A stretch of DNA of 64,000 bases from Sphaerochaeta sp. (GTDB taxonomy: Bacteria > Spirochaetota > Spirochaetia > Sphaerochaetales > Sphaerochaetaceae). Numbering within the stretch: the first letter of the stretch is position 1; every line of letters begins with the position of its first letter. The notes beneath the pieces were generated by a model that searched no databases, was not told where the DNA came from, and worked only from the letters and a program-made list of their open reading frames with translations. The translations under genes and the position numbers were made by a program. Positions 1 to 64,000 of the stretch are shown piece by piece. The DNA is taken from positions 186,001 to 250,000 of the forward strand of contig JAKVPA010000002.1 of NCBI GenBank assembly GCA_022482495.1, given 5' to 3'.

Positions 1-7
1 CAGAACG

Positions 8-742
8 TCAGAAGTCCAGTTTTTCCACCTTGTCCTTGATGTTGGTCAAGTTGACCAGCGTGAGCGCTACGGCAAGATCGGTCTGTCCGTTCTCCTCCGC
101 CTCAACCAGGTAGTTGTATTCGTTGACCTTCTTCTTCTGTTCGGCGAACGTTTCCGCTGTACGGTCGATGACGTTGTACAGCTGGGGCGCCAGGTTCTCG
201 TAGATGGAGTTGAGGATCACATTGTCGTTGGAGCGGATCAACGTGGTGTGGAACTCGAAGTCCAGTTGCTTGAACTGCTTCAGCGCTTCGGGATCCTTGC
301 CGTTCTCCAGCTGGGGAAGAAGCTGCTCCATCTTGGACGCGCAGCGGGCGAGGGAACGGACGACCAGCATGCGGTTCGGCTCCCGGGACAGCTCCCTGGC
401 TGCGGAGACCTCGATGGTGGTGCGCACCTGAAGCAGGTCGCTGATCAACTTCTTGTCCGGGGCCTGTTTGCTGATCATCGACATGGACAGGGACTCGACG
501 AACTGGTCGAGGCTGTTGCTCTTGACGATTGCTTTCTTTCCCTGGCTGACTTGGATCAACCCTTTGGCTTCCAGATTCTTGAACGCTTCCCGCACGGAAC
601 GGCTGGAGGCGGAGAACTGCAACGCCAGTTCGTGCTGGCTGGGAAGCGCTTCTCCCGCCTTGTACTTCTTGGCGAGGATCATCTCCTCCAGTTTGTTGGC
701 GATTGCGGTGGATTTTGTCTCTGTGGTCAAAGGTGTGATCAT
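8..742 (-). CDS. GntR/FadR-family transcriptional regulator
   Basis: This 244-residue protein is a likely DNA-binding repressor that senses a small organic acid or sugar acid. Residues about 10-75 form a GntR winged helix (visible stretches PSQHELALQFSASSRSVREA and LEAKGLIQVSQGKKA). Residues about 80-235 are helical, as in the FCD ligand-binding domain of the FadR subfamily, and the length is normal for that family. An AGAGG ribosome site lies upstream of the ATG on the minus strand. It is divergent from the secreted-protein pair at 1097-2196 across an AT-rich gap. Any target genes to its left lie outside the window, so the effector is unknown. Confidence 0.88.
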   Translation of the reverse strand: MITPLTTETKSTAIANKLEEMILAKKYKAGEALPSQHELALQFSASSRSVREAFKNLEAKGLIQVSQGKKAIVKSNSLDQFVESLSMSMISKQAPDKKLISDLLQVRTTIEVSAARELSREPNRMLVVRSLARCASKMEQLLPQLENGKDPEALKQFKQLDFEFHTTLIRSNDNVILNSIYENLAPQLYNVIDRTAETFAEQKKKVNEYNYLVEAEENGQTDLAVALTLVNLTNIKDKVEKLDF

Positions 743-1019
743 ACGTTGCCTCTTTTTGCTTCTACTTCAGGGTAATCCTACCACGGAACCGATGGTTTGT
801 GCAGTCTCCCTGTAGGAGAAAATGTACGAAGTTTTCTGCATTTTTCTGCGGGATTTGCGGTTTACGGCAAAAACATTGGCAGAAGGGGTATTTTCTGGTA
901 AAAAGTTCGGAACAAGTGGAAAGTGTCATAAGATAAAGAATCATAACTTATTTATGGAATGGGAAATAGAAACAATAAAAACAAAACAAATTCGTGTCTT
1001 TTGGTAAAATGCCAATTCC
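743..1019. other. AT-rich divergent intergenic region
   Basis: No gene is visible here. The region is clearly richer in A and T than its flanks and separates the GntR gene from the secreted-protein pair. Near 816-833 there is an imperfect GAAAA...TTTTC inverted repeat that could be a regulator site. I cannot assign it to the GntR protein. Confidence 0.4.
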
Positions 1020-1020
1020 A

Positions 1021-1049
1021 TTGACATATGTTTGGGAGTACAGTATATT
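1021..1049 (+). promoter_or_regulatory. Sigma-70 type promoter
   Basis: A perfect -35 box TTGACA (1021-1026) is followed after 17 bases by TATATT (1044-1049). Transcription would start near 1056, about 40 bases before the ATG at 1097. It is one of the best vegetative promoter matches in the window. Confidence 0.8.
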
Positions 1050-1096
1050 CGAGACAGCCAGCCGGATTGGCGTTGGTGTGGAGGCGGAACGACGAT

Positions 1097-1666
1097 ATGA
1101 AGAAAGGGCTTTGCATCATCATGATCCTTCTCGTCGTCTTGGCGTCTCCGCTCTTCGCGGACAAGACGTTCACCACCGACGTGAACATGTCCGTCAGCGG
1201 CTATCTGCTCCATGGGTTCCTGGATCCTTCATCTGACACGCTCCGGGATACCACGGCGGTGGACAACGCGCTGGGCAAGGATGGCGTGGATCTGTACTAT
1301 ACCATCCGGACCAACCAACCGGCGGGGATGCTGGTCTATGCGGAGATCACGCCGTTCCAACGGCAGACGGATGAAGCGTCCGGGCAGGTCACCATCGCCA
1401 TTGCGTCGGTGACCGTCAACGGCAAGGAAATCGCGCCAACCTCCGCTTCGGAAATCGGTGCGGAAGGGCAGAGTTCCGTGGTGACGAACGGGACGTTGGT
1501 CACCGCGACGAAAAGCGTCTACCCGTTGATCGACTTCGACAGCGTGTACGGTACCACGGAATACACCTATGTGATCCATATTACCGCCGACCAGCAACAG
1601 GTTGCGGAAGCGCCTCCGGGGCAATACCTGTCTTCCGTGACGATGTCCCTTACCTATAAGGATTAA
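1097..1666 (+). CDS. Small secreted protein, function unknown
   Basis: The protein has 189 residues. I chose the ATG at 1097 because a clear signal peptide begins there (MKKGLCIIMILLVVLASPLF, cleavage after Ala near residue 21). An in-frame start at 1028 would add residues in front of the signal peptide and overlap the promoter. The mature part is rich in Thr, Ser and Val and ends in PGQYLSSVTMSLTY, an alternating pattern like the last strand of pilin-like or spore-coat-U-like beta sandwiches. No cysteines or enzyme motif are visible. It is followed after 2 bases by a second secreted protein with a similar ending. The family assignment is only a guess. Confidence 0.75.
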   Translation: MKKGLCIIMILLVVLASPLFADKTFTTDVNMSVSGYLLHGFLDPSSDTLRDTTAVDNALGKDGVDLYYTIRTNQPAGMLVYAEITPFQRQTDEASGQVTIAIASVTVNGKEIAPTSASEIGAEGQSSVVTNGTLVTATKSVYPLIDFDSVYGTTEYTYVIHITADQQQVAEAPPGQYLSSVTMSLTYKD

Positions 1667-1668
1667 GT

Positions 1669-2196
1669 ATGAGAAAAACGCTCTCTGTATGGATCCTGCT
1701 TCTCTGTGGCGCGGCAGTGTTTGCCGCCAAGGTGTCGCTTCCCAGCGCGGTGACGGCGACGTTGTCCGGTGATATCCTGGAAAGTGACATTACCGTCTCC
1801 GTATATGATGAGAATGGATCCCTGCAACAGGGGAACGTGGTGGATATCGAGTTTACCTTTCCCCAGACGGACGGTCCCTGGGAAGTGAAGCATACCGTTT
1901 CCTTCGGCTATTCCAGCAATCTGGACGAGGCGAAGCAGGGCATGTTGAGTTTTGATCTTTCGCCGCTTCGTAAGGACGCCGACCATGTGGTGGATACCTC
2001 CATTACGTTGGCCTCCGCCAATCCTGACGTCCGGATCTCCCATGGAAACACCTTCGTCATCGACTTCAAGAAGGGCAACCAGGAGGATGTGATGGTCGGT
2101 TCCCTTACCATCACGGCGAAGAAAGACGCGGACACCCAGCTGGAAGCCGGTGAGTATACCGGTTCCATCACGGTGAACATGTCGACATCAAACTGA
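1669..2196 (+). CDS. Small secreted protein, partner of the preceding gene
   Basis: This 175-residue protein has a signal peptide (MRKTLSVWILLLCGAAVFAA). The mature region is beta-rich and ends in EAGEYTGSITVNMSTSN, resembling the end of the preceding protein (AG/PGxYxxSxT). The start lies 2 bases after the upstream stop, so the two are almost certainly co-translated. The shared ending suggests two related surface or periplasmic subunits, perhaps of a polymer. That is inference, because I do not recognise the family and see no chaperone or usher gene nearby. Confidence 0.75.
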   Translation: MRKTLSVWILLLCGAAVFAAKVSLPSAVTATLSGDILESDITVSVYDENGSLQQGNVVDIEFTFPQTDGPWEVKHTVSFGYSSNLDEAKQGMLSFDLSPLRKDADHVVDTSITLASANPDVRISHGNTFVIDFKKGNQEDVMVGSLTITAKKDADTQLEAGEYTGSITVNMSTSN

Positions 2197-2260
2197 AGCG
2201 AAGTTTGCGCATTTTGTTGCAACCTACCTCGTTTTTCTCGCGAAAACGCAAAAATACTAT

Positions 2261-2288
2261 TTGACAAATCCAAGAACCATGCGACAAT
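2261..2288 (+). promoter_or_regulatory. Orphan sigma-70 type promoter
   Basis: TTGACA (2261-2266) is followed after 16 bases by GACAAT (2283-2288). No coding gene follows on the plus strand before the minus-strand ROK gene ends at 2379. It therefore probably drives the short transcript described at 2295-2381. Confidence 0.5.
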
Positions 2289-2294
2289 AACATC

Positions 2295-2381
2295 TGTCGT
2301 TGTTTTTTCTTGTATAGACGATTTTGCCAGCGTCTATCGGTAGGAGGTTGCCGCTATCCGTTCCGGGTAGCGGTATTTTTA
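2295..2381 (+). ncRNA. Candidate orphan small RNA of about 87 nt
   Basis: The unit downstream of the 2261 promoter contains a perfect 6-bp hairpin (TAGACG at 2325-2330 with CGTCTA at 2341 minus 10 to minus 5, loop of 10). A TAGGAGGTTG stretch follows at 2341. A terminator-like hairpin comes next (CCGCTA paired with TAGCGG, about 2351-2373) with a TATTTTTA tail. No open reading frame of useful length follows the GGAGG. The terminator would also stop convergent transcription only weakly. The unit could alternatively be the 3' end of the secreted-protein mRNA. Confidence 0.4.
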
Positions 2382-3530
2382 TGTCTCGGCGTGGGCGTCA
2401 AGCGAATCCAGGAACTGCTGGCGGAAGACGAATTGGTCCAACGCAACGGCCACCGGCCCAAGAATCCCCGCCCGTTCCCCCAACTTGGAGCATTCCAGGC
2501 TGGTGCCGGAGAGCCGGTGGGGCAGAAGGCGCTGGAGTTCCGAGGTGAGGAAGGTGATGGTCGCTTCTCCCAGTCCGGCAAGCCCCCCGCCCAGGATGAC
2601 GTGGTCCACTCCGGTGGACGCGACGGCATCGACCAGCACGGAGGCAAGCGCCGTGCATGCCGAACGGATGGCGGCGTCAAACCCTTGGGGCGGATCTGAA
2701 GCAAGTTGCTTGACCGTCTTTCCTCCGAACGCCTCACTGAGCGCCCATCCGCTGGCGACCGTCTCCAGGCATCCGATCCCTCCGCACCGGCACAGACCCC
2801 GGTCCGTTACCTTGATGTGGCCGATCTGCGTCGTGCCGCTGATCACCTCGGCGCCATAGACCACGCTGCTGGTGATGTGCTCCCCCCAATTGACGTACAG
2901 GAAGCGGTCGGGGGTGGGGGACGCGAACCAACGCTCGGCGGCCACCATCGCCGCGGTGTTGTTCACCACGATGGCGGGAACCTTCAGGTTGTGGGTGAAC
3001 GCGTCGGCAAGCGGCATGTTTTTCCAGTTCCAATCGTACTGCTCGGCGAGGGTCCTCCCATCCGGACTGACCACCCCGCCGACGCTGACCGCCACGCCGG
3101 CAATTTGGTCGGTCACTCCCTTGGTCATGCGAAGAAGCGACTTCAGCACCTGGACGAGCAGTTCTTCCGGTTTTGGGGAGATGGAGACGGGAAAGCGTTC
3201 GAACCGAAGCGTGTTCCCCGTCAGGTCGGATATGGCCATGGAGCAGTTCCTGCTGCCCATGTCCACCGCGACGACCAGCCGTCCCGTCTTGTTCAGCGAG
3301 AGCGGGGTGGGCCTGCGACCGGTGGCCGTCTCCGCCTTTTCCTTCTCCACCAGAAGGCCTTCGTCGACCAACGCCTGGACGATTTCGCCACAGGAAGGCT
3401 TGTTCAGGCCGAGGGCCTTGGAGATGTCGGTGCGACTGATCAGGTCGTTCGTCCTGACCAGGTTCAGCACACGGAGTCGGTTGATCATCCGGATGGCATG
3501 GGGCTGCGAGAAATTCATGGATACCAGCAT
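2379..3530 (-). CDS. ROK-family transcriptional regulator (NagC/XylR type)
   Basis: The protein has 383 residues. An N-terminal winged helix (about residues 15-75, with SRTDISKALGLNKPSCGEIV) precedes a sugar-kinase-like ROK domain (VAVDMGSRNCSMAISDL near residue 90). The ROK zinc site is present as CRCGGIGCLETV near residue 248. Known relatives are repressors that release DNA when they bind a sugar, such as xylose, glucose or N-acetylglucosamine derivatives. It stands alone and is divergent from htpG. The xylose operon at 25-33 kb has its own LacI regulator, so linkage to xylose is not shown. Confidence 0.88.
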   Translation of the reverse strand: MLVSMNFSQPHAIRMINRLRVLNLVRTNDLISRTDISKALGLNKPSCGEIVQALVDEGLLVEKEKAETATGRRPTPLSLNKTGRLVVAVDMGSRNCSMAISDLTGNTLRFERFPVSISPKPEELLVQVLKSLLRMTKGVTDQIAGVAVSVGGVVSPDGRTLAEQYDWNWKNMPLADAFTHNLKVPAIVVNNTAAMVAAERWFASPTPDRFLYVNWGEHITSSVVYGAEVISGTTQIGHIKVTDRGLCRCGGIGCLETVASGWALSEAFGGKTVKQLASDPPQGFDAAIRSACTALASVLVDAVASTGVDHVILGGGLAGLGEATITFLTSELQRLLPHRLSGTSLECSKLGERAGILGPVAVALDQFVFRQQFLDSLDAHAET

Positions 3531-3566
3531 ACCTTGCGGCTTGGGTTTTGTGAACCTCTTTGGAAG

Positions 3567-3595
3567 TTGTCGTTTCCCCGTTTTGTGAGTATGTT
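3567..3595 (+). promoter_or_regulatory. Promoter of htpG
   Basis: TTGTCG (3567-3572) is followed after 17 bases by TATGTT (3590-3595). Transcription would start about 25 bases before the htpG ATG, with a GTGGAGG ribosome site in between. I see no CIRCE-type inverted repeat. Confidence 0.5.
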
Positions 3596-3627
3596 ATCGT
3601 AACGTAGCAGTGGAGGTTTGTTGAGCT

Positions 3628-5509
3628 ATGGCTGAAAAAAAATTCAAGACCGAGGTGGCGGATCTGCTCCACCTGATCATTCATTCGTTGTATTCCAACA
3701 AGGAAATTTTCCTCAGGGAATTGATTTCCAACGCGTCGGACGCGCTGGACAAGCTGAAGTACCTGACATTGACCGATGAGAAACTCAAGTCCCTTTCCTT
3801 TGAGCCGAGGATTGATATTTCGTTCACCACCGAAGGACCAGAAGACGCTGACGATCAGCGACAACGGCATCGGCATGAACGAAGAGGATCTGAACGCCAA
3901 CCTGGGGACCATCGCTTCCTCCGGCACCCGGAAGTTCCTGGCTTCCTTGACCGATGAGCAGAAGAAGGATTCCAACCTGATCGGGCAGTTCGGCGTCGGC
4001 TTCTATTCGGCGTTCATGGTCGCCAGCAAAGTCGAGGTGATCTCCCGCAAAGCCGGAGAGGAGGAAGCGTACAAGTGGTCTTCCTCCGGGGAAGGGACAT
4101 ACAATGTGGAGAAGGCTACCAGGGACAGCCAAGGTTCCACCATCATCCTGTACCTGAACGAGGATGGCAGCGAGTACGCCAACCAGTGGGAACTGAAGAA
4201 CCTGGTGAAGAAGTACAGCGACAACATCGCCTTCCCGATCTTCCTGGCCTATGACGATGTCACCTACGACGACAAGCAGAAGGACGAGAAAGGCAATCCC
4301 AAACAGACCAAGCAGCACAAGGTCGAGCAGATCAACAGCTGCACGGCGCTGTGGAAGCGGAACAAGAGCGAGCTGAAGCCGGAGGATTACAACAACTTCT
4401 ACAAGACGACGTTCCATGAGAGTGACGATCCCCTGTTCTACCTGCACACCAAGGCGGAAGGGACGCTGGAGTACACCACGTTGTTCTACGTACCCGCCAA
4501 GGCTCCGTTCGATCTGTACTACGCCGACTACAAGCCCGGCGTGAAGCTGTACGTGAAGCGGGTGTTCATCACCGACGACGACAAAGAGCTGATGCCCACC
4601 TACCTCCGCTTCCTCCGGGGGGTCATCGACAGCGAGGATCTGCCGTTGAACGTCTCCCGTGAGATCCTGCAGCAGAACAAGATCATGGCATCGATCCGCA
4701 GCGCTTCGGTGAAGAAAGTGCTGGGAGAATTCAAGCGGATCTCCGAACAGGACCCCGCGCTGTACACCAAGTTCATCGAGCAGTACAACCGCCCGTTGAA
4801 GGAAGGGCTGTACGGGGATTGGGAGAACCGGGACGACCTGCTGGAGCTGGTGCGGTTCAAGTCTTCCCTGAAGGATGGCTATGTCAGCCTGAAGGAGTAC
4901 AAGGACCGGATGCCGGCCGACCAGAAGAGCGTCTACTACATCACCGGCGGCAAGGAAGAGACGCTGAAGCACAGCCCGTTGATCGAGGCGTACACCAAGA
5001 AAGGCTACGAAGTGCTGGTGATGAGCGAGGAGATCGACGAATTCGTCGTCGGCACCATCGGTACGTACAAGGAGCTTCCGCTGAAGGCGATCAACAAGAG
5101 CGGCAGCATGGACGATCTGAAGAGTGACGCCGAGAAGAAGGAAAAGACCGACGCGTCCAAGGATCTGATCGGAACCATCAAGAAGAGCCTGGGAGACCGG
5201 GTCAAGGACGTGGTGGTCAGCACCCGTCTGACCGATTCGCCCGCCATCATCGTGGTGGACGAGAACGAGCCGACGGTACAGATGCAGCAGATCCTGAAGA
5301 GCATGGGCCAGCCGTACGAGGAAGCCAAGCCGATCCTCGAGGTCAACGTGGATGATCCGATGGTGAAGAAGATCGCCGCGGAGAAGGACCAGAAGGTGGT
5401 GGACGATTACTGTTCCGTCCTGCTGGACCAGGCGCTCCTCACCGAAGGGGTGATGCCCAAGGATCCGGTGGGATTCACCAAGAAACTGCATGCACTTTTG
5501 TCCAAATAA
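3628..5509 (+). CDS. htpG: Molecular chaperone HtpG (Hsp90), frameshifted in this sequence
   Basis: This is a cytoplasmic ATP-dependent chaperone. The N-terminal ATPase domain is clear: [19 protein letters not shown], then [15 protein letters not shown] and [14 protein letters not shown]. The middle and C-terminal domains follow to a stop at 5509. The reading frame changes by +1 near 3838-3842: the first frame runs to SFTTEGP and the second resumes at [12 protein letters not shown]. One extra base explains this. The corrected protein would be about 626 residues, normal for HtpG. Everything on both sides is conserved, so I read it as a sequence error rather than a dead gene. A strong terminator follows. 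Confidence 0.93.
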
Positions 5510-5530
5510 CCGTTTGATTGTACTATCCAA

Positions 5531-5560
5531 AAGCAGGGGTGATTCGCCCTTGCTTTTTTT
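5531..5560 (+). terminator. Rho-independent terminator of htpG
   Basis: An 11-bp stem (5531-5541 with 5545-5555, two G-T pairs, loop of 3) is followed by a run of seven T. It separates htpG from the mscS gene. Confidence 0.9.
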
Positions 5561-5600
5561 ATGCTCCGATGGTACGTTTTTCCCCATAAGGAAGGATGGT

Positions 5601-6467
5601 ATGTTGTTGTTTGATGGAGAAACGCCACAACCCTCATTTTTTCAATTGTTGATGGATAATCTGGAAGGATGGGCCACGAAAGGATGGACTGCTTTTTTTG
5701 TGACACTCATTGGAGGTGCCGCCGGTGTTGTTGTTGTGCGGTTGCTCATCACATGGCTTTTGTACGTACTGAAGAAGGTGTTTGCCCGGAGCAAAGGTGT
5801 GAATGACTTGATGGCGCGGTTCATCTGCCAGATGATCAGCATTCTGGGATGGATTTTTTTGGTCGTCTGGTTCTTCAACCACATGGGCATCAACATGCGT
5901 CCTGTTCTTGCCGGTTTAGGAATCACCGGTGTCGTCCTTGGATTGGCGTTCCAGGAGACATTGGGGAATCTCCTTTCCGGGGTGATGATCATCATTAACG
6001 CGCCATTCAAGATTGGTGACTACATCGACAGTGGTTCTTTCAGCGGGACGGTCACCGACATGGATCTGATTTGCGTGACGCTTGTCACACCTGACAACCG
6101 GGACATCACTATCTCAAACAAGTTGGTCTGGGGAAGCCCGATCGTCAACTACTCCTCCATGGACAAACGTCGTGTCGACATGACGATCTCCATAGCCTAC
6201 GGTTCGGATATTCCACGGGTCAAGGAGTTGATCCGGCAAAAACTGGCTACCTATCCTGAAGTGCTTCCCAATCCCGCTCCGACGATCGAGGTCGCCGAAC
6301 TGGGGGATAGCGAGATGAATCTGGTGGTTCGTCCATGGACCAAGCCGGCGGATGTCTGGACGATCAAATGGCGGTTCCAGGGTGAATGGTACGATTATCT
6401 GACCAAAGCGGGAATTGACATTCCGTACAATCAGCTTGACGTACACGTCATCAACGACAAGGGCTGA
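5601..6467 (+). CDS. mscS: Small-conductance mechanosensitive channel (MscS family)
   Basis: This 288-residue inner-membrane channel opens on hypo-osmotic shock. I chose the ATG at 5601 because AAGGAAGG lies just upstream. A longer frame back to 5490 would run through the htpG terminator. Three membrane segments are visible (about residues 22-44, 60-85 and 95-120). The pore-lining TM3 signature LAFQETLGNLLSGVMIIINA and PFKIGDYI follow, then the beta domain and an alpha/beta C-terminal domain ending near the stop. Length matches E. coli MscS (286). It stands alone and is convergent with rlmE with no gap. Confidence 0.93.
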   Translation: MLLFDGETPQPSFFQLLMDNLEGWATKGWTAFFVTLIGGAAGVVVVRLLITWLLYVLKKVFARSKGVNDLMARFICQMISILGWIFLVVWFFNHMGINMRPVLAGLGITGVVLGLAFQETLGNLLSGVMIIINAPFKIGDYIDSGSFSGTVTDMDLICVTLVTPDNRDITISNKLVWGSPIVNYSSMDKRRVDMTISIAYGSDIPRVKELIRQKLATYPEVLPNPAPTIEVAELGDSEMNLVVRPWTKPADVWTIKWRFQGEWYDYLTKAGIDIPYNQLDVHVINDKG

Positions 6468-7072
6468 TCACTTCTTGTCCAGTCCGACCAGGTATATCTC
6501 GAACGAATCTTCCCGGCACGCTTCTGGCTTGAACGGTTTGACTTTGGCAAACCGCTGCCGCATCGTCCGGATGATCTCCACCTGGCCGCCGCCTGGAAGA
6601 TCTTCAGCACCAGATTGCCGTGCGGTCTGAGCTGCTCTTCAGAGAGCAGCACCACCTGCTCGGCGAGCCATTCGCTGCGGGAGGTATCCACCGAGCGGTT
6701 GCCGGTGGTCATCGGCGCCGCGTCGCTGATGATGGCGTCATACGGCCCCAGTTCCACCAGTTTCGCGCGGATCTCTTTGGAGAAGGCATCCCCGACAAAC
6801 GCCGTGACGATCGGTGGGATGGGGGAGATGGACAGCGGGTTCAGATCGACGCTGACCATGGAGCCTTCCCCTTTCAGGAGTTCCCTGCAGACGTACAGCG
6901 TCCAGGATCCCGGGGCCGCCCCCACATCCAGCACCTTGTCTCCCTTTTTGATCAACCGGAAGTTCTTCTGGATCTCCTCCAGTTTGTAGACGCTTCGGGC
7001 TGGGTATCCTTCCTTGTGGGCCCGTTGCGTGTAGCTGTCCGCCTTGTCTCTTCTGCTGTTGATGTTCGGCAT
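6468..7072 (-). CDS. rlmE: 23S rRNA 2'-O-ribose methyltransferase RlmE (FtsJ), frameshifted
   Basis: RlmE methylates U2552 of 23S rRNA using SAM. The start MPNINSRRDKADSYTQRAHK and the SAM motif VLDVGAAPGSWT (about residues 47-58) are present, as is SDAAPMTTGNRSVD. Near 6585-6595 one base appears to be missing. Restoring it continues the frame from KIFQ into GGGQVEIIRTMRQRF and the typical ending FEIYLVGLDKK, with stop TGA at 6468-6470. The corrected length is 201 residues, normal for the family. Without correction the frame runs to 6431 with nonsense sequence. The gene lies 10 bases after the oxidoreductase start region and the two may be co-transcribed. Confidence 0.9.
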
Positions 7073-7082
7073 GGAACGCTCC

Positions 7083-8150
7083 CTAGTAGACGACCGGTCT
7101 GCCGGTACGGGAGGATGCGTAGATGCCGTCGATCACCTTGACCGCTTCCATTCCATCGTAGCCGGTGACCTTCGGCTTCCGCCCTTCCCGGATGGCGTCG
7201 GAGAAATCTGCGATCTGCTGGCCGAGGAAGTAGTACGAACCGGGGTGGGCCGCAAACAGCTTGGCATCCTCTTCCTTCCATACGGGAAGCATCGATTCCT
7301 CGCCCGGGATCGTCCACAGGTCGTTGAACGGCGCGTCTCCCGAGGACGGGGTGGCGGTCGCCGCCCCTCCGTCGGTCTGCACGCCAATGGCCGCCCCGTT
7401 GTCCCCGAACAGGTGGACGGTATTGTACAGTCCGGGATTCTGGGAGTTGGACAGCATCAGGCTGGCCGTGGCGCCGCTTTGGAACTTCACCGTGGCGACG
7501 GTGGTGTCCTCCACCTCGATGTACGGGTGGTTGATGTTGGTGCAGCAGCCATACACCTCCTTGACCGGTCCGAGAAACCAGCAGAGCAGGTCGATCTGAT
7601 GGGCCGACTGGTTGATGGTGATGCCACCACCTTCGGTGGCCCATTTGCCTCTCCATGGGGCGGAGGCGTAGTACTTGGCGTCCCTCCACTCAAGGACCAT
7701 CACCTGGCCGAGCATCACCTTCCCGATCTTCCCCTGATCGATTGCCGCTCGCATCCGCTGCGTTGAGGGGAACCAGCGCCTCTGGCTGATGACACCGATC
7801 TGCAGATGGCGTTTCTCCGCCATCTTCAGCTCTTTCGCGCATTCCGCCGGCGTGATGGCCATGGGCTTCTCACTCAATACGTTGACACCGGCCTCCAGCG
7901 CCTCCTGCGACAGCAGGGAATGGGTGGCGTGCGGCGTGGCGATGATCACCGCCTGGAGCTGTTCTTCCGCCACCATCGTCCTGATGTCGTCGTATCCGTG
8001 GATTTGCCATTGGGAACAGAATGTCCGCGTGCCTTCGGGATGATGCCCGTAGGCGGCAACCAGTCTGCTGCCGGGAATATGCTGAAGCGCCTCTGCGTGG
8101 GATGCCGCGATGGCACCGGTACCGATCAAGCCATATCGTAGTTCGTTCAT
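7083..8150 (-). CDS. Gfo/Idh/MocA-family oxidoreductase
   Basis: This 355-residue NAD(P)-dependent dehydrogenase probably acts on a sugar, inositol or sugar-acid substrate. It starts at MNELRYGLIGTGAIAASHAE, with the GxGxxA dinucleotide fold right at the N-terminus. The family EKP motif (SEKPMAITPAEC) is near residue 95. The C-terminal alpha/beta half contains GGGITINQSAHQIDLLCWF, which provides the conserved substrate-site histidine. An upstream in-frame extension to 8627 is antisense to the Cof gene and was rejected. It is divergent from the Cof phosphatase and immediately upstream of rlmE. The substrate cannot be read from the sequence. Confidence 0.9.
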   Translation of the reverse strand: MNELRYGLIGTGAIAASHAEALQHIPGSRLVAAYGHHPEGTRTFCSQWQIHGYDDIRTMVAEEQLQAVIIATPHATHSLLSQEALEAGVNVLSEKPMAITPAECAKELKMAEKRHLQIGVISQRRWFPSTQRMRAAIDQGKIGKVMLGQVMVLEWRDAKYYASAPWRGKWATEGGGITINQSAHQIDLLCWFLGPVKEVYGCCTNINHPYIEVEDTTVATVKFQSGATASLMLSNSQNPGLYNTVHLFGDNGAAIGVQTDGGAATATPSSGDAPFNDLWTIPGEESMLPVWKEEDAKLFAAHPGSYYFLGQQIADFSDAIREGRKPKVTGYDGMEAVKVIDGIYASSRTGRPVVY

Positions 8151-8223
8151 GGCCCCAGTATACGGAAAACCGGGGTGAAATGGTAGGGTTGTTCCGGTTG
8201 AGTGACCATGGTACAGTGACGGC

Positions 8224-9045
8224 ATGCAAACTCCGAAATTGATCTGTACCGACGTGGATGGCACGTTGGTCACCAAGGACTTCATCCTCCCCGAGACGAA
8301 CCGGTTGTGGATCCAGCGGGTCGTCCGGGAAAAACAGATACCTTTGGCCATCGTCTCCGGCCGCTTCCGGGCGAGCGCCCGGCCGGTGGCGGAACAACTG
8401 GGCGTACCGGTTGACCTGTGCTGTTTCAACGGCGCGTACGTCCAATCGGGGGATGAGGTGCTGTACGACAAACCCATCCCCGTTGAGCTGGTGCATCGGA
8501 TGCTCCCGGTCATCCGCAAGGAACAGATCGTCATCCAGCTGTTCGGGTTGGATGACTGGTACACCGAGGAAAACGATGGCTTTTGGTATGACAAGCAGGT
8601 GGTCATGTCCGGGAAGGAAGGAACCATAGGAAACCTGGATGATATTCTGGATCGGTGCGAACGGGAGGGAACGCCGATCTACAAGCTGACGCCCCGCAGC
8701 CTGGACACCCAAAAGGTCGGGCGCGTCATCGCGTCCCTCAAGGAGCGGATGGGGGACGACCTGGACGTGTTCCTCTCTTCCCCGTACATCATCGAGACGG
8801 CTCCCAAGGGAATGGACAAGGCGAACGTCATCCCGATCCTTGCCACCCATTACGCCATTTCCCCCCAAGAGGTCATGGCCTTCGGGGATTACGACAATGA
8901 TCTTGGTATGCTGAAGGCTTCCGGTTTTCCCGTGGCGATGGGAAACGCCCGGCCCGCATTGAAGGAGGTGGCCAGGCTGGTCACCGACGATGTCGCTCAA
9001 GGCGGCGTGGGGAACGCCATTCACAAGATATTCTTTGGGGAGTGA
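8224..9045 (+). CDS. Cof-type HAD-superfamily phosphatase
   Basis: This 273-residue cytosolic phosphatase probably acts on sugar phosphates or similar metabolites. HAD motif I is CTDVDGTLVTKD at residues 9-20. Motif II, SGR, is near residue 45, and motif IV is FGDYDNDLGML near residue 221. A C2-type cap lies in between, as in Cof/YidA proteins. It is monocistronic. Just after its stop lies the terminator hairpin of the minus-strand RNA A. Confidence 0.9.
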   Translation: MQTPKLICTDVDGTLVTKDFILPETNRLWIQRVVREKQIPLAIVSGRFRASARPVAEQLGVPVDLCCFNGAYVQSGDEVLYDKPIPVELVHRMLPVIRKEQIVIQLFGLDDWYTEENDGFWYDKQVVMSGKEGTIGNLDDILDRCEREGTPIYKLTPRSLDTQKVGRVIASLKERMGDDLDVFLSSPYIIETAPKGMDKANVIPILATHYAISPQEVMAFGDYDNDLGMLKASGFPVAMGNARPALKEVARLVTDDVAQGGVGNAIHKIFFGE

Positions 9046-9047
9046 GC

Positions 9048-9106
9048 AAAAAAGAGGCGCTGGCAGCTTGTTACATTGTGGGGTGGGGAGAGACGCTGCC
9101 AGCGCC
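9048..9106 (-). terminator. Terminator of small RNA A
   Basis: A perfect 12-bp inverted repeat (GGCGCTGGCAGC at 9056-9067 with its complement at 9095-9106) is followed on the minus strand by CTCTTTTTTG. On the plus strand the hairpin has no T run, so it is oriented for the minus strand. Confidence 0.75.
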
Positions 9107-9161
9107 AGAAAATCACATTCTAAAGGAGGTTAGATTGAAAAAAACAGAATTCTTTGCTCTA
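9049..9161 (-). ncRNA. Candidate sigma-54-dependent small RNA A (anti-Shine-Dalgarno type)
   Basis: The unit has a near-consensus sigma-54 promoter upstream (9172-9188). The predicted start is near 9161 and a strong terminator lies about 100 bases further on. The RNA would be about 113 nt. An unpaired central part contains CUAACCUCCUUUAG (9135 to 9121 region), close to the 16S rRNA 3' tail that binds Shine-Dalgarno sequences. The large terminator loop is C-rich (CUCUCCCCACCCCAC), another possible seed. No open reading frame fits the minus strand. Transcript ends are inferred, not measured. The upstream AGGAGGT at 9161-9167 could mask the anti-SD if transcription began slightly earlier. Confidence 0.6.
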
Positions 9162-9171
9162 CCTCCTATCA

Positions 9172-9188
9172 AGCAACTTCCGTGCCAA
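9172..9188 (-). promoter_or_regulatory. Sigma-54 promoter of small RNA A
   Basis: The minus strand reads TTGGCACGGAAGTTGCT, matching the known consensus YTGGCACGrNNNTTGCW at every specified base, with correct -24/-12 spacing. It has the same spacing as the three other sites at 9393, 53458 and 57848. Confidence 0.8.
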
Positions 9189-9250
9189 CTTAAAAAACAG
9201 GGGAAATCCCAGAGAAAACGGCGCGTTTTCTGAAAATCCTCGTTTTCAAG

Positions 9251-9287
9251 GTGTGCAAAAACGTAACAGTTTGCACGATTTGCACAC
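9251..9287. promoter_or_regulatory. Candidate enhancer (UAS) for small RNA A
   Basis: GTGTGCAAA (9251-9259) and TTTGCACAC (9279-9287) form a perfect 9-base inverted repeat, with an extra TTGCAC at 9271. The site lies 63-99 bases upstream of the -24 box, where sigma-54 activators bind. A related GTGTGCA...TGTGCAC pair is at 9447-9472 upstream of RNA B. The activator is unknown. Confidence 0.4.
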
Positions 9288-9297
9288 TGCATGGAGA

Positions 9298-9333
9298 CAA
9301 AAGAAAGGCGCCGTCCGACGGGGCGGCACCTTT
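9298..9333 (-). terminator. Terminator of small RNA B
   Basis: A stem of 12 pairs with one mismatch joins 9321-9333 and 9304-9316, with a 4-base loop. On the minus strand it is followed by CTTTTG and begins with AAA facing TTT. It is oriented for minus-strand transcription. Confidence 0.7.
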
Positions 9334-9382
9334 GCATGAAAAAGGAGGTTGTTGTATGAAAAAACGTTGTATTGTCCTGACA
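9298..9382 (-). ncRNA. Candidate sigma-54-dependent small RNA B (anti-Shine-Dalgarno type)
   Basis: This unit has the same architecture as RNA A: a consensus sigma-54 promoter (9393-9409), a predicted start near 9382 and a terminator at 9304-9333, giving about 85 nt. The region between start and terminator is A/U-rich. It contains ACAACAACCUCCUUUUUC (about 9355 to 9338), again an anti-Shine-Dalgarno sequence. RNAs A and B share little besides promoter and CCUCC core, so they look like diverged siblings. No minus-strand reading frame is present. Ten bases of B, CUCCUUUUUC, are complementary to the ribosome site of the xylose binding-protein gene (25260-25269). Confidence 0.6.
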
Positions 9383-9392
9383 CCATCTATCA

Positions 9393-9409
9393 TGCAATCG
9401 CCGTGCCAA
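9393..9409 (-). promoter_or_regulatory. Sigma-54 promoter of small RNA B
   Basis: The minus strand reads TTGGCACGGCGATTGCA, again matching every specified base of the sigma-54 consensus with exact spacing. No protein gene lies downstream on this strand until beyond the RNA terminators. Confidence 0.8.
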
Positions 9410-9446
9410 CTTTTTCGCTGAATTTTCACGAATTTGGGGCCGTCAG

Positions 9447-9472
9447 GTGTGCATCTCTGGCAATCTGTGCAC
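9447..9472. promoter_or_regulatory. Candidate enhancer (UAS) for small RNA B
   Basis: GTGTGCA (9447-9453) and TGTGCAC (9466-9472) repeat the half-sites seen upstream of RNA A, 38-63 bases before the -24 box. The TTTTTT after 9472 could instead make this a weak plus-strand terminator, but no plus-strand gene precedes it. Confidence 0.35.
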
Positions 9473-9530
9473 TTTTTTCACAATCGATCAATTCGGTTGA
9501 CCAATTGTCCGGAATCCCTACCTTGATGGC

Positions 9531-10187
9531 ATGAACTGGAGCCCCCAACGCAGGACCGTCCGGATGCGGACGTTGCCGTATGATTCCTGGAACGTCACCT
9601 GGAAACTTGTCCTGGTGAACGTCATCGTGTTTCTGATGACCTCCGTGTCGCCCAATCTGGGCGTGCGGCTTGCCATGGTCCCGTCGTTTATTCTCCAGGG
9701 ATGGGTTTGGGAATTCTTTACCTACATGTTCGTCCACAGTGGGGTGCAGCACATTTTCTGGAACATGTTCTCCCTGGTGATGTTCGGCATCCCGGTGGAG
9801 AACCAGCTGGGAAGCAGCGAGTTCCTGCTGGCATACCTGCTCACCGGAGTGTTCTCCGGGGTGGTGAGCTTTCTCTGTTATCTTGCCGCCGGCGTCAACG
9901 TGATGCTGGTCGGAGCCTCCGGCGCGATCTTCGGGGTCATGGTGCTGTTCGCCGTCTTCTATCCCCGCGCCCGGATCTTCATCTTTGGTTTGATCCCCAT
10001 CAAGGCGCCGTTGATGATCATCATCTACACGGCCATCGAGCTGTACAGCCAGTTGTTCGGCGCCGGTGGAAACGTCGCCCACATCACCCACCTTGCCGGC
10101 GCGCTGGGCGCGTTCCTGTACTGTCTGGTCAGGTTACGGATCAATCCGGTGAAAGTGTTCCGGTATTACCTGCACAACGATTACTGA
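9531..10187 (+). CDS. Rhomboid-family intramembrane serine protease
   Basis: This 218-residue membrane protease cleaves transmembrane substrates within the bilayer. About six hydrophobic segments are visible from residue 24 on. The catalytic serine lies in GASGAIFG (near residue 129) and the catalytic histidine in HITHLAGALGA (near residue 188). The conserved FVHSGVQHIFWNM region of the second segment is also present. The start is uncertain because the ATG at 9531 has no clear ribosome site, and an ATG at 9564 is an alternative. It overlaps the convergent add gene by 7 bases at the 3' end. Confidence 0.92.
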   Translation: MNWSPQRRTVRMRTLPYDSWNVTWKLVLVNVIVFLMTSVSPNLGVRLAMVPSFILQGWVWEFFTYMFVHSGVQHIFWNMFSLVMFGIPVENQLGSSEFLLAYLLTGVFSGVVSFLCYLAAGVNVMLVGASGAIFGVMVLFAVFYPRARIFIFGLIPIKAPLMIIIYTAIELYSQLFGAGGNVAHITHLAGALGAFLYCLVRLRINPVKVFRYYLHNDY

Positions 10188-11263
10188 GGCTGGTACTTGG
10201 CGCGGAGCTCGGCGTACCGTTTCTTGATGACGTCGTAGATCAACACCAGCTTCTGGTCGTTGTGGATGAACGCGCTCTTCATGGCGTTCAGCGTGAGCTT
10301 TTCCAAGTCATCGAAATCCAGGCCGTAGTACCGCACGGCGATTTCCATCTCTTTGGTGATGGTCGTATCGCTCATCAGCGGGTTGTCGGCGCAGAGGAAA
10401 CAGCGGAAGTTGTTGCGGAAGAAAATAGGGAACGGGTGGGCGGCGTAGCTTTCTGCCGCTCCGGTGCCCACGTTGCTGGTAAGGCACACCTCGATGGGGA
10501 TCCGCCGGTCAAGAATGAAGTGGGAGAGGGTACCCATCTGGGCGATGCGGCTGCCATCCAGCACCATGTCTTCCGTCAGCCTGGTGCCGTGCCCGATGCG
10601 ATGGGCGCCACACACCTGGATGGCCTGCCAGATGGATTCCACACCGAACGCCTCTCCGGCGTGGATGGTGATGTTGAAGTTCTGGTTGCGGATGTACTGG
10701 AACGCCTTCAGGTGTTTCTTGGGAGGATATCCCATCTCATCCCCTGCAAGGTCGAATCCCACCACACCCCGGTCACGGAACGCCACGGCCAGCTCGGCCA
10801 CCTTCAAGGAAACGTCGGGATCCTGGTTGCGCATGGCGCAGAGGATCAGGCCGACCTTCATGCCGGTCTTCTTGCTGCCGGCCATCAGGCCATCCAGCAC
10901 CGCCTGGACCACTTCTTCCGGAGCCAGGCCCTTGGTCAGGTGGAGCATCGGGGCGAAGCGGAGCTCGGCGTAGCAGACGTTCTGCGCCGCCAGGTCTTCC
11001 ACCGCTTCGAATGCGACACGGTACAACGCTTCCCTGGTCTGCATCACCGCCGTGGTGACGGCGAACGCTTCCAGATACAGGTGGAGGTTCTTCTGTTTGC
11101 CACCCCGGACGAACCAATCATGCAGCTCCTTTGGGTCATCCGAAGGCAGGGCGATCTGTTCCTGTTTGGCCAGGTCGATGACCGTCTGGACCCTCAGGCC
11201 ACCGTCCAGATGGTCGTGCAGTTCCACTTTGGGGATTTCGTTCAGGATCGCGTTCGTTACCAT
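10181..11263 (-). CDS. add: Adenosine deaminase
   Basis: This 360-residue cytosolic enzyme deaminates adenosine to inosine for purine salvage. Zinc ligands are visible: HDHLDGG near residue 18, the histidine of TIHAGE, and the aspartate in ADNPLMSDT. GHGTRL and LTSNVGTGA are family signatures. I prefer the ATG at 11263, which gives the usual short N-terminus before KVELHDHLDGG. The frame extends to 11284. The gene is monocistronic and convergent with the rhomboid gene. Confidence 0.92.
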   Translation of the reverse strand: MVTNAILNEIPKVELHDHLDGGLRVQTVIDLAKQEQIALPSDDPKELHDWFVRGGKQKNLHLYLEAFAVTTAVMQTREALYRVAFEAVEDLAAQNVCYAELRFAPMLHLTKGLAPEEVVQAVLDGLMAGSKKTGMKVGLILCAMRNQDPDVSLKVAELAVAFRDRGVVGFDLAGDEMGYPPKKHLKAFQYIRNQNFNITIHAGEAFGVESIWQAIQVCGAHRIGHGTRLTEDMVLDGSRIAQMGTLSHFILDRRIPIEVCLTSNVGTGAAESYAAHPFPIFFRNNFRCFLCADNPLMSDTTITKEMEIAVRYYGLDFDDLEKLTLNAMKSAFIHNDQKLVLIYDVIKKRYAELRAKYQPQ

Positions 11264-11284
11264 GCCTCGGAGTATAGCACACAA

Positions 11285-11577
11285 CCGTGGTGATGCAAAT
11301 GAGCAGGCTTGATCTCCATTTTTTCAGAATATCGGAAAAATCCAAATATATTGTGGAATACCTTTCCGGTATCTTTCTATGTATTTTTTGGCGCGTTGTT
11401 TCAAAAGCAACGTGAAAACAGTAAAAACAATCGGTATTTCTGCGGAATTCCGCAAAAATACCGGTTTTCTTAAAATCTCCAATTTTTATGCGAAACGCTA
11501 TACTTTTTTTTAAATATCTGGAATACTTTGAATCGGTAAGTGTAATTCCTAACAGAATTAACAAGGAGAGACAACAA
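11285..11577. other. Structured AT-rich intergenic region upstream of the ankyrin gene
   Basis: The region holds a 32-base near-perfect palindrome (11432-11463: CGGTATTT, a mismatch, then TGCGGAATTCCGCA, then AAATACCG). It also holds two smaller inverted repeats, ATACC/GGTAT near 11368-11382 and CGTTG/CAACG near 11393-11412. A possible -10 TATACT (11499-11504) lies 74 bases before the ankyrin ATG. The palindrome could be an operator, a leader hairpin or an attenuator. Confidence 0.5.
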
Positions 11578-12090
11578 ATGGCAAAGAGTGTTGAAAGTCT
11601 TAACAAAAAGCTTCTTGCTGCTGCTGTGTCGGCAACGAAAGCCTCTGAGATCAAAGTACTTCTCAAGGAAGGTGCAGATATTCACGCCCAGAACGAATGG
11701 GGAATGACTCCGATCATGCTGGCTGCCCAGTACAATCCCAGCGTCGCCGTGCTGAACGTCCTGCTTGCCGCTGGCGCGGACATCCAGGAAGCCGAGCCGA
11801 AGTATCGCTCCAACGCATTGCATCTGGCCGCCAACAAGAGCACCAATCCGAAGATCATTGATGCGCTGCTTGCCGCTGGCGCGGACCTGAACGCCCGCAA
11901 CTACCTTGGGGAGACTCCGCTGATCATGGCGGTGAACTCCAATCCGGAGACCCGTGTGGTCACCGAGTTGATCAACAAAGGCGCCGACATCAATGCCCGT
12001 GACTACCAGGGCCATTCCGTTCTGGAGTATGCCAAGAGCCAGAAGCGGACGTACATCGTCAATGAATTGAAGAAGCTTGGCGCGAACTGA
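11578..12090 (+). CDS. Ankyrin-repeat protein
   Basis: This 170-residue protein has no signal peptide and no catalytic domain. I placed the start at 11578 because ACAAGGAGAG lies 7 bases upstream. Four or so ankyrin repeats follow: VKVLLKEGADIHAQNEWGMT-like, VLNVLLAAGADIQEAEPKYR, IIDALLAAGADLNARNYLGE and ELINKGADINARDYQGHSV, at roughly 33-residue spacing. Such proteins mediate protein-protein contacts in the cytosol. The partner is unknown. It is monocistronic with a strong terminator. Confidence 0.88.
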   Translation: MAKSVESLNKKLLAAAVSATKASEIKVLLKEGADIHAQNEWGMTPIMLAAQYNPSVAVLNVLLAAGADIQEAEPKYRSNALHLAANKSTNPKIIDALLAAGADLNARNYLGETPLIMAVNSNPETRVVTELINKGADINARDYQGHSVLEYAKSQKRTYIVNELKKLGAN

Positions 12091-12113
12091 AGCTTTCCAA
12101 CAAAAAAGGAACG

Positions 12114-12138
12114 GGGTGTCGGAAGGCACCCCGTTTTT
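12114..12138 (+). terminator. Terminator of the ankyrin gene
   Basis: ACGGGGTG pairs with CACCCCGT across an 8-base loop and is followed by TTTTTAT. Confidence 0.85.
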
Positions 12139-12208
12139 ATACCTTTGTCAAGCGATCTCTTTGATAAAATCTATTTTTTGGTTTCCTTTTCCCAAAAAAG
12201 ACTGTTCC

Positions 12209-12233
12209 TTGACAGCTGGGGAAAACAGACCTA
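12209..12233 (+). promoter_or_regulatory. Possible promoter half interrupted by the IS element
   Basis: TTGACA (12209-12214) is followed after 17 bases by the TA target site (12232). Before insertion the next bases were GCAT, which would give a -10 box TAGCAT. The IS may therefore have split a promoter serving the operon at 13581. This is inference from joining the flanks. Confidence 0.35.
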
Positions 12234-13465
12234 GTACCTTGTAACATCAAAAAGTTAGAACAGGGTATAGCCTTTTGAGCTTTACCCTGGCTTCCTCGGC
12301 AGTGAACTGCCAATTCACACCCTTCTGATTCGCATTCCTCTGTCGATACCAATGCGAGAGTTCATTTCGCAGTGTTTCAAGATTCGGAATTCTTCGATTC
12401 CCCAGACATTGACGACCAAGTGCCGATAGCTCAATCTCGGCAATATCCAATCAGGAACCATGTTTCGGTGTGTAGTGAATCTCCAATCGCTGCGCCAGCT
12501 CAAAGGCTCTCTTCGGAGGGAATGTATCATATAACGATGAGATAGAATGGGTATTGAGATTATCCATGACCAAGACAACCTTCTCAGCATCCGGATACTG
12601 ATCATCCAGAAGCCATTCTATCTGTCTCGCCCAATCTGCTTTTGTTCTTCGTTCCTGAGCATCAGCATATCTCCATCCTGCTAAAGGTTCTGTGAACAGG
12701 AAAATGCAGGCGGTTCCATTTCGGATGTATTCGTTATCGTAATACTCTACCCCATGCTTCTTAAAGCGCTTTCGCAAATCAGCAAAGAATTGCACAGGCT
12801 TCTCATCCATACAGACCACTGGAAATTTCTCATCGTACGGACGAGCGTATACAGACAGGACATCTTCCATAGCCGCTACAAATGCAGCATTCTGTTTTGC
12901 AGGAATACACCAGCATTTCTTCAGGTGAGGCTTAAATTCGTTTTTTTTAACGTGCGATTGATTGTCATCGCAGATACAGACTCTATGAAGCCCAGTTCAA
13001 CACATTTGTCAGCAAGTAGTCGTACTGTCCAGCGACTATACCCTTCAGGAGGATCCGTACAGGCAAGAGCGATGATATGAGCCTCTACATCACCGGTCAC
13101 TTTCGCAGGCACAGGTGGCGTAGTGCGTTTTTTTCTCTCAATACAGGCCTCAAGACCATATGCGGCATATTCAGTGCGTACTTTTTGAACCGTAGTATTT
13201 GAAACATGAAAGGCAATTGATACTTCATCGACGGTCATAGGCTTCTTCCCGTTTCTGTCTGAGGCAAGGAGAATATTCGCTCTCATGATTGTACGAGCTG
13301 GAGAGGCCCCTTTTTTAACGATACCCTCCAGTTTTCTGCGATCTTTATCTGATAATTCAATCAAGTATTTTATCGACGGCATAGTGCACTTCCTCCTTAT
13401 GATACCACATAACGAAGTATAGTTCACTGAGGCCGTTTATACAATATTTAGATGTTACAAACTAC
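12234..13465 (-). mobile_element. IS630-type insertion sequence, 1232 bp
   Basis: Terminal inverted repeats are visible: GTACCTTGTAACATC at the left end (12234) and GTAGTTTGTAACATC on the opposite strand at the right end (13465), matching at 13 of 15 bases. The element is flanked by TA on both sides (12232-12233 and 13466-13467), the target duplication expected for IS630/Tc1 elements. It carries one transposase on the minus strand. Removing it rejoins the sequence as cagacc-TA-gcatgag. It sits between the ankyrin terminator and the Opp-type operon. Confidence 0.88.
12247..13382 (-). pseudogene. IS630-family transposase with -1 slippery site and an internal stop
   Basis: The start at 13382 (MPSIKYLIELSDKDRRKLEG) has AAGGAGG upstream. 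The first frame gives the helix-turn-helix half and stops at 12921. An eight-A run (12941-12948) allows a -1 shift from LKK into [14 protein letters not shown], the expected junction in this family. The DDE half then follows with CMDEKP and [11 protein letters not shown]. At 12451-12453 a TGA replaces the conserved Trp of YTPKHGSW, after which the frame continues open (LDIAEIELSALGRQCLGNRR) to 12247. The frameshift is probably programmed. The TGA probably inactivates the protein. Confidence 0.88.
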
Positions 13466-13485
13466 TAGCATGAGAATGAAAGGGG

Positions 13486-13573
13486 TATAATCGTCTGCAT
13501 TTCATGACGTAGCAAGGAGGTATGGAGGTTTACGTGATGTGAAGGGTGGGCGGACTCCTTTCGGCAAAAGGAG
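13486..13573 (+). promoter_or_regulatory. Promoter and structured leader of the Opp-type operon
   Basis: A perfect -10 TATAAT is at 13486-13491, but no good -35 is visible in what is now the IS end. The 83-base leader contains AAGGAGG and GGAGG followed by ATGTGA (a start codon directly followed by a stop, about 13537-13542). A 7-bp hairpin then pairs CTCCTTT (13555-13561) with AAAGGAG (13567-13573). The second arm is the ribosome site of the binding-protein gene, so the hairpin would hide it. Confidence 0.5.
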
Positions 13574-13580
13574 GATTTGC

Positions 13581-15368
13581 ATGATGAAAAGGGGACTTCG
13601 GGGTCTGGCTCTGGTCTTGACCCTGGTGTGTGTCGTGCCTGCGATGCTGTTCGCCACAGGCGCTCAGGAAACCGCTTCCGGAACGACGAAGGTTTCGTCG
13701 CTTCCGCGTTCGGAAACCCTGTATTTCAATGGATTGCAATGGGGAACGGCGGCAAGCCACAACCCGATCGGAGCATCCGGTGTGGATGCGTTCATAACCA
13801 ACAACAACGCCATTCCACGTCTGGTGATCTATGAGACGCTGTTCGCCTACAACCAGATGGATGGAAAACTGTATGGTCTGCTGGGCAAGGATTATACGTG
13901 GAAGGATGACGGCAAAGTGCTGTCCGTCACATTGAAACCGGCCGCCCACTGGAACGATGGCGTGGCGCTGACCGCCGATGATGTCGTCTATACCTACAAA
14001 CTCGGACAGAAGTACATGCTGAACATCAGTTCGGTGTGGTCTTATCTGGATGATGTGCGCAAGGTGGATGACTACACCGTTGAGTTCGTCGGCAGTTCGA
14101 AGAACTACAACCGGTTGATGATGGAGTACGCCATCAGCGCAATCTACATCATGCCGAAGCACATTTGGGAGAAACGTGAGGCGGAAGCCGGGAACGATGG
14201 CGCCAAGCTGATGCAGATCGTCAACGAGGACACGGTGGCTTCCGGTCCGTACAAGCTGTATTCTTCCGATGACACCAAAATCGTGCTGGTCCGTGACGAC
14301 AACTATTGGGGCAAGGATCCCTCGATGTTCGGGAAGCTTCCTAAGCCGAAGTACCTGGCCCACAACATCTTCAAGGACAACGCCAGCGGAGACGCGGCTC
14401 TTCGCGCCAACCAGGTGGATATCTCCCAACAGTTCATCTCCCAGGTTTGGAAGATGTGGGAAGGCGGAGCTCCGGTCAAGACGTATCTCAGCGAACTGCC
14501 GTACTACGTGCCGGGCACCATTCCTTGGTTGATCATCAACGTCCACAAGAGCGGACTGGATGATCCGGTGGTGCGTCGCGCCATCGCCATGAGCATCGAC
14601 TACAGCCTGATCGCCAAGAACGCAATGAGCGGTTATACGGCGAAGATGGTTCCGTCGTTGCTGCTGCCCACCGATGTGGAGCAGTCCTTGGTCGACACCA
14701 ACGCCCTCAAGCCATACCAGTGGGGCGCCACGGTGGATGTGGCGGGAGCCAACAAGCTGTTGGATGACGCCGGTTGGAAGAAAGGCAGTGATGGCATCCG
14801 CGAGAAGAACGGCGTGAAGCTTTCCTTCAAGGTGGAGTGCCCCTCCGGCTGGAGTGACTGGCAGGCTTCATTGGAAGTCGTCTCCCAGAGCACCAAGGCC
14901 ATCGGCATGGACATCCATACCTATTACCCGGAAGCCGGCGTGATGATCAACGACATGCAGACGGGCAACTTCGACCTGTGCATGTACAGCTATTCCGGCA
15001 TCGGCATCTCCAGTCCGTGGGATCGTGCCCGTACGGCCATGTCCTCGGTGGATCTTCCCGCGATCGGACAGACGGCATACCACAACTACGGCCGGTACAG
15101 CAATCCGCAGGCGGACAAGCTGATCCAGCAGATCGCCAACGAGACGGATCCCGCCACGTTGAAGAAACTGTGGACCGACCTGAACCTGATCTATCTGAAG
15201 GACATCCCCTGCATCGGACTGATGTATCGTCCGAACGTGTTCTACACGGTCAACACTTCCGTGTGGGATGGATTCCCGATGAATGGTGACGGCACCAACG
15301 TTCCTCCGGCACTGTGCATGGATGGATATGGCATCTGGGGTCTGTACAACCTGCATGCGAAGAAATAA
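13581..15368 (+). CDS. Family 5 (Opp/Dpp-type) ABC transporter substrate-binding protein
   Basis: This 595-residue extracytoplasmic solute receptor has a signal peptide that ends in LFATGAQE, typical of spirochaete binding proteins. I set the start at 13581 (double ATG, AAAGGAGGA upstream). The SBP family 5 signature region (KPAAHWNDGVALTADDVVYT) is near residue 115. It is the first gene of an operon with two permeases, two ATPases and a GH3 glucosidase. Family 5 proteins bind peptides or, in many anaerobes, oligosaccharides. The GH3 gene favours an oligosaccharide ligand here. Confidence 0.9.
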   Translation: MMKRGLRGLALVLTLVCVVPAMLFATGAQETASGTTKVSSLPRSETLYFNGLQWGTAASHNPIGASGVDAFITNNNAIPRLVIYETLFAYNQMDGKLYGLLGKDYTWKDDGKVLSVTLKPAAHWNDGVALTADDVVYTYKLGQKYMLNISSVWSYLDDVRKVDDYTVEFVGSSKNYNRLMMEYAISAIYIMPKHIWEKREAEAGNDGAKLMQIVNEDTVASGPYKLYSSDDTKIVLVRDDNYWGKDPSMFGKLPKPKYLAHNIFKDNASGDAALRANQVDISQQFISQVWKMWEGGAPVKTYLSELPYYVPGTIPWLIINVHKSGLDDPVVRRAIAMSIDYSLIAKNAMSGYTAKMVPSLLLPTDVEQSLVDTNALKPYQWGATVDVAGANKLLDDAGWKKGSDGIREKNGVKLSFKVECPSGWSDWQASLEVVSQSTKAIGMDIHTYYPEAGVMINDMQTGNFDLCMYSYSGIGISSPWDRARTAMSSVDLPAIGQTAYHNYGRYSNPQADKLIQQIANETDPATLKKLWTDLNLIYLKDIPCIGLMYRPNVFYTVNTSVWDGFPMNGDGTNVPPALCMDGYGIWGLYNLHAKK

Positions 15369-15393
15369 CGCGTGGTAAGGTTCTCGTTCCTAC

Positions 15394-15426
15394 GATCTTC
15401 CGCCTTCCTTGGGGAGGCGGAGGATC
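15394..15426 (+). promoter_or_regulatory. Intercistronic hairpin after the binding-protein gene
   Basis: GATCTTCCGCCTTCC pairs with GGAGGCGGAGGATC around a TTGG loop. It is followed only by a broken T run (TTTGGTTTTG). Such hairpins often protect the binding-protein mRNA or partly terminate transcription, so that the receptor is made in excess over the permeases. Confidence 0.7.
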
Positions 15427-15451
15427 TTTGGTTTTGAAAAGTGTGGTGAAG

Positions 15452-16465
15452 ATGCAGAACAGAAGGAAATACATGCTGCGGAAACTGGGGTGGTACGCCA
15501 TCACCCTGGTGCTGGCCGTCATACTGAATTTCGTGCTTCCCCGGTTGATCAAGGGGAACCCCGTCGCGTCAATCGTCAATTCGCTGGCAAGAGGAATGGC
15601 GGACACCAACCAAATGAAACGGATGTACGAGACGTACATGACGCAGTTCGGTCTGGACCAGCCGTTGTGGAAACAGTTCTTCATCTACGTACGGAACCTG
15701 TTCCACGGCCAGATGGGCATCTCGTTCAGCCAGTATCCCCGTGATGTCTCCAACATCATCGGTTCGGCGTTCGGCTGGACGTTGCTGCTGCAGCTTCCCG
15801 CCATTCTGGTGGCGTGGATCATCGGCAACATCCTGGGCGTGCTGGCCGCCTACAAGCGGGGCGTGTTCGACAACATCGTCTTCACCGTGTTCTTGTTCCT
15901 CAACGCCATTCCCGCCTTCGGACTTTCCATCATTTTCGTCTGGATTTTCGCCAATACGCTGCACATCGCTCCGGCAAACCTGGCCTACCGGTTCGACCTG
16001 TTGATCGATTGGAGCAACCCGGAGTTCATCCGTTCGGTGTTTTCCCACTACCAGTTGCCGTTCTGGTCGATGGTGCTGGTCGCCGTCGGCGGCCAGTCAC
16101 TGGGCATGCGGGAGATGTCCATCTACGAGCTGAACGCCGATTACGTGAAGTTCAGCCGGCTCCTTGGCATCAGCGACCGGAAGATCATCCGGTACGTGTT
16201 CCACAACGCCATGCTGCCGCAGATCACCGGTCTTGCCCTTTCCCTGGGCACGATGATGGGCGGTTCCTTGATCGCCGAGATCGTCTTCAGCTATCCGGGA
16301 ATCGGAACGGTACTGTACTCTGCCATCCGCAACCAGGATTATCCGTTGATCTCCGGCTGCACGTTGGTCATCACCCTGATGGTGTTGGTGGCCAACTTCG
16401 TCGTCGACATCCTGTATGGGTTCGTGGACCCGAGGATCAAGCTCGCCCAGCAGGAGGGTCAGTGA
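15452..16465 (+). CDS. ABC transporter permease (OppB/DppB type)
   Basis: This 337-residue inner-membrane subunit has about six membrane segments, the first at residues 8-30 ([19 protein letters not shown]). The EAA-loop region contains [20 protein letters not shown], which contacts the ATPase. [16 protein letters not shown] is characteristic of DppB-type permeases. The start could be 15452 or 15473. The latter has AGAAGGAA upstream. It is separated by 1 base from the second permease and clearly shares its operon. Confidence 0.92.
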
Positions 16466-16466
16466 A

Positions 16467-17310
16467 ATGAGAAACGCAAATGCCGTGCGGACGGCGTTCC
16501 ATTCGGGCAAGTTCCTGGTGGGGTTCGTCATCTTTGTTTCGTTGCTCCTGGCCATCATCATCTTTCCGATGGTCAACCATACCGACCCCCTGTCCATGAC
16601 CGGCGGGATGTTTGAGTCCCCCAGCGCCGAATTCCCGTTGGGGACGGACAACTTCGGGCGTGACGTGCTGGTGGAGCTGGTCTCCGGGGCGCGCACCTCC
16701 CTGTTGATCGGCTTCCTTGCCGGCGTCATCGCCACCATCATCGGTCTGGTGGTGGGACTCTTCGCCGGCTACGTCGGGGGGGGTGCTGGACAATATTCTG
16801 GATTCGCTTACCAACATCTTCATCGTCATCCCGTCGTTCGTCATTCTGATTCTGATCTCCGTCAGCGTCAGTTCCCGCACCCCGATGACCACGGCGCTGG
16901 TCATCGGCATCACCAGCTGGCCGTGGACGGCAAGAGCCGTACGGGCCCAGACGACGTCGCTGAGGACGCGGGACCACGTCAACCTGTCCAAGCTTTCCGG
17001 GCACAGTACGGTGATGATCATCCTGCAGGACATCCTGCCGTACGTGGCATCCTACGTGATGATGGCCTTCATCCTGCAGATCGCTTCGGGTATTCTCTCC
17101 GAGGCGTCGCTGTCCATGCTGGGGTTGGGGCCGCAGAACGTGGCGTCCCTGGGGCTGATGATGAACTGGGCGGTAAGCTTCAACGCGTTGTCCACCGGAG
17201 CGTGGTGGGCGTTTCTGCCCCCGGTGCTGACCATCGCGTTGATCACGTTTTCGCTGAATCTGATGAACTCCGGGCTTGACCAGGTGTTCAACCCCCAGTT
17301 GAGGAGCTAG
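16467..17310 (+). CDS. ABC transporter permease (OppC/DppC type), frameshifted at a G8 tract
   Basis: This is the second membrane subunit of the transporter. It opens with [20 protein letters not shown] and one membrane segment, then the extracytoplasmic loop ending [20 protein letters not shown], an OppC signature. The frame breaks at 16786-16793, a run of eight G. With seven G the sequence reads [18 protein letters not shown] and continues through the EAA loop ([16 protein letters not shown]) to the stop at 17310, giving 280 residues. The break is probably a homopolymer sequence error, although slippage in the tract could also act as an on-off switch. Confidence 0.9.
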
Positions 17311-17312
17311 CC

Positions 17313-18329
17313 ATGGAACGACCATTGTTGGAAGTGAAGCATCTGACCACCTATTACAAGACACGCCAAGGGGAGAAGGTCATCCCGGTGGATGACGTCT
17401 CCTTTGAACTGATGGATGGCAAGAGCCTGGGGATCGCCGGGGAATCCGGGTGCGGAAAAAGCACGTTGGCGATGAGCGTGATGGGCTATTATTTCCCGCC
17501 GCTGTTCTACCAGAAGGGGAACATCATCATTGACGGAAACGACATCAGCACCCTGGATCCCGAATACATCCACAAGCACGTCTTGGGCCGGGAGATCGCC
17601 TACATCCCTCAGGCGGCGATGAACGCGTTGAATCCCACGCTACGGATCATCCGGTTCATCGAGGACGTGATGAAAGCCCACGATCCCACGCTGAGCAAGG
17701 CGGAGATCAAAGAGAAGGCGGAGGAACGTTTCTCCGTACTGGGACTTTTCCCCCAGGTGTTGCAGCAGCACGCCGTGGAACTGTCCGGCGGCATGAAGCA
17801 ACGGGTGGTCATCGCCGTGGCGACGATGCTCAACCCCAAGGTGTTGATCGCCGACGAACCCTCATCGGCGCTGGACGTCACCTCGCAGAAGATCGTCATC
17901 AAGCTGCTCCTCCAGCTGATGGAGAAAGGGTTCATCCGCTCCATGGTGTTCATCACCCACGAACTGCCGCTTCTGTACAACATCACCGATGACATCATGG
18001 TGATGTACGCCGGCCAATTGGTGGAGCGGGGAAACGCACGGGAGGTGGTGTTCGATCCCCTGCATCCCTATTCCTCCGGCCTGATGGAGTCGATCATTGT
18101 TCCGGAAGAAGGGGTGCGGGGGCACAAACTCCAGGCGATTCCCGGGGTGCCACCCAACCTGAAGCATCCACCCCAAGGCTGCAGGTTCGCCCCCCGCTGT
18201 CCGTACGCTACGGAGGAATGCAGCCAGGGGCCCATCGCCATGCGGGAAGCCGGAGGCGACCGGTCCTACCGGTGCCGGCTGGATGTCCAGACACTGAAGG
18301 AGAAGAACCACCATGGATCAGAACACTGA
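17313..18329 (+). CDS. ABC transporter ATP-binding protein (OppD/DppD type)
   Basis: This 338-residue ATPase subunit has Walker [10 protein letters not shown] near residue 44 and the ABC signature LSGGMKQR near residue 155. Walker B is [12 protein letters not shown] near residue 176. The C-terminal oligopeptide-transporter extension includes [16 protein letters not shown], with the cysteine pattern that binds an Fe-S cluster in several DppD proteins. It begins 2 bases after the permease stop and overlaps the next ATPase by 17 bases. Confidence 0.93.
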
Positions 18330-19179
18330 AGCGAAGCTGTTTCTCAGCGCCCGGGGGCTGACCCGGGTTTTTGGCTCCGGTTCCCGGAAGGTGACGGCCG
18401 TCGACCACGTGGATTTTGATTTCCACGAAGGGGAGGTGGTCTCCATCGTCGGGGAAAGCGGAAGCGGCAAGACGACGCTGGCCCGGATGGTGCTGGGGCT
18501 TCTCACCCCAACCAGCGGCACGATCTATTTCCAAGGAAAACCAAGGGACATTTCCTCCCGTCGGAAAAAGAAGGAGTACTGGAGGAACATCCAGGCGATC
18601 TTCCAGGATCCGTTCTCCACGTTCAACATCTTCAAGCGGGTGGACACCGTCCTGGCCGACTGCGTCAAACTCCGGTCCGGGAAAAAAGTGCCGAGGGAGC
18701 AGATGACCGACGAGATGCGGCAGTCCTGCCAGTTCGTCAATCTTCCCTACGACGAGATCTCCAACAAGTATCCGTTCGAGCTCTCCGGAGGGCAGATGCA
18801 ACGGCTGATGATCGCCCGGATCTTTTTGATGCAGCCGAAGATTCTGATCGCCGACGAACCGACCTCGATGATCGACGCCTGTTCCCGGGCCACCATCCTG
18901 GACATGCTGATGGCCCTGCGCGACCGGACCAAGATGACCATCGTCTTCATCACCCACGACATCGGTCTGGCCTACTATGTGTCCGATACGGTGTACATCA
19001 TGGAACGGGGGAAGTTCGTCGAGCACGGCGTGCCGGACAAGGCGATCCTCCATCCCCAGGACAGCTACACCAAACGGTTGATCAACGATGTTCCCAAAAT
19101 CTATGAACCATGGGATTTCACCCATGCCAAAGCGATGGAAGTCGCCGCAAAGAACAAGCAACAAGGAGAAAAACAATGA
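18313..19179 (+). CDS. ABC transporter ATP-binding protein (OppF/DppF type)
   Basis: This 288-residue second ATPase has Walker [10 protein letters not shown] near residue 45, the signature ELSGGQMQR near residue 158 and Walker [13 protein letters not shown]. It pairs with the OppD-type subunit, as in all Opp transporters. The C-terminal OppF extension is short and lacks the usual cysteine-rich stretch. The start overlaps the upstream gene and the stop overlaps the GH3 start (ATGA), which indicates translational coupling. Confidence 0.92.
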
Positions 19180-21426
19180 AACAACGCGTGAAGCAGTGGC
19201 TCTCAAAGCTGACGTTGGCGCAGAAAGCGCGTCTGGTCAGCGGTGCCGATTGGTGGCGCCTGGTTTCGTACGAGAAGATGGGCATTCCGTCCATCATGGT
19301 CTCTGACGGTCCGCACGGACTGAGGACCCAGAAACAGAACCCCCAGCCGTTCGGCCCGGATGACAGCATCCCCGCCACCTGTTTCCCCTCCGGCGCGACG
19401 CTGGCCTCCTCGTGGGACCGGAAGGTCCTTGCCACGGTTGGCAAGGCGCTGGGGGATGAGGCCAAGGCGGAAGGGGTCTCCGTCGTGCTGGGACCTGCGG
19501 TGAACATCAAGCGCTCGCCGCTCTGCGGACGAAACTTCGAGTATTATTCCGAGGATCCGTTCCTGGCTACCCAGTGCGCCACAGCGTACATCAAAGGGAT
19601 GCAGGACGAGGGCGTGGGGACGTCGCTGAAACACTTCTGCGCCAACAACCAGGAAGACCACCGGCTGACCATCGACGAGCACATCGACGAACGGACGCTC
19701 CGGGAGATTTACCTCTCTGCGTTCGAGACGGCGGTGAAGGAAGCGAAGCCGTGGACCATCATGGCCTCGTACAACAAGATCAACGGGTCGTACGCCTGTG
19801 AGCATCCGTACACGCTGCAGTCACGTCCTTCGGGACGATTGGAAGTACCGGGGGCTGGTGATGTCCGACTGGGGCGCCACCAACGACCGGGTGGCGGGAC
19901 TCATCAACGGACTGGATCTGGAAATGCCGGGAAACAACGGACTGAACGACAAGAAGATCATCCAGGCGGTGAAGAAAGGGACACTCCCCCTGGAGACGCT
20001 GGATGAAGCCGTCGCCCATGTCCTGGAACTGATTTACGCTGGGGCGAAGCATCTGGATCCCAAGGCCACCTGCGATCTTTCCAGCCACCATCTCCTCGCC
20101 GCGGAAATCGCCAAGGAGTGCATCGTCCTGTTGAAGAACCAGAACGAGATCCTTCCGTTGGGAAGCGACGAGACGGTGCTGGTCGTCGGGCCGTTCGCCC
20201 GTACGCCACGCTACCAGGGTGGCGGAAGCTCCCACGTCCATCCCACCCAGATCGAAGCGGCATTGCCCTGCATGGAGAAGCTGGGAAAGATTACGTTCAC
20301 CGAAGGGTTCTCCGTTGATTCGGACGCCGAGGATCCCGCCGCGGTGGCCAAGGCGCTGGAACTGGCTGCGACCCACCAGAAGGTGGTGGTGTTTGCGGGC
20401 ATGCCGGATGCCTATGAGTCGGAAGGGTACGACCGTACCCACATGCAGCTTCCTCCCAACCAGAACGCGTTGATCACCGCGCTGGCCAAGGTGAACCCCC
20501 ACCTCGTCGTGGTGCTTTCCAACGGCTCACCGGTGGAGATGCCCTGGGTCGGGCAAGCCGAAGGGATCGTCGAAGGTTATCTGGGAGGACAGGCCTCCGG
20601 CAAGGCGATGGCGGACATCCTGTATGGGGTGGACAACCCATCGGGCCATCTTGCCGAGACGTTCCCGCTCCGATTGGAGGACACACCGGCCTACCTGAAC
20701 TTCCCCGGCGCCCAGGGAGAGGTGGACTACCGGGAAGGAGTCTTTGTCGGATACCGGTACTATGACGCACGGAAGATGCCGGTGCTGTTCCCCTTCGGCC
20801 ACGGACTGTCCTACACGACGTTCCGGCTGACCGACCTTCGGGTGGACAAGAGCGCGATCCAGGATACCGGGAGCGTCACCGTGACGGTGGACGTGACCAA
20901 CATCGGGGCGCGGTGTGGCAAGTGTGTCGTCCAGCTGTACGTCCAGGATACCAGCAACGAGGTCATCCGGCCGGTACGGGAACTGAAGGAGTTCGCCAAG
21001 GTGGAACTGCAGCCGGGAGAACGGAAAACCGTTTCCTTCACATTGGGGTACCGTTCGTTCGCCTATTTCGAGCCACGGATCGAAGACTGGCGGGTTCCGA
21101 CCGGGGAGTACGTCATCCACGTCGGATTCTCTTCCCGGGATCTTCCCTTGTCGGCGAAAGTGCGTGTCGCTTCGACTCGCCCGGTTCCCAAGGTGTTCTC
21201 CCTGAATACGCCGATGGATGAGATCATGAACCATCCACTGGGACGGAAGCTGGTGATGGATCGCCTGTCGCACAGTCCGCTTGCCGCTGCCGGTACGGAC
21301 AAGATGGTGGCGCAGATGATGACCACCATGCCGCTTCGGGCGGTGGTGGACTTCAGCCAAGGCCTGATTTCCGAGAAGGACGCCCTGGCGTTGGTCGCCG
21401 CGCTGAACAAGGCGGAAAAGACGTGA
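19176..21426 (+). CDS. Glycoside hydrolase family 3 beta-glucosidase, frameshifted
   Basis: This is an exo-acting beta-glycosidase, cytosolic because no signal peptide is seen. It starts at 19176 with AAGGAG upstream ([20 protein letters not shown]). The GH3 N-terminal barrel includes [28 protein letters not shown] and the nucleophile region [10 protein letters not shown]. The alpha/beta sandwich and a fibronectin-III-like domain follow. One extra base near 19816-19825 shifts the frame between HPYTL and [11 protein letters not shown]. The corrected length is 749 residues. A C-terminal extension of about 65 residues follows the FnIII domain. Its coupling to the transporter suggests that imported beta-linked gluco- or xylo-oligosaccharides are split inside the cell. 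Confidence 0.92.
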
Positions 21427-21446
21427 GGGACTGAAACGTTCCATCG

Positions 21447-21475
21447 GGGAGGGGAAACCCTCCCTTTTCCTTTTT
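21447..21475 (+). terminator. Terminator of the Opp-GH3 operon
   Basis: GGGAGGG (21447-21453), a GAAA loop and CCCTCCC (21458-21464) are followed by TTTTCCTTTTT. Confidence 0.88.
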
Positions 21476-21500
21476 CCCAAAGATCAGTACGTTGGAAGGC

Positions 21501-23149
21501 ATGAGACGGTTTTGGCGGGAAGTGGGGAGATTTTTGGGTGAGACGGGGATTTTGATCGGAGCGGCGTTCCTCCATGCGCTGGCGTTCCCCAATTTTCTCA
21601 ATGCGGCAGGGTGGGGGTTCCTGGCCTGTTTCACGATGATCCCCTTCTTCTGGGTGATCGACCGGGCCCATTGGCGGGTCGTCTGGCTGGAGGGCGCCAT
21701 CTACGGTTTCGTCTTCTACCTGGTGTACAACTACTGGCTGAAGACGTTCCATCCCCTGGCCATTTTGATCGCCCCGTCGCTGGAAGCGTTGCAGTACCTG
21801 CTGTTGTTCCCCATCCTTAAGCTGGGGCATACGTTGCCACGGAGGCGAGGGTATCTCCTGCAGACGCTGCTGTACGTCACCTATTCGTTTCTGACGCAGC
21901 AGGGCTTCCTTGGCTATCCGTACGGCAACCTCGCCTCTGCGTTCTACGCCTACCCGGTGTTGATCCAGATCGTCTCCATCACCGGGGTGTGGGGCCTGGT
22001 TTTCTTGATGGCCGCCCCCCAGAGCTGGATCGCCTCGTTTCTGAATCGCCGCATTACGCTCAGGGAGAGCCGTGTGGATATGGTCGTCTACGCGGTGTTG
22101 GTTGCCTTCCAGCTGGTCTTCGGCTTGGTATCGTACCATCACTATGAGAAAGCCACTCCGTCCCGGACGTTCCGCATCGCCGCCGTCCAGCACTCCGCCG
22201 ACAGCTGGAAAGGGGGGTACGAGACATACAAGGCCAACTACCAGGTGCTGAAGAATGCCAGTGTGGAAGCGCTCCAGGCAAAGCCTGACATGATCCTCTG
22301 GTCGGAGACGGCGTTCGTTCCGTCCGTCTCCTGGCACACCGAACACCCCAGCAACTATCTGACATCCCAGCTGGTGGATGACTTCGTCAGCTTCGGCAAG
22401 AGCCTTCCCGTTCCGCTGGTGACGGGAAACCCGGAAGGGTTGGTCAAGGACAAGGATCTTCCCCCGTTCCTGGAAGATGGGTCGTGGAACTGGAAGACGT
22501 ACAACACCGTCATTCTGTTCGGGGGCGGAAACATCCTTGGCACATATCGCAAGCAGCACCTGGTGCCATTCACCGAGTACTTCCCCTATGAGAAAGAATT
22601 CCCCTGCCTTGTACGCCCTGCTGAAGGCCAACGATTACAAGTGGTGGGAGAAGGGGACGGAAGCCACCGTCTTCTCCTACGACGGCGTCCGCTTCTCCAC
22701 GCCGATCTGCTTCGAGGATATCTTCGGGTCGCTGAACGCCACGTTCGTCCGAAACGGCGCCGACATGCTGGTCAACCTGACCAACGACAGTTGGTCCGGT
22801 TCGGTGGCCGCCGAGATGCAGCACCTCGGGTTGGCCGTCTTCCGGGCGGTGGAGAACCGAAGGCCGATGATCCGGGGAACGAACAGCGGCATCACCTGCC
22901 TGGTCACTCCCTCCGGGAAGATCATCGACCCGATGGAGCCGTTCACCAAAGGATGGCGGCTGTACGAAGTGCCCCTGGGGCAGAAGCAGGGGCCTGACGT
23001 TCTACACACGCTTCCCCGATCTGTTCGCCTATCTTGCAATGGCCGGATCTGTCGTGCTTCTTTTCTCTGCCATCGTCCATTATCGTCAGGACAAACGGCG
23101 AAGCCGGTTTGACCATCTGTTCGATGAGAGTGTGTTCTGGGACGAATGA
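21501..23149 (+). CDS. lnt: Apolipoprotein N-acyltransferase, two frameshifts
   Basis: Lnt is an inner-membrane enzyme that adds the third acyl chain to lipoproteins. About six membrane segments occupy the first 215 residues. The nitrilase-like domain then shows the catalytic triad: Glu in ILWSETAFVPS, Lys in GTYRKQHLVPFTEYFPYEKE and Cys in STPICFEDIFG. Frame changes occur near 22601 (between KEFP and ALYALLKANDY) and near 23002 (between LGQKQG and LTFYTRFPDLF). Each is an extra base. The corrected protein is about 548 residues and ends in a final membrane segment plus SRFDHLFDESVFWDE. The start could also be a TTG at 21492. Confidence 0.9.
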
Positions 23150-23230
23150 AGGTCTGCTCTTGGGGATGAAGGCGGAGAGCCGGCAAGAGGCGATGACGTA
23201 GTCCAGGTGGGAGAACGTTGCTGCATGCCC

Positions 23231-23261
23231 AAAAAAAATATCCGGTCCGTTGGGACCGGAT
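23231..23261 (-). terminator. Terminator of proS
   Basis: On the minus strand ATCCGGTCC and GGACCGGAT form a 9-bp stem with a 4-base loop. It is followed by ATTTTTTTT, 20 bases after the proS stop. Confidence 0.88.
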
Positions 23262-23279
23262 GGATTGCTGGTGGAAGGA

Positions 23280-25048
23280 TCAGCGCTTCCTCCACTCCTT
23301 GACGACCATCTTGTCGGTGATCTCCTTGGTCAGCTTGGTGATCAAATCCTTCACTTCTGCCGTCAGGTTGTCCAGGTCGAATTCCATCGTGGTGGACAGA
23401 TCCCGGCGCAGCTTCACTTCCGCCTTGCCGTTCTGCAGGCTGCGGTTTCCGATGGTGATGCGGATGGGTAGTCCGATCAGATCGGCGTCCTTGAACTTGA
23501 CGCCGGCCGATTCCTTCCTGTCGTCGTACAGCACCTCGATGCCGGCGTCGACCAGTTCCTGGTAGATCTTTTCTCCCACTTCGGGATCCTTTGCCAGACT
23601 GACGAAGTGTACCTGGTACGGCGCCACGGTGATGGGCAGTTCCAGCCCGGCGTCATCATGGTATTCCTCGGCCAGGCACGCCAGAAGGCGTCCGACCCCG
23701 ATGCCGTAGCTTCCCATGATCACCGGTTTCCGCTCGCCGTTCTCATCCTGGAAGTACAGGTTCATCGCCGCGCTGTAGCGGGTCCCCAGCTGGAAGATGT
23801 TGCCCGCTTCCACGCCTTTGGAAACCCTGAGCGGAGCTCCGCAGACCGGGCAGAAATAGCCTTCGGCGGCACTGGCGATGTCCGCCACCTGACCATCATA
23901 ATCCCGTCCGTAGTTGGTGTTCAGGTAGTGGTAGCCTTCTTCGTTGGCGCCGGCCACCAGGTTGTTGCTGTTGGCCACCGAGTCGTCGATGATCTTCACC
24001 ACCCCTTCCTTGGCGCCGATGGGGGAGCCGAAGCCGGGCACCATGCCGGCGGCGAGGATTTCCTCCGGGTGGGCGGGACGCATCGAGTTGCACTTGGCCG
24101 CGTTCTGCAGCTTGTTCTCCTCGATATCCATGTCGCCACGGACCAGGCCGACGATCAACTTGTCCTGTTCGGCGCCGTTGGTGGGATCGATGTACGTGCC
24201 CACCATGAACAGCGCCTTGGCCGTCTTCGTCTTGTCGATCTTCAGGAACGCGCACAGCTCGTCGATCGTCTTGGAATCCGGAGTCTTGACCTTTTCCATC
24301 GGCTTGGGGTCTTCCTGCAGGTACTCTTTCTTGAACTTGGCTACCTGGCGGTTGGCCGTGTAGCCGCACGCAGGGCAGAGGACGATGGTGTCCTTCTCCG
24401 ATCGGGGAGAGGTACATGTACTCATGGGAGACTTTTCCCCCCCATCATGCCGGAGTCCGCGCCGACGGCGACGACGGGCAGCCCGCACCGTCCGAAGATC
24501 CGGAAGTACGCCTTGTAGTGCTCGGCGTACACCTTGTCCAGCCCTTCGGCGTCCTTGTCGAACGAGTAGGAGTCCAGCATGGTGAACTCCCGTACCCTGA
24601 TCAGCCCGGCGCGGGGGCGGGGATCGTCACGCCACTTGGTCTGGATCTGATAGACCAGCTGGGGGAGTTTCTTGTACGAGTCGATCTCATCCACGGCGAC
24701 GTCCGTCACCGCTTCCTCGTGGGTCATCGCCAGAACCATGTCCCGTCCCACACGGTCCTTGAACCGTGACATTTCCTTGTCGATGCTGTAGAACCGGCCG
24801 GTTTCCTTCCAGATATCGGCGGAGTTGACCACCGGCATCAACATTTCCTGCGCTCCGATGGCATCCATCTCCTCGCGGATGATCTGTTCGATCTTGGTGT
24901 TGGAGCGGAATCCGAACGGCAGCATGCTGAACAGGCCCGCGCTCATCTGGTTGATGAATCCGGCTCTGAGCAGGTACTCATATCCTTTGCAGTCTGCCCC
25001 GTTGGGAGCTTCCCGCAAGGTTTTTGCGAACATAGTGGACATTCTCAT
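23280..25048 (-). CDS. proS: Prolyl-tRNA synthetase, two frameshifts
   Basis: ProS charges tRNA-Pro. The N-terminal half contains class II motifs (motif 2 region TKWRDDPRPRAGLIRVREF) and ends near VGADSGMMGG. The bacterial-type editing insertion follows (VLCPACGYTANRQVA to GAPLRVSKGVEAGNIFQLG), then motif 3 (GSYGIGVGRLLA) and the anticodon domain. Two frame changes lie about 24 codons apart: near 24431-24438 in a G7A4 run, and near 24398. Between them the third frame encodes VSHEYMYLSPIGE. Each is an extra base. The corrected protein has 588 residues. The gene is essential and appears single here, so sequence error is the best explanation. Confidence 0.92.
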
Positions 25049-25205
25049 GACAATGACTCCTCCGATGTGACGAAAGCCATTGTAGCGAAACAGGCCGGAG
25101 TCCTCAAGCTGTAGGGGGGATATGCGTGCACCTTGCGCGAATGCTGGCGGATTGGGCCAGGTATGGGTTTTTCAGGGAATATCCGCAAACCATAGGAAAG
25201 AAAGA

Positions 25206-25260
25206 TTGACAGATGCTGGTTTCGGGTTTGTACTAGATAGTGGAAACGTGCTCGAGCACG
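25206..25260 (+). promoter_or_regulatory. Promoter and operator of the xylose operon
   Basis: TTGACA (25206-25211) is followed by TGTACT at 25229-25234 (17-base spacer). Just after the expected start site lies a perfect 14-base palindrome, CGTGCTCGAGCACG (25247-25260). Its position allows steric block of transcription, and the LacI-family gene inside the operon is the obvious candidate to bind it. The AAAAAGGAG ribosome site begins right after the palindrome. Confidence 0.7.
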
Positions 25261-25276
25261 AAAAAGGAGAAAAAGG

Positions 25277-26362
25277 ATGAAAAAAGGACTTGTGGTATTG
25301 CTGGTCGCCCTGATGGCGATGAGCATGGTGTTCGCCCAGGGCTCCACAGAGAGCACTGCGTCGAACGTGAAGACCATTGGTGTGTCAATGCCCACCAAGA
25401 GTCTGCAGAGATGGAACCAGGATGGAAGCAACATGAAGGCCGAGTTGGAAAAGGCCGGATACAAGGTCGACCTGCAGTATGCCGGCGACAATGATATTCC
25501 GACCCAGGTCAACCAGGTTGAGAACATGATCCTGAAGGATGACGTGCTGGTCATCGCATCCATTGATGGATCCTCCCTGACCGAGGTCTTGAAGGAAGCC
25601 AAGAAGAAGAACATCCCCGTCATCGCCTATGACCGTCTGATCATGAACAGCGACGCGGTGAGCTACTACGCCACGTTTGATAACTTCGGCGTCGGTGTCA
25701 TCCAGGGCGAGTTCATTCGTGACGCGCTGAAGCTGGACACCCGGTCCGACAGTGTCAACATGGAGTTCTTCACCGGAGCTCCGGATGACAACAACTGCGT
25801 CTTCTTCTGGGGCGGCGCCATGTCGATCCTGACCCCGTACATCAAGAGCGGGAAGATCAAAGTATTGTCCGGCCAGACGGAACGGGCACAGTGCTCCACG
25901 CCCAACTGGTCCACTGAGGAAGCCCAGAAGCGTATGGAGAACCTGATCACCTCCAACAAGTACGGCCCGAACGGAACCCGTCTGGATGCCGTGCTCTGCT
26001 CCAACGACTCCACTGCCCAGGGTGTGACCAACGCGCTGGTTGGCGCCGGATACACCAAGGACAACTTCCCGGTCGTCACCGGTCAGGACTGCGACGTTAC
26101 CTCCGTCAAGAACATGCTTGCCGGAACCCAGTCGATGTCCGTATTCAAGGACACCCGCACGCTGGCGGCGAAAGTGGTCGCAATGGTCGATGCGTTGATG
26201 AAAGGATCCAAGCCTGAGATCAACGACACCAAGACCTACGACAACGGCACCGGGATCATCCCGAGCTACCTGTGCACACCGGTCTATGCCAGCAAGGACA
26301 ACATCATCGAGTTGCTGGTGGACAGCGGCTATTACACCAAAGCTCAGATTGGTCTGAAATAA
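25277..26362 (+). CDS. Sugar ABC transporter substrate-binding protein (ChvE/XylF type)
   Basis: This 361-residue extracytoplasmic receptor for monosaccharides has a signal peptide at residues 1-20 that ends before QGSTES. The mature protein has the two-lobed type I periplasmic binding fold, with KTIGVSMPTKSLQRWNQDG at the start and the DRLIMNSDAVSYYATFDN region typical of ChvE-like multiple-sugar and xylose receptors. It heads the operon with GguA/GguB-type subunits, a LacI regulator, xylB and xylA, so D-xylose is the likely ligand. Its ribosome site is complementary over 10 bases to small RNA B. Confidence 0.92.
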   Translation: MKKGLVVLLVALMAMSMVFAQGSTESTASNVKTIGVSMPTKSLQRWNQDGSNMKAELEKAGYKVDLQYAGDNDIPTQVNQVENMILKDDVLVIASIDGSSLTEVLKEAKKKNIPVIAYDRLIMNSDAVSYYATFDNFGVGVIQGEFIRDALKLDTRSDSVNMEFFTGAPDDNNCVFFWGGAMSILTPYIKSGKIKVLSGQTERAQCSTPNWSTEEAQKRMENLITSNKYGPNGTRLDAVLCSNDSTAQGVTNALVGAGYTKDNFPVVTGQDCDVTSVKNMLAGTQSMSVFKDTRTLAAKVVAMVDALMKGSKPEINDTKTYDNGTGIIPSYLCTPVYASKDNIIELLVDSGYYTKAQIGLK

Positions 26363-26384
26363 CAACCAAATTGGTTCATCATTC

Positions 26385-26412
26385 AGGTGGGTGGGGTCAC
26401 CCCGCCCACCTG
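26385..26412 (+). promoter_or_regulatory. Intercistronic hairpin after the xylose receptor gene
   Basis: CAGGTGGG...GGGGT pairs with CCCCgCCCACCTG around a very short loop. No T run follows. As in the Opp-type operon, it probably stabilises or limits transcripts so that the receptor is in excess. Confidence 0.65.
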
Positions 26413-26434
26413 TCTTCCATGAAGGGGAGTAGAG

Positions 26435-28000
26435 ATGGATGACATCATCCTGGAAATGAAACACATCACCAAGACGTTCCCCGGCGTCCGGGCGCTTGAC
26501 GACGTCAGCCTGAGCGTTCGTCGTGGAGAGATCCACGCGATCTGCGGGGAGAACGGCGCCGGCAAATCAACGTTGATGAAGGTCCTCAGCGGAGTCTACC
26601 CATTCGGCTCCTATGAAGGGGAGATCATCTACGACGGGAAACCATGCGCATTCCAGAGCATCAGGGACAGTGAGAAGACGGGGATCGTCATTATCCACCA
26701 GGAGTTGGCGTTGGTCCCCATGCTCAGCATCGGAGAGAACATGTTCCTTGGCAACGAGCAAGGAACGAAATTCAACATTGACTGGAACGAGACGTACGGG
26801 AAAGCGGACCAGTATCTCAAGCTGGTCGGCCTGCATGAGAATTCCCATACGTTGATCAAGGATCTTGGGGTAGGGAAGCAGCAGTTGGTGGAGATCGCCA
26901 AGGCGCTGGCCAAGGACGTGAAGCTGCTCATTCTGGACGAACCTACGGCGTCGCTGAACGAAGAGGACAGCAAGCATCTGCTGGATCTGTTGCTGGGATT
27001 CAAGAAGAAGGGGATGACCTCCATCATCATCTCCCACAAGATCAACGAGATCGCCTACTGCGCCGACTCGGTCACCATCATGCGTGACGGCGCGGTGATC
27101 CGTGAGATGACCAAGGAGGAAGGCTTTGACGAAAAGACCATCGTCAACGCCATGGTGGGGCGGGATCTGGCCCATCGCTTCCCCCAGCGCGTCCCCAACA
27201 TCGGGCCGGTGGTCTTCGAGGTGAAGGACTGGACGGTGTACCACCCGACCTACCACGACAAAAAGGTGTGCAACGACATCTCCATCACGCTCCGCAAAGG
27301 GGAGATCCTGGGCATCAGCGGACTGATGGGCGCCGGCCGCACCGAATTCGCCATGAGCCTGTTCGGCCACAGCTACGGCACCAACATCACCGGCCATACG
27401 TACATCAACGGCAAGGAAGTGGTGATGAAGAGCCCCAAGGAAGCCATCGAGCACAAGCTGAGCTACGTGACGGAGGACCGCAAGGGCAACGGATTGATTC
27501 TGCCGGAACCAATCACCACCAACACGACGCTCTCCAGCCTGTACAAGATCGTCAAGAAGGGACGGAAGATCACCATTGACCGGGACATGGAAGTCAACGA
27601 AGCGAAGAAGTACATCAAGGAAATGGGGACGAAATGCTCTTCCCATGAGCAGATCGTCAGCAACCTGTCCGGCGGAAACCAGCAGAAGGTGCTGCTGGGC
27701 AAGTGGTTGTTCGCCGAGCCGGACATCCTGTTCCTGGATGAACCGACCCGCGGCATCGACGTCGGCGCGAAGTATGAGATTTACTGCCTGATGAACTCCA
27801 TTGTGGAGAAGGGCAAGTCAATCATCATGATTTCGTCCGAAATGCCGGAACTTTTGGGGATGTGCGACCGGATCTACGTGATGAGCGAAGGTCGGATCGC
27901 CGGAGAATTGACGCACGAGGAAGCTACCCAGGAGAAGATCCTGACCATGATCCTCAACAGTGAAAAAGGGAGAGTGAACTTAGATGGAAGGAAAGATTGA
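26435..28000 (+). CDS. Sugar ABC transporter ATP-binding protein (GguA/XylG type)
   Basis: This 521-residue protein has two tandem ABC domains, as in all CUT2 monosaccharide transporters. Domain 1 has Walker A GENGAGKST near residue 37, a diverged signature LGVGKQQLVE and Walker B LLILDEPTASLNEED. Domain 2 has the degenerate first motif SGLMGAGRTE near residue 298, then LSGGNQQKVLLGKWL and LFLDEPTRGIDVGAK. The GNGLILPEPI stretch is typical of GguA/MmsA-type proteins. It overlaps the permease gene by 17 bases. Confidence 0.93.
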   Translation: MDDIILEMKHITKTFPGVRALDDVSLSVRRGEIHAICGENGAGKSTLMKVLSGVYPFGSYEGEIIYDGKPCAFQSIRDSEKTGIVIIHQELALVPMLSIGENMFLGNEQGTKFNIDWNETYGKADQYLKLVGLHENSHTLIKDLGVGKQQLVEIAKALAKDVKLLILDEPTASLNEEDSKHLLDLLLGFKKKGMTSIIISHKINEIAYCADSVTIMRDGAVIREMTKEEGFDEKTIVNAMVGRDLAHRFPQRVPNIGPVVFEVKDWTVYHPTYHDKKVCNDISITLRKGEILGISGLMGAGRTEFAMSLFGHSYGTNITGHTYINGKEVVMKSPKEAIEHKLSYVTEDRKGNGLILPEPITTNTTLSSLYKIVKKGRKITIDRDMEVNEAKKYIKEMGTKCSSHEQIVSNLSGGNQQKVLLGKWLFAEPDILFLDEPTRGIDVGAKYEIYCLMNSIVEKGKSIIMISSEMPELLGMCDRIYVMSEGRIAGELTHEEATQEKILTMILNSEKGRVNLDGRKD

Positions 28001-29165
28001 AAAGAAATCAGGGATCAGGACGAACGCCATTCTGCTCGCCCTGGTCTCCGTGATGGTGCTGTTTGAGATTTTGATCAGGGCTGAAGGAAAAGGTTCCTTG
28101 TTCGCTCCGGCGAACATCTCCAACCTGATCAACCAGAACGCCTACGTGGTGATCCTGGCCGTCGGCATGCTGCTGTGTATCCTCACCGGTGGGAACATCG
28201 ACCTTTCCGTCGGTTCGATCGTCTGTCTGGTCGGAGCGGTGGCCGGTACGTTGATCGTCAACATGGGGATGAACATCTACCTTGCCATCATCATCTGCCT
28301 GCTGTTCGGCATCCTCTTGGGCGCCTGGCAGGGCTACTGGATCGCCTATGTCCGCATCCCGCCGTTCATCGTCACGCTGGCCGGCATGTTGTTGTTCCGC
28401 GGACTTGCCAACGTCATCCTCAACGGACTGACCATTTCCCCATTCCCGGAGAACTACCTCAGGCTGTTCACCAGCTACATTCCGGAGTCGGACAACGACG
28501 CGTTGCAGATGACCGTCTCCCTCTCTGTCGCCGGGGTGATCTGCATCCTGTACGTGATCAGCGAGATCGCCAGCCGCAAGGACAAGATCCGCAAGGGCTA
28601 TGCCACGGAAAGTTCCGGGGCGATGATCACCAAGACGGTGTTGATCTGCGCGTTCGCCATGGCGTTCGCCACGTTGCTCGGCCTGCACAAAGGCCTTCCC
28701 ATCGTGCTGGTCTGGCTGGCCGTGATCATCTTCGTCTATGGCTACTTCACCAACAGGACGGTTCCCGGCCGGTATTTCTACGCCATGGGCGGCAATGAGA
28801 AAGCTGCCATTCTTTCCGGCATTGACACCAACAAAGTATTGTTCTTCGCCTACACCAACATGGCCTTCCTCTCCGCCATCGCGGCCCTGGTCTGCTGCGC
28901 GCGTTTCAACAGCGCCACGCCGTCGGCCGGTACGTCGTACGAGATGGATGCCATCGGTTCCTGTTTCATCGGTGGCGCCAGCGCCTACGGTGGTTCGGGA
29001 ACGGTGGGGGGCGCCATCGTCGGCGCGCTTCTGATGGGCGTTCTGAACAACGGTATGTCCATTCTGGGAATCGACGCGAACTGGCAGAAGGCGGTCAAAG
29101 GTCTGGTACTGCTCGCAGCGGTCATCTTTGACGTCCTTTCCAAGAAACGAAGGAAGAACGACTGA
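27984..29165 (+). CDS. Sugar ABC transporter permease (GguB/XylH type)
   Basis: This 393-residue inner-membrane subunit has about ten hydrophobic segments. CUT2 permease signatures include GGNIDLSVGSIVCLVGAVAG near residue 70 and the C-terminal GASAYGGSGTVGGAIVGALL. With the double ATPase and ChvE-like receptor it forms a complete transporter of the CUT2 class. The gene overlaps the ATPase gene and is followed after 6 bases by the LacI-family regulator. Confidence 0.93.
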   Translation: MEGKIEKKSGIRTNAILLALVSVMVLFEILIRAEGKGSLFAPANISNLINQNAYVVILAVGMLLCILTGGNIDLSVGSIVCLVGAVAGTLIVNMGMNIYLAIIICLLFGILLGAWQGYWIAYVRIPPFIVTLAGMLLFRGLANVILNGLTISPFPENYLRLFTSYIPESDNDALQMTVSLSVAGVICILYVISEIASRKDKIRKGYATESSGAMITKTVLICAFAMAFATLLGLHKGLPIVLVWLAVIIFVYGYFTNRTVPGRYFYAMGGNEKAAILSGIDTNKVLFFAYTNMAFLSAIAALVCCARFNSATPSAGTSYEMDAIGSCFIGGASAYGGSGTVGGAIVGALLMGVLNNGMSILGIDANWQKAVKGLVLLAAVIFDVLSKKRRKND

Positions 29166-29171
29166 GACGCC

Positions 29172-30239
29172 ATGGTGACCATCAAGGAAATCGCAGAGAA
29201 GACAGGCTTTTCCCGTGGGACGGTGGATCGGGTCCTGCACGGCAGACCGGGGGTGAATCCCCAGACGGTCCGCCTGGTGATGCAGGTCGCCGCCGAACTG
29301 GGATACCACGCCAACGCCGCCGGCGTCCTGCTTGCGGCGCGCAAGCGTCCCACCCGCATGGGATGCCTGCTCCCTGATGTGGGCAACGATTTCTTTCGTG
29401 ACGTGATGAGCGGTCTGGTGGCCGCGCAGAAGGAACTCTCCTGTTACGGGCTTTCGCTGACCATCAAGCACCTGCGGGGCTTTGATGGGGAAAAACACCT
29501 GAAGGGCATCGATGAGTTGATCGAAGAGGGGTGCAACGCGTTGCTCCTGACGACGATCAACTCCCAGGAGATCCGCCAGAAGATCGACACGCTGGTCGAC
29601 CAAGGCATCCCGGTGGCCTGCATCAACACCGATGTCCCCTCGTCCAAACGATTGTTCTACGTGGGAACGGACTACTACAAGTCAGGCAAGACGACGGCGG
29701 GGCTTCTCTCCATGATGGAGCGCACGCCGCAGAAGGTGCTGGTGTTCACCGGATCATTTGACATCTTCGGCCACAACGAACGCATCCGAGGGTTTTTGGA
29801 TGAACTGCATGAGAAAGGCATTCCGTTTGAGGTGGTTGGCAAGGAACAGACGCTGGATGACAACGTCGTCGCCTACCAGGTGGCCAGCAAGCTGTTTCCC
29901 CTGCATCCGGAGGTGACGACGGTGTTCATCGTCGCGGGAGGCGTCTACGGCGTCTGCCGCGCCTTGGAGGAGAGCGGGCTTCCCAACAAGCCGCATGTCT
30001 TCTCATTTGATGACATCCCGGATACGGTGCGCTATCTGAAGGATGGTGTCATTGACGCAACGGTGACCCAATGGCCGTATGACCAAGGGTACCAAGGGGT
30101 CAAACGGTTGTTTGAGGCCGTCATTGAGCAACATGGAACCAATGGATTCATGGGAAAAAACCGCAACCTGATCCTCTCCCCCTTGATCTTCATCAAGGAA
30201 AACGTCAGGAGCGGGTGTGATACGATGGAGGCAACGTGA
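29172..30239 (+). CDS. LacI-family regulator of the xylose operon
   Basis: This 355-residue protein has an N-terminal helix-turn-helix (TIKEIAEKTGFSRGTVDRVL, residues 3-22) and a hinge. A periplasmic-binding-protein-like sensor domain (type I) follows from residue 60. The gene lies inside the xylose operon between permease and xylB and overlaps xylB. Autoregulation through the palindrome at 25247 is likely. The sensor most resembles the branch that binds free sugars, so xylose is a reasonable but unproven inducer. Confidence 0.9.
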   Translation: MVTIKEIAEKTGFSRGTVDRVLHGRPGVNPQTVRLVMQVAAELGYHANAAGVLLAARKRPTRMGCLLPDVGNDFFRDVMSGLVAAQKELSCYGLSLTIKHLRGFDGEKHLKGIDELIEEGCNALLLTTINSQEIRQKIDTLVDQGIPVACINTDVPSSKRLFYVGTDYYKSGKTTAGLLSMMERTPQKVLVFTGSFDIFGHNERIRGFLDELHEKGIPFEVVGKEQTLDDNVVAYQVASKLFPLHPEVTTVFIVAGGVYGVCRALEESGLPNKPHVFSFDDIPDTVRYLKDGVIDATVTQWPYDQGYQGVKRLFEAVIEQHGTNGFMGKNRNLILSPLIFIKENVRSGCDTMEAT

Positions 30240-31723
30240 TGGGTATTACGGCAGGATTGGATGTCGGTACGCAGAGCACCAAGCTGGTCTGCTACGATCC
30301 TGAGCAAAAGGCGGTCGTCGCCAAGGCATCGGCGTCCTACGCGCTGGTCAGCAAGGATGACGGGACGCGGGAGCAGGAGGCGTCTTGGTTCACCGACGCG
30401 GTGAAGTCCTGCTTCTCCCAGATTCCTGGGGAAATCCGCAAGCGCGTCACCGCCATCGGGGTTTCCGGGCAGCAGCACGGCTTCGTGCCGCTGGATGCCA
30501 ACGGGGAAGTCATCGCTCCGGTGAAACTGTGGTGCGATACCTCGACAGCCAAGGAATGCGCCCAATTGACCGAAAAACTGGGGGGGGCCAAGGCGGTCTT
30601 TGCGTTGATCGGCAACCAGATCCTTCCCGGCTACACGGCGGGGAAGATCTTCGCGATGAAGCTGCACCAGCCAAACCTGTTCCGTCGTCTTGCCCATATC
30701 CTGCTTCCCCACGATTACGTGAACTATTATCTCACCGGCCGGTATGTGATGGAGCCGGGAGACGCCAGCGGGACTGCGTTGTTCGACATCAGCCGGAGGA
30801 CGTGGTCCACCCAGGTGCTCCAGGCCATCGACCCGGAGGCGAATTGGGACGCGCTGCTTCCCCCGCTGGTTCCTTCCTCCCAGGTGATCGGGAACCTGAC
30901 GCCCAAGGCGGCGCTCCAGCTGGGGCTGGATGAAAGCGTGGTGGTCTCCGCCGGCGGCGGGGACAACATGATGGCGGCCATCGGCACGGGATGCGTCAGC
31001 CAGGGGGTGATGACGGTCAGCATGGGAACCAGCGGAACGTTGTTCGGCTACAGCGGCAAGCCCATCGCCGATCCATCGGGATGTCTCGCCGGTTTCTGCA
31101 GTTCCTCCGGTGGTTGGCTTCCCCTGCTGTGCACGATGAACTGCACCGTGGCGACGGAGGAAGTACGGTCCTTGTTCGACTTGGACGTCGTCACGCTGGA
31201 CGGCATGGCGGCCACCGAGCCGATCGGAGCCCGCGGGGTGACGATGCTGCCGTATTTCAACGGGGAACGTACCCCGAACTATCCCAACGGCAAGGCGGTG
31301 CTGGCCGGTTTCACGTTGGACACGATGAAAAAGAGCGTCATCGCCCGGGCGGCGTTGGAAAGCGCCGTCTATTCGCTTCGCTACGGCATGGACGCGTTCG
31401 TCGCGCTGGGGTTCACCCCCACCTCGATCGTCCTGACCGGAGGAGGGGCGAACAGCCCGATCTGGCGCCAGATGGTAAGTGATGTGTTCTCCCTTCCGGT
31501 GACCGTACCGGTCATCGGGGAGAGTGCTGCGTTCGGGGCGGCAATCCAGGCGCTCTGGGCGTCCGGGAAGGAAGGAGGCGACCTCGCAGCCATCGTGGCG
31601 AGGCATGTCCGGATGGACACGCGTAAGGCATGTGTGCCGGAGCGGGAAGCGAAGGCGGCGTACGATGAGGCGTATCATCGGTTCCTCCGCTACAGCGACA
31701 CCCTCGCTCCGTTGTTTTCCTGA
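30239..31723 (+). CDS. xylB: Xylulokinase
   Basis: This 494-residue FGGY-family kinase phosphorylates D-xylulose to xylulose 5-phosphate. The N-terminal phosphate-binding loop is [13 protein letters not shown]. The family signatures [13 protein letters not shown] and, in the C-terminal half, [19 protein letters not shown] are present. I chose ATG 30239, with GGAGG 8 bases upstream. A GTG at 30236 is possible. The start overlaps the LacI stop, and the following xylA gene fixes the substrate as xylulose. Confidence 0.95.
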
Positions 31724-31734
31724 GGAGGTACAGG

Positions 31735-33069
31735 ATGCAGGACTATTTTGTCGGAGACCGGGAGTATTTCCCCGGCATCAAGAAGATCCAGTATGAAGGC
31801 AAGGAGTCACAGAACCCGCTTGCGTTCCATTTTTATGACGCAAAGAAGAAGATCGGGGGCAAGACGATGGCCGAGCATCTGCGCTTCGCCACGGCATACT
31901 GGCACAGTTTCTGCGCCAACGGCACCGACCAGTTTGGCAGCGGGACGCTGCAGTTCCCATGGGACGACCCGGATCCCAAGGCCAAGGCCCGCAAGAAGGC
32001 CGACGCCGCGTTCGAGTTCATCACCAAACTGGGCACGCCGTTCTACTGTTTCCATGATGTGGATGCGTCATGGGAAGGGGACAGCGCGGAAGCGTACGTG
32101 GAGAACTACCACCAGACGGCCGACTGGCTTCTGGAACGGCAGAAGGCCACCGGGGTGAAGCTCCTGTGGAACACCTCCAACGTGTTCAGCCATCCCCGGT
32201 ACATGAATGGCGCGGCTACCAACCCGGAATTCGACATCCTCTGCCGCTCCGCCGTGCAGGTGAAGACCAGCCTGGACGTCAACGTGCAGCTCGGTGGCCA
32301 GAACTACGTGTTCTGGGGAGGCCGGGAAGGGTACATGACGCTTCTGAACACCAACATGAAACGGGAGCGCGAGCATCTGGGCCGGTACCTTGCCATGGCG
32401 CGTGACTACGGACGGAAGATTGGGTTCACCGGGACGTTCCTCATCGAACCGAAGCCGATGGAACCGACCAAGCACCAGTACGACTACGATGCCCAGACGG
32501 CCATTGCGTTCATCAGGGAGTTCGGGCTGGAGAAGGATTTCAAGTGCAACATCGAGGCGAACCACGCCACGCTGGCCGGTCACTCGTTCGACCATGACCT
32601 GCAGGTGTGCGCCGACAACGGCCTCTTGGGTTCGGTGGACGCCAACCAGGGAGACCGGTTCAACGGATGGGACACCGACGAGTTCCCGTCGGATGTGTAC
32701 GAGACGACCCGTGCCATGCTGGTGATCCTCCGCAGCGGAGGACTGCACACCGGCGGACTGAACTTCGACGCAAAGCGTCGGCGCAACTCCACCGATCCGG
32801 AAGACCTGTTCATCGCCCACATCGGAGGGATGGACTCGTTCGCCCTGGGTCTGGAGATCGCCTACCGGATCATCCAGGACGGCAAGCTTGACAAGTTCGT
32901 TACGGACCGCTACACCTCGTACGACACCGGACTGGGCAGGCAGTTCGAGGACGGAAAGCTGGATTTCGCCCAGCTGGCCGAGCACGGCATGCACGCGCCC
33001 TGCAGGCTGGTCAGCGGGAAGCAGGAGTACCTGAACAACCTGTTGAACGACTACCTGTTTGGTCGGTAA
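31735..33069 (+). CDS. xylA: Xylose isomerase
   Basis: This 444-residue enzyme converts D-xylose to D-xylulose and needs divalent metal. Active-site histidine and aspartate lie in [14 protein letters not shown] (written here FYCFHDVD, near residue 103). Metal ligands are in [30 protein letters not shown] and GSVDANQGD. Class II length with the N-terminal insertion of about 40 residues matches Thermotoga and Clostridium enzymes. GAGGAGGTACAGG gives a strong ribosome site. It is the last gene of the operon, followed by a terminator hairpin. Confidence 0.97.
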
Positions 33070-33094
33070 AAAAAATCCATGCGGTTGCATGGAT
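33068..33094 (-). terminator. Terminator of the minus-strand sulfur-redox operon
   Basis: ATCCATGC (33075-33082) pairs with GCATGGAT (33087-33094). On the minus strand the stem is followed by a run of seven or more T. It serves the rhodanese operon that ends at 33137. Confidence 0.75.
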
Positions 33095-33105
33095 CTTACA
33101 GGAGC

Positions 33106-33128
33106 AAGGCCGCCGGAATGGCGGCCTT
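33106..33128. terminator. Hairpin between xylA and the convergent operon
   Basis: AAGGCCGCC pairs with GGCGGCCTT around a 5-base loop. The T content after it on the plus strand is modest (TTGTGTTGTCT). It is the best candidate for the end of the xylose operon transcript. Confidence 0.6.
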
Positions 33129-33136
33129 GTGTTGTC

Positions 33137-34171
33137 TCAGATGAACAGGTTGACGTCTCCTTTGCTCGCTTCTCCCATGTAGGTGCCGACTCCCCCGACC
33201 TCGACGCCGTCCAGGAGTTCGTCCTTGGTGATGCCCATGATGTCCATCGACATCTGGCAGGCGATGAACCGCACGTTGTTCTGCTTGGCCGTCTGGAACA
33301 TCGTCTTGAGCTGGTCGACCTGTTTCTTCTTCATCCGGCCCTTCATCATTTTCGGCCCCATGCCGCAGAAGTTCATCGACGAGAGGGACAGGTCATCCAT
33401 GTTCTTGGGAAGCATGGCGCCGAACATTTTGCCCATGAAGTCCTTCTTCACCCGATGGTCCGGCTTCTTCCTGAGGACGGAAAGCCCCCAGAAGGTGAAG
33501 AACATCGTCACCGGTTTTCCGGATGCCGCCGCTCCGTTGGCAAGTACGAACGCCGCCAGGGCGCGGTCGAAATCATTGGAGAAGACGATGATCGTCGCCG
33601 CTTTGGTGCAGACCGGGATGGAACACGCCTCTTTCTGCTCTCCCTTCTTGATGGATGCCGTGATGATGCCTCCGTCTTCCGTCACGCCCTCCAGCGTGTT
33701 GCCGGTCATCTGGCACCACGATTTGACGTCACTGCGGAAACCGGGATCGGTCGCCTTGACGATCAGGCGCTCGCCGACATCCAGCGAGTCCATCTTCTGT
33801 TTCAGTGATACGATCGGGCCGGGGCACTGCAGGCCGCAGGCGTCCAGCGTCAGCGAATCGTCTCCTTTTGCTTCCATCTTCGGTTCCTCCTTGATCGTCA
33901 TCGCTTCCTTGTCGGCGATGACGGCATGCCAGCTCTTGTATCCTCCGGTGACGTTCACCACGTTGGTGAACCCATGCTGCAAGAGCACCCGTCCCGCAAT
34001 GTGTCCCCTGAGCCCGATGGCGCACATCAGAACGATCGGGCGGTCCTTGGGCAGCTTGTCCAGGTGTTCCCGGATGGACGCGTGGGGCAGGTTCACCGCC
34101 CCGCTGATCGAACCGAGGGAATACTCCATCGCCGTCCGGACATCCACCAGGTACGCGCCGTTCTTCACCAT
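33137..34171 (-). CDS. Rhodanese-TusA-DsrE domain protein
   Basis: This 344-residue sulfur-transfer protein has three domains. The rhodanese domain at residues 1-85 has active-site Cys in VLMCAIGLRG. The TusA/SirA domain at about 100-175 has the CPGP motif in LDACGLQCPGP. A DsrE-like domain fills the rest (VCTKAATIIVFSNDFDRALA, and later FIACQMSMDIMG). In many anaerobes these three domains are fused to the C-terminus of a CoA-disulfide reductase. Here the upstream reductase frame ends in the linker, 7 bases past this ATG. One missing base would explain the split, and the joined protein would be about 808 residues. Natural translational coupling is the alternative. Confidence 0.87.
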   Translation of the reverse strand: MVKNGAYLVDVRTAMEYSLGSISGAVNLPHASIREHLDKLPKDRPIVLMCAIGLRGHIAGRVLLQHGFTNVVNVTGGYKSWHAVIADKEAMTIKEEPKMEAKGDDSLTLDACGLQCPGPIVSLKQKMDSLDVGERLIVKATDPGFRSDVKSWCQMTGNTLEGVTEDGGIITASIKKGEQKEACSIPVCTKAATIIVFSNDFDRALAAFVLANGAAASGKPVTMFFTFWGLSVLRKKPDHRVKKDFMGKMFGAMLPKNMDDLSLSSMNFCGMGPKMMKGRMKKKQVDQLKTMFQTAKQNNVRFIACQMSMDIMGITKDELLDGVEVGGVGTYMGEASKGDVNLFI

Positions 34172-35562
34172 CTCCTCGCCTGCTGCCAGTCGACCAGATG
34201 GTCCAGGCCATCCAGATCGTTGGACGCGATGAAGCCCAGCATGTTCAGCGTGTCCTTGGCGCTGTTGAACGGAGGCGCGTAGGCCTGTTCGAACGACTCC
34301 AGATCCCGTACCGTCCCGCCATGGGAAAGCAGTACGGAAAGCACGTCGATCTTCTTGTCCACCCCATGGTAGCCGACCACCTGGCCGCCCAGGAGCTTGC
34401 CGGACGGCTTCTCATAGACGATCTTCGCCGTCAGCTGGGTGGAGCCGGGGTAGTAGGACGCGTGGTCCGGCGTGTGGGTGACGGCCACTCCGAAGGTCAA
34501 CCCTTCCTTGGCCGCCGTACGTGCGTTCATTCCGACACTTCCCGCCGCCAGGTCAAACACCTTGGCCACCGACGCGCCGTAGGTGCCCGGGTATGGGGTG
34601 GTGGGCTTGCCCAGCACGATGGAATCGGCGCACAGCCGCGCCATCTTGTTGGCCGGTCCCGCCAGGGCCACGGCCCACGGTTTTCCGGTGAACGGAGAAG
34701 GAAAGGCGATGGCGTCCCCGATGGCCCAGATGAACGGATCGCTGGTCTGGAACTTCTCGTTGACCAGATGTATCCCTTTCGCATCCACGGTGAGTCCCGC
34801 CTCTTTTGCCAGGTGGGAATCCGGCATCACGCCGATGGAGAGGATCACCAGATCGACGTCGCTGATCGTCTTGTCGGGAAGCACCACCTGTACGGTATCC
34901 CCGGTTCGGACGATTTTCTGCAGGGGGCTGGAGAGCCTGAGCTCGACCCCATGGCTGCGCAGCGCCTGATGGACGAACACCGCCATGTCGTAATCCAGCG
35001 GCGTCATGCACTGCGGGGCGGCCTCGACCAACGTGACGGCGATGCCTTTCTCCGAAAGGTTCTCCGCCATCTCCAGACCGATGAACCCACCACCGACGAC
35101 CACCGCTTTCTTGGCCTTTTTCATCGTGGCCACCACACGGTCGATGTCCGGAATGTTCCGTACCGTCAGGACGGCCGGGTCATCCACGCCGGGAAGCGGC
35201 GGGACGAACGGCTTGGCGCCGGGACTGAGCACCAGCGCGTCATACGCCTGTTTCTGCTCTTTCCCGTCCTTTCCCTTCACCGTGACGGTTTTCCCCTTGG
35301 GGTCGATGGCCGTCACTTCCGTGTCGGTGTGAAGCTGGATGCCGAACACATCGGTGAATGTCGCGGGAGGGGTGACAAGCAGCCGTTCCCGGTCCTGGAT
35401 GACGCCTCCGGCGTAGTAGGGAAGCCCGCAGTTGGCGAAGCTGACGTACGGCCCCTTCTCATACAGGATGATGGTCGCGTCCTCATCCAGTCTCCGTAAT
35501 CTCGCCGCGGCACCCGCGCCGCCGGCGACTCCTCCCACCACCACATAGGTCTTGCCACTCAT
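34165..35562 (-). CDS. CoA-disulfide reductase / NADH oxidase-type flavoprotein
   Basis: This 465-residue FAD- and NAD(P)H-dependent enzyme belongs to the pyridine nucleotide-disulfide family. The FAD loop VVGGVAGGAGAAARLRRLDE is at residues 7-26, and the single redox cysteine of this subfamily is in FANCGLPYY near residue 43. The NAD(P) loop is AVVVGGGFIGLEMAE near residue 153, and the second FAD site is AIGDAIAF. It probably reduces CoA disulfide or persulfides. It is coupled to the rhodanese-TusA-DsrE unit downstream and to a MarR regulator upstream (4-base overlap). The C-terminal end LVDWQQARRW looks like a frameshifted linker. Confidence 0.9.
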   Translation of the reverse strand: MSGKTYVVVGGVAGGAGAAARLRRLDEDATIILYEKGPYVSFANCGLPYYAGGVIQDRERLLVTPPATFTDVFGIQLHTDTEVTAIDPKGKTVTVKGKDGKEQKQAYDALVLSPGAKPFVPPLPGVDDPAVLTVRNIPDIDRVVATMKKAKKAVVVGGGFIGLEMAENLSEKGIAVTLVEAAPQCMTPLDYDMAVFVHQALRSHGVELRLSSPLQKIVRTGDTVQVVLPDKTISDVDLVILSIGVMPDSHLAKEAGLTVDAKGIHLVNEKFQTSDPFIWAIGDAIAFPSPFTGKPWAVALAGPANKMARLCADSIVLGKPTTPYPGTYGASVAKVFDLAAGSVGMNARTAAKEGLTFGVAVTHTPDHASYYPGSTQLTAKIVYEKPSGKLLGGQVVGYHGVDKKIDVLSVLLSHGGTVRDLESFEQAYAPPFNSAKDTLNMLGFIASNDLDGLDHLVDWQQARRW

Positions 35563-35921
35563 TCCGTTTCTCCTTTTGTGAGCATCTGGTTGATATACGC
35601 CGGGATGGCCACATCACTGCTTTTTATCAAGGAAAGGGCTTTCTCGCCTTCCTCCGTGATGGACACCACGTTGTTCCGCCGGTCCACCGGGGAGCTGGAG
35701 CGCACCACCAACTTTTTCTGTTCCAGGACATCCAGAAGCCGGGTCATCCGGGAAGGGGAAAGCCGCATCTGGCAGGCGATGCTTTTCCCATCCTCGTACC
35801 CGTGTTCCAGCGCGCAGAGCAGGGATGCCTGCATGAACGTCAGCTGGTATTTCCGCTGGATGTCGTCTTCGATTTTCTGGATATCCACGATCAGGCGCCG
35901 TAAGGCGCAGAAGTCCACCAT
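35559..35921 (-). CDS. MarR-family transcriptional regulator
   Basis: This 120-residue winged-helix repressor starts at 35921 (MVDFCALRRLIVDIQKIEDD), with GAGGTG upstream. An in-frame start at 35969 would overlap the operator region. The recognition helix region is CQMRLSPSRMTRLLDVLEQK and the wing is SSPVDRRNNVVSITEEGE, both typical of MarR. A cysteine at residue 5 and another at 30 could sense oxidants or reactive sulfur, which fits the operon. The gene leads the sulfur-redox operon and is divergent from transketolase. Confidence 0.88.
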   Translation of the reverse strand: MVDFCALRRLIVDIQKIEDDIQRKYQLTFMQASLLCALEHGYEDGKSIACQMRLSPSRMTRLLDVLEQKKLVVRSSSPVDRRNNVVSITEEGEKALSLIKSSDVAIPAYINQMLTKGETE

Positions 35922-35944
35922 ACCCACCTCGGATAAATATTTGA

Positions 35945-35962
35945 TATTAACAATTATTGATA
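35945..35962. promoter_or_regulatory. Candidate MarR operator
   Basis: TATTAACAATTATTGATA is symmetric at 14 of 18 positions. It lies 24 bases upstream of the MarR start in the AT-rich divergent region. It is the natural place for autoregulation, but no binding data exist. Confidence 0.4.
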
Positions 35963-36091
35963 CTAGCAACTAATTGGAAACCTGTCAACATTTTGTTGCC
36001 GTACCACTGGAAAAATGTCGTCCAGGTGATACGATGGAGAAAACGTGGTACACTGGAATCCGATTGGATTTGGAAACAAGAGGAGTTGCGA

Positions 36092-36925
36092 ATGCTTGAT
36101 GTAGAGAAACTCAAACAACAGGCGCTGGAGATCCGCAAGCTGACCATCATGGAGATCGGTCATTTCGGCTCCGGGCACATCGGCGGCAGCATGTCCATCG
36201 TCGAACTGCTGACCTACCTGTATTACTATGAGATGCGTATCGATCCGAAAAACCCCAAGAAAGAGGACCGTGACCGGTTCGTCTGCAGCAAGGGGCATGC
36301 CGGCCCGGCCGTCTACGCCACCCTTGCCAGCAAAGGATATTTTCCGCAGGAGCTTTTGATGACGCTCAACCAGGGCGGAACCAAGCTTCCGTCCCACTGC
36401 GACATGACCAAGACCCCGGGCATCGACTTCACCGGAGGCTCGCTGGGGCAGGGGATCAGCGCGGCGGTGGGCATCGCCCTGGGACAGAAGATCAAACACA
36501 TCGACGCCCATACGTTCGTCGTCATCGGGGATGGCGAGAGCCAGGAAGGCGAAGTGTGGGAGGCGGCGGAGACGGCTGCCCAGTGGAAGCTGGACAATCT
36601 GATCGCCTTCACCGACTTCAACCGCCTGCAGCTGGACGGTCCGACGGAGGACATCGTCTCGATGGACAACATCGACGCGCGGTGGCTCGGGTTCGGCTGG
36701 CATGTGCAGCGGATCTGCGGCCATGATTTCCGCCAGATCGATGACGCCGTGCGTCACGCCAAGGCGGAGCCGGGACGGCCGCACATGATCATCATGGACA
36801 CACAGAAATCCCATGGGTACATCCCTGGTGAGAACAGTACGAAGAACCACAGCATGGCGTTCAATGAACAGCAGGCAAAAGAAGCCGTCGCCGCACTGTA
36901 CGCCCGGGAGGGGGTGAAAGCATGA
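36092..36925 (+). CDS. Transketolase, N-terminal subunit
   Basis: This 277-residue subunit binds the diphosphate of thiamine diphosphate in the non-oxidative pentose phosphate pathway. Motifs include GHFGSGHIGGSMSIVELL near residue 24, SKGHAGPAVYA and the ThDP motif GDGESQEGEVWEAAE near residue 148. The split two-gene form is common in anaerobes and archaea. AGAGGAG precedes the ATG at 36092. It overlaps the C-terminal subunit by 4 bases. It processes the xylulose 5-phosphate made by xylB. Confidence 0.93.
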   Translation: MLDVEKLKQQALEIRKLTIMEIGHFGSGHIGGSMSIVELLTYLYYYEMRIDPKNPKKEDRDRFVCSKGHAGPAVYATLASKGYFPQELLMTLNQGGTKLPSHCDMTKTPGIDFTGGSLGQGISAAVGIALGQKIKHIDAHTFVVIGDGESQEGEVWEAAETAAQWKLDNLIAFTDFNRLQLDGPTEDIVSMDNIDARWLGFGWHVQRICGHDFRQIDDAVRHAKAEPGRPHMIIMDTQKSHGYIPGENSTKNHSMAFNEQQAKEAVAALYAREGVKA

Positions 36926-37872
36926 GAGACACCAAAGACATTCCGTTTATGCGTGACGCCCTGATGGCGTCGGTCAATGACCTTGCCGCGGAGCACAAGG
37001 AGATCGTCTTTCTGGACGCCGACCTCTCCTCCTGCATCGGGAGCACCAGCTTCCAGAAGCTGTACCCCGACCGGTTCTACAACTGTGGCATCGCCGAAGC
37101 CAACATGGTCGCCGTGGCGGCGGGCCTCTCCTCGATGGGTCTGGTTCCGTTCGTCCACAGCTTCGGCTGCTTCGCCAGCCGGCGTGCGTTCGACCAGTTC
37201 TACATCTCCGTCGGCTATGCCCACCAGGTGATCCACCTGATCGGCAGCGATCCCGGCGTGCTGGCCCAGTACAACGGCGGCACCCACATGCCGTTTGAGG
37301 ACATCGGCCTGATGCGCCAGGTCCCCGGGGTGATCATCATCGACCCCAGTGACAAGCAGAGCATGTACGAGCTGACCCGGCAGGTGTACGAGAGCGGAAA
37401 AATCTCCTACACCCGCTCCGGCCGGAAGACCAACACCTACCGCTATCCTGTCGGGACGACGGAGATCAAGCTGGGCAAGGGCATTGTCCTGTCCGAGGGG
37501 GAGGACCTTGGCATCTTCGCCACCGGTGAGGTGATGGTCAACGCCGCAACCGAAGCGGTGAAGCTCCTGGCGGAGAAGGGCATCAAGGCGACGCTGGTTG
37601 ACCTGCATACCATCCGGCCGCTGGACACCGATCTGGTTTCCAAGGTTGCCGCCAAGACAGGCCGCATTCTGGTCTGTGAGAACGGCCGCTATCCTGGCGG
37701 CGTCGGCGAGGAGATCGCCGCGTACCTGGCAAAGACCAACCCGGTGAAGATGGATTTCGTCAATGTCGGCGAGGAATTCGGTGAGGTGGGGACGCTTTCC
37801 TACCTGACCGGACGGTTCGGATTCACCGCGCCGCACATCGCTGAAGTCGCCGAAGCGCTGGCCAAGCGCTGA
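36922..37872 (+). CDS. Transketolase, C-terminal subunit
   Basis: This 316-residue subunit completes transketolase. It holds the pyrimidine-binding domain (CGIAEANMVAVAAGLSSMGL, with the catalytic Glu, near residue 56) and the C-terminal domain (VDLHTIRPLDTDLV). The ATG overlaps the upstream stop. A terminator follows. No pentose phosphate isomerase gene is adjacent. The transaldolase-like gene at 50525 could serve the same pathway. Confidence 0.93.
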   Translation: MRDTKDIPFMRDALMASVNDLAAEHKEIVFLDADLSSCIGSTSFQKLYPDRFYNCGIAEANMVAVAAGLSSMGLVPFVHSFGCFASRRAFDQFYISVGYAHQVIHLIGSDPGVLAQYNGGTHMPFEDIGLMRQVPGVIIIDPSDKQSMYELTRQVYESGKISYTRSGRKTNTYRYPVGTTEIKLGKGIVLSEGEDLGIFATGEVMVNAATEAVKLLAEKGIKATLVDLHTIRPLDTDLVSKVAAKTGRILVCENGRYPGGVGEEIAAYLAKTNPVKMDFVNVGEEFGEVGTLSYLTGRFGFTAPHIAEVAEALAKR

Positions 37873-37881
37873 TGACCACCA

Positions 37882-37910
37882 GCCCATGGGTATCCCCCAT
37901 GGGCCGTTTT
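37882..37910 (+). terminator. Terminator of the transketolase operon
   Basis: GCCCATGGG (37882-37890) and CCCATGGGC (37896-37904) form a 9-bp stem with a 5-base loop. CGTTTTAT follows. Confidence 0.8.
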
Positions 37911-37926
37911 ATATCCGGAGGAACAG

Positions 37927-38662
37927 ATGAAGGTGCAGTTGGAGACCATCCCGGTATGGGATGCCCTGAAGGCGGGTGGGGAATGCTTCCTCTGCGACCT
38001 GAAGGCGGAGAGTGAGGCGGATGCCGTACGGTTCTACCTGGGCCCGTCGGTGATGAACCCGGAAACCCGGGTGAAGGTCAATGAGAACGGATTCTGTCCC
38101 CGTCACTTTGAGGCGTTGATCGCCGCAGGCAAACCGCAGGGACTTGGCCTGATGGCCGAGACCTACCTGGAGGCGGACCGCGCCGCCTGGAAAGCCTCGC
38201 TGGAAGGACTTCTTTCCGCCAAGGCGGGCCGGAAGCTGGACAAGGCGGTGGAAGGCGTTCGGCAAAGCGGTCGCGTCCCGCGCCCCCCACTGCCTGATCT
38301 GCCACCAGATCGAGGAGCGGGAGGTCCGGTACCTGTACACCACGGCCAGTCTGTTCGGGTCGGACCCGGAATTCCGCGACGCCCTTGCCCATTCCAAAGG
38401 GTTCTGCATCCCCCATTTCCAACGGCTCCTCACCATTTCCCGCGACGCGCTCTCTCCCGCCGACCGCGCCTCGTTCGTCCATCTGATCACCCAGGTGGAG
38501 ATGGACAACCTCACCAGACTGCAGGGAGAGGTGACCTGGATGACGGAGAAGTACAAGACGGAGAACTTCGACAAACCGTGGAACGGGTGCGAGGATGCCC
38601 AGAAGCGGGTCGTTCGGAAGCTTGTCGGTCATGCAAGGGAATTTGTTAAAACTGAAGAATAA
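37927..38662 (+). CDS. DUF6062-like protein with two CxxC motifs, frameshifted
   Basis: I recognise this only as a cysteine-rich protein resembling the DUF6062 family. The N-terminal part has CFLCDLKAESEADAVRFYL and FCPRHF. After an extra base near 38252 the frame continues with CLICHQIEEREVRYLY and FCIPHFQRLL. The corrected protein has 244 residues and ends in REFVKTEE. The two halves repeat the pattern CxxC followed about 60-75 residues later by FCxxHF, so each half may bind a metal ion. No membrane segment or signal is present. It follows the transketolase terminator after 16 bases, with GGAGGAAC as its ribosome site. Confidence 0.7.
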
Positions 38663-38820
38663 TATTCCTATTAATCTTATATTATTACCGTATTCACATT
38701 ATTAAGCGTTTTAATCGAGAAGTTAGCAACAATTTTCTTGAAATGTTCACATTACTTTGTAAGACTCTTGAAACTTTTTGGGGAACTTCGTATACCAAAA
38801 AGCGTAAGGAGAACGAAGCT
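38663..38820 (+). promoter_or_regulatory. AT-rich promoter region of adhE
   Basis: This 158-base gap is very AT-rich. A plausible promoter is TTGAAA...TAAGAC near 38738-38765. TTGAAATGTTCACATT in the same place loosely resembles a Rex redox-repressor site (TTGTGA-type halves), but the match is weak. GTAAGGAG precedes the adhE ATG. Confidence 0.35.
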
Positions 38821-41484
38821 ATGGGAACGGAACAAACGGAACGCTTTGAAGGTCAGAACGAGCTGGAGGCTTTGATCCAGAAGGTCAAGCGGGCCCAGGT
38901 GCTGTACGCCTCGTATTCCCAGGAGAAGGTGGATGCCATTTTCCGGGCGGCGGCCATTGCGGCGAACAACGCCCGCATCTCGCTGGCGCAGGATGCCGTC
39001 CAGGAGACGGGCATGGGCATCGTGGAAGACAAGGTCATCAAGAACCACTTCGCCGCCGAATACATTTTCCATAAGTACAAGGACGACAAGACCTGCGGAA
39101 TCATCGAGGAAGACGAGGGTTTCGGCATCGAGAAGATCGCCGAACCCAAAGGGGTGATCTGCGGCATCATTCCGACGACCAACCCCACCTCCACGGCGAT
39201 CTTCAAATCGTTGATCTCCCTGAAGACCCGCAACGCCATCATCTTCTCCCCCCATCCCCGGGCGAAGAAATGCACCTGTGACGCCGCGCGCATCGTGCGG
39301 GACGCCGCCGTGGCTGCGGGAGCGCCGGAAGACATCATCGGCTGGATCGAACAACCGACGATGGAGAAGACCGACTATCTGATGACCCATCCGCTGATCA
39401 ATCTGATCCTGGCCACCGGGGGGCCGGGCATGGTCAAGGCGGCCTATTCCTCCGGGAAACCTGCCATCGGCGTCGGAGCGGGGAACACCCCGGCGCTTTT
39501 GGACAAGAGCTGCAACATCAAGATGGCCGTCGCCTCCATCTTGATGTCCAAGACGTTCGACAACGGCGTGGTGTGCGCTTCCGAACAATCCATCATCTGC
39601 CACAAGGACATCTACGACGAAGTGAAGAAGGAGCTGGCAGCCCAGGGGGCCCACTTCCTGAACAACCAGGAACTGGACAAGCTCCGCGCGGTGATCATCG
39701 ACCCCAAGCGGGGGACGGTGAGCCCGGCGATCGTCGGACAGCCGGCATGGAAGATCGCCGAAGTGGCCGGTTTCTCCGTTCCCAAGGACACCAAGGTGTT
39801 GATCGGGGAGGTGACCCGCATCGAGGCGGACGAACCGTTCGCCCATGAGAAACTCTCTCCGGTGCTTGCCATGTACCGGTGCGACAACTTCGGTTCCGGC
39901 ACCGACATGGCCGTCCATTTGATCGCCCTGGGAGGCTTTGGCCACACCAGCGTGCTGTACGTGGATGAAAAGGAACAGGACAAGATCGAGGCGTTCGGCA
40001 AGGCGGCCAAGACCAGCCGGGTGCTGGTCAACATGCCGGCCAGCCAGGGAGCCATCGGGGACATCTACAACTTCCGTCTGGAACCCAGCCTGACGTTGGG
40101 ATGCGGCAGCTGGGGCAACAACTCCGTATCGGAGAACGTCGGACCGAAACATCTGCTGAACATCAAGACGGTAGCCGCCAGGAGGGAAAACATGCTGTGG
40201 TTCAAATTGCCTCCCAAAGTATACTTCAAATACGGATGCCTGCCCGTCGCGCTGCAGGAACTCGCCGGACGAAAGAAGGCGTTCATCGTCACGGACAGCT
40301 TCCTGTTCGGCAGCGGAATGATCGACAAGGTGACCAAACCGCTGGTGAAGATGGGCATCGAGTGCGAGGTGTTCCACCAGGTGAAGCCCGATCCCACGCT
40401 GGGGACGATCAACACGGCACTGGGGTTGGTCAACGCGTTCCATCCCGACATCTTCATCGCCGTCGGTGGCGGTTCCCCGATGGACGCGGCGAAGATCCTC
40501 TGGCTTCTGTACGAGCACCCCGAGGTGAAGTTCGACGGGCTGGCGCTCCGGTTCATGGATATCCGCAAGCGTATCTACGCGTTCCCCCACATGGGGGAGA
40601 AGGCCAAGCTGGTCTGCATCCCGACGACCAGCGGCACGGGATCGGAAGTGACGCCGTTCGCCATCATCACCGATGAGAATACCGGCATGAAGTACGCCAT
40701 CGCCGATTACGCGCTCACGCCGTCCATGGCGATCGTCGATTCGGAACTGGCCATGGGACAGCCCAAGTCGCTGACCGCCTCCTGCGGCATCGACGTGCTG
40801 ACCCACGCCCTGGAGGCGCTTGCCTCCAGCATGTCCACCGACTACACCAACGGTCTTGCGCTGGAAGCCGCCCGGGTGATCTTCAAATACCTGCCGGCCG
40901 CCTATGCCGACGGGACGGACCGCAAGGCACGGGAAAAGGTGCACAACGCCTCGACGATGGCCGGCATGGCGTTCGCCAACGCGTTCCTCGGATTGTGCCA
41001 TTCCATGGCCCACAAGCTCGGCGCCCAGTTCCATGTTCCTCATGGGATGGCCAACGGCCTGCTTCTGACCAACATCATCCGGTTCAACGCCAACGACAAC
41101 CCGACCAAACAGGCTGCGTTCCCCCAGTATGAGTTCCCCTCGGTGGTCTCCCGGTATGCCCGTGCGGCGGACTACATCGCCATGGCGGTCAACGACCAGA
41201 AGAATACGCCGTACGTGGTGACCAAACCGGGCATGACGATGGAACAGAAGGTCGAGGCCTTGATCGCAGGCATCGAAGCGTTGAAGAAGGTGCTGAACAT
41301 CCCGCCGTCCATCAAGGAATGGGGGGTGGATGAGAAGGAGTTCCTGGACGCGGTGGATGAACTGTCGGTGAAGGCGTTCGACGACCAGTGCACCGGAACC
41401 AACCCCCGCTATCCGTTGATCAGCCAGATCAAGGCGCTGTACCTTGACAGCTACTACGGCAGGGCCTGGCACGAAGAGGCGTGA
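38821..41484 (+). CDS. adhE: Bifunctional acetaldehyde-CoA/alcohol dehydrogenase AdhE
   Basis: AdhE reduces acetyl-CoA to acetaldehyde and then to ethanol, using NADH, during fermentation. The 887-residue protein has an aldehyde dehydrogenase domain (residues 1-440; catalytic Cys in NGVVCASEQS near residue 248). An iron-dependent alcohol dehydrogenase domain follows (about 455-887), with FIAVGGGSPMDAAKILW and iron ligands in GLCHSMAHKLGAQFHVPHG. Length is usual for the family. I chose the ATG at 38821 over an upstream in-frame ATG at 38743 because AAGGAG precedes it. The gene is monocistronic. Confidence 0.97.
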   Translation: MGTEQTERFEGQNELEALIQKVKRAQVLYASYSQEKVDAIFRAAAIAANNARISLAQDAVQETGMGIVEDKVIKNHFAAEYIFHKYKDDKTCGIIEEDEGFGIEKIAEPKGVICGIIPTTNPTSTAIFKSLISLKTRNAIIFSPHPRAKKCTCDAARIVRDAAVAAGAPEDIIGWIEQPTMEKTDYLMTHPLINLILATGGPGMVKAAYSSGKPAIGVGAGNTPALLDKSCNIKMAVASILMSKTFDNGVVCASEQSIICHKDIYDEVKKELAAQGAHFLNNQELDKLRAVIIDPKRGTVSPAIVGQPAWKIAEVAGFSVPKDTKVLIGEVTRIEADEPFAHEKLSPVLAMYRCDNFGSGTDMAVHLIALGGFGHTSVLYVDEKEQDKIEAFGKAAKTSRVLVNMPASQGAIGDIYNFRLEPSLTLGCGSWGNNSVSENVGPKHLLNIKTVAARRENMLWFKLPPKVYFKYGCLPVALQELAGRKKAFIVTDSFLFGSGMIDKVTKPLVKMGIECEVFHQVKPDPTLGTINTALGLVNAFHPDIFIAVGGGSPMDAAKILWLLYEHPEVKFDGLALRFMDIRKRIYAFPHMGEKAKLVCIPTTSGTGSEVTPFAIITDENTGMKYAIADYALTPSMAIVDSELAMGQPKSLTASCGIDVLTHALEALASSMSTDYTNGLALEAARVIFKYLPAAYADGTDRKAREKVHNASTMAGMAFANAFLGLCHSMAHKLGAQFHVPHGMANGLLLTNIIRFNANDNPTKQAAFPQYEFPSVVSRYARAADYIAMAVNDQKNTPYVVTKPGMTMEQKVEALIAGIEALKKVLNIPPSIKEWGVDEKEFLDAVDELSVKAFDDQCTGTNPRYPLISQIKALYLDSYYGRAWHEEA

Positions 41485-41488
41485 GCTG

Positions 41489-42061
41489 TTACGTTTCTGA
41501 TTTCCGTTTTCGGGGCCGCGGCCTGAGCAAGGTCAACTGGCCCCCTTCTTTGTCTTCCCGGATCCGTTGCATCTGCAGGCGGGACGCCTTCAGGGAGCTG
41601 TCGTAGTGGTAGTAGTCCATCGTTTCCCGGTCGACCCGGTAGATCAACTGGTACGGCTTTCCGGGAAGGAACGCCACGGCCAGCGTCAGCTGGCGGGGGG
41701 CGTACATTCCCTTCAGGAGCAAGGCCTGCTTGGCGGTGATGTAGTCATCGTACAGCATCACCGTCATGGCGGTCTTTCCCGCCCGGTCATGCAGGATGAT
41801 GTCGCTTTTCTCCGTCATCACATCAAAGACGAGATTCTTGGGAAACACCCGGTAGGACGGGGAGGTGTCGTCCACCGTCAACGACAGTTTCTCCCTGAGC
41901 TTCCGCTCCAGGTGTTCCGTCAGACGATGGGCGATGGCGGCCCGGTGTTTGGGCCGGGTGAACAGATAGGCGTCCGATGCGATCAAATCAGCGAGGGCGT
42001 CCTGGAAGACGTCGAACAGCACCATTGAGGTATACCGCGCATCGGAGCCGAAGTGTTCCAT
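41489..42061 (-). CDS. Conserved hypothetical protein
   Basis: I do not recognise this 190-residue protein. No signal peptide, membrane segment or cysteine motif is visible. A predicted alpha/beta region (LVFDVMTEKSDIILHDRAGK, then AMTVMLYDDYITAKQALLLK) resembles restriction-like or nuclease-like folds in its alternating pattern, but no catalytic motif is clear. The C-terminus is very basic (RPRPRKRKSET), suggesting nucleic acid contact. The start is taken at 42061, where it overlaps the OsmC stop as TGATG, so the two are translationally coupled. It is convergent with adhE with a gap of 4 bases. Confidence 0.65.
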   Translation of the reverse strand: MEHFGSDARYTSMVLFDVFQDALADLIASDAYLFTRPKHRAAIAHRLTEHLERKLREKLSLTVDDTSPSYRVFPKNLVFDVMTEKSDIILHDRAGKTAMTVMLYDDYITAKQALLLKGMYAPRQLTLAVAFLPGKPYQLIYRVDRETMDYYHYDSSLKASRLQMQRIREDKEGGQLTLLRPRPRKRKSET

Positions 42062-42447
42062 CAGGCGAATTCCACCGTCCATTCCATCGTGGCCACCTTG
42101 GCGATGGTGTTGTAGATGGAACAGTTGTGCGTCGCCTTCTCAAACGCCTTGGTGAAAAGCTGGGCGTCGGAGGCACCGGTGACGGTGACGTGGATGTCCA
42201 CGCTCTTCAGCCACGTGGGGATTTCATCCCGCTTGACGCCGTGGGTCTGGAAGCTCATGTGCTCCCAACCGACGTGCATTTCCTTCGCGATGTCCTTGAA
42301 CGTCATGAACAGGCATCCGCTCAAGGCCCCGAGCAGATACTCGTACGGGCCGGTGGTCGGCGTGTACGCGTACGCGTCCCCGGAAGGGGTGGTGAACTGG
42401 TAATGGTCCGGCACGAAATCGGCACGGACGGATCTTTCTTGGCTCAT
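42061..42447 (-). CDS. OsmC/Ohr-family protein
   Basis: This 128-residue cytosolic protein of the OsmC fold usually reduces organic hydroperoxides with a pair of cysteines. One cysteine is seen in LSGCLFMTFKDIA (near residue 40) and the second in KATHNCSIYNTIAKV (near residue 108), at the family positions. The protein is shorter than classical OsmC and resembles the YhfA-like branch. It is coupled to the downstream hypothetical gene. Confidence 0.85.
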   Translation of the reverse strand: MSQERSVRADFVPDHYQFTTPSGDAYAYTPTTGPYEYLLGALSGCLFMTFKDIAKEMHVGWEHMSFQTHGVKRDEIPTWLKSVDIHVTVTGASDAQLFTKAFEKATHNCSIYNTIAKVATMEWTVEFA

Positions 42448-42491
42448 GGCTGTATCATAGCCTGTTTTTGACGGGAATTCCAGCGGATATC

Positions 42492-42520
42492 AAAACGGGA
42501 CTCCGTTGGGGAGTCCCGTT
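42492..42520 (-). terminator. Terminator of aspS
   Basis: AACGGGACTCC pairs with GGAGTCCCGTT over 11 bases with a 5-base loop. On the minus strand it ends in TTTTG. It lies 8 bases after the aspS stop. Confidence 0.78.
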
Positions 42521-42527
42521 CTTCAAA

Positions 42528-44378
42528 TCACGCTTTGTCTTTGGCCGGAGGCATCCGCACGGCGATGTTGTCCATGGTCAGTTGCGCCTCGTCCACCGGC
42601 GACGGGGAGTCATCCATCGAGCAGACCCCCACCGTGTTCTTGGGGAACGCGATGACCTCGTGGATCGAGTTCTGCTCGCTGATGATCATCACCATCCGGT
42701 CGATGCCCGGGGCGATGCCGCCATGAGGAGGCGGTCCGTACTTGAAGGCGTCGAGCAGGAATCCGAAGGCCGCCTGGGCCTTCTCGTCCGGGTAGTTGCA
42801 GATGCGGAAGATCCGCTTCTGCAGCTCGATGTCATGAATACGAATCGAACCGCTGGCGCATTCATACCCGTTGCACACCATGTCGTACAGGTCTCCGATC
42901 ACCGCACCGGGATCCTTCTCCAGCGTCGGGATGTACTCGGCCTGCGGCATGCTGAACATGTGGTGCGCCGCCTCCCAGTGACCTTCCTCCTCGTTGTACT
43001 CGAACAGCGGGAAGTCGATGATCCAGCAGAACGCGTAGGTGTGGGGCGGGATCAAATACAACTCTTTGCCAAGCCGGGAGCGGATGGCCCCCAGGCTTGC
43101 GCAGCACTTCTTCCAGTTCTCATGGGCGATGAACAACAGGAGGTCGCCTTCCTTGGCGTCAAAACGGGCGACCAGCTCGGACTCCAGGCCGGCAAGGTAC
43201 TTGGAGATGCCACCTGAGAGCGTCCCGTTGGCTCCGACCTTCGCCCAGGCAAGCCCTTTGGCCCCATAGGTCTTGGCCGTCTCTTCCAGGCTGTCGATGT
43301 ACTTGCGGGTGTACTCTTCCAGCGGCTTGTCCTTCGGACCGACGACCGCTTTCTTCTCCACCCGTTTCGGGTTGGGGGCGCAGATGGCCTTCACATGCCC
43401 TTTGGCCGCCAAAATGTCCTTGAACACGCCGAAGTTGGTCTTTGCGGCGAACTCGTCCATGTCCTGCATTTCCAGACCGAAGCGGAGATCCGGTTTGTCA
43501 CACCCGTAGGTGTTCATCGAATCGTACCATTTGATCCTCCGGAAATGTTCCGGAAGGTCGTAATGGACCACTTCCTTGAACACCTGGCCGAACAGCCGTT
43601 CCATCAGCAGCAGGACATCGTCCCGCTTGACGAAACTCATCTCGACGTCCAGCTGGGTGAACTCAAGTTGCCGGTCCCCCCGGGCATCCTCGTCACGGTA
43701 GCACCGCGCGATCTGGAAGTACTTGTCCATGCCGCCGACCATCAACAGCTGCTTGTACAGCTGGGGGCTTTGGGGAAGGGCGTAGAACTTGCCCGGCCAC
43801 AGGCGGCTGGGGACGATGAAGTCACGGGCACCTTCCGGGGTCTTGCGGACCAGCGTCGGCGTCTCGATCTCATAGAACCCTTCGTCGCACAGGAAATTCC
43901 GGATGGAATGGACGAACTCATGGCGAAGCCGGATGCGCTCCTGCATTCCCTGCGTCCTGAGATCCAGAAAGCGGTAGCGGAGCCGGAGATCCTCGTTGGG
44001 GACTTGATTGGGATCATCGATGCGGAACGGCAGGGGTTCGCACTTGGAGAGGATCTGGATCGTCTCGGCTTTCACCTCGACGTCTCCGGTCGGCATCTCC
44101 TTGTTGACCATGTCATCCGGGCGGAGCCGGACGATACCCTGGACGGCGATGCAGTACTCTTCCTTCAATTGCCCGGCCGTTTCCTGCAGTTCTGCCGGAG
44201 CGTCGTCATCGACGACCACCTGGGTCACTCCGTACCGGTCACGGAGGTTGATGAACGAGAGTGCGCCGTGGTTGCGGTCACGGAACACCCAGCCGTTCAG
44301 AATGACGGTCTTGCCGTTATCTTCCTTTCGCAACGCCCCGCAGGTTGTGGTGCGCTGCATGAACACTTCTTCTGACAT
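42528..44378 (-). CDS. aspS: Aspartyl-tRNA synthetase
   Basis: AspS is a class II synthetase of 616 residues for tRNA-Asp. The N-terminal anticodon-binding OB fold contains GWVFRDRNHGALSFINLRDR. The catalytic core has motif 2 (FQIARCYRDEDARGDRQLEF) and motif 3 (GGIAPGIDRMVM) at the C-terminus. The bacterial GAD insertion lies in between. The start is at 44378 (MSEEVFMQRTTTCG), with AGAGGG upstream. The ATG at 44360 is an alternative. The gene is single, downstream of carB on the same strand. Confidence 0.95.
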   Translation of the reverse strand: MSEEVFMQRTTTCGALRKEDNGKTVILNGWVFRDRNHGALSFINLRDRYGVTQVVVDDDAPAELQETAGQLKEEYCIAVQGIVRLRPDDMVNKEMPTGDVEVKAETIQILSKCEPLPFRIDDPNQVPNEDLRLRYRFLDLRTQGMQERIRLRHEFVHSIRNFLCDEGFYEIETPTLVRKTPEGARDFIVPSRLWPGKFYALPQSPQLYKQLLMVGGMDKYFQIARCYRDEDARGDRQLEFTQLDVEMSFVKRDDVLLLMERLFGQVFKEVVHYDLPEHFRRIKWYDSMNTYGCDKPDLRFGLEMQDMDEFAAKTNFGVFKDILAAKGHVKAICAPNPKRVEKKAVVGPKDKPLEEYTRKYIDSLEETAKTYGAKGLAWAKVGANGTLSGGISKYLAGLESELVARFDAKEGDLLLFIAHENWKKCCASLGAIRSRLGKELYLIPPHTYAFCWIIDFPLFEYNEEEGHWEAAHHMFSMPQAEYIPTLEKDPGAVIGDLYDMVCNGYECASGSIRIHDIELQKRIFRICNYPDEKAQAAFGFLLDAFKYGPPPHGGIAPGIDRMVMIISEQNSIHEVIAFPKNTVGVCSMDDSPSPVDEAQLTMDNIAVRMPPAKDKA

Positions 44379-44445
44379 GTATAACCCTCTTGCGAATGTT
44401 CCTACAGTGTATCCACAACCAGCGGAAAAAAGCAATCTCGAACCA

Positions 44446-47400
44446 TCACTGGGGAAGCTCGCGGACGGTGTAGATTCCCTCCTGTTCGTACGCGATCGCC
44501 TGTACGGCGGCAGCGGCCGCCGACGTGGTGGTGGTGTAGGGGATCTTCAGCCGCATGGCGGCGGTCCGGATGTCATCATCACTGCGGCGGGCATGATAGC
44601 CCATCGGCGTGTTGATCACCAGATCCACCTGGCGGGCGTGCATCATGTCGACGATGTTGGGGTGTCCGTCCTGGACCTTCAGCACCACGTTGCACAGGAT
44701 GCCGGCGTCGAACAGATCCCGCGCCGTGCCATGGGTGGCGAACAGGTGGAATCCCAGTTTCTGCAGTTGCCGTGCGATGGGTACGATGGTCTGCCGGTCC
44801 TTCTTGGTCACGCTGATCACCACGTTGCCCGAGGTAGGCAGCCGGTTGCCCGCAGCCGCCTGGCTCTTGGCGTACGCCTCTCCGAAGCTCCGGCCCATGC
44901 CGATCGCCTCTCCGGTGGAGCGCATCTCCGGCCCCAAGGCCGGGTCGACGTTGCTGAACCGGTCGAAGCTGAACACCGCTTCCTTGATGGCCCAGCCGGT
45001 GATGCAGTGCCCTTCGGCGAACGTGCCCTCCCTGCCGACCAGTCCCTGGGCGACCAGATCCTCGCCGTTCCACACCCGGACGGCGGCTTCCACCAGGTTG
45101 ACGCCGCTGGCCTTGCTGATGAACGGTACGGTCCGCGAGCCCCGGGGATTGACCTCGATGATGTACAGCTTGTCCTCCTTGGAGGCGAACTGGATGTTCA
45201 TCAACCCTTTGACCTGCAGTTCCTGGGCCAGCTTCAGTGCCCATTCCCGCATTTGGGAGAGCACCGACGGGATGGCCTTGTACGGCGGGAACACGGCGGC
45301 GCTGTCGCCGGAGTGGATGCCCGCGGCCTCGATGTGCTGCAGAATGCCGCCGATGTAGATGCTCTTGCCGTCGCTGACGGCGTCCAGGTCATACTCGAAC
45401 GCGTCTTCCAGGAACTGGTCGATCAACACCGGGGCCTTGGGCGTGATCTCCACACCGCTGTGCTCCAGGAAGTCCTGCAGTCCCTCCTCGTCGTCCACGA
45501 TGAACATCCCCCGTCCGCCCAGCACGAAGGAGGGGCGGAGCAGTACGGGGAAACCCACTTCCAGCGCCTTGGGGATGATCTCGTCCCTGCTGTGGGCCGT
45601 CTGGTTGGCCGGGTTGCGAAGTCCGAGTTTCCGGACCACCTGGCTGAACCGTTCCCGGTCGCCTGCCCGGTCCAGTCCGTCCAGACTGGTGCCGATGATG
45701 TTGGCCCCGGCGGCCTGGAGGTCATCGGCCATGTTCAGCGGCGTCTGGCCTCCCAGCTGAACGACGACGTTCTTCGTCCCTTCCAGCCGCATGATCTCCT
45801 TGACGTGCTCGGCCGTCAACGGTTCGATGTACAGCCGGTCGGAGATGTTGAAGTCGGTGGATACCGTCTCCGGGTTGGAGTTGACCATGATGGTTTTCCT
45901 GCCCAGCTTCCGGAACGCCAGGGACGAGAGGGTGCAGCAGGTGTCGAACTCCAGTCCTTGGCCGATCCGGTTGGGGCCGGAAGCCAGGATGATCACGGCA
46001 TCCTTTCCCAGCGGGGTGGTCTCATCCTTCTCCCCATAGGTGGTGTAGCAGTACGGGGTCAGCGCCTGGAACTCACCGGCGCAGGTGTCCACGTGGTGGG
46101 CCACGGCGACGATGCCTTCCCCGGTGCGCATCCGGTACACCGCATCCTCGCTCTGGTGGCTCAGCGTGGCGATCCGTTTGTCGCTCATGCCGTACCGTTT
46201 GGCTTCCAGAATCAGCTCTTTGGTCAGCGGTCCTTTGGACAGTTTCTTGTCCATCTCTGCCTGGCGGACCAGCTGATAGAGGAACCAGCGGTCGAAGCCG
46301 GTCAGCTTGGAGAGCTCGGGGAGGATGGACGGACCGTGCTCCACGATCATCGTGTAGGCGCTCATCAGCCTGAGGGGATGGGCGCTGTGCAGGATGTGGT
46401 CGATCTCATCGTCGGTGTACTTGCCGCCTTCCCGCATGTCGGTCAGTCCTTCGAACTTCCGTTCGCTTGCCCGGATGGCCTTGTTCAGCGCTTCCAGCGC
46501 CGTGCGGCCCAGGGCCAGCGCTTCACCCACCGAGCGCATCTGGGTGCCCAGCGCGCTGTAGGGAAGGGGGAACTTTTCCAGTTCGAACCGGGGCACCTTG
46601 ACGGCGCAGTAGTCCAAGGCCGGCTCGAAGCAGGAGACTGATTTGCCGGTGATCTCGTTGACCACCTCGTCCAGCGTGTAACCGACGGCCAGTTTCGCCG
46701 AACATCGGGCGATGGGGAAGCCGGTCGCCTTGCTTGCCAGGGCGGAGGAGCGGGAGACCCGTGGGTTCATTTCGATGACCACCATCTTGCCGGTATCCGG
46801 GTTGACGGCGAACTGGACGTTGGATCCTCCGCAGTCCACACCGACGGCCCTGAGGATGTTGATCGACGCGTCCCGCATCGCCTGGTAGGCCTGGTCGTCC
46901 AGCGTCTGGATCGGCGCGATGGTGATGGAATCCCCGGTGTGCACGCCCATCGGATCGATGTTCTCGATGGAACAGACGATGATGGCGTTGTCCTTGCGGT
47001 CCCGCATCACCTCCATCTCGAACTCCTTCCAGCCGATCAACGACTCCTCCACCAGCGCCTCATGGACCGGGCTGGTCTCCAGAGCGCGCTCAATGCAATC
47101 GGTGAACTCGGCGTCGTCATGGGCGATGGATCCGCCAAAGCCTCCCAGGGTGAAACTCGGCCGGATGATCACCGGGTATCCGATGTCGTCCTTCGCCTTC
47201 ACCCCTTCCTGGATGGTGTGGACCACTTCGCTGCGGGGGCTTTCCAGTCCCAGCGAGCTGACCACCTGCTTGAACTTGCCCCGGTCCTCGGCAAGCTCGA
47301 TGCTTTTGATGGACGCCCCGATGACCTGCACGTTGTATTTGTCCAGAAGACCCTTGCGGGAGAGCTCCATCGCCAGGTTCAACCCGGTCTGGCCTCCCAT

Positions 47401-47667
47401 CGTCGTCAGGATGGCGTCCGGCCTGTCCCGTTGGAAGATCTGCTCGACGTACTCCGTTTTCAGCGGTTCCAGATAGATGTGGTCGGCGATGCCCGCCGTG
47501 GTCTGCACCGTGGCGGGGTTGGGGTTGACCAGCAGTACTTCGTATCCTTCTTCCTTCAGTGCCTTGACCGCCTGTGTGCCGCTGTAGTCGAACTCACACG
47601 CCTGTCCGATGACGATCGGCCCGCTGCCCACCACCAGGATCCGATGGATGTCTTCCCGTTTGCTCAT
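44446..47667 (-). CDS. carB: Carbamoyl-phosphate synthase large subunit
   Basis: CarB makes carbamoyl phosphate for pyrimidines and arginine. The 1073-residue protein contains the two homologous ATP-grasp halves. Visible landmarks are RILVVGSGPIVIGQACEFDY at the start, EMNPRVSRSSALASKATG in the first half, and ASGPNRIGQGLEFDTCC and EVNPRGSRTVPFISKASG in the second. The C-terminal allosteric domain (GTARDLFDAGILC) follows. Its start overlaps the carA stop. Length is normal. Confidence 0.97.
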   Translation of the reverse strand: MSKREDIHRILVVGSGPIVIGQACEFDYSGTQAVKALKEEGYEVLLVNPNPATVQTTAGIADHIYLEPLKTEYVEQIFQRDRPDAILTTMGGQTGLNLAMELSRKGLLDKYNVQVIGASIKSIELAEDRGKFKQVVSSLGLESPRSEVVHTIQEGVKAKDDIGYPVIIRPSFTLGGFGGSIAHDDAEFTDCIERALETSPVHEALVEESLIGWKEFEMEVMRDRKDNAIIVCSIENIDPMGVHTGDSITIAPIQTLDDQAYQAMRDASINILRAVGVDCGGSNVQFAVNPDTGKMVVIEMNPRVSRSSALASKATGFPIARCSAKLAVGYTLDEVVNEITGKSVSCFEPALDYCAVKVPRFELEKFPLPYSALGTQMRSVGEALALGRTALEALNKAIRASERKFEGLTDMREGGKYTDDEIDHILHSAHPLRLMSAYTMIVEHGPSILPELSKLTGFDRWFLYQLVRQAEMDKKLSKGPLTKELILEAKRYGMSDKRIATLSHQSEDAVYRMRTGEGIVAVAHHVDTCAGEFQALTPYCYTTYGEKDETTPLGKDAVIILASGPNRIGQGLEFDTCCTLSSLAFRKLGRKTIMVNSNPETVSTDFNISDRLYIEPLTAEHVKEIMRLEGTKNVVVQLGGQTPLNMADDLQAAGANIIGTSLDGLDRAGDRERFSQVVRKLGLRNPANQTAHSRDEIIPKALEVGFPVLLRPSFVLGGRGMFIVDDEEGLQDFLEHSGVEITPKAPVLIDQFLEDAFEYDLDAVSDGKSIYIGGILQHIEAAGIHSGDSAAVFPPYKAIPSVLSQMREWALKLAQELQVKGLMNIQFASKEDKLYIIEVNPRGSRTVPFISKASGVNLVEAAVRVWNGEDLVAQGLVGREGTFAEGHCITGWAIKEAVFSFDRFSNVDPALGPEMRSTGEAIGMGRSFGEAYAKSQAAAGNRLPTSGNVVISVTKKDRQTIVPIARQLQKLGFHLFATHGTARDLFDAGILCNVVLKVQDGHPNIVDMMHARQVDLVINTPMGYHARRSDDDIRTAAMRLKIPYTTTTSAAAAAVQAIAYEQEGIYTVRELPQ

Positions 47668-48788
47668 ACGTTGCCCCCCAGTTGGATGAATCGGTCGAAA
47701 ATCCAGGACGCGTCATACGGGCCTGGCGAGGCTTCCGGATGGAACTGCACCGACGCGATGCGGCGCCCCTCGTCCATCAATCCTTCGATGGAACCGTCGT
47801 TGGCGTTGGTGAACCAGATGGAGACGGAGGATGGCAGGGAGGCGGGGTCGCTCATGAAGCCGTGGTTCTGGCTGGTGACGAACGTCTTGCCGCTCTGGTG
47901 GTCATACACCGGGTGGTTCCCGCCATGGTGTCCGAACTTCATCTTCACCGTTTTTCCCCCCAGGGCCCAGGTGATGATCTGGTGGCCCAGGCAGATGCCC
48001 AGCACCGGCATCGTGCCGATCAGGCTCCGTACCATCTGGACGGATGGCTGCAGCAGGGCGGGGTCCCCCGGCCCGTTGGAGAGGAACAGCGCCTGGGCGC
48101 CGGTCGCCAGGACGTCCTCCTTGCTTGCCGTTGCCGGAAGCAGCGTCACGGCGACGTTCCGCCGGTACAGCTGGCGGATGATGGAGCGCTTGATGCCGTA
48201 GTCCACCACGGCGAAGCGGAGGGTGGGGTGTTCCGCTTTCTTGCCGTCGACCAAGGGATCGACCAGGGGGGCTTTGACCGTCACCCCGTCGATCAGATCG
48301 CGCTCGGTGATCAGCGGGAAGGCGCGCAACGTCTTGAGAGCGTCGGCTTTTACCTCTTCGGTGACCGGCCCGTCCACCGACAGGATCATGCCGTTCTGGC
48401 TGCCTGCCTCGCGCAGATGGAGCGTCAGGCTTCGGGTGTCCACATCGCTGATCATCGGGATCCTCTGGGCTTCCAGGTACTCCTCCAGGCTGATCCGCCC
48501 TTCAGGAAGCGGCCCCTGGTACAACTCATGGACGATCATTGCGGTGGCCTTGATGCCGTCACTCTCCGTGAAGGGGGTGTCGCATCCGTAGTTGCCGATC
48601 TCCGGATAGGTCATCACCACCATCTGACCGTGATAGGAGGGATCGGTGAGGATCTCCTGGTAGCCCGTCATGCTGGTGTTGAAGACGACTTCCGCGATGG
48701 GCGCTTCGGCGCCCTCGGGAACCTGGTAGCCATGTGCGGTCCCTGTCCAACAGGATCCGTCAGAAAGCAGAAGTATGGTATGCTGCAT
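47664..48788 (-). CDS. carA: Carbamoyl-phosphate synthase small subunit
   Basis: This 374-residue glutaminase subunit of CPSase delivers ammonia to CarB. The N-terminal CPSase domain starts LLLSDGSCWTGTAHGYQVPEG. The class I amidotransferase domain has nucleophile Cys in VLGICLGHQIITWALGGKT and the His-Glu pair in SVQFHPEASPGP. A GAGGA ribosome site precedes the ATG. It is the first gene of a carAB operon whose promoter region carries four TGTTGCAT-type repeats. Confidence 0.97.
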   Translation of the reverse strand: MQHTILLLSDGSCWTGTAHGYQVPEGAEAPIAEVVFNTSMTGYQEILTDPSYHGQMVVMTYPEIGNYGCDTPFTESDGIKATAMIVHELYQGPLPEGRISLEEYLEAQRIPMISDVDTRSLTLHLREAGSQNGMILSVDGPVTEEVKADALKTLRAFPLITERDLIDGVTVKAPLVDPLVDGKKAEHPTLRFAVVDYGIKRSIIRQLYRRNVAVTLLPATASKEDVLATGAQALFLSNGPGDPALLQPSVQMVRSLIGTMPVLGICLGHQIITWALGGKTVKMKFGHHGGNHPVYDHQSGKTFVTSQNHGFMSDPASLPSSVSIWFTNANDGSIEGLMDEGRRIASVQFHPEASPGPYDASWIFDRFIQLGGNV

Positions 48789-48810
48789 GATTCCTCGTCA
48801 AATTGACGAT

Positions 48811-48904
48811 ATGATAGCGTAGACAGAAAATTTATGCAACAGTTCTTGCATGAATTTGCAACATACCCGAAGAATCTCTTCGGATATGCAACATTTATGC
48901 AACA
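48811..48904 (-). promoter_or_regulatory. carAB promoter with four phased TGTTGCAT repeats
   Basis: On the minus strand -35 TTGCAT (48834-48839) and -10 TATCAT (48811-48816) are 17 bases apart. The -35 lies in the first of four direct repeats TGTTGCA(T/A) at 48834, 48856, 48886 and 48897. Their spacings of 22, 30 and 11 bases are near whole helical turns. A perfect 7-bp hairpin, CCGAAGA/TCTTCGG (48867-48883), lies among them and would end the mgtE transcript. A repressor for pyrimidine or arginine control is likely but unidentified. Confidence 0.6.
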
Positions 48905-48905
48905 A

Positions 48906-50261
48906 TCATACGCCAAGCAACTCTTTGGCGATGGTGAAATAGATCACCAGGCTCATCGCGTCGACGATGGTGGTGATCAACGGGGCGGCCATGATGGCCG
49001 GATCCACGTGGATCTTCTTGGCCAGAAGCGGCAGCAGTCCACCGATCAACTTGGCCAGCAGCACGGTGAAGAACATCGTCAGCGAGACGGTGAAGGCGAT
49101 CATCATCGTGACGTTCCGGTAGGTCAGTACGATCCGGATGAAGTTCACCGCGGCCAGGACAAGCCCGACCAAAATGGATACCCGGAGTTCTTTCCACATG
49201 ATTTTCACCCAGTCCCGGGGTTCCACTTCTCCGACGGCCAGTCCGCGAATGATCAAGGCGGAGGACTGGCTGCCGGCGTTGCCGCCGGTATCGGTCAGCA
49301 TCGGGATGAACGTGACCAGCAGCGGGATGGCGACGAACGCGTCGGTGAACCGCTCCAGAATGGAGCCGGTGATCATTCCGCTGACCATCAGGATCAGCAG
49401 CCAGAGGATCCGGTGCTTGGCCATTTCCACCACGCCGGTCTTCAGATACGGTTTTTCCGACGGTTGCATGGCGGCCATCTTTTCGATGTCCTCCGTCGCC
49501 TCGTCCTGCATGACGTCCACGGCGTCATCCACCGTGACGATGCCGACCAGACGGTTCTCCGCGTCCACCACCGGGAGCGCGACGAAATCGTATTTGTTGA
49601 ACAGCCGGGCGGCCACTTCCTGGTCGTCCGTCGTGGTGACGCTGATGATGTCTTTTTCCATCACGTCCTCGACGTGCTGGTCGTCCTTGGCAAGGAGCAG
49701 ATCCTTGATGGAGGCCGTTCCTTCCAGATGGTGTTCCTGGTCGGTGACGTAACAGGTGTAGATCGTCTCCTTGTCTTCCCCGGTGGAGCGGATCCTGTCA
49801 ATCGCTTCCTTGATGGTCAGTTCCCGTTTCAGGTCGACGAACTCACTGGTCATGATCGACCCGACGCTGTCATCCGGATAGCGCAGGTAGTGGTTGATCA
49901 ACTGGCGGGTTTCCGGTTTGGCGTTGCGCAGTACTTTGCGCACGATGTTGGCCGGCAGTTCCCCGATCATGTCCACGGCGTCATCCACCGACAGATCGTC
50001 GATGATGGTGGAAAGCTGCTGGTCATCCAGCGAGTTGATCAACTGCTCCTGGTTCTCGATGGGGAGGTTGGCGAATACGTCGGCCGCGACCTCCTTCTCC
50101 AGCAGGCCGAAGACGATCATCACCTGGGGTGGAGGAAGCGCCCCGATGAAGTCCGCGACGTCCACCTCGTTGAGGTGGGTGAGTTTTTCCTTCAGATCGG
50201 CATACCGATGATTCTCGGCATCGGCGATCAATGCTTCCTTGTCGTACTGGTAATCTTGCAT
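48906..50261 (-). CDS. mgtE: Magnesium transporter MgtE
   Basis: This 451-residue inner-membrane Mg2+ channel has an N-terminal superhelical MgtE domain (residues about 20-125) and two CBS domains (about 130-255). A membrane domain with five segments follows, including the pore motif GGNAGSQSSALIIRGLA. It starts at 50261. The leader before it is about 155 bases long and folds extensively, which fits magnesium-responsive control. It lies upstream of carAB on the same strand, with the carAB promoter starting at its stop codon. Confidence 0.94.
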   Translation of the reverse strand: MQDYQYDKEALIADAENHRYADLKEKLTHLNEVDVADFIGALPPPQVMIVFGLLEKEVAADVFANLPIENQEQLINSLDDQQLSTIIDDLSVDDAVDMIGELPANIVRKVLRNAKPETRQLINHYLRYPDDSVGSIMTSEFVDLKRELTIKEAIDRIRSTGEDKETIYTCYVTDQEHHLEGTASIKDLLLAKDDQHVEDVMEKDIISVTTTDDQEVAARLFNKYDFVALPVVDAENRLVGIVTVDDAVDVMQDEATEDIEKMAAMQPSEKPYLKTGVVEMAKHRILWLLILMVSGMITGSILERFTDAFVAIPLLVTFIPMLTDTGGNAGSQSSALIIRGLAVGEVEPRDWVKIMWKELRVSILVGLVLAAVNFIRIVLTYRNVTMMIAFTVSLTMFFTVLLAKLIGGLLPLLAKKIHVDPAIMAAPLITTIVDAMSLVIYFTIAKELLGV

Positions 50262-50416
50262 GGCTTACCCCCTGGATGGAAAAGTGATGGGCGAAGCCGA
50301 ATAGGGACTCAGATGTGTGGGAAGCCACACAAGTGGTAGTCCAGATTCGAACTTCTGCTGCTCGGTTTCACGGAGGACCTCCTTGTGTGGAATCTGTTCT
50401 CCGGTACGGGAGAACG
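50262..50416 (-). promoter_or_regulatory. Structured mgtE leader with mutually exclusive helices
   Basis: Read on the minus strand, the leader opens with a 7-bp hairpin GTTCTCC/GGAGAAC (50396-50415). CCACACAAG (near 50380-50388) can then pair perfectly with CTTGTGTGG (near 50320-50328). The latter can instead pair with the CCACAC that follows (near 50310-50317). Two alternative helices sharing one strand are a hallmark of a switch. I could not match the conserved sequences of the M-box (ykoK) magnesium riboswitch. Confidence 0.5.
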
Positions 50417-50423
50417 ACATCTT

Positions 50424-50452
50424 TTTATAGCATCATTTGGGGGATGAGGCAA
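50424..50452 (-). promoter_or_regulatory. Promoter of mgtE
   Basis: On the minus strand TTGCCT (50447-50452) and TATAAA (50424-50429) are separated by 17 bases. Transcription would begin near 50416, directly at the first leader hairpin. Confidence 0.65.
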
Positions 50453-50524
50453 CCCAATGGGAAGGGTTTTTCCACAGATCCGGTGGATGTCGGAAAAAGA
50501 GAGGGAAAGGAATCGGGGAGAAGA

Positions 50525-51193
50525 TTACAGATCGGTGATCAAGGCATCCCCATGGATGGCGTGCCAGCTCGCCCGGAACCCGTCCACCGCCTTGACGACG
50601 GCATCCTGGATCAGTGCCTGGTGCAGCAGGGCAGGGGAGACGGTGCACGCGTCCGCTCCGGCGGCATAGGACGCGATGATCTGCGCCGTTCCTTTCAGAC
50701 TGGCGGCCAAGATGGTGCAGCCGGCGCTCTTGCGGCTGGAGAGAAGCCGGATCGCCGCCTCAGGATCCTCTCCGTTGGTCTGCATCCGGTTGTAGTACAC
50801 CGCAAGGGTGCGGGCCCCGGCCATCATGGCAAGGAGTCCCTGCAGCGGAGAGAGGATCGCCGTGGCGGTGATGTTCACCCCTTGGGCGGAAAGGCGCCGG
50901 ATGGCTTGCAGCCCCGCTTCCGTCACCGGGATTTTGATCCATACGTCATCATCCACTTCGAAGCGGATCCGTTCCGCTTCCTTAACCATCTGGTCGGCCG
51001 TATCCCCGACCACCTGGACGTGCAGGCTCCGCTTCGCTCCGATCAGGCCGCGGATCTCCCGGAGGCGTTCGAAGAAATCGATCTCTCCTTCCGCCTGGAA
51101 GATCGTCGGGTTGGTGGTGACCCCAAAGACGGGGTAGTCCCTGAGTCCTTCGGTGATTTCCTTCAGATCTGCGGTATCCAGCAACAGTTCCAT
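50525..51193 (-). CDS. Transaldolase / fructose-6-phosphate aldolase-like protein
   Basis: This 222-residue class I aldolase belongs to the small TalC/FSA group. It starts MELLLDTADLKEITEGLRDY and has GVTTNPTIF near residue 25. The Schiff-base lysine is in VWIKIPVTEAGLQA (near residue 87). The later NITATAILS and AASLKGTAQIIASYAAGAD match the family. It either transfers dihydroxyacetone units in the pentose phosphate pathway or cleaves fructose 6-phosphate. With the split transketolase and the xylose operon nearby, the transaldolase role is plausible. The gene is separate from the psp operon by 60 bases. Confidence 0.9.
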   Translation of the reverse strand: MELLLDTADLKEITEGLRDYPVFGVTTNPTIFQAEGEIDFFERLREIRGLIGAKRSLHVQVVGDTADQMVKEAERIRFEVDDDVWIKIPVTEAGLQAIRRLSAQGVNITATAILSPLQGLLAMMAGARTLAVYYNRMQTNGEDPEAAIRLLSSRKSAGCTILAASLKGTAQIIASYAAGADACTVSPALLHQALIQDAVVKAVDGFRASWHAIHGDALITDL

Positions 51194-51252
51194 CTGAGTC
51201 CCCTCTTTCCTTTATCACTATACGCCGATTCAGGAAAAAGGGGAGGAAAACC

Positions 51253-52068
51253 TCACGGTTTCTGGGAAGAGAACCGGATCGGCCCGCTGGTCGATTGGAG
51301 GGTGACCTTGACGTTTCCGTCCCCCGCTTTGGTGGCGGGAAGGTCCAACTGGCCGGAGGTGCTGCGCGCCTCAAGCTGGTAATCCGCTTTTTCCTGCACC
51401 AGATCGAAGGAGAGATCCCCGCTGGTGGACAGAAGCCGGATGGTACCGCGCTTCATGTCGCTTGCCGCGGTGATGCTTCCACTGGTGGTGTGCAGGTACA
51501 GGTCGGAGCCATGGTAGCTGTCCAGCGAAAGAGCGCCGCTGGTGGAGGAGATTTCCGTCTCTTCCCGGTCGGTGACCGATGCCAGGGAGATGTCCCCGTT
51601 GGTCGTGGATATCTCGATTTCCTTGGCGGAGAGATCGGCGAGCCGTACTTTTCCGCTGATGGTGCGGATCTCCACGTCATCCTTCACCGACAGGGATGGC
51701 AGGTCGACGGCACCGCTCTTTGTGCTGAGGGAAAGCTCGCCCAGCGTGGAGGATTGCGGGATCGTCACGGTCAACGAACCGTTTCTTCCCCCCGAGACGA
51801 TGATGGAAAGATCCTCGCCATCCCGTTTGGTGGTCGCTTTGCCCGAACCGTGATAGACGAAGGAAAGGTCTGTCGCCTGGGGGTCGGACAGCAACGTGAT
51901 GTCGTCGCTTTCCGTCCGGATGGAAAGATCGGCGGAATCGGAGAGCGCGAAAGTTTCCGTCATTTTGCTGTTCTGCTTGGTGCGGAGGGCGCCGAACCCA
52001 AAGAAGATCGCCAGCGCCGCCACCAGCACCAAAAGGAAGATTTTGTTGGCTTTGGAATCCTTCAGCAT
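51253..52068 (-). CDS. Membrane-anchored Toastrack (DUF4097) protein of the psp operon
   Basis: This 271-residue protein has an N-terminal membrane anchor (IFLLVLVAALAIFFGFGAL, residues 9-27). A long right-handed beta repeat follows, in which phrases such as IRTESDDITLLSD, LSTKSGAVDLPS, ISTTNGDISLAS and LLSTSGDLSFDL recur about every 20 residues. This is the DUF4097/Toastrack pattern, found with PspC domains and in LiaX-type envelope-stress proteins. It starts 1 base after the pspC stop and is the last gene of the operon. It probably senses or binds something at the envelope. Confidence 0.87.
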   Translation of the reverse strand: MLKDSKANKIFLLVLVAALAIFFGFGALRTKQNSKMTETFALSDSADLSIRTESDDITLLSDPQATDLSFVYHGSGKATTKRDGEDLSIIVSGGRNGSLTVTIPQSSTLGELSLSTKSGAVDLPSLSVKDDVEIRTISGKVRLADLSAKEIEISTTNGDISLASVTDREETEISSTSGALSLDSYHGSDLYLHTTSGSITAASDMKRGTIRLLSTSGDLSFDLVQEKADYQLEARSTSGQLDLPATKAGDGNVKVTLQSTSGPIRFSSQKP

Positions 52069-52069
52069 C

Positions 52070-52426
52070 TCATTTCCCCGTGTTGAACCGGTCGTCCCAA
52101 TCCCGTTCCTTGTCGAACATGTCGTTTTCCATCGTTTCGACCTTTTTCTTCAGGTCGTCGTATTTCCGCTTCAGTTCGTCATCACTGGGCTGCCCGTCCG
52201 TATCTGTCCCCTGGTAGCCTTCCGGCTGCATCGGGATGATCAACGAAAGGATCAGGTAGATGATCGCTCCGGGAAACACCCCGGTGAAGATGACGATCAA
52301 CGCCACGATGATCCTGACCATGTTGGGGTCAAGATCCCGCCATTCGGCAAGTCCGGTGCACAGTCCGAAAATCTTCCCCCTGGGGGACCGATACCATCTG
52401 TTTGTCGTCGCTTTTGCCATGATCAT
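52070..52426 (-). CDS. pspC: PspC-domain protein
   Basis: This 118-residue inner-membrane protein of the phage-shock system has a PspC domain at residues 10-72 (WYRSPRGKIFGLCTGLAEWR, then a long hydrophobic stretch VRIIVALIVIFTGVFPGAII). A cytosolic tail follows with a short coiled coil (SDDELKRKYDDLKKKVETME). PspC together with PspB relays envelope stress to PspA in enterobacteria. It overlaps pspB by 4 bases. Confidence 0.9.
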   Translation of the reverse strand: MIMAKATTNRWYRSPRGKIFGLCTGLAEWRDLDPNMVRIIVALIVIFTGVFPGAIIYLILSLIIPMQPEGYQGTDTDGQPSDDELKRKYDDLKKKVETMENDMFDKERDWDDRFNTGK

Positions 52427-52773
52427 GCCTTCTTCTCTTCTTTGCGGCCATCCATGATCGTCTGGATGTTGTCCAGCCGACGCTCCAGGTCGCCGATGCC
52501 TTGCTTCAATCGCTCGCGCTCCAGCTCTTTCTGCCTGGCGCGATCCTTTTCCTCTTCCATCTCCTGATGGAGGCGCTTGACCTTCCCCCTGCGGGAGGGT
52601 TGGTCCCGGTACTCGCTGTACGTTCCCGGCTCGTATCCTTTGTCCATCTCCGCCATGCGGAGCGCCGCGTCGATCTTCTTTTTCTTGATGTTTTCCTTGG
52701 AATCGATGACGACCCAGACGGTGATGCTGCCGAAAATGATGGCGATGATGAACAGCCCGATGTATTCGCTCAT
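52423..52773 (-). CDS. PspB-like membrane protein
   Basis: This 116-residue protein has one N-terminal membrane segment (IGLFIIAIIFGSITVWVVID, residues 5-24). A long charged coiled coil with many Glu, Lys and Arg follows, ending in DLERRLDNIQTIMDGR. The end matches the way PspB closes (a RLxxLExIL-like element). It is longer than E. coli PspB (74 residues), with an extra segment in the middle. Its place between pspA and pspC supports the call more than the sequence does. Confidence 0.75.
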   Translation of the reverse strand: MSEYIGLFIIAIIFGSITVWVVIDSKENIKKKKIDAALRMAEMDKGYEPGTYSEYRDQPSRRGKVKRLHQEMEEEKDRARQKELERERLKQGIGDLERRLDNIQTIMDGRKEEKKA

Positions 52774-52777
52774 TGGG

Positions 52778-53431
52778 TTATTTCTCCTGTTGTTGTTTCC
52801 GTTTCAGTTCCGCAAGCTGCGCGTCGATCTCGTCGGCTTCCTCCAGATCGGAGAACGCCTTCTCCGTATCATGGGCGTGGGATTGTCCGTTCAGATCGTT
52901 CATCGCCTGCATCCGGTCGATCCGTTCCTCCATCGTGGTGAAGTGGTCCATCGGATCCTTGTGCATCGTCTCCTGGGCACGGGCCCGTTCGGCTTCCTGT
53001 TTTTGCTTTTCGGTAAGGATCTTGTATTTCTTCTTCACCTCGGCGAGCTTCTCTTCCAGTTGGGATATCTCGTTCTGGCTGTCTTTGATCAGACTGTCGT
53101 AGTTGGCGATCTCCTCATTGATCCGCTCCTCTTGGGCGACGCACCGTTTCTTTTCCACCAGCGCCTCGCGGGCAAGATCGTCACGAGCCTTGGATACGGC
53201 AAGTTCCGCCCGGCTCTGCCAACGGTTCACCGCCGCCTGGACATCGGAGCGCTGCCGATCCAACCGGGTGCGGCTGGCCATCTTGTCAGCGCAGTTGCTC
53301 TTGATCTCGATCAGCGTGTCCTCCATCTCCTGGATCATCATCCGGAGCATCTTCTGGGGATCCTCCGCACGATCGAGCAGGCTGTTGATGTTGGCGTTCA
53401 CGATATCAAGGAATCTTGAAAATACTCCCAT
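52778..53431 (-). CDS. pspA: Phage-shock protein A
   Basis: This 217-residue peripheral membrane protein of the ESCRT-III/Vipp1 superfamily coats and repairs damaged inner membrane and can restrain PspF. It starts at 53431 (MGVFSRFLDIVNANINSLLD), with AAGGAGT upstream. The amphipathic N-terminal helix is followed by RAEDPQKMLRMMIQEMEDTL and a long coiled coil to about residue 190. A sigma-54 promoter lies directly upstream, and pspF is divergent, exactly as in enterobacteria. Confidence 0.95.
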   Translation of the reverse strand: MGVFSRFLDIVNANINSLLDRAEDPQKMLRMMIQEMEDTLIEIKSNCADKMASRTRLDRQRSDVQAAVNRWQSRAELAVSKARDDLAREALVEKKRCVAQEERINEEIANYDSLIKDSQNEISQLEEKLAEVKKKYKILTEKQKQEAERARAQETMHKDPMDHFTTMEERIDRMQAMNDLNGQSHAHDTEKAFSDLEEADEIDAQLAELKRKQQQEK

Positions 53432-53457
53432 GGTTGCTACTCCTTCATCCATCATAC

Positions 53458-53474
53458 AGCAAGAACTGTGCCAA
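53458..53474 (-). promoter_or_regulatory. Sigma-54 promoter of the pspA operon
   Basis: The minus strand reads TTGGCACAGTTCTTGCT, one base from full consensus, with exact -24/-12 spacing. The predicted start near 53447 leaves a 16-base leader with AAGGAG. Three copies of CGGTTTT (53476, 53486 and 53497) lie directly upstream and may be activator contacts. Confidence 0.85.
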
Positions 53475-53539
53475 GCGGTTTTCACCGGTTTTTCATCGGT
53501 TTTCGGGGCAGGAGATTGGTGTTCTTTGCCATGTGATGG

Positions 53540-53545
53540 TATAAT
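53540..53545 (+). promoter_or_regulatory. -10 box of pspF, giving an almost leaderless mRNA
   Basis: A perfect TATAAT lies 9 bases before the pspF ATG, so transcription should begin 2-4 bases before the start codon. TTGGTG at 53516 (18-base spacer) is a poor -35. No Shine-Dalgarno sequence fits before the ATG. Confidence 0.6.
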
Positions 53546-53554
53546 TCGCCTATC

Positions 53555-54529
53555 ATGGAAGAGATGCAGACCCAGAGCCCGTTAGGGGAAAGCGAAGTGT
53601 TCCTGGATTTCCAGGCGAAACTGTCATTGGCCGCCAAGATGAACCGGAGCGTGCTGTTGGTGGGGGAGCGGGGGACCGGCAAGGAGATCGCCGCCCGTCG
53701 TCTCCACTACCTTTCCCCCCGGTGGCAGAAGAACCTGGTGACGATCAACTGCGCCGCCCTTCCCCCGTCGTTGATCGAAACGGAGTTGTTCGGCTACGAG
53801 CAGGGTGCGTTCACCGGAGCCCAGAAGACCCGCAAGGGGCGGTTCGAGGAGGCGGAAGGAGGGACACTGTTTTTGGATGAGATCGGCCTGATCCCTCTGG
53901 AAGTGCAGGAGAAGATCCTCCGGGTGGTGGAATACGGGACGTTCGAGCGGGTCGGCTCGTCGGTGACCCATACCTGTGATGTGCGGATCATCGGCGCCAC
54001 CAATGCCGATCTCCCCCAGCTGTGCAAGGAAGGAAAGTTCAAGGAAGATCTGCTGGACCGCCTGAGCTTCGAGGTGTTGTTCCTTCCCCCGCTTCGGGAA
54101 CGGGGGGATGACATCCTGCTGCTGGCCAATTTCTTCGCCGGAAAGATGGCGATGGAGTGCGGAAGGGATGATATCCCCGTCTTCTCCGACGAGGTGAAGG
54201 CACAGCTTCGTGCCTATCCCTGGCCTGGCAATGTGCGGGAGCTGAAGAACGTGGTGGAGCGGGCCGTCTACAAGCAGGATAGCCCGGTGATCGACCGTCT
54301 GGAGTTCCATCCGTTCACCAATCCGTACGAGAAACCGCAGGAATCGGAACAATCCGCTCCATTGGACTTGATGAACTATGAACAAGCAAAGCAGGAATTT
54401 GATATACTGTATCTGAAAAGAGCCCTGGAAGAGGGGCGGGGAAACCAAAAACGGGCTGCGGAATTGCTCGGCCTGACCTACGACCAGTTCCGTGGGTTGT
54501 ACCGCAAGTACAAGGAGGCGCTTGGATGA
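53555..54529 (+). CDS. pspF: PspF-type sigma-54 transcription activator
   Basis: This 324-residue AAA+ enhancer-binding protein has no N-terminal sensory domain, as in PspF. Walker A is GERGTGKE near residue 29, the sigma-54-contacting loop is EQGAFTGA near residue 78 and Walker B is GGTLFLDEIG near residue 99. The arginine-finger region follows. The C-terminal Fis-type helix-turn-helix is GNQKRAAELLGLTYDQFRGL. It is divergent from pspA, whose sigma-54 promoter it should activate, and the second pspA operon is a probable further target. Its stop overlaps the ogt start. Confidence 0.93.
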   Translation: MEEMQTQSPLGESEVFLDFQAKLSLAAKMNRSVLLVGERGTGKEIAARRLHYLSPRWQKNLVTINCAALPPSLIETELFGYEQGAFTGAQKTRKGRFEEAEGGTLFLDEIGLIPLEVQEKILRVVEYGTFERVGSSVTHTCDVRIIGATNADLPQLCKEGKFKEDLLDRLSFEVLFLPPLRERGDDILLLANFFAGKMAMECGRDDIPVFSDEVKAQLRAYPWPGNVRELKNVVERAVYKQDSPVIDRLEFHPFTNPYEKPQESEQSAPLDLMNYEQAKQEFDILYLKRALEEGRGNQKRAAELLGLTYDQFRGLYRKYKEALG

Positions 54530-54990
54530 GAACAGTTACCAACTACCATTACTACGAGGAGCTGAATCTGACCATCGGGGAAGATGGGGGGAAACTTTCC
54601 GTCATCGACTGGGGCCGGCAGATATTCGCCGGGACCAACCAGCAGACTCCGTTGACCGATGAGACGTACCGGCAACTGTGCGATTATTTCGCAGGCAGAC
54701 GGAAATCATTTGACCTTCCGCTTGAGGTGCATGGCACGGAGTTCGAGATGGCCGTGTGGGCTGAGCTGCAGAAGATTCCGTACGGCAAGACCACCACGTA
54801 CACCCAAATCGCCCAGGACCTGGGAGACAAGGAAGCACGGCGGGCCGTCGGTATGGCGTGCAACCACAATCCGATCGCCATCGTCATTCCCTGCCACCGT
54901 GTCATCGGCGCCGACGGATCGCTTGTCGGTTACGTGGGCACGCTGGACGCCAAGAAAGCGTTGCTCCGTCTGGAACAGAACAACAGCTGA
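54526..54990 (+). CDS. ogt: Methylated-DNA--protein-cysteine methyltransferase
   Basis: This 154-residue suicide DNA-repair protein removes methyl groups from O6-methylguanine. The acceptor cysteine lies in IVIPCHRVIGADGSLVGY (near residue 125). The preceding helix-turn-helix region has YGKTTTYTQIAQDLG and ARRAVGMACNHNP. The ATG overlaps the pspF stop by 4 bases, so the two form an operon. It is convergent with the heparinase gene, which ends 1 base later. Confidence 0.93.
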   Translation: MRTVTNYHYYEELNLTIGEDGGKLSVIDWGRQIFAGTNQQTPLTDETYRQLCDYFAGRRKSFDLPLEVHGTEFEMAVWAELQKIPYGKTTTYTQIAQDLGDKEARRAVGMACNHNPIAIVIPCHRVIGADGSLVGYVGTLDAKKALLRLEQNNS

Positions 54991-56839
54991 TCACCAGATG
55001 CAAAGAGGCTGGTCGGCATCCTGTTTGATCAACAGGCTGCCGTATCCTTCCATCGATCCGCACCTGACCAAATCCACCTGATGGATGATCTCTTCTCGAC
55101 GGTTGATCATCGTGAGGGTATGTCCTTCGGTGGTGATGGACAGCCCGTATCCTGCCGTCTCGTGGATGGAAGTTCCGTCTCCGACGCAATGGAGCGGAAG
55201 CGGGGTTGCAGGTGAACGGCCGTTGGCTGAAGAGGGTGACGGCATGCCCGTTTGGGGGGATGGGAAGCTCGAGTACGGTGGTTGGAAGCAACTGGCGGTA
55301 CTCAGGACTGGTCTCCCCACGCATTTGCTTGGGAATCTCTTTCCCCAACAGGGAGACAGAAAGCGGGCCGCATTGCCACAGAGCCCCATGGTATTGGCAG
55401 GGGCAGGAAGCGGCAAGATGCCAGCGAAGCGTTGCCGCTTCTGTACCGTACACATCATCGCAGACCACTGCCAGATGGGAAAACAACAGGATCCTGCGAC
55501 GAGTGAGCATCCCATCCGGATGACGGATCCAGCATTCCGCGGCATCGACTTCAGGAGATACTGCCGTTCTGAACCCTATGACGTGGAGCAGCGACGCATA
55601 CGACCAGCTCTCCTGGGATCGCGCGTCGTGGCTGGTCTCCACCACGTTGTGGGCGGCAGGATCCTTCAGCCGGATACGGATCGGGGTGTCGGTGTAGGTG
55701 TATCTTCCACTGTCTATCATCACCGGTTTCCCTTGGAAGGCAAGGTCGGCTTGGCCCGCGTCCAGATGTCCATGACCACTTCCCAGCGCTGTGGCGTGGA
55801 AGTACAGTTCGAAATCCCCTTTGCGAAGACAGCAACTTCCGTTGCGTGACGCCACGATGGAGGTGGTGGGGCGCAGGGGTTCCTTCCCCGCGATGGATGC
55901 GCGTTCCTGTGAGAGAAAATCCAGATAGGTTTCCTCCTCCTCTCCAGAGAAGAGTGTTGGTTCATTGAAGAGGATCGCCGCTTCCGTCCTGAGGTTTCGG
56001 ACATCCAGCAGGTCACTGTCCCCCTGGGGGAAGATGATTCCCTTCCCGAACGTCATCCCATCCAGAGCTTTGGCCATGGCATAGGCTTTTTCCTTGATGC
56101 CTGAGGGCAGATGGATGGATGCGTGCTGGCAGATCAGCAGAGCATCCAGGACACACCGAAGAACTTCGGCGTGGTACAACGGGCTTTGTTCCCACTGCAC
56201 GCCATCCGGAAGCACTTGGAACGAGAGTTCCTCTTCCAGACGACGTATGGCTTCCTTGCGCCACGCCTCCTGGTCCCTGGCGATGCCGGCCAACAGCAGA
56301 CCGTGGTCTTGGATCACCCCCCAGTTGGACATGCGGTGGAACGAGGTGTGGGATTCCAGAAGATAGGTGGCGTGCTGGTCGATGCTGCTGATGATCCGCT
56401 GGGTAAGGGCTTCAGGCAGGGGAGAGCCTGCCAGACGGAACAACTCGAGCGTCCGGAGCCAATGCTCCACCCTGATGCCTGCCTCCAAGCTTCGCCAGCT
56501 GGTCTGCTCCCGTGCTTTGGTGTGTGGCTGGGTGGTGAGGAAGTCGTCCCACAGCACCATGCAGGTTTCCCGGTATGATGCGTTTCCTGTCGCGGCGAAT
56601 GCTTTGGCCAATGCGACGAACACGGAGTGGCGGCACAGCGCGTAGACCCATTCCATGTCTCCGTCCGGTGTCTGTTCCCATTCCGCCCCGCCATGGAACG
56701 GGACGGGAATCCTGCATTTTTCCATCTCATAGTGGTCCGTATGGATGATGGTGTGACGAACCGCAGCATCCGCCATGGCAAACGTGTCCGGTGAGAGATG
56801 CGTGGTGAATTCCAGATCATTGGTCCAAAGATTGGGCAT
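54991..56839 (-). CDS. Heparinase II/III-like polysaccharide lyase, frameshifted
   Basis: This protein of about 615 residues (corrected) has an N-terminal helical toroid and a C-terminal beta domain (LGSGHGHLDAGQADLAFQGK, then MIDSGRYTY) as in heparinase II/III and alginate lyase families. It starts at 56839 (MPNLWTNDLEFTTHLSPD), with AAGGAG upstream. One extra base near 55190 shifts the end: the true C-terminus reads PLHCVGDGTSIHETAGYGLS and closes at 54991. There is no signal peptide, so it may act on imported uronic-acid oligosaccharides. It lies alone between the two psp loci. Confidence 0.85.
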
Positions 56840-56966
56840 GGGTTTCTCCTTCTGGGGTGATGGACCACCAGTGAACGCGCCCCCATGATACTGGTTTTCT
56901 TGCATTCCGGCAAAAGGGAAGGACAAAGAAAAGGGATCCGATTTCCGGTCGGATCCCCGTTTGTCC

Positions 56967-57149
56967 TCACGATGGGGTGATGGCCACCCCCAACACGTAC
57001 AGCAACGCCGCCGGGATGAAGCCGATGCGGCATGCCACCACCACGGCGATGATCCTGAGGATCCAGGCGTTGATGCCTGTTTTCCGGGAAAGCGTGGCGA
57101 ACAGGCCAAGCAGCACCGGGGCGGTGGGGGACCGGTACTCACTTCGCAT
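56967..57149 (-). CDS. Short PspC-like membrane protein
   Basis: This 60-residue protein matches the core of a PspC domain: SPTAPVLLGLFATLSRKTGI followed by WILRIIAVVVACRIGFIPAA, a hydrophobic segment and a turn. It lacks the cytosolic tail of the PspC encoded at 52070. Its ATG overlaps the end of the second pspA by 11 bases, and it is the only other gene of that operon. It could be truncated, but the reading frame is clean. Confidence 0.75.
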   Translation of the reverse strand: MRSEYRSPTAPVLLGLFATLSRKTGINAWILRIIAVVVACRIGFIPAALLYVLGVAITPS

Positions 57150-57807
57150 GGGTTTTATCCTTCAGCGCCTTCAGTTGCGCCTCGATGTCCGAGTCCTGTT
57201 CCATCTTGGCGAAGGTCTCATCGGTGGAGACGGTCCCCGATGGAGAACGGGACAGGTTGGCTTCAGCTTCCATCCGCTCGATCTTGGTCTCCAGATCCCG
57301 GAAATGGCGCATGATGTCCACTGACTCGCTCTTCTTCAGGACGGATTCCACCGTCTGCTTCTGGCGGGCGCTTTTGGCCCGTTCCACCAACGTGGCCTGT
57401 TTCCCTTTCACTTCTTCCAGCTTGTCATGGATTTCCGTAACCTGGGTCTCTTCCTTGGCGATGATTTCCGTCAACGCGGCGAGATGGATTTCCACCCGTT
57501 TGACCTGTTCGGTGGCGGTGCGTTTCTCGATCAAGGCTTCACGGGCCAGGTCATCACGGTTCTGCCCGACGGCCATTGACGCCCGTTCCTCCCACCGGCT
57601 GGCCGCGGCGGCGAATTCCAGTTTCTCCCGCTCCAACGTCTTCTTCTCCGCCTTGTGGTCGGCCAGGGACGCGCGGGCTTTGTCCAACGTCTCCTCCAGC
57701 TGGGTGATCATCAGGTTGATCATCTTCTGCGGGTCTTCCCATTTGTCCAATGCGCTGTTGAGATTGGCGCTCATAATGTCACTCATTCGTTTCCATACGT
57801 TGCTCAT
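57139..57807 (-). CDS. Second PspA-family protein
   Basis: This 222-residue PspA/Vipp1-family coiled-coil protein starts MSNVWKRMSDIMSANLNSAL and continues DKWEDPQKMINLMITQLEET, aligning throughout with the PspA encoded at 52778. The two have clearly diverged, and this one has a Ser/Thr-rich C-terminal linker (SPSGTVSTDETFAKME). An AAGGAG ribosome site and a sigma-54 promoter lie upstream. The pairing with a short PspC suggests a second envelope-stress module rather than a redundant copy. Confidence 0.93.
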   Translation of the reverse strand: MSNVWKRMSDIMSANLNSALDKWEDPQKMINLMITQLEETLDKARASLADHKAEKKTLEREKLEFAAAASRWEERASMAVGQNRDDLAREALIEKRTATEQVKRVEIHLAALTEIIAKEETQVTEIHDKLEEVKGKQATLVERAKSARQKQTVESVLKKSESVDIMRHFRDLETKIERMEAEANLSRSPSGTVSTDETFAKMEQDSDIEAQLKALKDKTHAK

Positions 57808-57847
57808 CTGTTGCTCCTTCCGATTGAAAATCGTTCACCAATAGCAT

Positions 57848-57864
57848 TGCAGATGTCGTGCCAA
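57848..57864 (-). promoter_or_regulatory. Sigma-54 promoter of the second pspA operon
   Basis: The minus strand reads TTGGCACGACATCTGCA, a near-consensus site with identical spacing to the other three. The predicted start near 57837 leaves a 30-base leader. A palindrome, GTGGTAAAATTAACCAC, about 65-80 bases upstream (near 57929-57945) could be the activator site or an operator of the divergent MATE gene. Confidence 0.82.
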
Positions 57865-57997
57865 CTCGATAAAACCATAAAAACAACGCGAAAATCAGAG
57901 TTTTGGCGGGTTTTGCCATGGAAAGTGGTAAAATTAACCACCGGTTTGGTATGGATACCCACAGGGAAAACGTGTATCCTCGAGCAAAGAGCCTCTG

Positions 57998-59404
57998 ATG
58001 TTGATCAACCTGCTGTTCTCCAAGAAATCCATGCTTGGTTCGATTCCGGAGCGTGGGCCCATCCCCCCGATGGGGCGTCTTCTCTCCCGGACGATGCGGG
58101 TGGCCTGGCCGGCCATCGTGGAGCAGTTCCTTGTCTCGCTGGTCTCCTTCATCGACACGGTGATGGTCAGCGGACTGGGGGCGTACGCCATCGCCGCCGT
58201 AGGACTGTGTGGACAGCCGAAGTTCATCACATTGATCCCGTTCTTCAGCCTGAACGTGGCGGTCTCCGCGTTGGTGGCCCGTCGCAAGGGGCAGGGGGAC
58301 CGGGAATCAGCCAACCGGATTCTGTTGTTCTCCCTGAAATTCTCCGCCATCCTCACCGTCGTGATCTCCGTCCTTGGCGTTGCCTTCGCCGATCCCCTGA
58401 TCCGGTTCGCCGGCAGCCAGCCGGACACCCACCAGGCGGCCGTGGCCTATTTCCGCATCGTCGTCGGAGGGATGGCGTTCAACGTGTTTTCGCTGGTGAT
58501 CAACGCGGCGCAGCGGGGCGCGGGCAATACGATGATCGCCATGAAGACCAACCTGACTTCCAACGCCGTCAACCTGGTGCTGAACTACTGCCTGATCGGC
58601 GGACACTTCGGGTTTCCCGCCCTGGGGGTTCAGGGGGATGCCATCGCCACCGTCTCCGGTACGGTCGTCGCCCTCGTCATGTCCGTCGCTTCGGTGCTGC
58701 ACAAGGATGGGTTCCTGTACGTGTTCCATGGGGAGAGGGGAAAACGGAAGATCGACCGGTTCTCCCTGCACAGCATGTGGAGCGTGGGATCGGCATCCCT
58801 GCTGGAACAACTGTTCCTCCGTATCGGCTTCATGACGTACGCCATCATCGTTGCCCATCTGGGTACGGTGGCGTTCGCCGCCCACCAGATCGGGATGAAC
58901 ATCATCTCGCTGTCGTTTTCCATCGGCAACGGGCTTTCCATCGCCGCCGTGGCGCTGGTCGGTGAGAGTCTGGGGGAAAAGCGTCCCGATCTCGCCCGGA
59001 TGTTCGGCAGGATCTGCCAGCGTTTCGGCATGATCTTCTCGTTCTCCCTTGCCATCTGCTTCAGTACGGTGGGGAGGGATATCTTCCGTCTGTTCTCCGA
59101 GGATCCGGTGATCCTGGATTATGGGGGTACCATCATGCCGGTCATCGCCGTGATCGTCATCCTGCAGATCGCACAGGTAATCTTCTCCGGGTGCCTGAGG
59201 GGCGCCGGCGACACCCGTGCCGTCGCGTTGATCAGCCTGGTGTCGGTGACCTTCATCCGGCCGTTCTCCGGCTGGCTGTTCGTCTATCCGTTGCACGCAG
59301 GCCTGCTCGGCGCGTGGTTCGGCATTCTGGTGGACCAGTTCATGCGGTTCATCCTGACGTTCTTCCGCTATCGCAGCGGAAAATGGCTGGACATCATCCT
59401 GTAA
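57998..59404 (+). CDS. MATE-family efflux transporter
   Basis: This 468-residue inner-membrane antiporter of the MATE/NorM family has about twelve hydrophobic segments in two similar bundles. Each bundle starts with a phrase of the type WPAIVEQFLVSLVSFIDTVM (near residue 37) and GSASLLEQLFLRIGFMTYAI (near residue 265). Substrates are usually cationic drugs or metabolites. The start at 57998 has a weak ribosome site, and 58031 is an alternative. It is divergent from the second psp operon and convergent with the Crp/Fnr gene, overlapping it by 11 bases. Confidence 0.92.
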   Translation: MLINLLFSKKSMLGSIPERGPIPPMGRLLSRTMRVAWPAIVEQFLVSLVSFIDTVMVSGLGAYAIAAVGLCGQPKFITLIPFFSLNVAVSALVARRKGQGDRESANRILLFSLKFSAILTVVISVLGVAFADPLIRFAGSQPDTHQAAVAYFRIVVGGMAFNVFSLVINAAQRGAGNTMIAMKTNLTSNAVNLVLNYCLIGGHFGFPALGVQGDAIATVSGTVVALVMSVASVLHKDGFLYVFHGERGKRKIDRFSLHSMWSVGSASLLEQLFLRIGFMTYAIIVAHLGTVAFAAHQIGMNIISLSFSIGNGLSIAAVALVGESLGEKRPDLARMFGRICQRFGMIFSFSLAICFSTVGRDIFRLFSEDPVILDYGGTIMPVIAVIVILQIAQVIFSGCLRGAGDTRAVALISLVSVTFIRPFSGWLFVYPLHAGLLGAWFGILVDQFMRFILTFFRYRSGKWLDIIL

Positions 59405-60041
59405 CCGTATCAGGTCGTTTCAGAATAAAACTGTTCTTGTCGCAGTACAGGACCCCTTCCTTCTCCAATTGGGACAGGGTGGAGGAGAGCGCGCTGCGGT
59501 CCACGCAGAGATAGTCGGCCAGTTGCTGGCGGTTGAACGGAATCTCGAACGATACGGCATGCTGGCGCACCGCCTCCCGGTACAGATAGGAAAGGACCCG
59601 CTCCCGGATGGTCCGGGGTGAGATGTCCTTGATCTTCCCGGTGAGCATCAGGTTCTTCGATGCCATGATGGACAGGAGGTTGGCGATCAGCCGGGAATGG
59701 AACGCGCACGCTTTGCCGCAGGGGGTGAACACCTTCTGCAGGGAAAGGAACTGGATGACACAGTCCGTGGCCGCCGTGACCTCCACGGCAAGCGGTTCTC
59801 CCGCGCAGGCGTACGCTTCTCCGAACACATCCCCTTCCGTCGCCGTTCCGATGATCCCTTCCCTGTCCCAGATGTCGTGGGACTTGATGTACACGGTGCC
59901 CTGGATGACGATGGCGATCTGCCGGATCACCGTGCCGCTGTGCCAGATGGCCTGGTCTTTGGCGTACCGTTTTTGCCGCATGCCCAGGCACCCGTACATT
60001 TCCTGGAGCTCTTCTGTGGTGATGCCGTGGAACAGTGTCAT
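59394..60041 (-). CDS. Crp/Fnr-family regulator, probably HcpR-like
   Basis: This 215-residue regulator has an N-terminal cyclic-nucleotide-binding-type barrel (residues about 10-115, with GDVFGEAYACAGEP). A dimer helix and a C-terminal helix-turn-helix follow (FNRQQLADYLCVDRSALSST near residue 172). It lacks the N-terminal cysteine cluster of oxygen-sensing FNR. It is divergent from the ferredoxin-cupin-hcp operon, and a good palindrome lies between them. In several anaerobes HcpR, a Crp/Fnr protein, controls hcp in response to nitric oxide, so the same role is inferred here. Confidence 0.85.
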   Translation of the reverse strand: MTLFHGITTEELQEMYGCLGMRQKRYAKDQAIWHSGTVIRQIAIVIQGTVYIKSHDIWDREGIIGTATEGDVFGEAYACAGEPLAVEVTAATDCVIQFLSLQKVFTPCGKACAFHSRLIANLLSIMASKNLMLTGKIKDISPRTIRERVLSYLYREAVRQHAVSFEIPFNRQQLADYLCVDRSALSSTLSQLEKEGVLYCDKNSFILKRPDTVTG

Positions 60042-60094
60042 TGGTTCTCCTTCGTCTCAAGTATCATGGTACGCTTCATTCCGGTCAAGGAAAA

Positions 60095-60112
60095 ATGTTG
60101 TAATTCCAACAT
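60095..60112. promoter_or_regulatory. Candidate operator of the hcp operon
   Basis: ATGTTGTAATTCCAACAT is an 18-base inverted repeat symmetric at 16 positions. It lies 50 bases before the ferredoxin ATG and 54 bases before the Crp/Fnr start. It is the natural binding site for the divergent regulator. Confidence 0.55.
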
Positions 60113-60161
60113 ACGAAGAACGGGAGTTCCTCTATTCTTGATGGAGAGAGAGGAAAAAAGG

Positions 60162-60833
60162 ATGAAGCGTCAGGTCATTCAGATCGATGAACAGAAGTGC
60201 AATGGGTGTGGATTGTGCGCCCAGGCCTGTCATGAGGGGGCCATCGGCATGGTGAACGGGAAGGCGAAGTTGCTCAGGGACGACTACTGTGATGGCATGG
60301 GCGATTGCCTGCCGTCCTGCCCCCAGGGAGCCATCTCGTTCATCGAGAAGGAGACGGTCCCGTACGACAAGCAGGCGGTGCAGGCCCGCAAGGCCGCTTC
60401 CGGTTGCCCGGGGACACGGATGCGGATGATGAAACCGGAAGATGATGCCCGTCAGGCGCCGGTGTTCCATTCCCAGCTGAGGCAATGGCCGGTGCAGATC
60501 AAACTGGTGCCGGTCACCGCTCCGTACTTCCAGGGGGCGGACCTGCTGGTCGCCGCCGACTGTACGGCCTATGCCTACGCGGCGATGCATCAGGATTTCA
60601 TCAAGGGCCGCGTCACGTTGGTCGGATGCCCAAAGCTGGACGCGGTGGATTACACGGAGAAACTGCAGGCCATTTTGGAGTCGAATGACATCCGAAGCCT
60701 GGTGATCGTCCGGATGGAGGTCCCCTGTTGCGGGGGCTTGGAAGCGGCGGCGAAGACGGCGCTGAAGAATTCAGGGAAGTTCATCCCGTGGCGGGTGGTG
60801 ACCATCACCATCGACGGGAACAAGATCGAATAG
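60162..60833 (+). CDS. 4Fe-4S ferredoxin-domain protein
   Basis: This 223-residue protein has two [4Fe-4S] motifs at the N-terminus: CNGCGLCAQAC followed by the fourth ligand in CLPSCPQGAI. A domain of about 130 residues follows with scattered cysteines (VAADCTAYAYAAMHQDF, VGCPKLDAVDYTEK and VPCCGGLEAA). The same arrangement is found beside hcp genes in other anaerobes. It probably passes electrons to the hybrid-cluster protein. The start is at 60162, with GGAAAAAAGG upstream. It leads the operon. Confidence 0.9.
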   Translation: MKRQVIQIDEQKCNGCGLCAQACHEGAIGMVNGKAKLLRDDYCDGMGDCLPSCPQGAISFIEKETVPYDKQAVQARKAASGCPGTRMRMMKPEDDARQAPVFHSQLRQWPVQIKLVPVTAPYFQGADLLVAADCTAYAYAAMHQDFIKGRVTLVGCPKLDAVDYTEKLQAILESNDIRSLVIVRMEVPCCGGLEAAAKTALKNSGKFIPWRVVTITIDGNKIE

Positions 60834-60843
60834 GAGGAGACAA

Positions 60844-61026
60844 ATGAAGTATCATGTGGATGCGGATACGTGTATCGGGTGCGGGTTGTGCGCAGGCACC
60901 TGCCCGGAGATTTTCTCGCTGAATGACCAAGGCAAGGCGGTGGCCAAGGAAACGGACACCGATCTTTCCACGGCAAAGGACGCCATGGACGGATGCCCGG
61001 TAGGGGCCATCGGGGAGGCGGAATGA
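60844..61026 (+). CDS. Small single-cluster ferredoxin
   Basis: This 60-residue [4Fe-4S] ferredoxin carries CIGCGLCAGTCPEIF and a distal cysteine in AMDGCPVGAIGEAE. That is the four-ligand pattern of the monocluster Thermotoga/Desulfovibrio type. AGGAGG precedes it and its stop overlaps the cupin start. It is a likely electron donor for Hcp. Confidence 0.93.
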   Translation: MKYHVDADTCIGCGLCAGTCPEIFSLNDQGKAVAKETDTDLSTAKDAMDGCPVGAIGEAE

Positions 61027-61370
61027 TCAAGAACATCCCGTTTTCCGAGGTGATGGATCTGGCGGGCCAGGTGTCCGTCGCGAAGGGACAGGTGGTCTCC
61101 AAGACGCTTGCCCAGAACGACGCGGTGAGCATCACGTTGTTCTCCTTCGCCAAAGGGGAGGAGATCAGCACCCACCAGAGCAGTGGGGACGCCATGGTGC
61201 TGGTGTTGGATGGCAAAGGGCGGTTCACCGTCGGGGGTACGCCGTTTGAAGTGAAGAAAGGGGAGACGATCGTTATGCCGGCGCGCGTTCCCCACGCGGT
61301 GTACGCGGTGGAGGATTTCAAGATGCTTCTCACCGTGGTGTTTCCCGAACAAACAAAGGAGTCGGTATGA
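61023..61370 (+). CDS. Cupin-domain protein
   Basis: This 115-residue small cupin has the first motif (STHQSSGDAMVLVLDGKGRF) and the second (MPARVPHAVYAVEDFKM), each with a histidine that could hold a metal. Start and stop overlap the neighbouring genes by 4 bases, so it is co-translated with the ferredoxin and hcp. Cupins of this kind often accompany hcp in anaerobes, but the reaction is not known. Confidence 0.88.
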   Translation: MIKNIPFSEVMDLAGQVSVAKGQVVSKTLAQNDAVSITLFSFAKGEEISTHQSSGDAMVLVLDGKGRFTVGGTPFEVKKGETIVMPARVPHAVYAVEDFKMLLTVVFPEQTKESV

Positions 61371-62890
61371 ACGAGATGTTTTGTTTCCAGTGTGAGCAGA
61401 CGGCACAGTGCAAAGGATGCACCGGGCGTGCCGGAGTATGCGGCAAACCGGCCGAGGTGGCAAACCTGCAGGACAAGCTGGTCGGCGCCTTGATCGGCAT
61501 CGCCGGCAACCGGAAGGCGGACCGGCTGGTCATCACCTCGCTGTTCGCCACCATCACCAACGTCGATTTTGACGCGGCCAAAATCCAGGAGTTGATCGAC
61601 CAGGTCCATGTCTACGGCCACAACGACTATGACATGCAGGACATCTGGACGGCGGAGGAGGACATCCGCAGCCTGAAGTCCTTGATCCTGTTCGGCATCA
61701 AGGGAATGGCCGCCTACGCCTACCACGCCATGGTGCTGGGGTATGCCGACGAGACGGTCACCGCGTACTTCCACGAAGCGCTGTACGCGCTGGGCACTTC
61801 GTGGACGGCGGAGCGTCTGTTGCCGCTGGTGCTGAAAACCGGGGAGGTGAACCTCTCCTGCATGGCGATGCTGGACAAGGCCAACACCACCACGTATGGC
61901 GATCCCACGCCGGTTGTCGTCCCCCTGACCATCGAGCCGGGTCCGTTCATCGTCGTCTCCGGTCATGACCTGAAGGATCTCCAGTTGCTGTTGGAACAGA
62001 CCGATGGGAAAGGCATCAACGTGTACACCCATGGAGAGATGCTTCCCGCCCATGGCTACCCGCTGTTGAAGAAACACCCCCAGCTGAAAGGGAACTTCGG
62101 CACGGCGTGGCAGAACCAGCAGAAGGAGTTTGACGGGATCCCCGCTCCGGTGCTGTTCACCACCAACTGCCTGATGCCGCCCCGTCCCAGCTACGCCGAC
62201 CGGGTGTTCACCACCGAGGTGGTGGAGTATCCGTCGCTGGTCCACATCGACGAGAAGAAAGACTTCTCCCCGGTGATCGCCAAGGCGCTGGAACTGGGAG
62301 GATACCCGGAGAAGCACCGGATGACCGGCATCAACGGAGGAGATACGGTGACCACCGGTTTCGGCCGGGCAGCCGTCCTTTCCCAGGCGGGGAAGGTGGT
62401 CAAGCTGGTCAAGGATGGGAAGATCTCCCATTTCTTTTTGGTCGGCGGCTGTGACGGCGCCAAGCCGGGACGGAACTACTTCACCGACTTCGTCAAGGAA
62501 ACGCCCAAGGATTCGGTGATCCTTACCCTTGCCTGCGGCAAGTACCGGTTCAATGATCTGGATCTGGGGACGATCGAAGGACTGCCGCGGATCCTGGACA
62601 TGGGCCAGTGCAACGACGCCTATGGCGCCATCCAGGTGGCGTTGGCGCTCTCCCAGGCGTTTGGTTGTGGGGTCAACGACCTGCCGCTCTCGTTCGTCCT
62701 GTCCTGGTACGAGCAGAAGGCGGTGTGCATTCTGCTGACGTTGCTGTACCTTGGGGTCAAGCGGATCGTCCTGGGGCCGACGCTTCCCGCGTTTGTCTCT
62801 CCGGGCGTGCTGGATTTCCTGGTCACCCAGTACGGCATCGCTCCGGTGACCAATCCGAAGGATGATCTGGCTCGCTTGTTACACAAGTGA
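61367..62890 (+). CDS. hcp: Hydroxylamine reductase (hybrid-cluster protein)
   Basis: This 507-residue iron-sulfur-oxygen cluster enzyme reduces hydroxylamine and, in vivo, mainly nitric oxide. The N-terminal cubane motif is CFQCEQTAQCKGCTGRAGVC. Hybrid-cluster ligands lie in the C-terminal half, around FTTNCLMPP, VGGCDGAKPGRNY and TLACGKYRFN. The length is slightly short of class I Hcp. It is the last gene of the ferredoxin-cupin operon and gives the cell protection against nitrosative stress. Confidence 0.96.
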   Translation: MNEMFCFQCEQTAQCKGCTGRAGVCGKPAEVANLQDKLVGALIGIAGNRKADRLVITSLFATITNVDFDAAKIQELIDQVHVYGHNDYDMQDIWTAEEDIRSLKSLILFGIKGMAAYAYHAMVLGYADETVTAYFHEALYALGTSWTAERLLPLVLKTGEVNLSCMAMLDKANTTTYGDPTPVVVPLTIEPGPFIVVSGHDLKDLQLLLEQTDGKGINVYTHGEMLPAHGYPLLKKHPQLKGNFGTAWQNQQKEFDGIPAPVLFTTNCLMPPRPSYADRVFTTEVVEYPSLVHIDEKKDFSPVIAKALELGGYPEKHRMTGINGGDTVTTGFGRAAVLSQAGKVVKLVKDGKISHFFLVGGCDGAKPGRNYFTDFVKETPKDSVILTLACGKYRFNDLDLGTIEGLPRILDMGQCNDAYGAIQVALALSQAFGCGVNDLPLSFVLSWYEQKAVCILLTLLYLGVKRIVLGPTLPAFVSPGVLDFLVTQYGIAPVTNPKDDLARLLHK

Positions 62891-62904
62891 ACAGCATCTA
62901 TACT
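62876..62904 (+). promoter_or_regulatory. Promoter of the YhfC-like gene
   Basis: TTGTTA (62876-62881, within the last codons of hcp) and TATACT (62899-62904) have a 17-base spacer. The ribosome site GGGGGAGGG pairs partly with CCCCT just upstream. Confidence 0.55.
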
Positions 62905-62925
62905 GTCCCCTGAAAGGGGGAGGGT

Positions 62926-63717
62926 ATGGTGGCGACATCAAAGATTCTCGCGTTGGGATGCAGCGTCATCGTGGCCATCGGGCTGCCGGTGGCGTTGCTT
63001 CTGTGGTGGCACAAACGGACCAAAGCTTCCTGGCGGGATGCCGCTGTGGGGGCGTTGGTCTTTTTCGTATTCGCTTTGGTGTTGGAGCAATTGCTCCACA
63101 TGGTGGTGTGGCGCACCCCGGTGCCCACCATCCCATGGGCGATGATCCTGTACGGGTCGTTTGCCGCCGGCGTGTTTGAGGAGACCGGCCGCTACGTCGG
63201 GTTCCGGTTTTTGCTGAAGCGGCAGAACCGGAAGGAAGACGCCATCATGTACGGCATCGGGCACGGGGGTCTGGAGTCGGTGTTGATCTCCGGCCTTTCG
63301 CTTCTGGTGACGTTGGTGGTCGTCCTGCGTTCCAATGCAGGTGCGATCCTTTCCCCGGCATTCCAGCAGACGGTCGCCGCCGTGGGGGCGGGGGATGTTC
63401 CGACGTTGCTTGCCGGAGGGATCGAGCGGATCATCGCCATCGCCCTGCACATCGCCTTGAGCGTGTTGGTGTTCCAAGCGGTCAAGCGCCCAGGGTGCGT
63501 CTGGCTGTATCCGCTTGCCATTCTGCTCCACGCCGCGGTGGACAGTCTGGCCATGCTGTACCGCTACCAAATCCTCTCCGTGCCGGTGATGGCGTTGGAG
63601 GGGTTGGTGGCGCTTGCGACGTTGCTTGTCTGTCTGTTCGCCGCGTGGCGGTATCGCCATGATGCCGCCGGCGATGCGTCACTTCACGTGGGCGATGGCG
63701 CTCTTCAGGACCGGTAA
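62926..63717 (+). CDS. YhfC-family intramembrane protease-like protein
   Basis: This 263-residue membrane protein has about seven hydrophobic segments. The putative metal-binding motifs of the YhfC/DUF2324 family are present: AGVFEETGRYVGFRFLL (near residue 80), GIGHGGLESVLI (near residue 107) and LLHAAVDSLAML (near residue 203). These resemble the EExxR...H...H arrangement of CAAX-type proteases, so an intramembrane protease role is inferred. It has its own promoter. The 3' end overlaps the convergent kinase gene by 39 bases. Confidence 0.85.
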   Translation: MVATSKILALGCSVIVAIGLPVALLLWWHKRTKASWRDAAVGALVFFVFALVLEQLLHMVVWRTPVPTIPWAMILYGSFAAGVFEETGRYVGFRFLLKRQNRKEDAIMYGIGHGGLESVLISGLSLLVTLVVVLRSNAGAILSPAFQQTVAAVGAGDVPTLLAGGIERIIAIALHIALSVLVFQAVKRPGCVWLYPLAILLHAAVDSLAMLYRYQILSVPVMALEGLVALATLLVCLFAAWRYRHDAAGDASLHVGDGALQDR

Positions 63718-64000
63718 TCCCGCTTTGTATCGGGCGAGGAAAAGGTTGAACCCGTCCACGTCCGCTTTGCTCGGGGCGAGCGTGCTGGCTTTCGCCGAGG
63801 CGAACACGTTCTTGTTCAGCCAGTCCGGCAGGCTTGTCCGTTTTCCGTCGGCCAGATAGGCGGCAAGGAGCGCGATGCCCCAGGCGCCGCCTTCCCCGGC
63901 GGTGGTCAGCACGGAGACCGGGGTGTGCAGCGCGGCTGCCATCATCCGCTGGCCCACCTCGGCCGTCTTGAAGAATCCTCCGTGCCCGTTGATGGCATCC
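63679..64000 (-). CDS. FGGY-family carbohydrate kinase, C-terminal part only
   Basis: The gene enters from the right edge, and about 106 codons are visible. The sequence reads INGHGGFFKTAEVGQRMMAA, then VSVLTTAGEGGAWGIALLAA, and ends LPVLKSAIAHVK with a stop at 63679. This is the ATPase-domain end of FGGY sugar kinases, closest in feel to the ribulokinase or xylulokinase-like branch. The substrate cannot be decided without the N-terminal half. Confidence 0.85.
   Translation of the reverse strand, partial: DAINGHGGFFKTAEVGQRMMAAALHTPVSVLTTAGEGGAWGIALLAAYLADGKRTSLPDWLNKNVFASAKASTLAPSKADVDGFNLFLARYKAGLPVLKSAIAHVK

Follow-up and report, generated by a model that had tools for sequence, protein, structure and literature searches.

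A Sphaerochaetaceae family of candidate sigma-54-dependent small RNAs with predicted pairing to the translation starts of exported-protein genes

What purpose could be served by two successive DNA units that each have a promoter and a terminator of their own? The question is raised by positions 9046-9482 on the minus strand of the window (the whole 64,000-nucleotide stretch of Sphaerochaeta DNA analysed here), where two complete units, each composed of a sigma-54 promoter, a predicted RNA of ~84-115 nt containing ACCUCCUU and a terminator, are flanked by a HAD hydrolase gene (8224-9045, plus strand) and a rhomboid gene (9531-10187, plus strand). A first-pass annotation had described full-consensus sigma-54 promoters and terminators that serve no protein gene, and this description stands: both promoter elements are exact, hairpins with a T run are present, and each unit ends in its own terminator. 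The features of the locus, including the anti-Shine-Dalgarno (anti-SD) cores, are these:

9466-9482, minus strand: enhancer-like palindrome TGTGAAAAAAGTGCACA upstream of unit B, of the same palindrome class as in relatives
9394-9408, minus strand: sigma-54 promoter (-24/-12) of unit B, TGGCACGGCGATTGC, exact TGGCAC-N5-TTGC
9299-9382, minus strand: unit B, predicted small RNA of ~84 nt, 'short' type, the upstream copy; its start is placed by the -12 element and its end by the terminator
9356-9364, minus strand: UUUUUUCAU of unit B, complementary to AUGAAAAAA by sequence
9339-9350, minus strand: AACCUCCUUUUU, the anti-SD core of unit B, with the same sequence as the core of the 16S tail
9304-9333, minus strand: terminator hairpin of unit B, then a T-rich run (sequence and folding)
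9252-9286, minus strand: enhancer-like inverted repeat TGTGCAAA...TTTTTGCACA upstream of unit A, of the same palindrome class as in relatives
9173-9187, minus strand: sigma-54 promoter of unit A, TGGCACGGAAGTTGC, exact TGGCAC-N5-TTGC
9047-9161, minus strand: unit A, predicted small RNA of ~115 nt, 'long' type; covariance model match 9155-9047, E 6.7e-7 genome-wide
9135-9144, minus strand: UUUUUUUCAA of unit A, complementary to UUGAAAAAAA/UGAAAAAAA by sequence
9122-9131, minus strand: AACCUCCUUU, the anti-SD core of unit A, unchanged throughout the family alignment
9056-9106, minus strand: terminator stem-loop of unit A, with a covarying stem and a loop, UCUCUCCCCACCCCA (9079-9093), whose sequence is conserved among long-type units
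6431-7072, minus strand: rlmE/ftsJ 23S rRNA methyltransferase gene, syntenic neighbour (PF01728)
9531-10187, plus strand: rhomboid-family membrane protein gene, divergent syntenic neighbour (PF01694)

The predicted start sites (~9382 for unit B, ~9161 for unit A) follow from the usual spacing between a sigma-54 promoter and its start; since the predicted +1 of unit A coincides with or follows the AGGAGGT, this motif is probably absent from the RNA. Both units fold better than shuffled sequences (z -4.3 for unit A, -2.6 for unit B) because of their terminators. Taken alone, unit B is a weak match to the covariance model (E 0.32); its tandem position and its parts match those of relatives. The 64-kb window has three exact sigma-54 elements and the 2.25-Mb genome has eight, against four for a reversed-pattern control, and so the promoters by themselves are not decisive; it is conservation that settles the units as predicted genes.

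Similar DNA was found by BLAST in 27 of 100 relatives, 25 of them belonging to the same family, and most of the places found share the same architecture, with one to four tandem copies. A covariance model built from 11 copies matched 33 of 393 Spirochaetota genomes, of which 32 are Sphaerochaetaceae, and provided no secure member elsewhere in the phylum. Inside Sphaerochaetaceae it matched 106 of 124 genomes, representing 16 of 22 genera, again with one to four tandem copies, while diverged copies that the model missed were found by DNA similarity in genus-mates (L015 and L018). A search for a sigma-54 element followed after 25-55 nt by ACCTCCTT gave matches in 32 of 36 sampled family genomes and in 2 of 357 other Spirochaetota, with none for the reversed control; the two outside matches are without the conserved block and were rejected. 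None of 4227 Rfam families matched the window or the loci of five relatives at the curated gathering score, a relaxed threshold gave chance matches only, and no report of small RNAs in Sphaerochaeta was found in the openly licensed literature. Loss of the promoter, the CCUCC core or the terminator in relatives had been named beforehand as grounds for abandoning these units; all are kept. The units are therefore best described, from these comparisons, as paralogous members of a small RNA gene family specific to Sphaerochaetaceae.

Two types occur in the family, often in tandem: a long type, represented by unit A, with ACAGAGCAACAG-U6-7-CAUACCUCCUUUAGUGUGAUUU and a terminator with a CUCUCCCACCCC loop, and a short type, represented by unit B, with ACAGAGCAAACAG-U6-CAACAAACCUCCUUUUUAG and a plain terminator. 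The locus is also syntenic, in the order rlmE, units, rhomboid, adenosine deaminase, ankyrin protein and proS, parts of which are missing at some loci; the units mostly lie between rlmE and the rhomboid gene, and rlmE adjoins them in most genera examined. In a genome of another family (G390; L239, C4:54500-55500) there is a weak covariance match (E 0.0047) with a similar CCTCCTTTT and without a sigma-54 element, where two adjacent terminators have C-rich loops, one of them after CATAAACCTCCTTTTATG; this is possibly a distant or convergent anti-SD RNA.

A sigma-54 element lies directly upstream of 73 of 76 distinct family copies, the conserved RNA block begins 11-17 nt past the -12 C, which is the predicted 5' end, and rpoN was found in 121 of 124 Sphaerochaetaceae genomes. 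Upstream of 41 of 73 family promoters there is a site of the type TGTGnAAn3TTnCACA, where shuffles would lead us to expect 0.2, and the pair TGTG.A...T.CACA often forms a 17-bp palindrome (TGTGCAATTTTTGCACA). It sits where the site of an enhancer-binding protein is expected, and we regard it as a putative site of that kind. The exact palindrome was sought in six genomes; in two it is present at the small RNA locus only, in the other four it is found nowhere, and no additional regulon genes emerged from the six. Non-coding RNAs transcribed from a sigma-54 promoter with an enhancer-binding protein, often in several copies, include Qrr1-5, GlmY/GlmZ, CrcZ/CrcY and Pxr, and the ingredients of this mode of control, that is a -24/-12 promoter, rpoN and an upstream enhancer-like site, are all present here at the level of sequence. 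Those RNAs, however, are proteobacterial or myxobacterial and have other seeds and modes of action, and we know of no sigma-54-driven small RNA with an anti-SD core resembling the 16S tail.

Four enhancer-binding proteins are encoded in this genome; a fifth, weak match is a ClpB-like ATPase by its sequence and was discarded. The window also contains two PspA-like genes (52778-53485 and 57139-57807, both minus strand) with sigma-54 elements at 53473-53459 and 57863-57849, one exact, the other with a single mismatch, and a gene for a PspF-like enhancer-binding protein (53555-54529, plus strand) divergent from the first, which together probably represent a Psp system in a spirochaete. No such palindrome was seen in front of the two pspA promoters, so there is no obvious case for PspF as activator of the units, nor support for placing them in a Psp-type stress regulon. 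Other sigma-54 promoters were noted in passing. One of consensus form lies ~50 nt before a sigma-70-family factor gene (L129:13255; G000 C10:43256), with a histidine kinase/NtrC-type regulator pair 3 kb away (L129:7387-10082), an arrangement that is reminiscent, by analogy, of the Borrelia Rrp2-RpoN-RpoS cascade; in a related genus another directly precedes an Hsp20-like gene, as judged by eye (L022:1416; L038:1530, minus strand). Also by eye, two adjacent open reading frames in the window (12451-13427, minus strand) resemble pieces of an IS630-like transposase.

The structure of the RNAs is clearest at the terminator, where all ten modelled pairs of the stem change on both sides in relatives and 97% of cells are paired; the alignment was fitted to the structure, which favours pairing, and slid and shuffled controls were far lower. 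With an unfitted alignment RNAalifold recovered the terminator alone. A hairpin with the CCUCC core in its loop can be folded in many long-type units, with an extended form in some genera, but its stability does not exceed that obtained with shuffled flanks (mean z -0.01). The first-pass annotation had proposed an unpaired stretch like the 16S tail; the likeness is in fact an identity, while the unpaired state of the core, as far as folding models can indicate, is plausible only. In some genera the U run is able to pair with a downstream A run. The terminator loop of long-type units, CUCUCCCCACCCC (for example window 9079-9093), shows strong conservation, an unusual trait in a terminator; as a second seed it does not perform, its complementarity to mRNA starts being no better than that of shuffles.

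The 16S tail in this genome is GGATCACCTCCTTTCT, and the core, ACCUCCUUU, equals the 16S tail of these genomes, so that the mimicry is literal; as expected of an anti-SD riboregulator, the core is complementary to the SD and has the sequence of the host 16S tail. The core does not stand alone. In all 73 units examined there is a U run of five to eight followed by CA, and the spacer between UUUUUUCA and CCUCC is 0-11 nt. When reverse complemented, the conserved 5' half reads AAAGGAGGU-(AUG)-AAAAAAACUGUUGCUCUGU, that is, an SD, a start codon, Lys-Lys and hydrophobic codons. Core, neighbouring UUUUUUCA(U) and 5' AGAGCAACAG are thus, as read from the sequence, jointly antisense to an SD, AUG-AAA-AAA and hydrophobic codons, which is the start of a signal-peptide gene. 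In many long-type units the perfect complement would place GGAGG just 1-2 nt from the AUG, so the two pairing blocks need an mRNA bulge between them.

Whether such gene starts are preferred was evaluated in 400-kb samples from four genera, using a simple ORF finder and a simple rule for signal-peptide-like starts, both crude, and duplex energies, computed for the conserved 5' part against every gene start (-30 to +30), that ignore folding and accessibility of either RNA. Signal-peptide genes pair better than the rest, and 0 of 40 shuffled RNAs matched the separation for each RNA in the four genera; in one of them (G048) signal-peptide genes make up 60% of the 30 best targets, against 16 +/- 7% with shuffles. 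Stretches at +120 of the same genes, which served as a control, show no pairing preference. Solute-binding protein (SBP)-like genes are the best class in all four genera, with medians of -21 to -24 kcal/mol against -14 to -17 kcal/mol for non-exported genes, although the difference between SBPs and other exported proteins is strong in G048 only (P 0.0002; P 0.05-0.10 in the other three genera). Ten of the best exported targets, picked by hand as likely SBPs, were all confirmed as such by Pfam (10 of 10; SBP families 1, 3, 5, 7 and 8 and periplasmic-binding families), a result that bears on their identity and is not an unbiased measure of enrichment. The motif AGGAGG-N3-10-ATGAAAAAA occurs at eight places in this genome besides unit B, and six of the eight encode SBP-like exported proteins by sequence. 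Example duplexes have energies of -31 to -36 kcal/mol, that of unit B with the SBP-like gene at C2:96914 being -36.2 kcal/mol.

In the reading that we favour, with a probability of roughly two in three, the units would be trans-acting, sigma-54-switched and Hfq-independent riboregulators that block the starts of exported-protein mRNAs, chiefly those of SBPs, and so lower nutrient uptake. An enhancer-binding protein at TGTGnAA/TTnCACA sites would activate sigma-54 RNA polymerase, and two or more short RNAs would be made, each ending at its own terminator. Their 5' half (AGAGCAACAG-UUUUUUCA(U)-ACCUCCUUU) would pair with the translation starts of exported-protein mRNAs, with the anti-SD core on the SD, UUUUUUCAU on AUG-AAA-AAA and the 5' end on hydrophobic signal-peptide codons, and ribosome binding would be blocked on mRNAs for ABC, TRAP and sugar SBPs. 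In this way a single sigma-54 signal would lower the uptake of nutrients, or the load of exported proteins, and would do so independently of Hfq (PF17209), which was found in none of the 81 Sphaerochaetaceae genomes that are at least 90% complete; the length of the pairing may account for there being no need of it. As a speculation, copies with different UUUUUUCA-CCUCC spacers may suit differing distances between SD and AUG. Transcription, repression and the signal are steps that we infer from the sequence.

The earlier suggestion, that these are anti-SD repressors of strong-SD mRNAs in general, survives in the anti-SD core and is altered by the rest of the pairing region, which also covers AUG-AAA-AAA and hydrophobic codons and has exported proteins, above all SBPs, as its predicted targets. 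In its simplest form it would hold that the ACCUCCUU core alone binds all strong-SD mRNAs, with broad repression as the outcome, while the U run and 5' block provide stability or structure. The core is indeed the most invariant part and equals the 16S tail, it already favours exported genes somewhat when taken alone, and in three of four comparisons the SDs of exported genes are stronger or GGAGG is more frequent among them. Signal-peptide genes as a class share an SD and ATGAAAAAA, and because an SD with AAAAAA is common to exported genes, part of the predicted preference would follow from any anti-SD RNA with a U run. Yet with the core left out, the U run and 5' block still tell exported genes from the rest, and none of 40 shuffles does so as well in any of the four genera. 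The invariant 5' 12-mer also strengthens the pairing of the best exported targets: when it was shuffled and the U run kept, the best signal-peptide targets weakened, and in three genera 0, 2 and 1 shuffles out of 100 equalled the real sequence. The contribution of the 12-mer is modest and lies mainly in the best targets, the overall separation not being raised in two of the three genera. On balance we consider purely general anti-SD action unlikely.

A very improbable explanation would have the RNAs directed at a protein or the ribosome, core and C-rich terminator loop acting as a decoy for a protein of cold-shock or KH type or for another RNA; it would give a reason for the conservation of UCUCUCCCCACCCCA in the long type, where complementarity to mRNA starts is at chance level, but the short type lacks the loop and keeps the 5' half, and the preference for exported genes would have to be accidental. 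A role of the units in cis, as a leader or attenuator that puts rlmE behind a sigma-54 promoter, is suggested by several genera in which the last unit is directly upstream of rlmE on the same strand. We hold this to be a remote prospect, as every unit ends in its own strong terminator, rlmE in the window is 2 kb away with a convergent gene between, no rlmE follows the units in L123, and a leader would have no use for as many as four repeated units. Remoter still is a small MKK... peptide with a strong SD encoded on the plus strand, of which the supposed small RNA is merely the antisense. The reverse complement does read like an SD, ATG and signal-peptide codons, but a start codon at a usable distance is missing from 56 of 73 units, the variation of the U run from five to eight shifts the frame, half of the units have CAA or CAC for CAU, and promoter and terminator are on the opposite strand; a reading frame is not kept, and the conservation pattern contradicts this reading.

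The riboregulators that we propose have analogues in several unrelated bacteria. Small RNAs with C-rich loops (RsaE/RoxS, csRNAs, sX13 and CcsR) use a CCUCC/UCCC-type motif presented in hairpin loops against the SD; here, a hairpin around the core is unsupported, and the flanking antisense to AUG-AAA-AAA is additional. GcvB of enterobacteria is one small RNA with an unstructured region that represses many ABC-transporter binding-protein mRNAs around the ribosome-binding site (RBS), and the many binding-protein mRNAs predicted to be hit at the RBS by the units are a point of likeness, whereas GcvB has a GU-rich seed, depends on Hfq and is encoded by a GcvA-controlled sigma-70 gene. The AbcR1/AbcR2 pair of Rhizobiales (alpha-r15) consists of tandem, homologous small RNAs of ~115-120 nt whose anti-SD motifs act on the RBS of the SBP mRNAs livK and prbA; they are Hfq-bound and have sigma-70 promoters, AbcR1 being under LysR-type control (PMC8844928, PMC3712013). 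A comparable pairing of an anti-SD motif with SBP mRNA starts is predicted here in four genera and, in difference from AbcR, would extend over the AUG and signal-peptide codons. The units have sigma-54 promoters and are confined to one spirochaete family; Hfq association of the AbcR kind has no counterpart in the 81 family genomes, and the Rfam search, a scan of all 4227 models whether or not AbcR is among them, gave no sign of homology to alpha-r15. NfeR1 (alpha-r14) is likewise a stress-induced small RNA of ~115 nt with repeated anti-SD motifs and periplasmic-binding-protein targets, and is not Hfq-bound (PMC8844928, PMC10746234), but it has three anti-SD motifs in one RNA, and promoter, sequence and phylum differ. 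With no Rfam match, no Hfq, sigma-54 in place of sigma-70/LysR control and a different phylum, the units are, on the evidence of sequence, not members of the AbcR/NfeR1 kind.

This study describes a conserved family of predicted regulatory RNAs in Sphaerochaetaceae that is absent from Rfam and undescribed within the openly licensed literature searched. Discussion of RpoN in this phylum mostly concerns host adaptation; the family adds a predicted link between sigma-54 and the control of nutrient uptake, and the resemblance of its predicted logic to that of AbcR, NfeR1 and GcvB in unrelated bacteria suggests convergence. A bolder formulation, to which we would give somewhat less than even odds, is that one sigma-54-switched, Hfq-independent RNA recognises proteins by their destination, its pairing tuned to the shared start of signal-peptide genes, and throttles the export-bound proteome, chiefly nutrient-binding proteins, family-wide. 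The idea offered here is that a small RNA may select exported proteins through the codons common to signal peptides.

Follow-up and report, generated by a model that had tools for sequence, protein, structure and literature searches.

A helically phased TGTTGCA array upstream of carAB in a Sphaerochaeta genome, probably part of a family-wide nucleotide-synthesis regulon

Four copies of the heptamer TGTTGCA stand upstream of carA in the window, the 64,000-nucleotide stretch of a Sphaerochaeta genome analysed here, and raise the question of which protein might read them and for which genes. The reading favoured here, and held to be probable from sequence comparison, is that the array represents the operators of a nucleotide-synthesis regulon shared across the family, with a protein of the HTH-WYL/WCX type as the likeliest factor and with inputs from ArgR and from an AATTTG transcription start overlaid at carAB.

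The array and the carAB promoter

The locus comprises the following features, numbered within the window.

44446-47667, minus strand: carB, carbamoyl-phosphate synthase large subunit (Pfam CPSase_L domains)
47664-48788, minus strand: carA, carbamoyl-phosphate synthase small subunit (Pfam CPSase_sm_chain and GATase)
48799-48804, minus strand: AATTTG, putative slippage-type start with its +1 placed at 48804, exactly 6 bp after the -10 element and in the family register
48811-48816, minus strand: -10 element TATCAT, assigned from sequence, in a register conserved in the family
48834-48839, minus strand: -35 element TTGCAT, assigned from sequence, 17 bp before the -10 element
48824-48839, minus strand: weaker ArgR-type box TTGCATAAATTTTCTG from a box scan, 12/16 and weak on its own, centred 22 bp from the stronger box
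48835-48841, minus strand: array copy 4, TGTTGCA(T), promoter-proximal and overlapping the -35 element
48847-48853, minus strand: putative degenerate fifth copy TCATGCA, 10 bp past copy 3, with 5/7 bases, placed by its register
48846-48861, plus strand: ArgR-type box TTGCATGAATTTGCAA from a box scan, 14/16 to the palindrome TTGCATAAATATGCAA
48857-48863, minus strand: array copy 3, TGTTGCA(A), at 30 bp from copy 2, a spacing more frequent in the family than any other
48861-48889, minus strand: stem-loop lying between copies 2 and 3 and overlapping each at its ends, RNA z-score -4.6
48887-48893, minus strand: array copy 2, TGTTGCA(T), in an 11-bp pair that recurs in the family
48898-48904, minus strand: array copy 1, TGTTGCA(T), in an 11-bp direct pair with copy 2 of a kind also present at the genome's own purE and at other family targets

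The initial annotation had described four helically phased repeats in this promoter. The four heptamer cores are all present, with spacings of 11, 30 and 22 bp that are indeed near whole helical turns, and copy 4 (48841-48835) overlaps the -35 element (48839-48834) as it had proposed. The longer, 8-base form is exact in three copies, which read TGTTGCAT with T after the heptamer; the copy at 48857-48863 reads TGTTGCAA, with A, and is one mismatch away from it. Because of this copy, no match is returned when two exact, complete 8-mers offset by 22 bp are searched for. Counted over the entire window with one mismatch allowed, the 8-mer is about as frequent as chance predicts (45 observed, 44.7 expected); the clustering is exceptional, with at least three TGTTGCA within 71 bp in none of 200 window shuffles. 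The closest named relatives of carA (best 9) are from uncultured Spirochaetaceae or Spirochaetales.

The carA promoter was assigned from its spacing and from the register seen in the family. A consensus promoter scan does not report it, since TTGCAT agrees with TTGACA at too few positions. Downstream of the -10 element, the family regions share a start motif that emerges from an unbiased 7-mer count, in which CAATTTG is found in 39 of 92 carA regions (4.5 expected). In its general form, RRTTTG lies 5-7 bases after TANNNT in 54 of the 92 promoters (2.8 expected) and exactly 6 bases after it in 51, every other spacing from 0 to 15 accounting for 0-4 each; the distance from RRTTTG to the start of the CarA match is 12-94 bases. 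Among these 54 promoters, the TTG of the -35 element falls within TGTTGCA in 38 and outside it in 15, and one has no TTG. The strict start motif was not found in 38 of the 92, including all promoters of g2, g15, g17, g18 and g21. AATTTG is also the start of E. coli pyrBI. The carA start should allow UTP-sensitive reiterative transcription.

Transcription from the proposed +1 would give a carA leader of 16 nt (48804-48789). The initial annotation had seen no likeness to PyrR sites, which is right as far as the placement of the promoter allows: the repeats are upstream of it, and PyrR attenuation was ruled out because so short a leader leaves no room for an attenuator before carA.

Two further features at the upstream end had been described with the repeats. 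The hairpin between copies 2 and 3 is present, as stated, and is probably no part of the operator. Among the 92 family regions, a perfect stem of at least 7 pairs between copies is the longest stem in eight, and in the seven other than the genome's own it is formed by an inverted pair of the array repeat itself; by this longest-stem test the stem-loop is peculiar to the Sphaerochaeta genome. This strong structure in the mgtE-carA interval has no T run and is perhaps an mgtE 3' end. The mgtE gene itself, confirmed by Pfam upstream of the array, ends with a stop codon at 48906-48908, separated from copy 1 by a single base. That position was correctly reported, but it looks accidental and is probably no part of the system, because none of the 62 other carA loci searched (some with short flanks) encodes mgtE.

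Conservation, phasing and target genes

The family set consists of 139 genomes, including the Sphaerochaeta genome (G000). Any match to the carA query was found in 112 of them, and 92 upstream regions entered the counts; left out were G112 (34% identity), the partial matches in G064, G067, G134 and G142, and genomes matching only via the amidotransferase part of another enzyme. TGTTGCA is the commonest 7-mer in these regions, occurring in 85 of 92 against 3.0 expected from first-order shuffles, and on either strand in 89 against 6.3 expected, in counts that, like all those for the family, are inflated by the relatedness of the genomes. Only G003, G023 and G099 lack it on both strands. Absence of the repeats from orthologous carA promoters, the outcome that the initial annotation had named as fatal to its proposal, therefore did not occur. 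In other families of the class, the heptamer is present in 2 of 13 carA regions, two of the 13 being short (G038, 35 bp; G050, 143 bp).

The spacing is conserved along with the sequence. Distances between same-strand copies at carA peak at 11, 21-22, 30, 41-44, 51-52 and 61-64 bp, with a best period of 10.3-10.35 bp. At a period of 10.5 bp, the Rayleigh statistic is R=0.76 for 131 same-strand pairs at carA, R=0.74 when each distance is taken once per genus (61 pairs) and R=0.74 for 23 same-strand pairs upstream of purE; each of these values was unmatched in 5000 sets of random, uniformly distributed distances, although pairs from one region are not independent. Such phasing, found at carA and separately at purE, supports the earlier expectation of a protein bound to one face of the DNA. 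An inverted TGTTGCA pair is the longest perfect stem in 17 of the 92 carA regions, and most copies are direct repeats.

The same arrangement marks other genes. In the Sphaerochaeta genome, the gapped pair TGTTGCA-N4-30-TGTTGCA has seven matches against none in a reversed control. Three of them belong to carA and two to purE-purC, another stands upstream of a galactokinase-like gene, and the last (L289, contig C9) is inside a coding sequence and was taken as chance. The purE array in this genome has three copies, spaced 11 and 31 bp. Across the 139 genomes, a strict 11-bp pair gives 43 matches, in 33 genomes, against one in the control. By their neighbours, 19 belong to carA, eight to a regulator gene, five to BMP-type substrate-binding proteins of nucleoside-type transporters, one to purE and one to guaB; the nine others comprise four at TctC-like proteins, one each at a glutamine synthetase, a riboflavin-type ECF component and a permease, and two without clear assignment. 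The carA and regulator assignments are by coordinates, those of purE, guaB, BMP, TctC, ECF and permease by Pfam in at least one member, and the rest by reading the translations. The nine matches without a clear nucleotide role count against the reading of the array as a nucleotide regulon.

In G086 (L297), the 11-bp pair stands directly before the likely ribosome site of the gene that reads like glutamine synthetase, and the pairs near TctC-like substrate-binding proteins (L314, L315, L318, L323) come from two genera.

Counts at single genes extend the target set. At least one TGTTGCA lies within 200 bp upstream of purE in 27 of 30 loci (2.6 expected), these loci being 30 of 66 matching genomes and one having only 52 bp upstream. 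Of 46 genomes in which the promoter of the regulator gene could be evaluated, 31 (2.3 expected), G000 among them, have the heptamer there; four of the 50 loci were not counted, as the start was not found in L364, L365 and L366 and L367 was too short.

The initial annotation had suggested looking for the repeats at other pyrimidine or arginine genes; at pyrB, argF and argR they hardly occur. Upstream regions contain TGTTGCA in 0 of 20 cases for pyrB, 2 of 11 for argF and 0 of 9 for argR; with start codons guessed by script and some of them doubtful, whole fetched stretches of 366-701 bp were counted too, and have it in 2 of 20 for pyrB and 2 of 20 for the arginine genes. A pyrimidine-only regulon was rejected on the lack of copies upstream of pyrB. 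The family pyrB genes (L168-L187) have features of another kind: ahead of many of them there is, by eye, a short reading frame together with a hairpin carrying a T run, reminiscent of E. coli pyrBI attenuation, and their open frames of about 530-580 residues suggest a PyrB-PyrI fusion.

Candidate proteins at the array

The regulator gene found beside the 11-bp pair encodes a protein of about 320 residues with HTH_11 and WCX domains, located in the Sphaerochaeta genome at G000:C2:3519-4469. Both the HTH_11 domain and the C-terminal WCX domain are above cut-off in this copy and are matched in 11 of 11 aligned members (HTH_11 with E up to 1), the ten others sharing 57-75% identity with it. Residues 138-314 are matched by the PADLOC WYL model (1.8e-8). 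For one regulator, the 15 matches listed at E 0.01 do not include the Pfam WYL model, so the WYL domain is divergent. When a profile is built from the 11 members, solved WYL proteins match it in the WCX part and nowhere else. Among PADLOC models, a Cas3c model gives the strongest match, through its first 300 positions (1.5e-36; L358:1520-2482:+), a hint that HTH-WYL proteins of this kind went into building it.

The protein is widespread. It is matched in 126 of the 139 genomes at E 0.001, and in 125 clearly, the match in G013 being too weak to count and some of the others being partial or split. In the G000 regulator promoter, a TGTTGCA copy follows the putative -10 element; the 15 promoters of 46 without an exact heptamer are all from genus g16. 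In several loci (L294, L303, L306, L307, L310, L321) the regulator gene is, by eye, divergent from a small slyX-like gene with the array between both, and the motif there could serve the divergent gene instead. Among the 92 genomes with a carA region, 86 have regulator and carA motif, two the regulator only, three the motif only and one neither. The three with the motif only are assemblies that are 68-82% complete; the one with neither, G023, is a single-contig genome whose carA has an ArgR-type box and no TGTTGCA. Co-occurrence thus gives no clean separation and is weakly informative.

When a motif stands at the promoter of a conserved HTH protein that senses a ligand, this usually points to the cognate regulator, and for this combination of autogenous motif and wide conservation the HTH-WYL/WCX protein was chosen as the candidate that probably binds the array. 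A response regulator of the OmpR/PhoB type, considered for the 11-bp direct repeats, was dropped once the gene next to the array turned out to encode an HTH-WYL/WCX protein.

ArgR is the other protein for which the carA promoter has sites. The Sphaerochaeta genome encodes one ArgR (E 1.1e-18), and ArgR-type boxes are present at its argF and argR. The palindrome TTGCATAAATATGCAA with up to three mismatches has 28 matches at 22 places in this genome against five in the control; when two at most are allowed, the 52 genomes that encode ArgR give 271 matches against 37 in the control, and nine without ArgR give 30 against 11. ARG boxes would be expected as two imperfect palindromes in tandem, about 21 bp apart and over the promoter; carA has one good box (14/16) and one weak one (12/16) that overlaps the -35 element, with their centres 22 bp apart. 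Across the family, a box of at least 13/16 is found in 39% of the 92 carA regions (2% of shuffles) and in 10% of 29 purE regions (1% of shuffles), and T follows TGTTGCA in 134 of the 228 carA copies and in 27 of the 66 purE copies. Since ArgR boxes are enriched at carA and the T is commoner there than at purE, the TTGCAT letters of the carA promoter seem to be read by two proteins. The initial statement that the repeats do not look like ArgR sites is accordingly right for the TGTTGCA core, which also occurs at purine and transporter genes, but too strong for the promoter.

The highest-scoring ArgR-type boxes of the genome (L112, L113, L114, L119, L128, L133) lie, by eye, upstream of apparent amino-acid or peptide transporters and of glutamate dehydrogenase, which suggests a wider ArgR regulon.

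Could arginine repression over the -35 element, as at P2 of E. coli carAB, be the whole story, with the repeats as ArgR half-sites? This was the reading adopted at first, on the clear boxes at carA, argF and argR, and the 14/16 box and the tandem canonical ArgR boxes at carA in some genera speak for it. It was demoted, and is now considered quite unlikely, because the TG ahead of TTGCA is kept at carA and missing from the genome's own argF and argR boxes, and because the same arrays stand at purE and BMP transporters and hardly at arginine genes. In genera g17 and g21, moreover, the ArgR boxes and the TGTTGCA group are separate, by eye, within one carA upstream region.

The choice of binder is a distinct matter. 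A different protein might read the same nucleotide-regulon operators, with the WYL regulator as one more target; the WYL protein was, after all, picked only via its promoter motif and its conservation. Against this stand the autogenous motif itself, as the usual mark of a cognate regulator, and the neighbours of the 43 pair matches (surveyed by eye, partly with Pfam), among which no other regulator gene was seen, and another binder is judged unlikely. That the copies are phased T-tracts, UP-like sequences or curved DNA, assisting the promoter with no specific regulator involved, would fit the T runs ahead of many copies and the conserved phasing. The conserved element, however, is a specific 7-mer and not a T-tract, occurs in both orientations and accompanies a functionally coherent gene set, which makes this explanation highly improbable.

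Under the favoured reading, the WYL regulator would occupy the phased array on one face of the DNA and would respond, through its WYL domain, to a nucleotide or nucleic-acid signal reflecting purine or pyrimidine status. Since the promoter-proximal copy overlaps the -35 element, repression at carA would likely act by exclusion of RNA polymerase. ArgR with arginine may compete for, or share, the same stretch, and transcription escaping repression may be tuned by UTP at the AATTTG start. In its fullest form, the proposal makes the WYL protein the housekeeping nucleotide regulator of the family, acting via phased arrays at purE, carAB, guaB, nucleoside importers and its own gene, with ArgR and slippage joined at the carAB promoter; the chances that this holds in every part appear evenly balanced. 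If true, it would fill in the control of purine and carbamoyl-phosphate synthesis in these spirochaetes.

Comparison with known systems

The target set resembles those of other nucleotide regulators. In E. coli, PurR co-regulates purE, guaB and carAB, and these genes are likewise among the targets of LacI-type PurR and PRPP-binding PurR regulons. The TGTTGCA array presumably differs from both in operator sequence and in regulator family. In the part of the open-access literature searched, judged by title and start of abstract among the matches listed, no description of this TGTTGCA motif or of a WYL regulator of purine or carAB genes appears.

The candidate regulator shares the layout of HTH, WYL and WCX domains with PafBC, DriD, CapW and BrxR, whose roles, in the parts of the literature drawn on here, are in DNA damage or phage defence, as are those of the other WYL regulators found described. 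Sensing of nucleic acids or nucleotides has been proposed for WYL domains (PMC6789036, PMC4012209, in the sections used here), and a housekeeping nucleotide regulon, if true, would be a natural setting for finding a WYL ligand. Unlike the targets of the studied WYL factors, those considered here are nucleotide genes, and the sites are phased and mostly direct repeats. CapW, a homodimeric WYL repressor, binds palindromes near the -10 element in the available part of its description (PMC9122588), so the preponderance of direct repeats counts against WYL binding.

The start of carA resembles those of E. coli pyrBI and carAP1 in having a purine, three T and a G shortly past the -10 element, here read from the sequence of a spirochaete, and suggests that UTP-sensitive slippage control reaches a phylum far from E. 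coli. The carAB P1 transcript of E. coli starts with GUUUGC and slips at high UTP; single T substitutions abolish the control, a start A slips more than a G, and the effect is modest and works at low UTP (PMC6245113, in the passages drawn on here).

The closest parallel is the carAB operon of E. coli, where arginine, purine and pyrimidine inputs likewise converge and ARG boxes likewise overlap a -35 element (PMC6245113). The inputs there are divided, with ArgR at P2, and with PurR, RutR, PepA, IHF and UTP-dependent slippage at P1, and a PUR box is described at carAB (PMC6245113). By contrast, a single promoter seems to carry all inputs in the Sphaerochaeta genome, and the nucleotide signal, conveyed in E. 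coli by PurR, PepA and RutR, would here arrive through phased TGTTGCA copies and probably a WYL protein.
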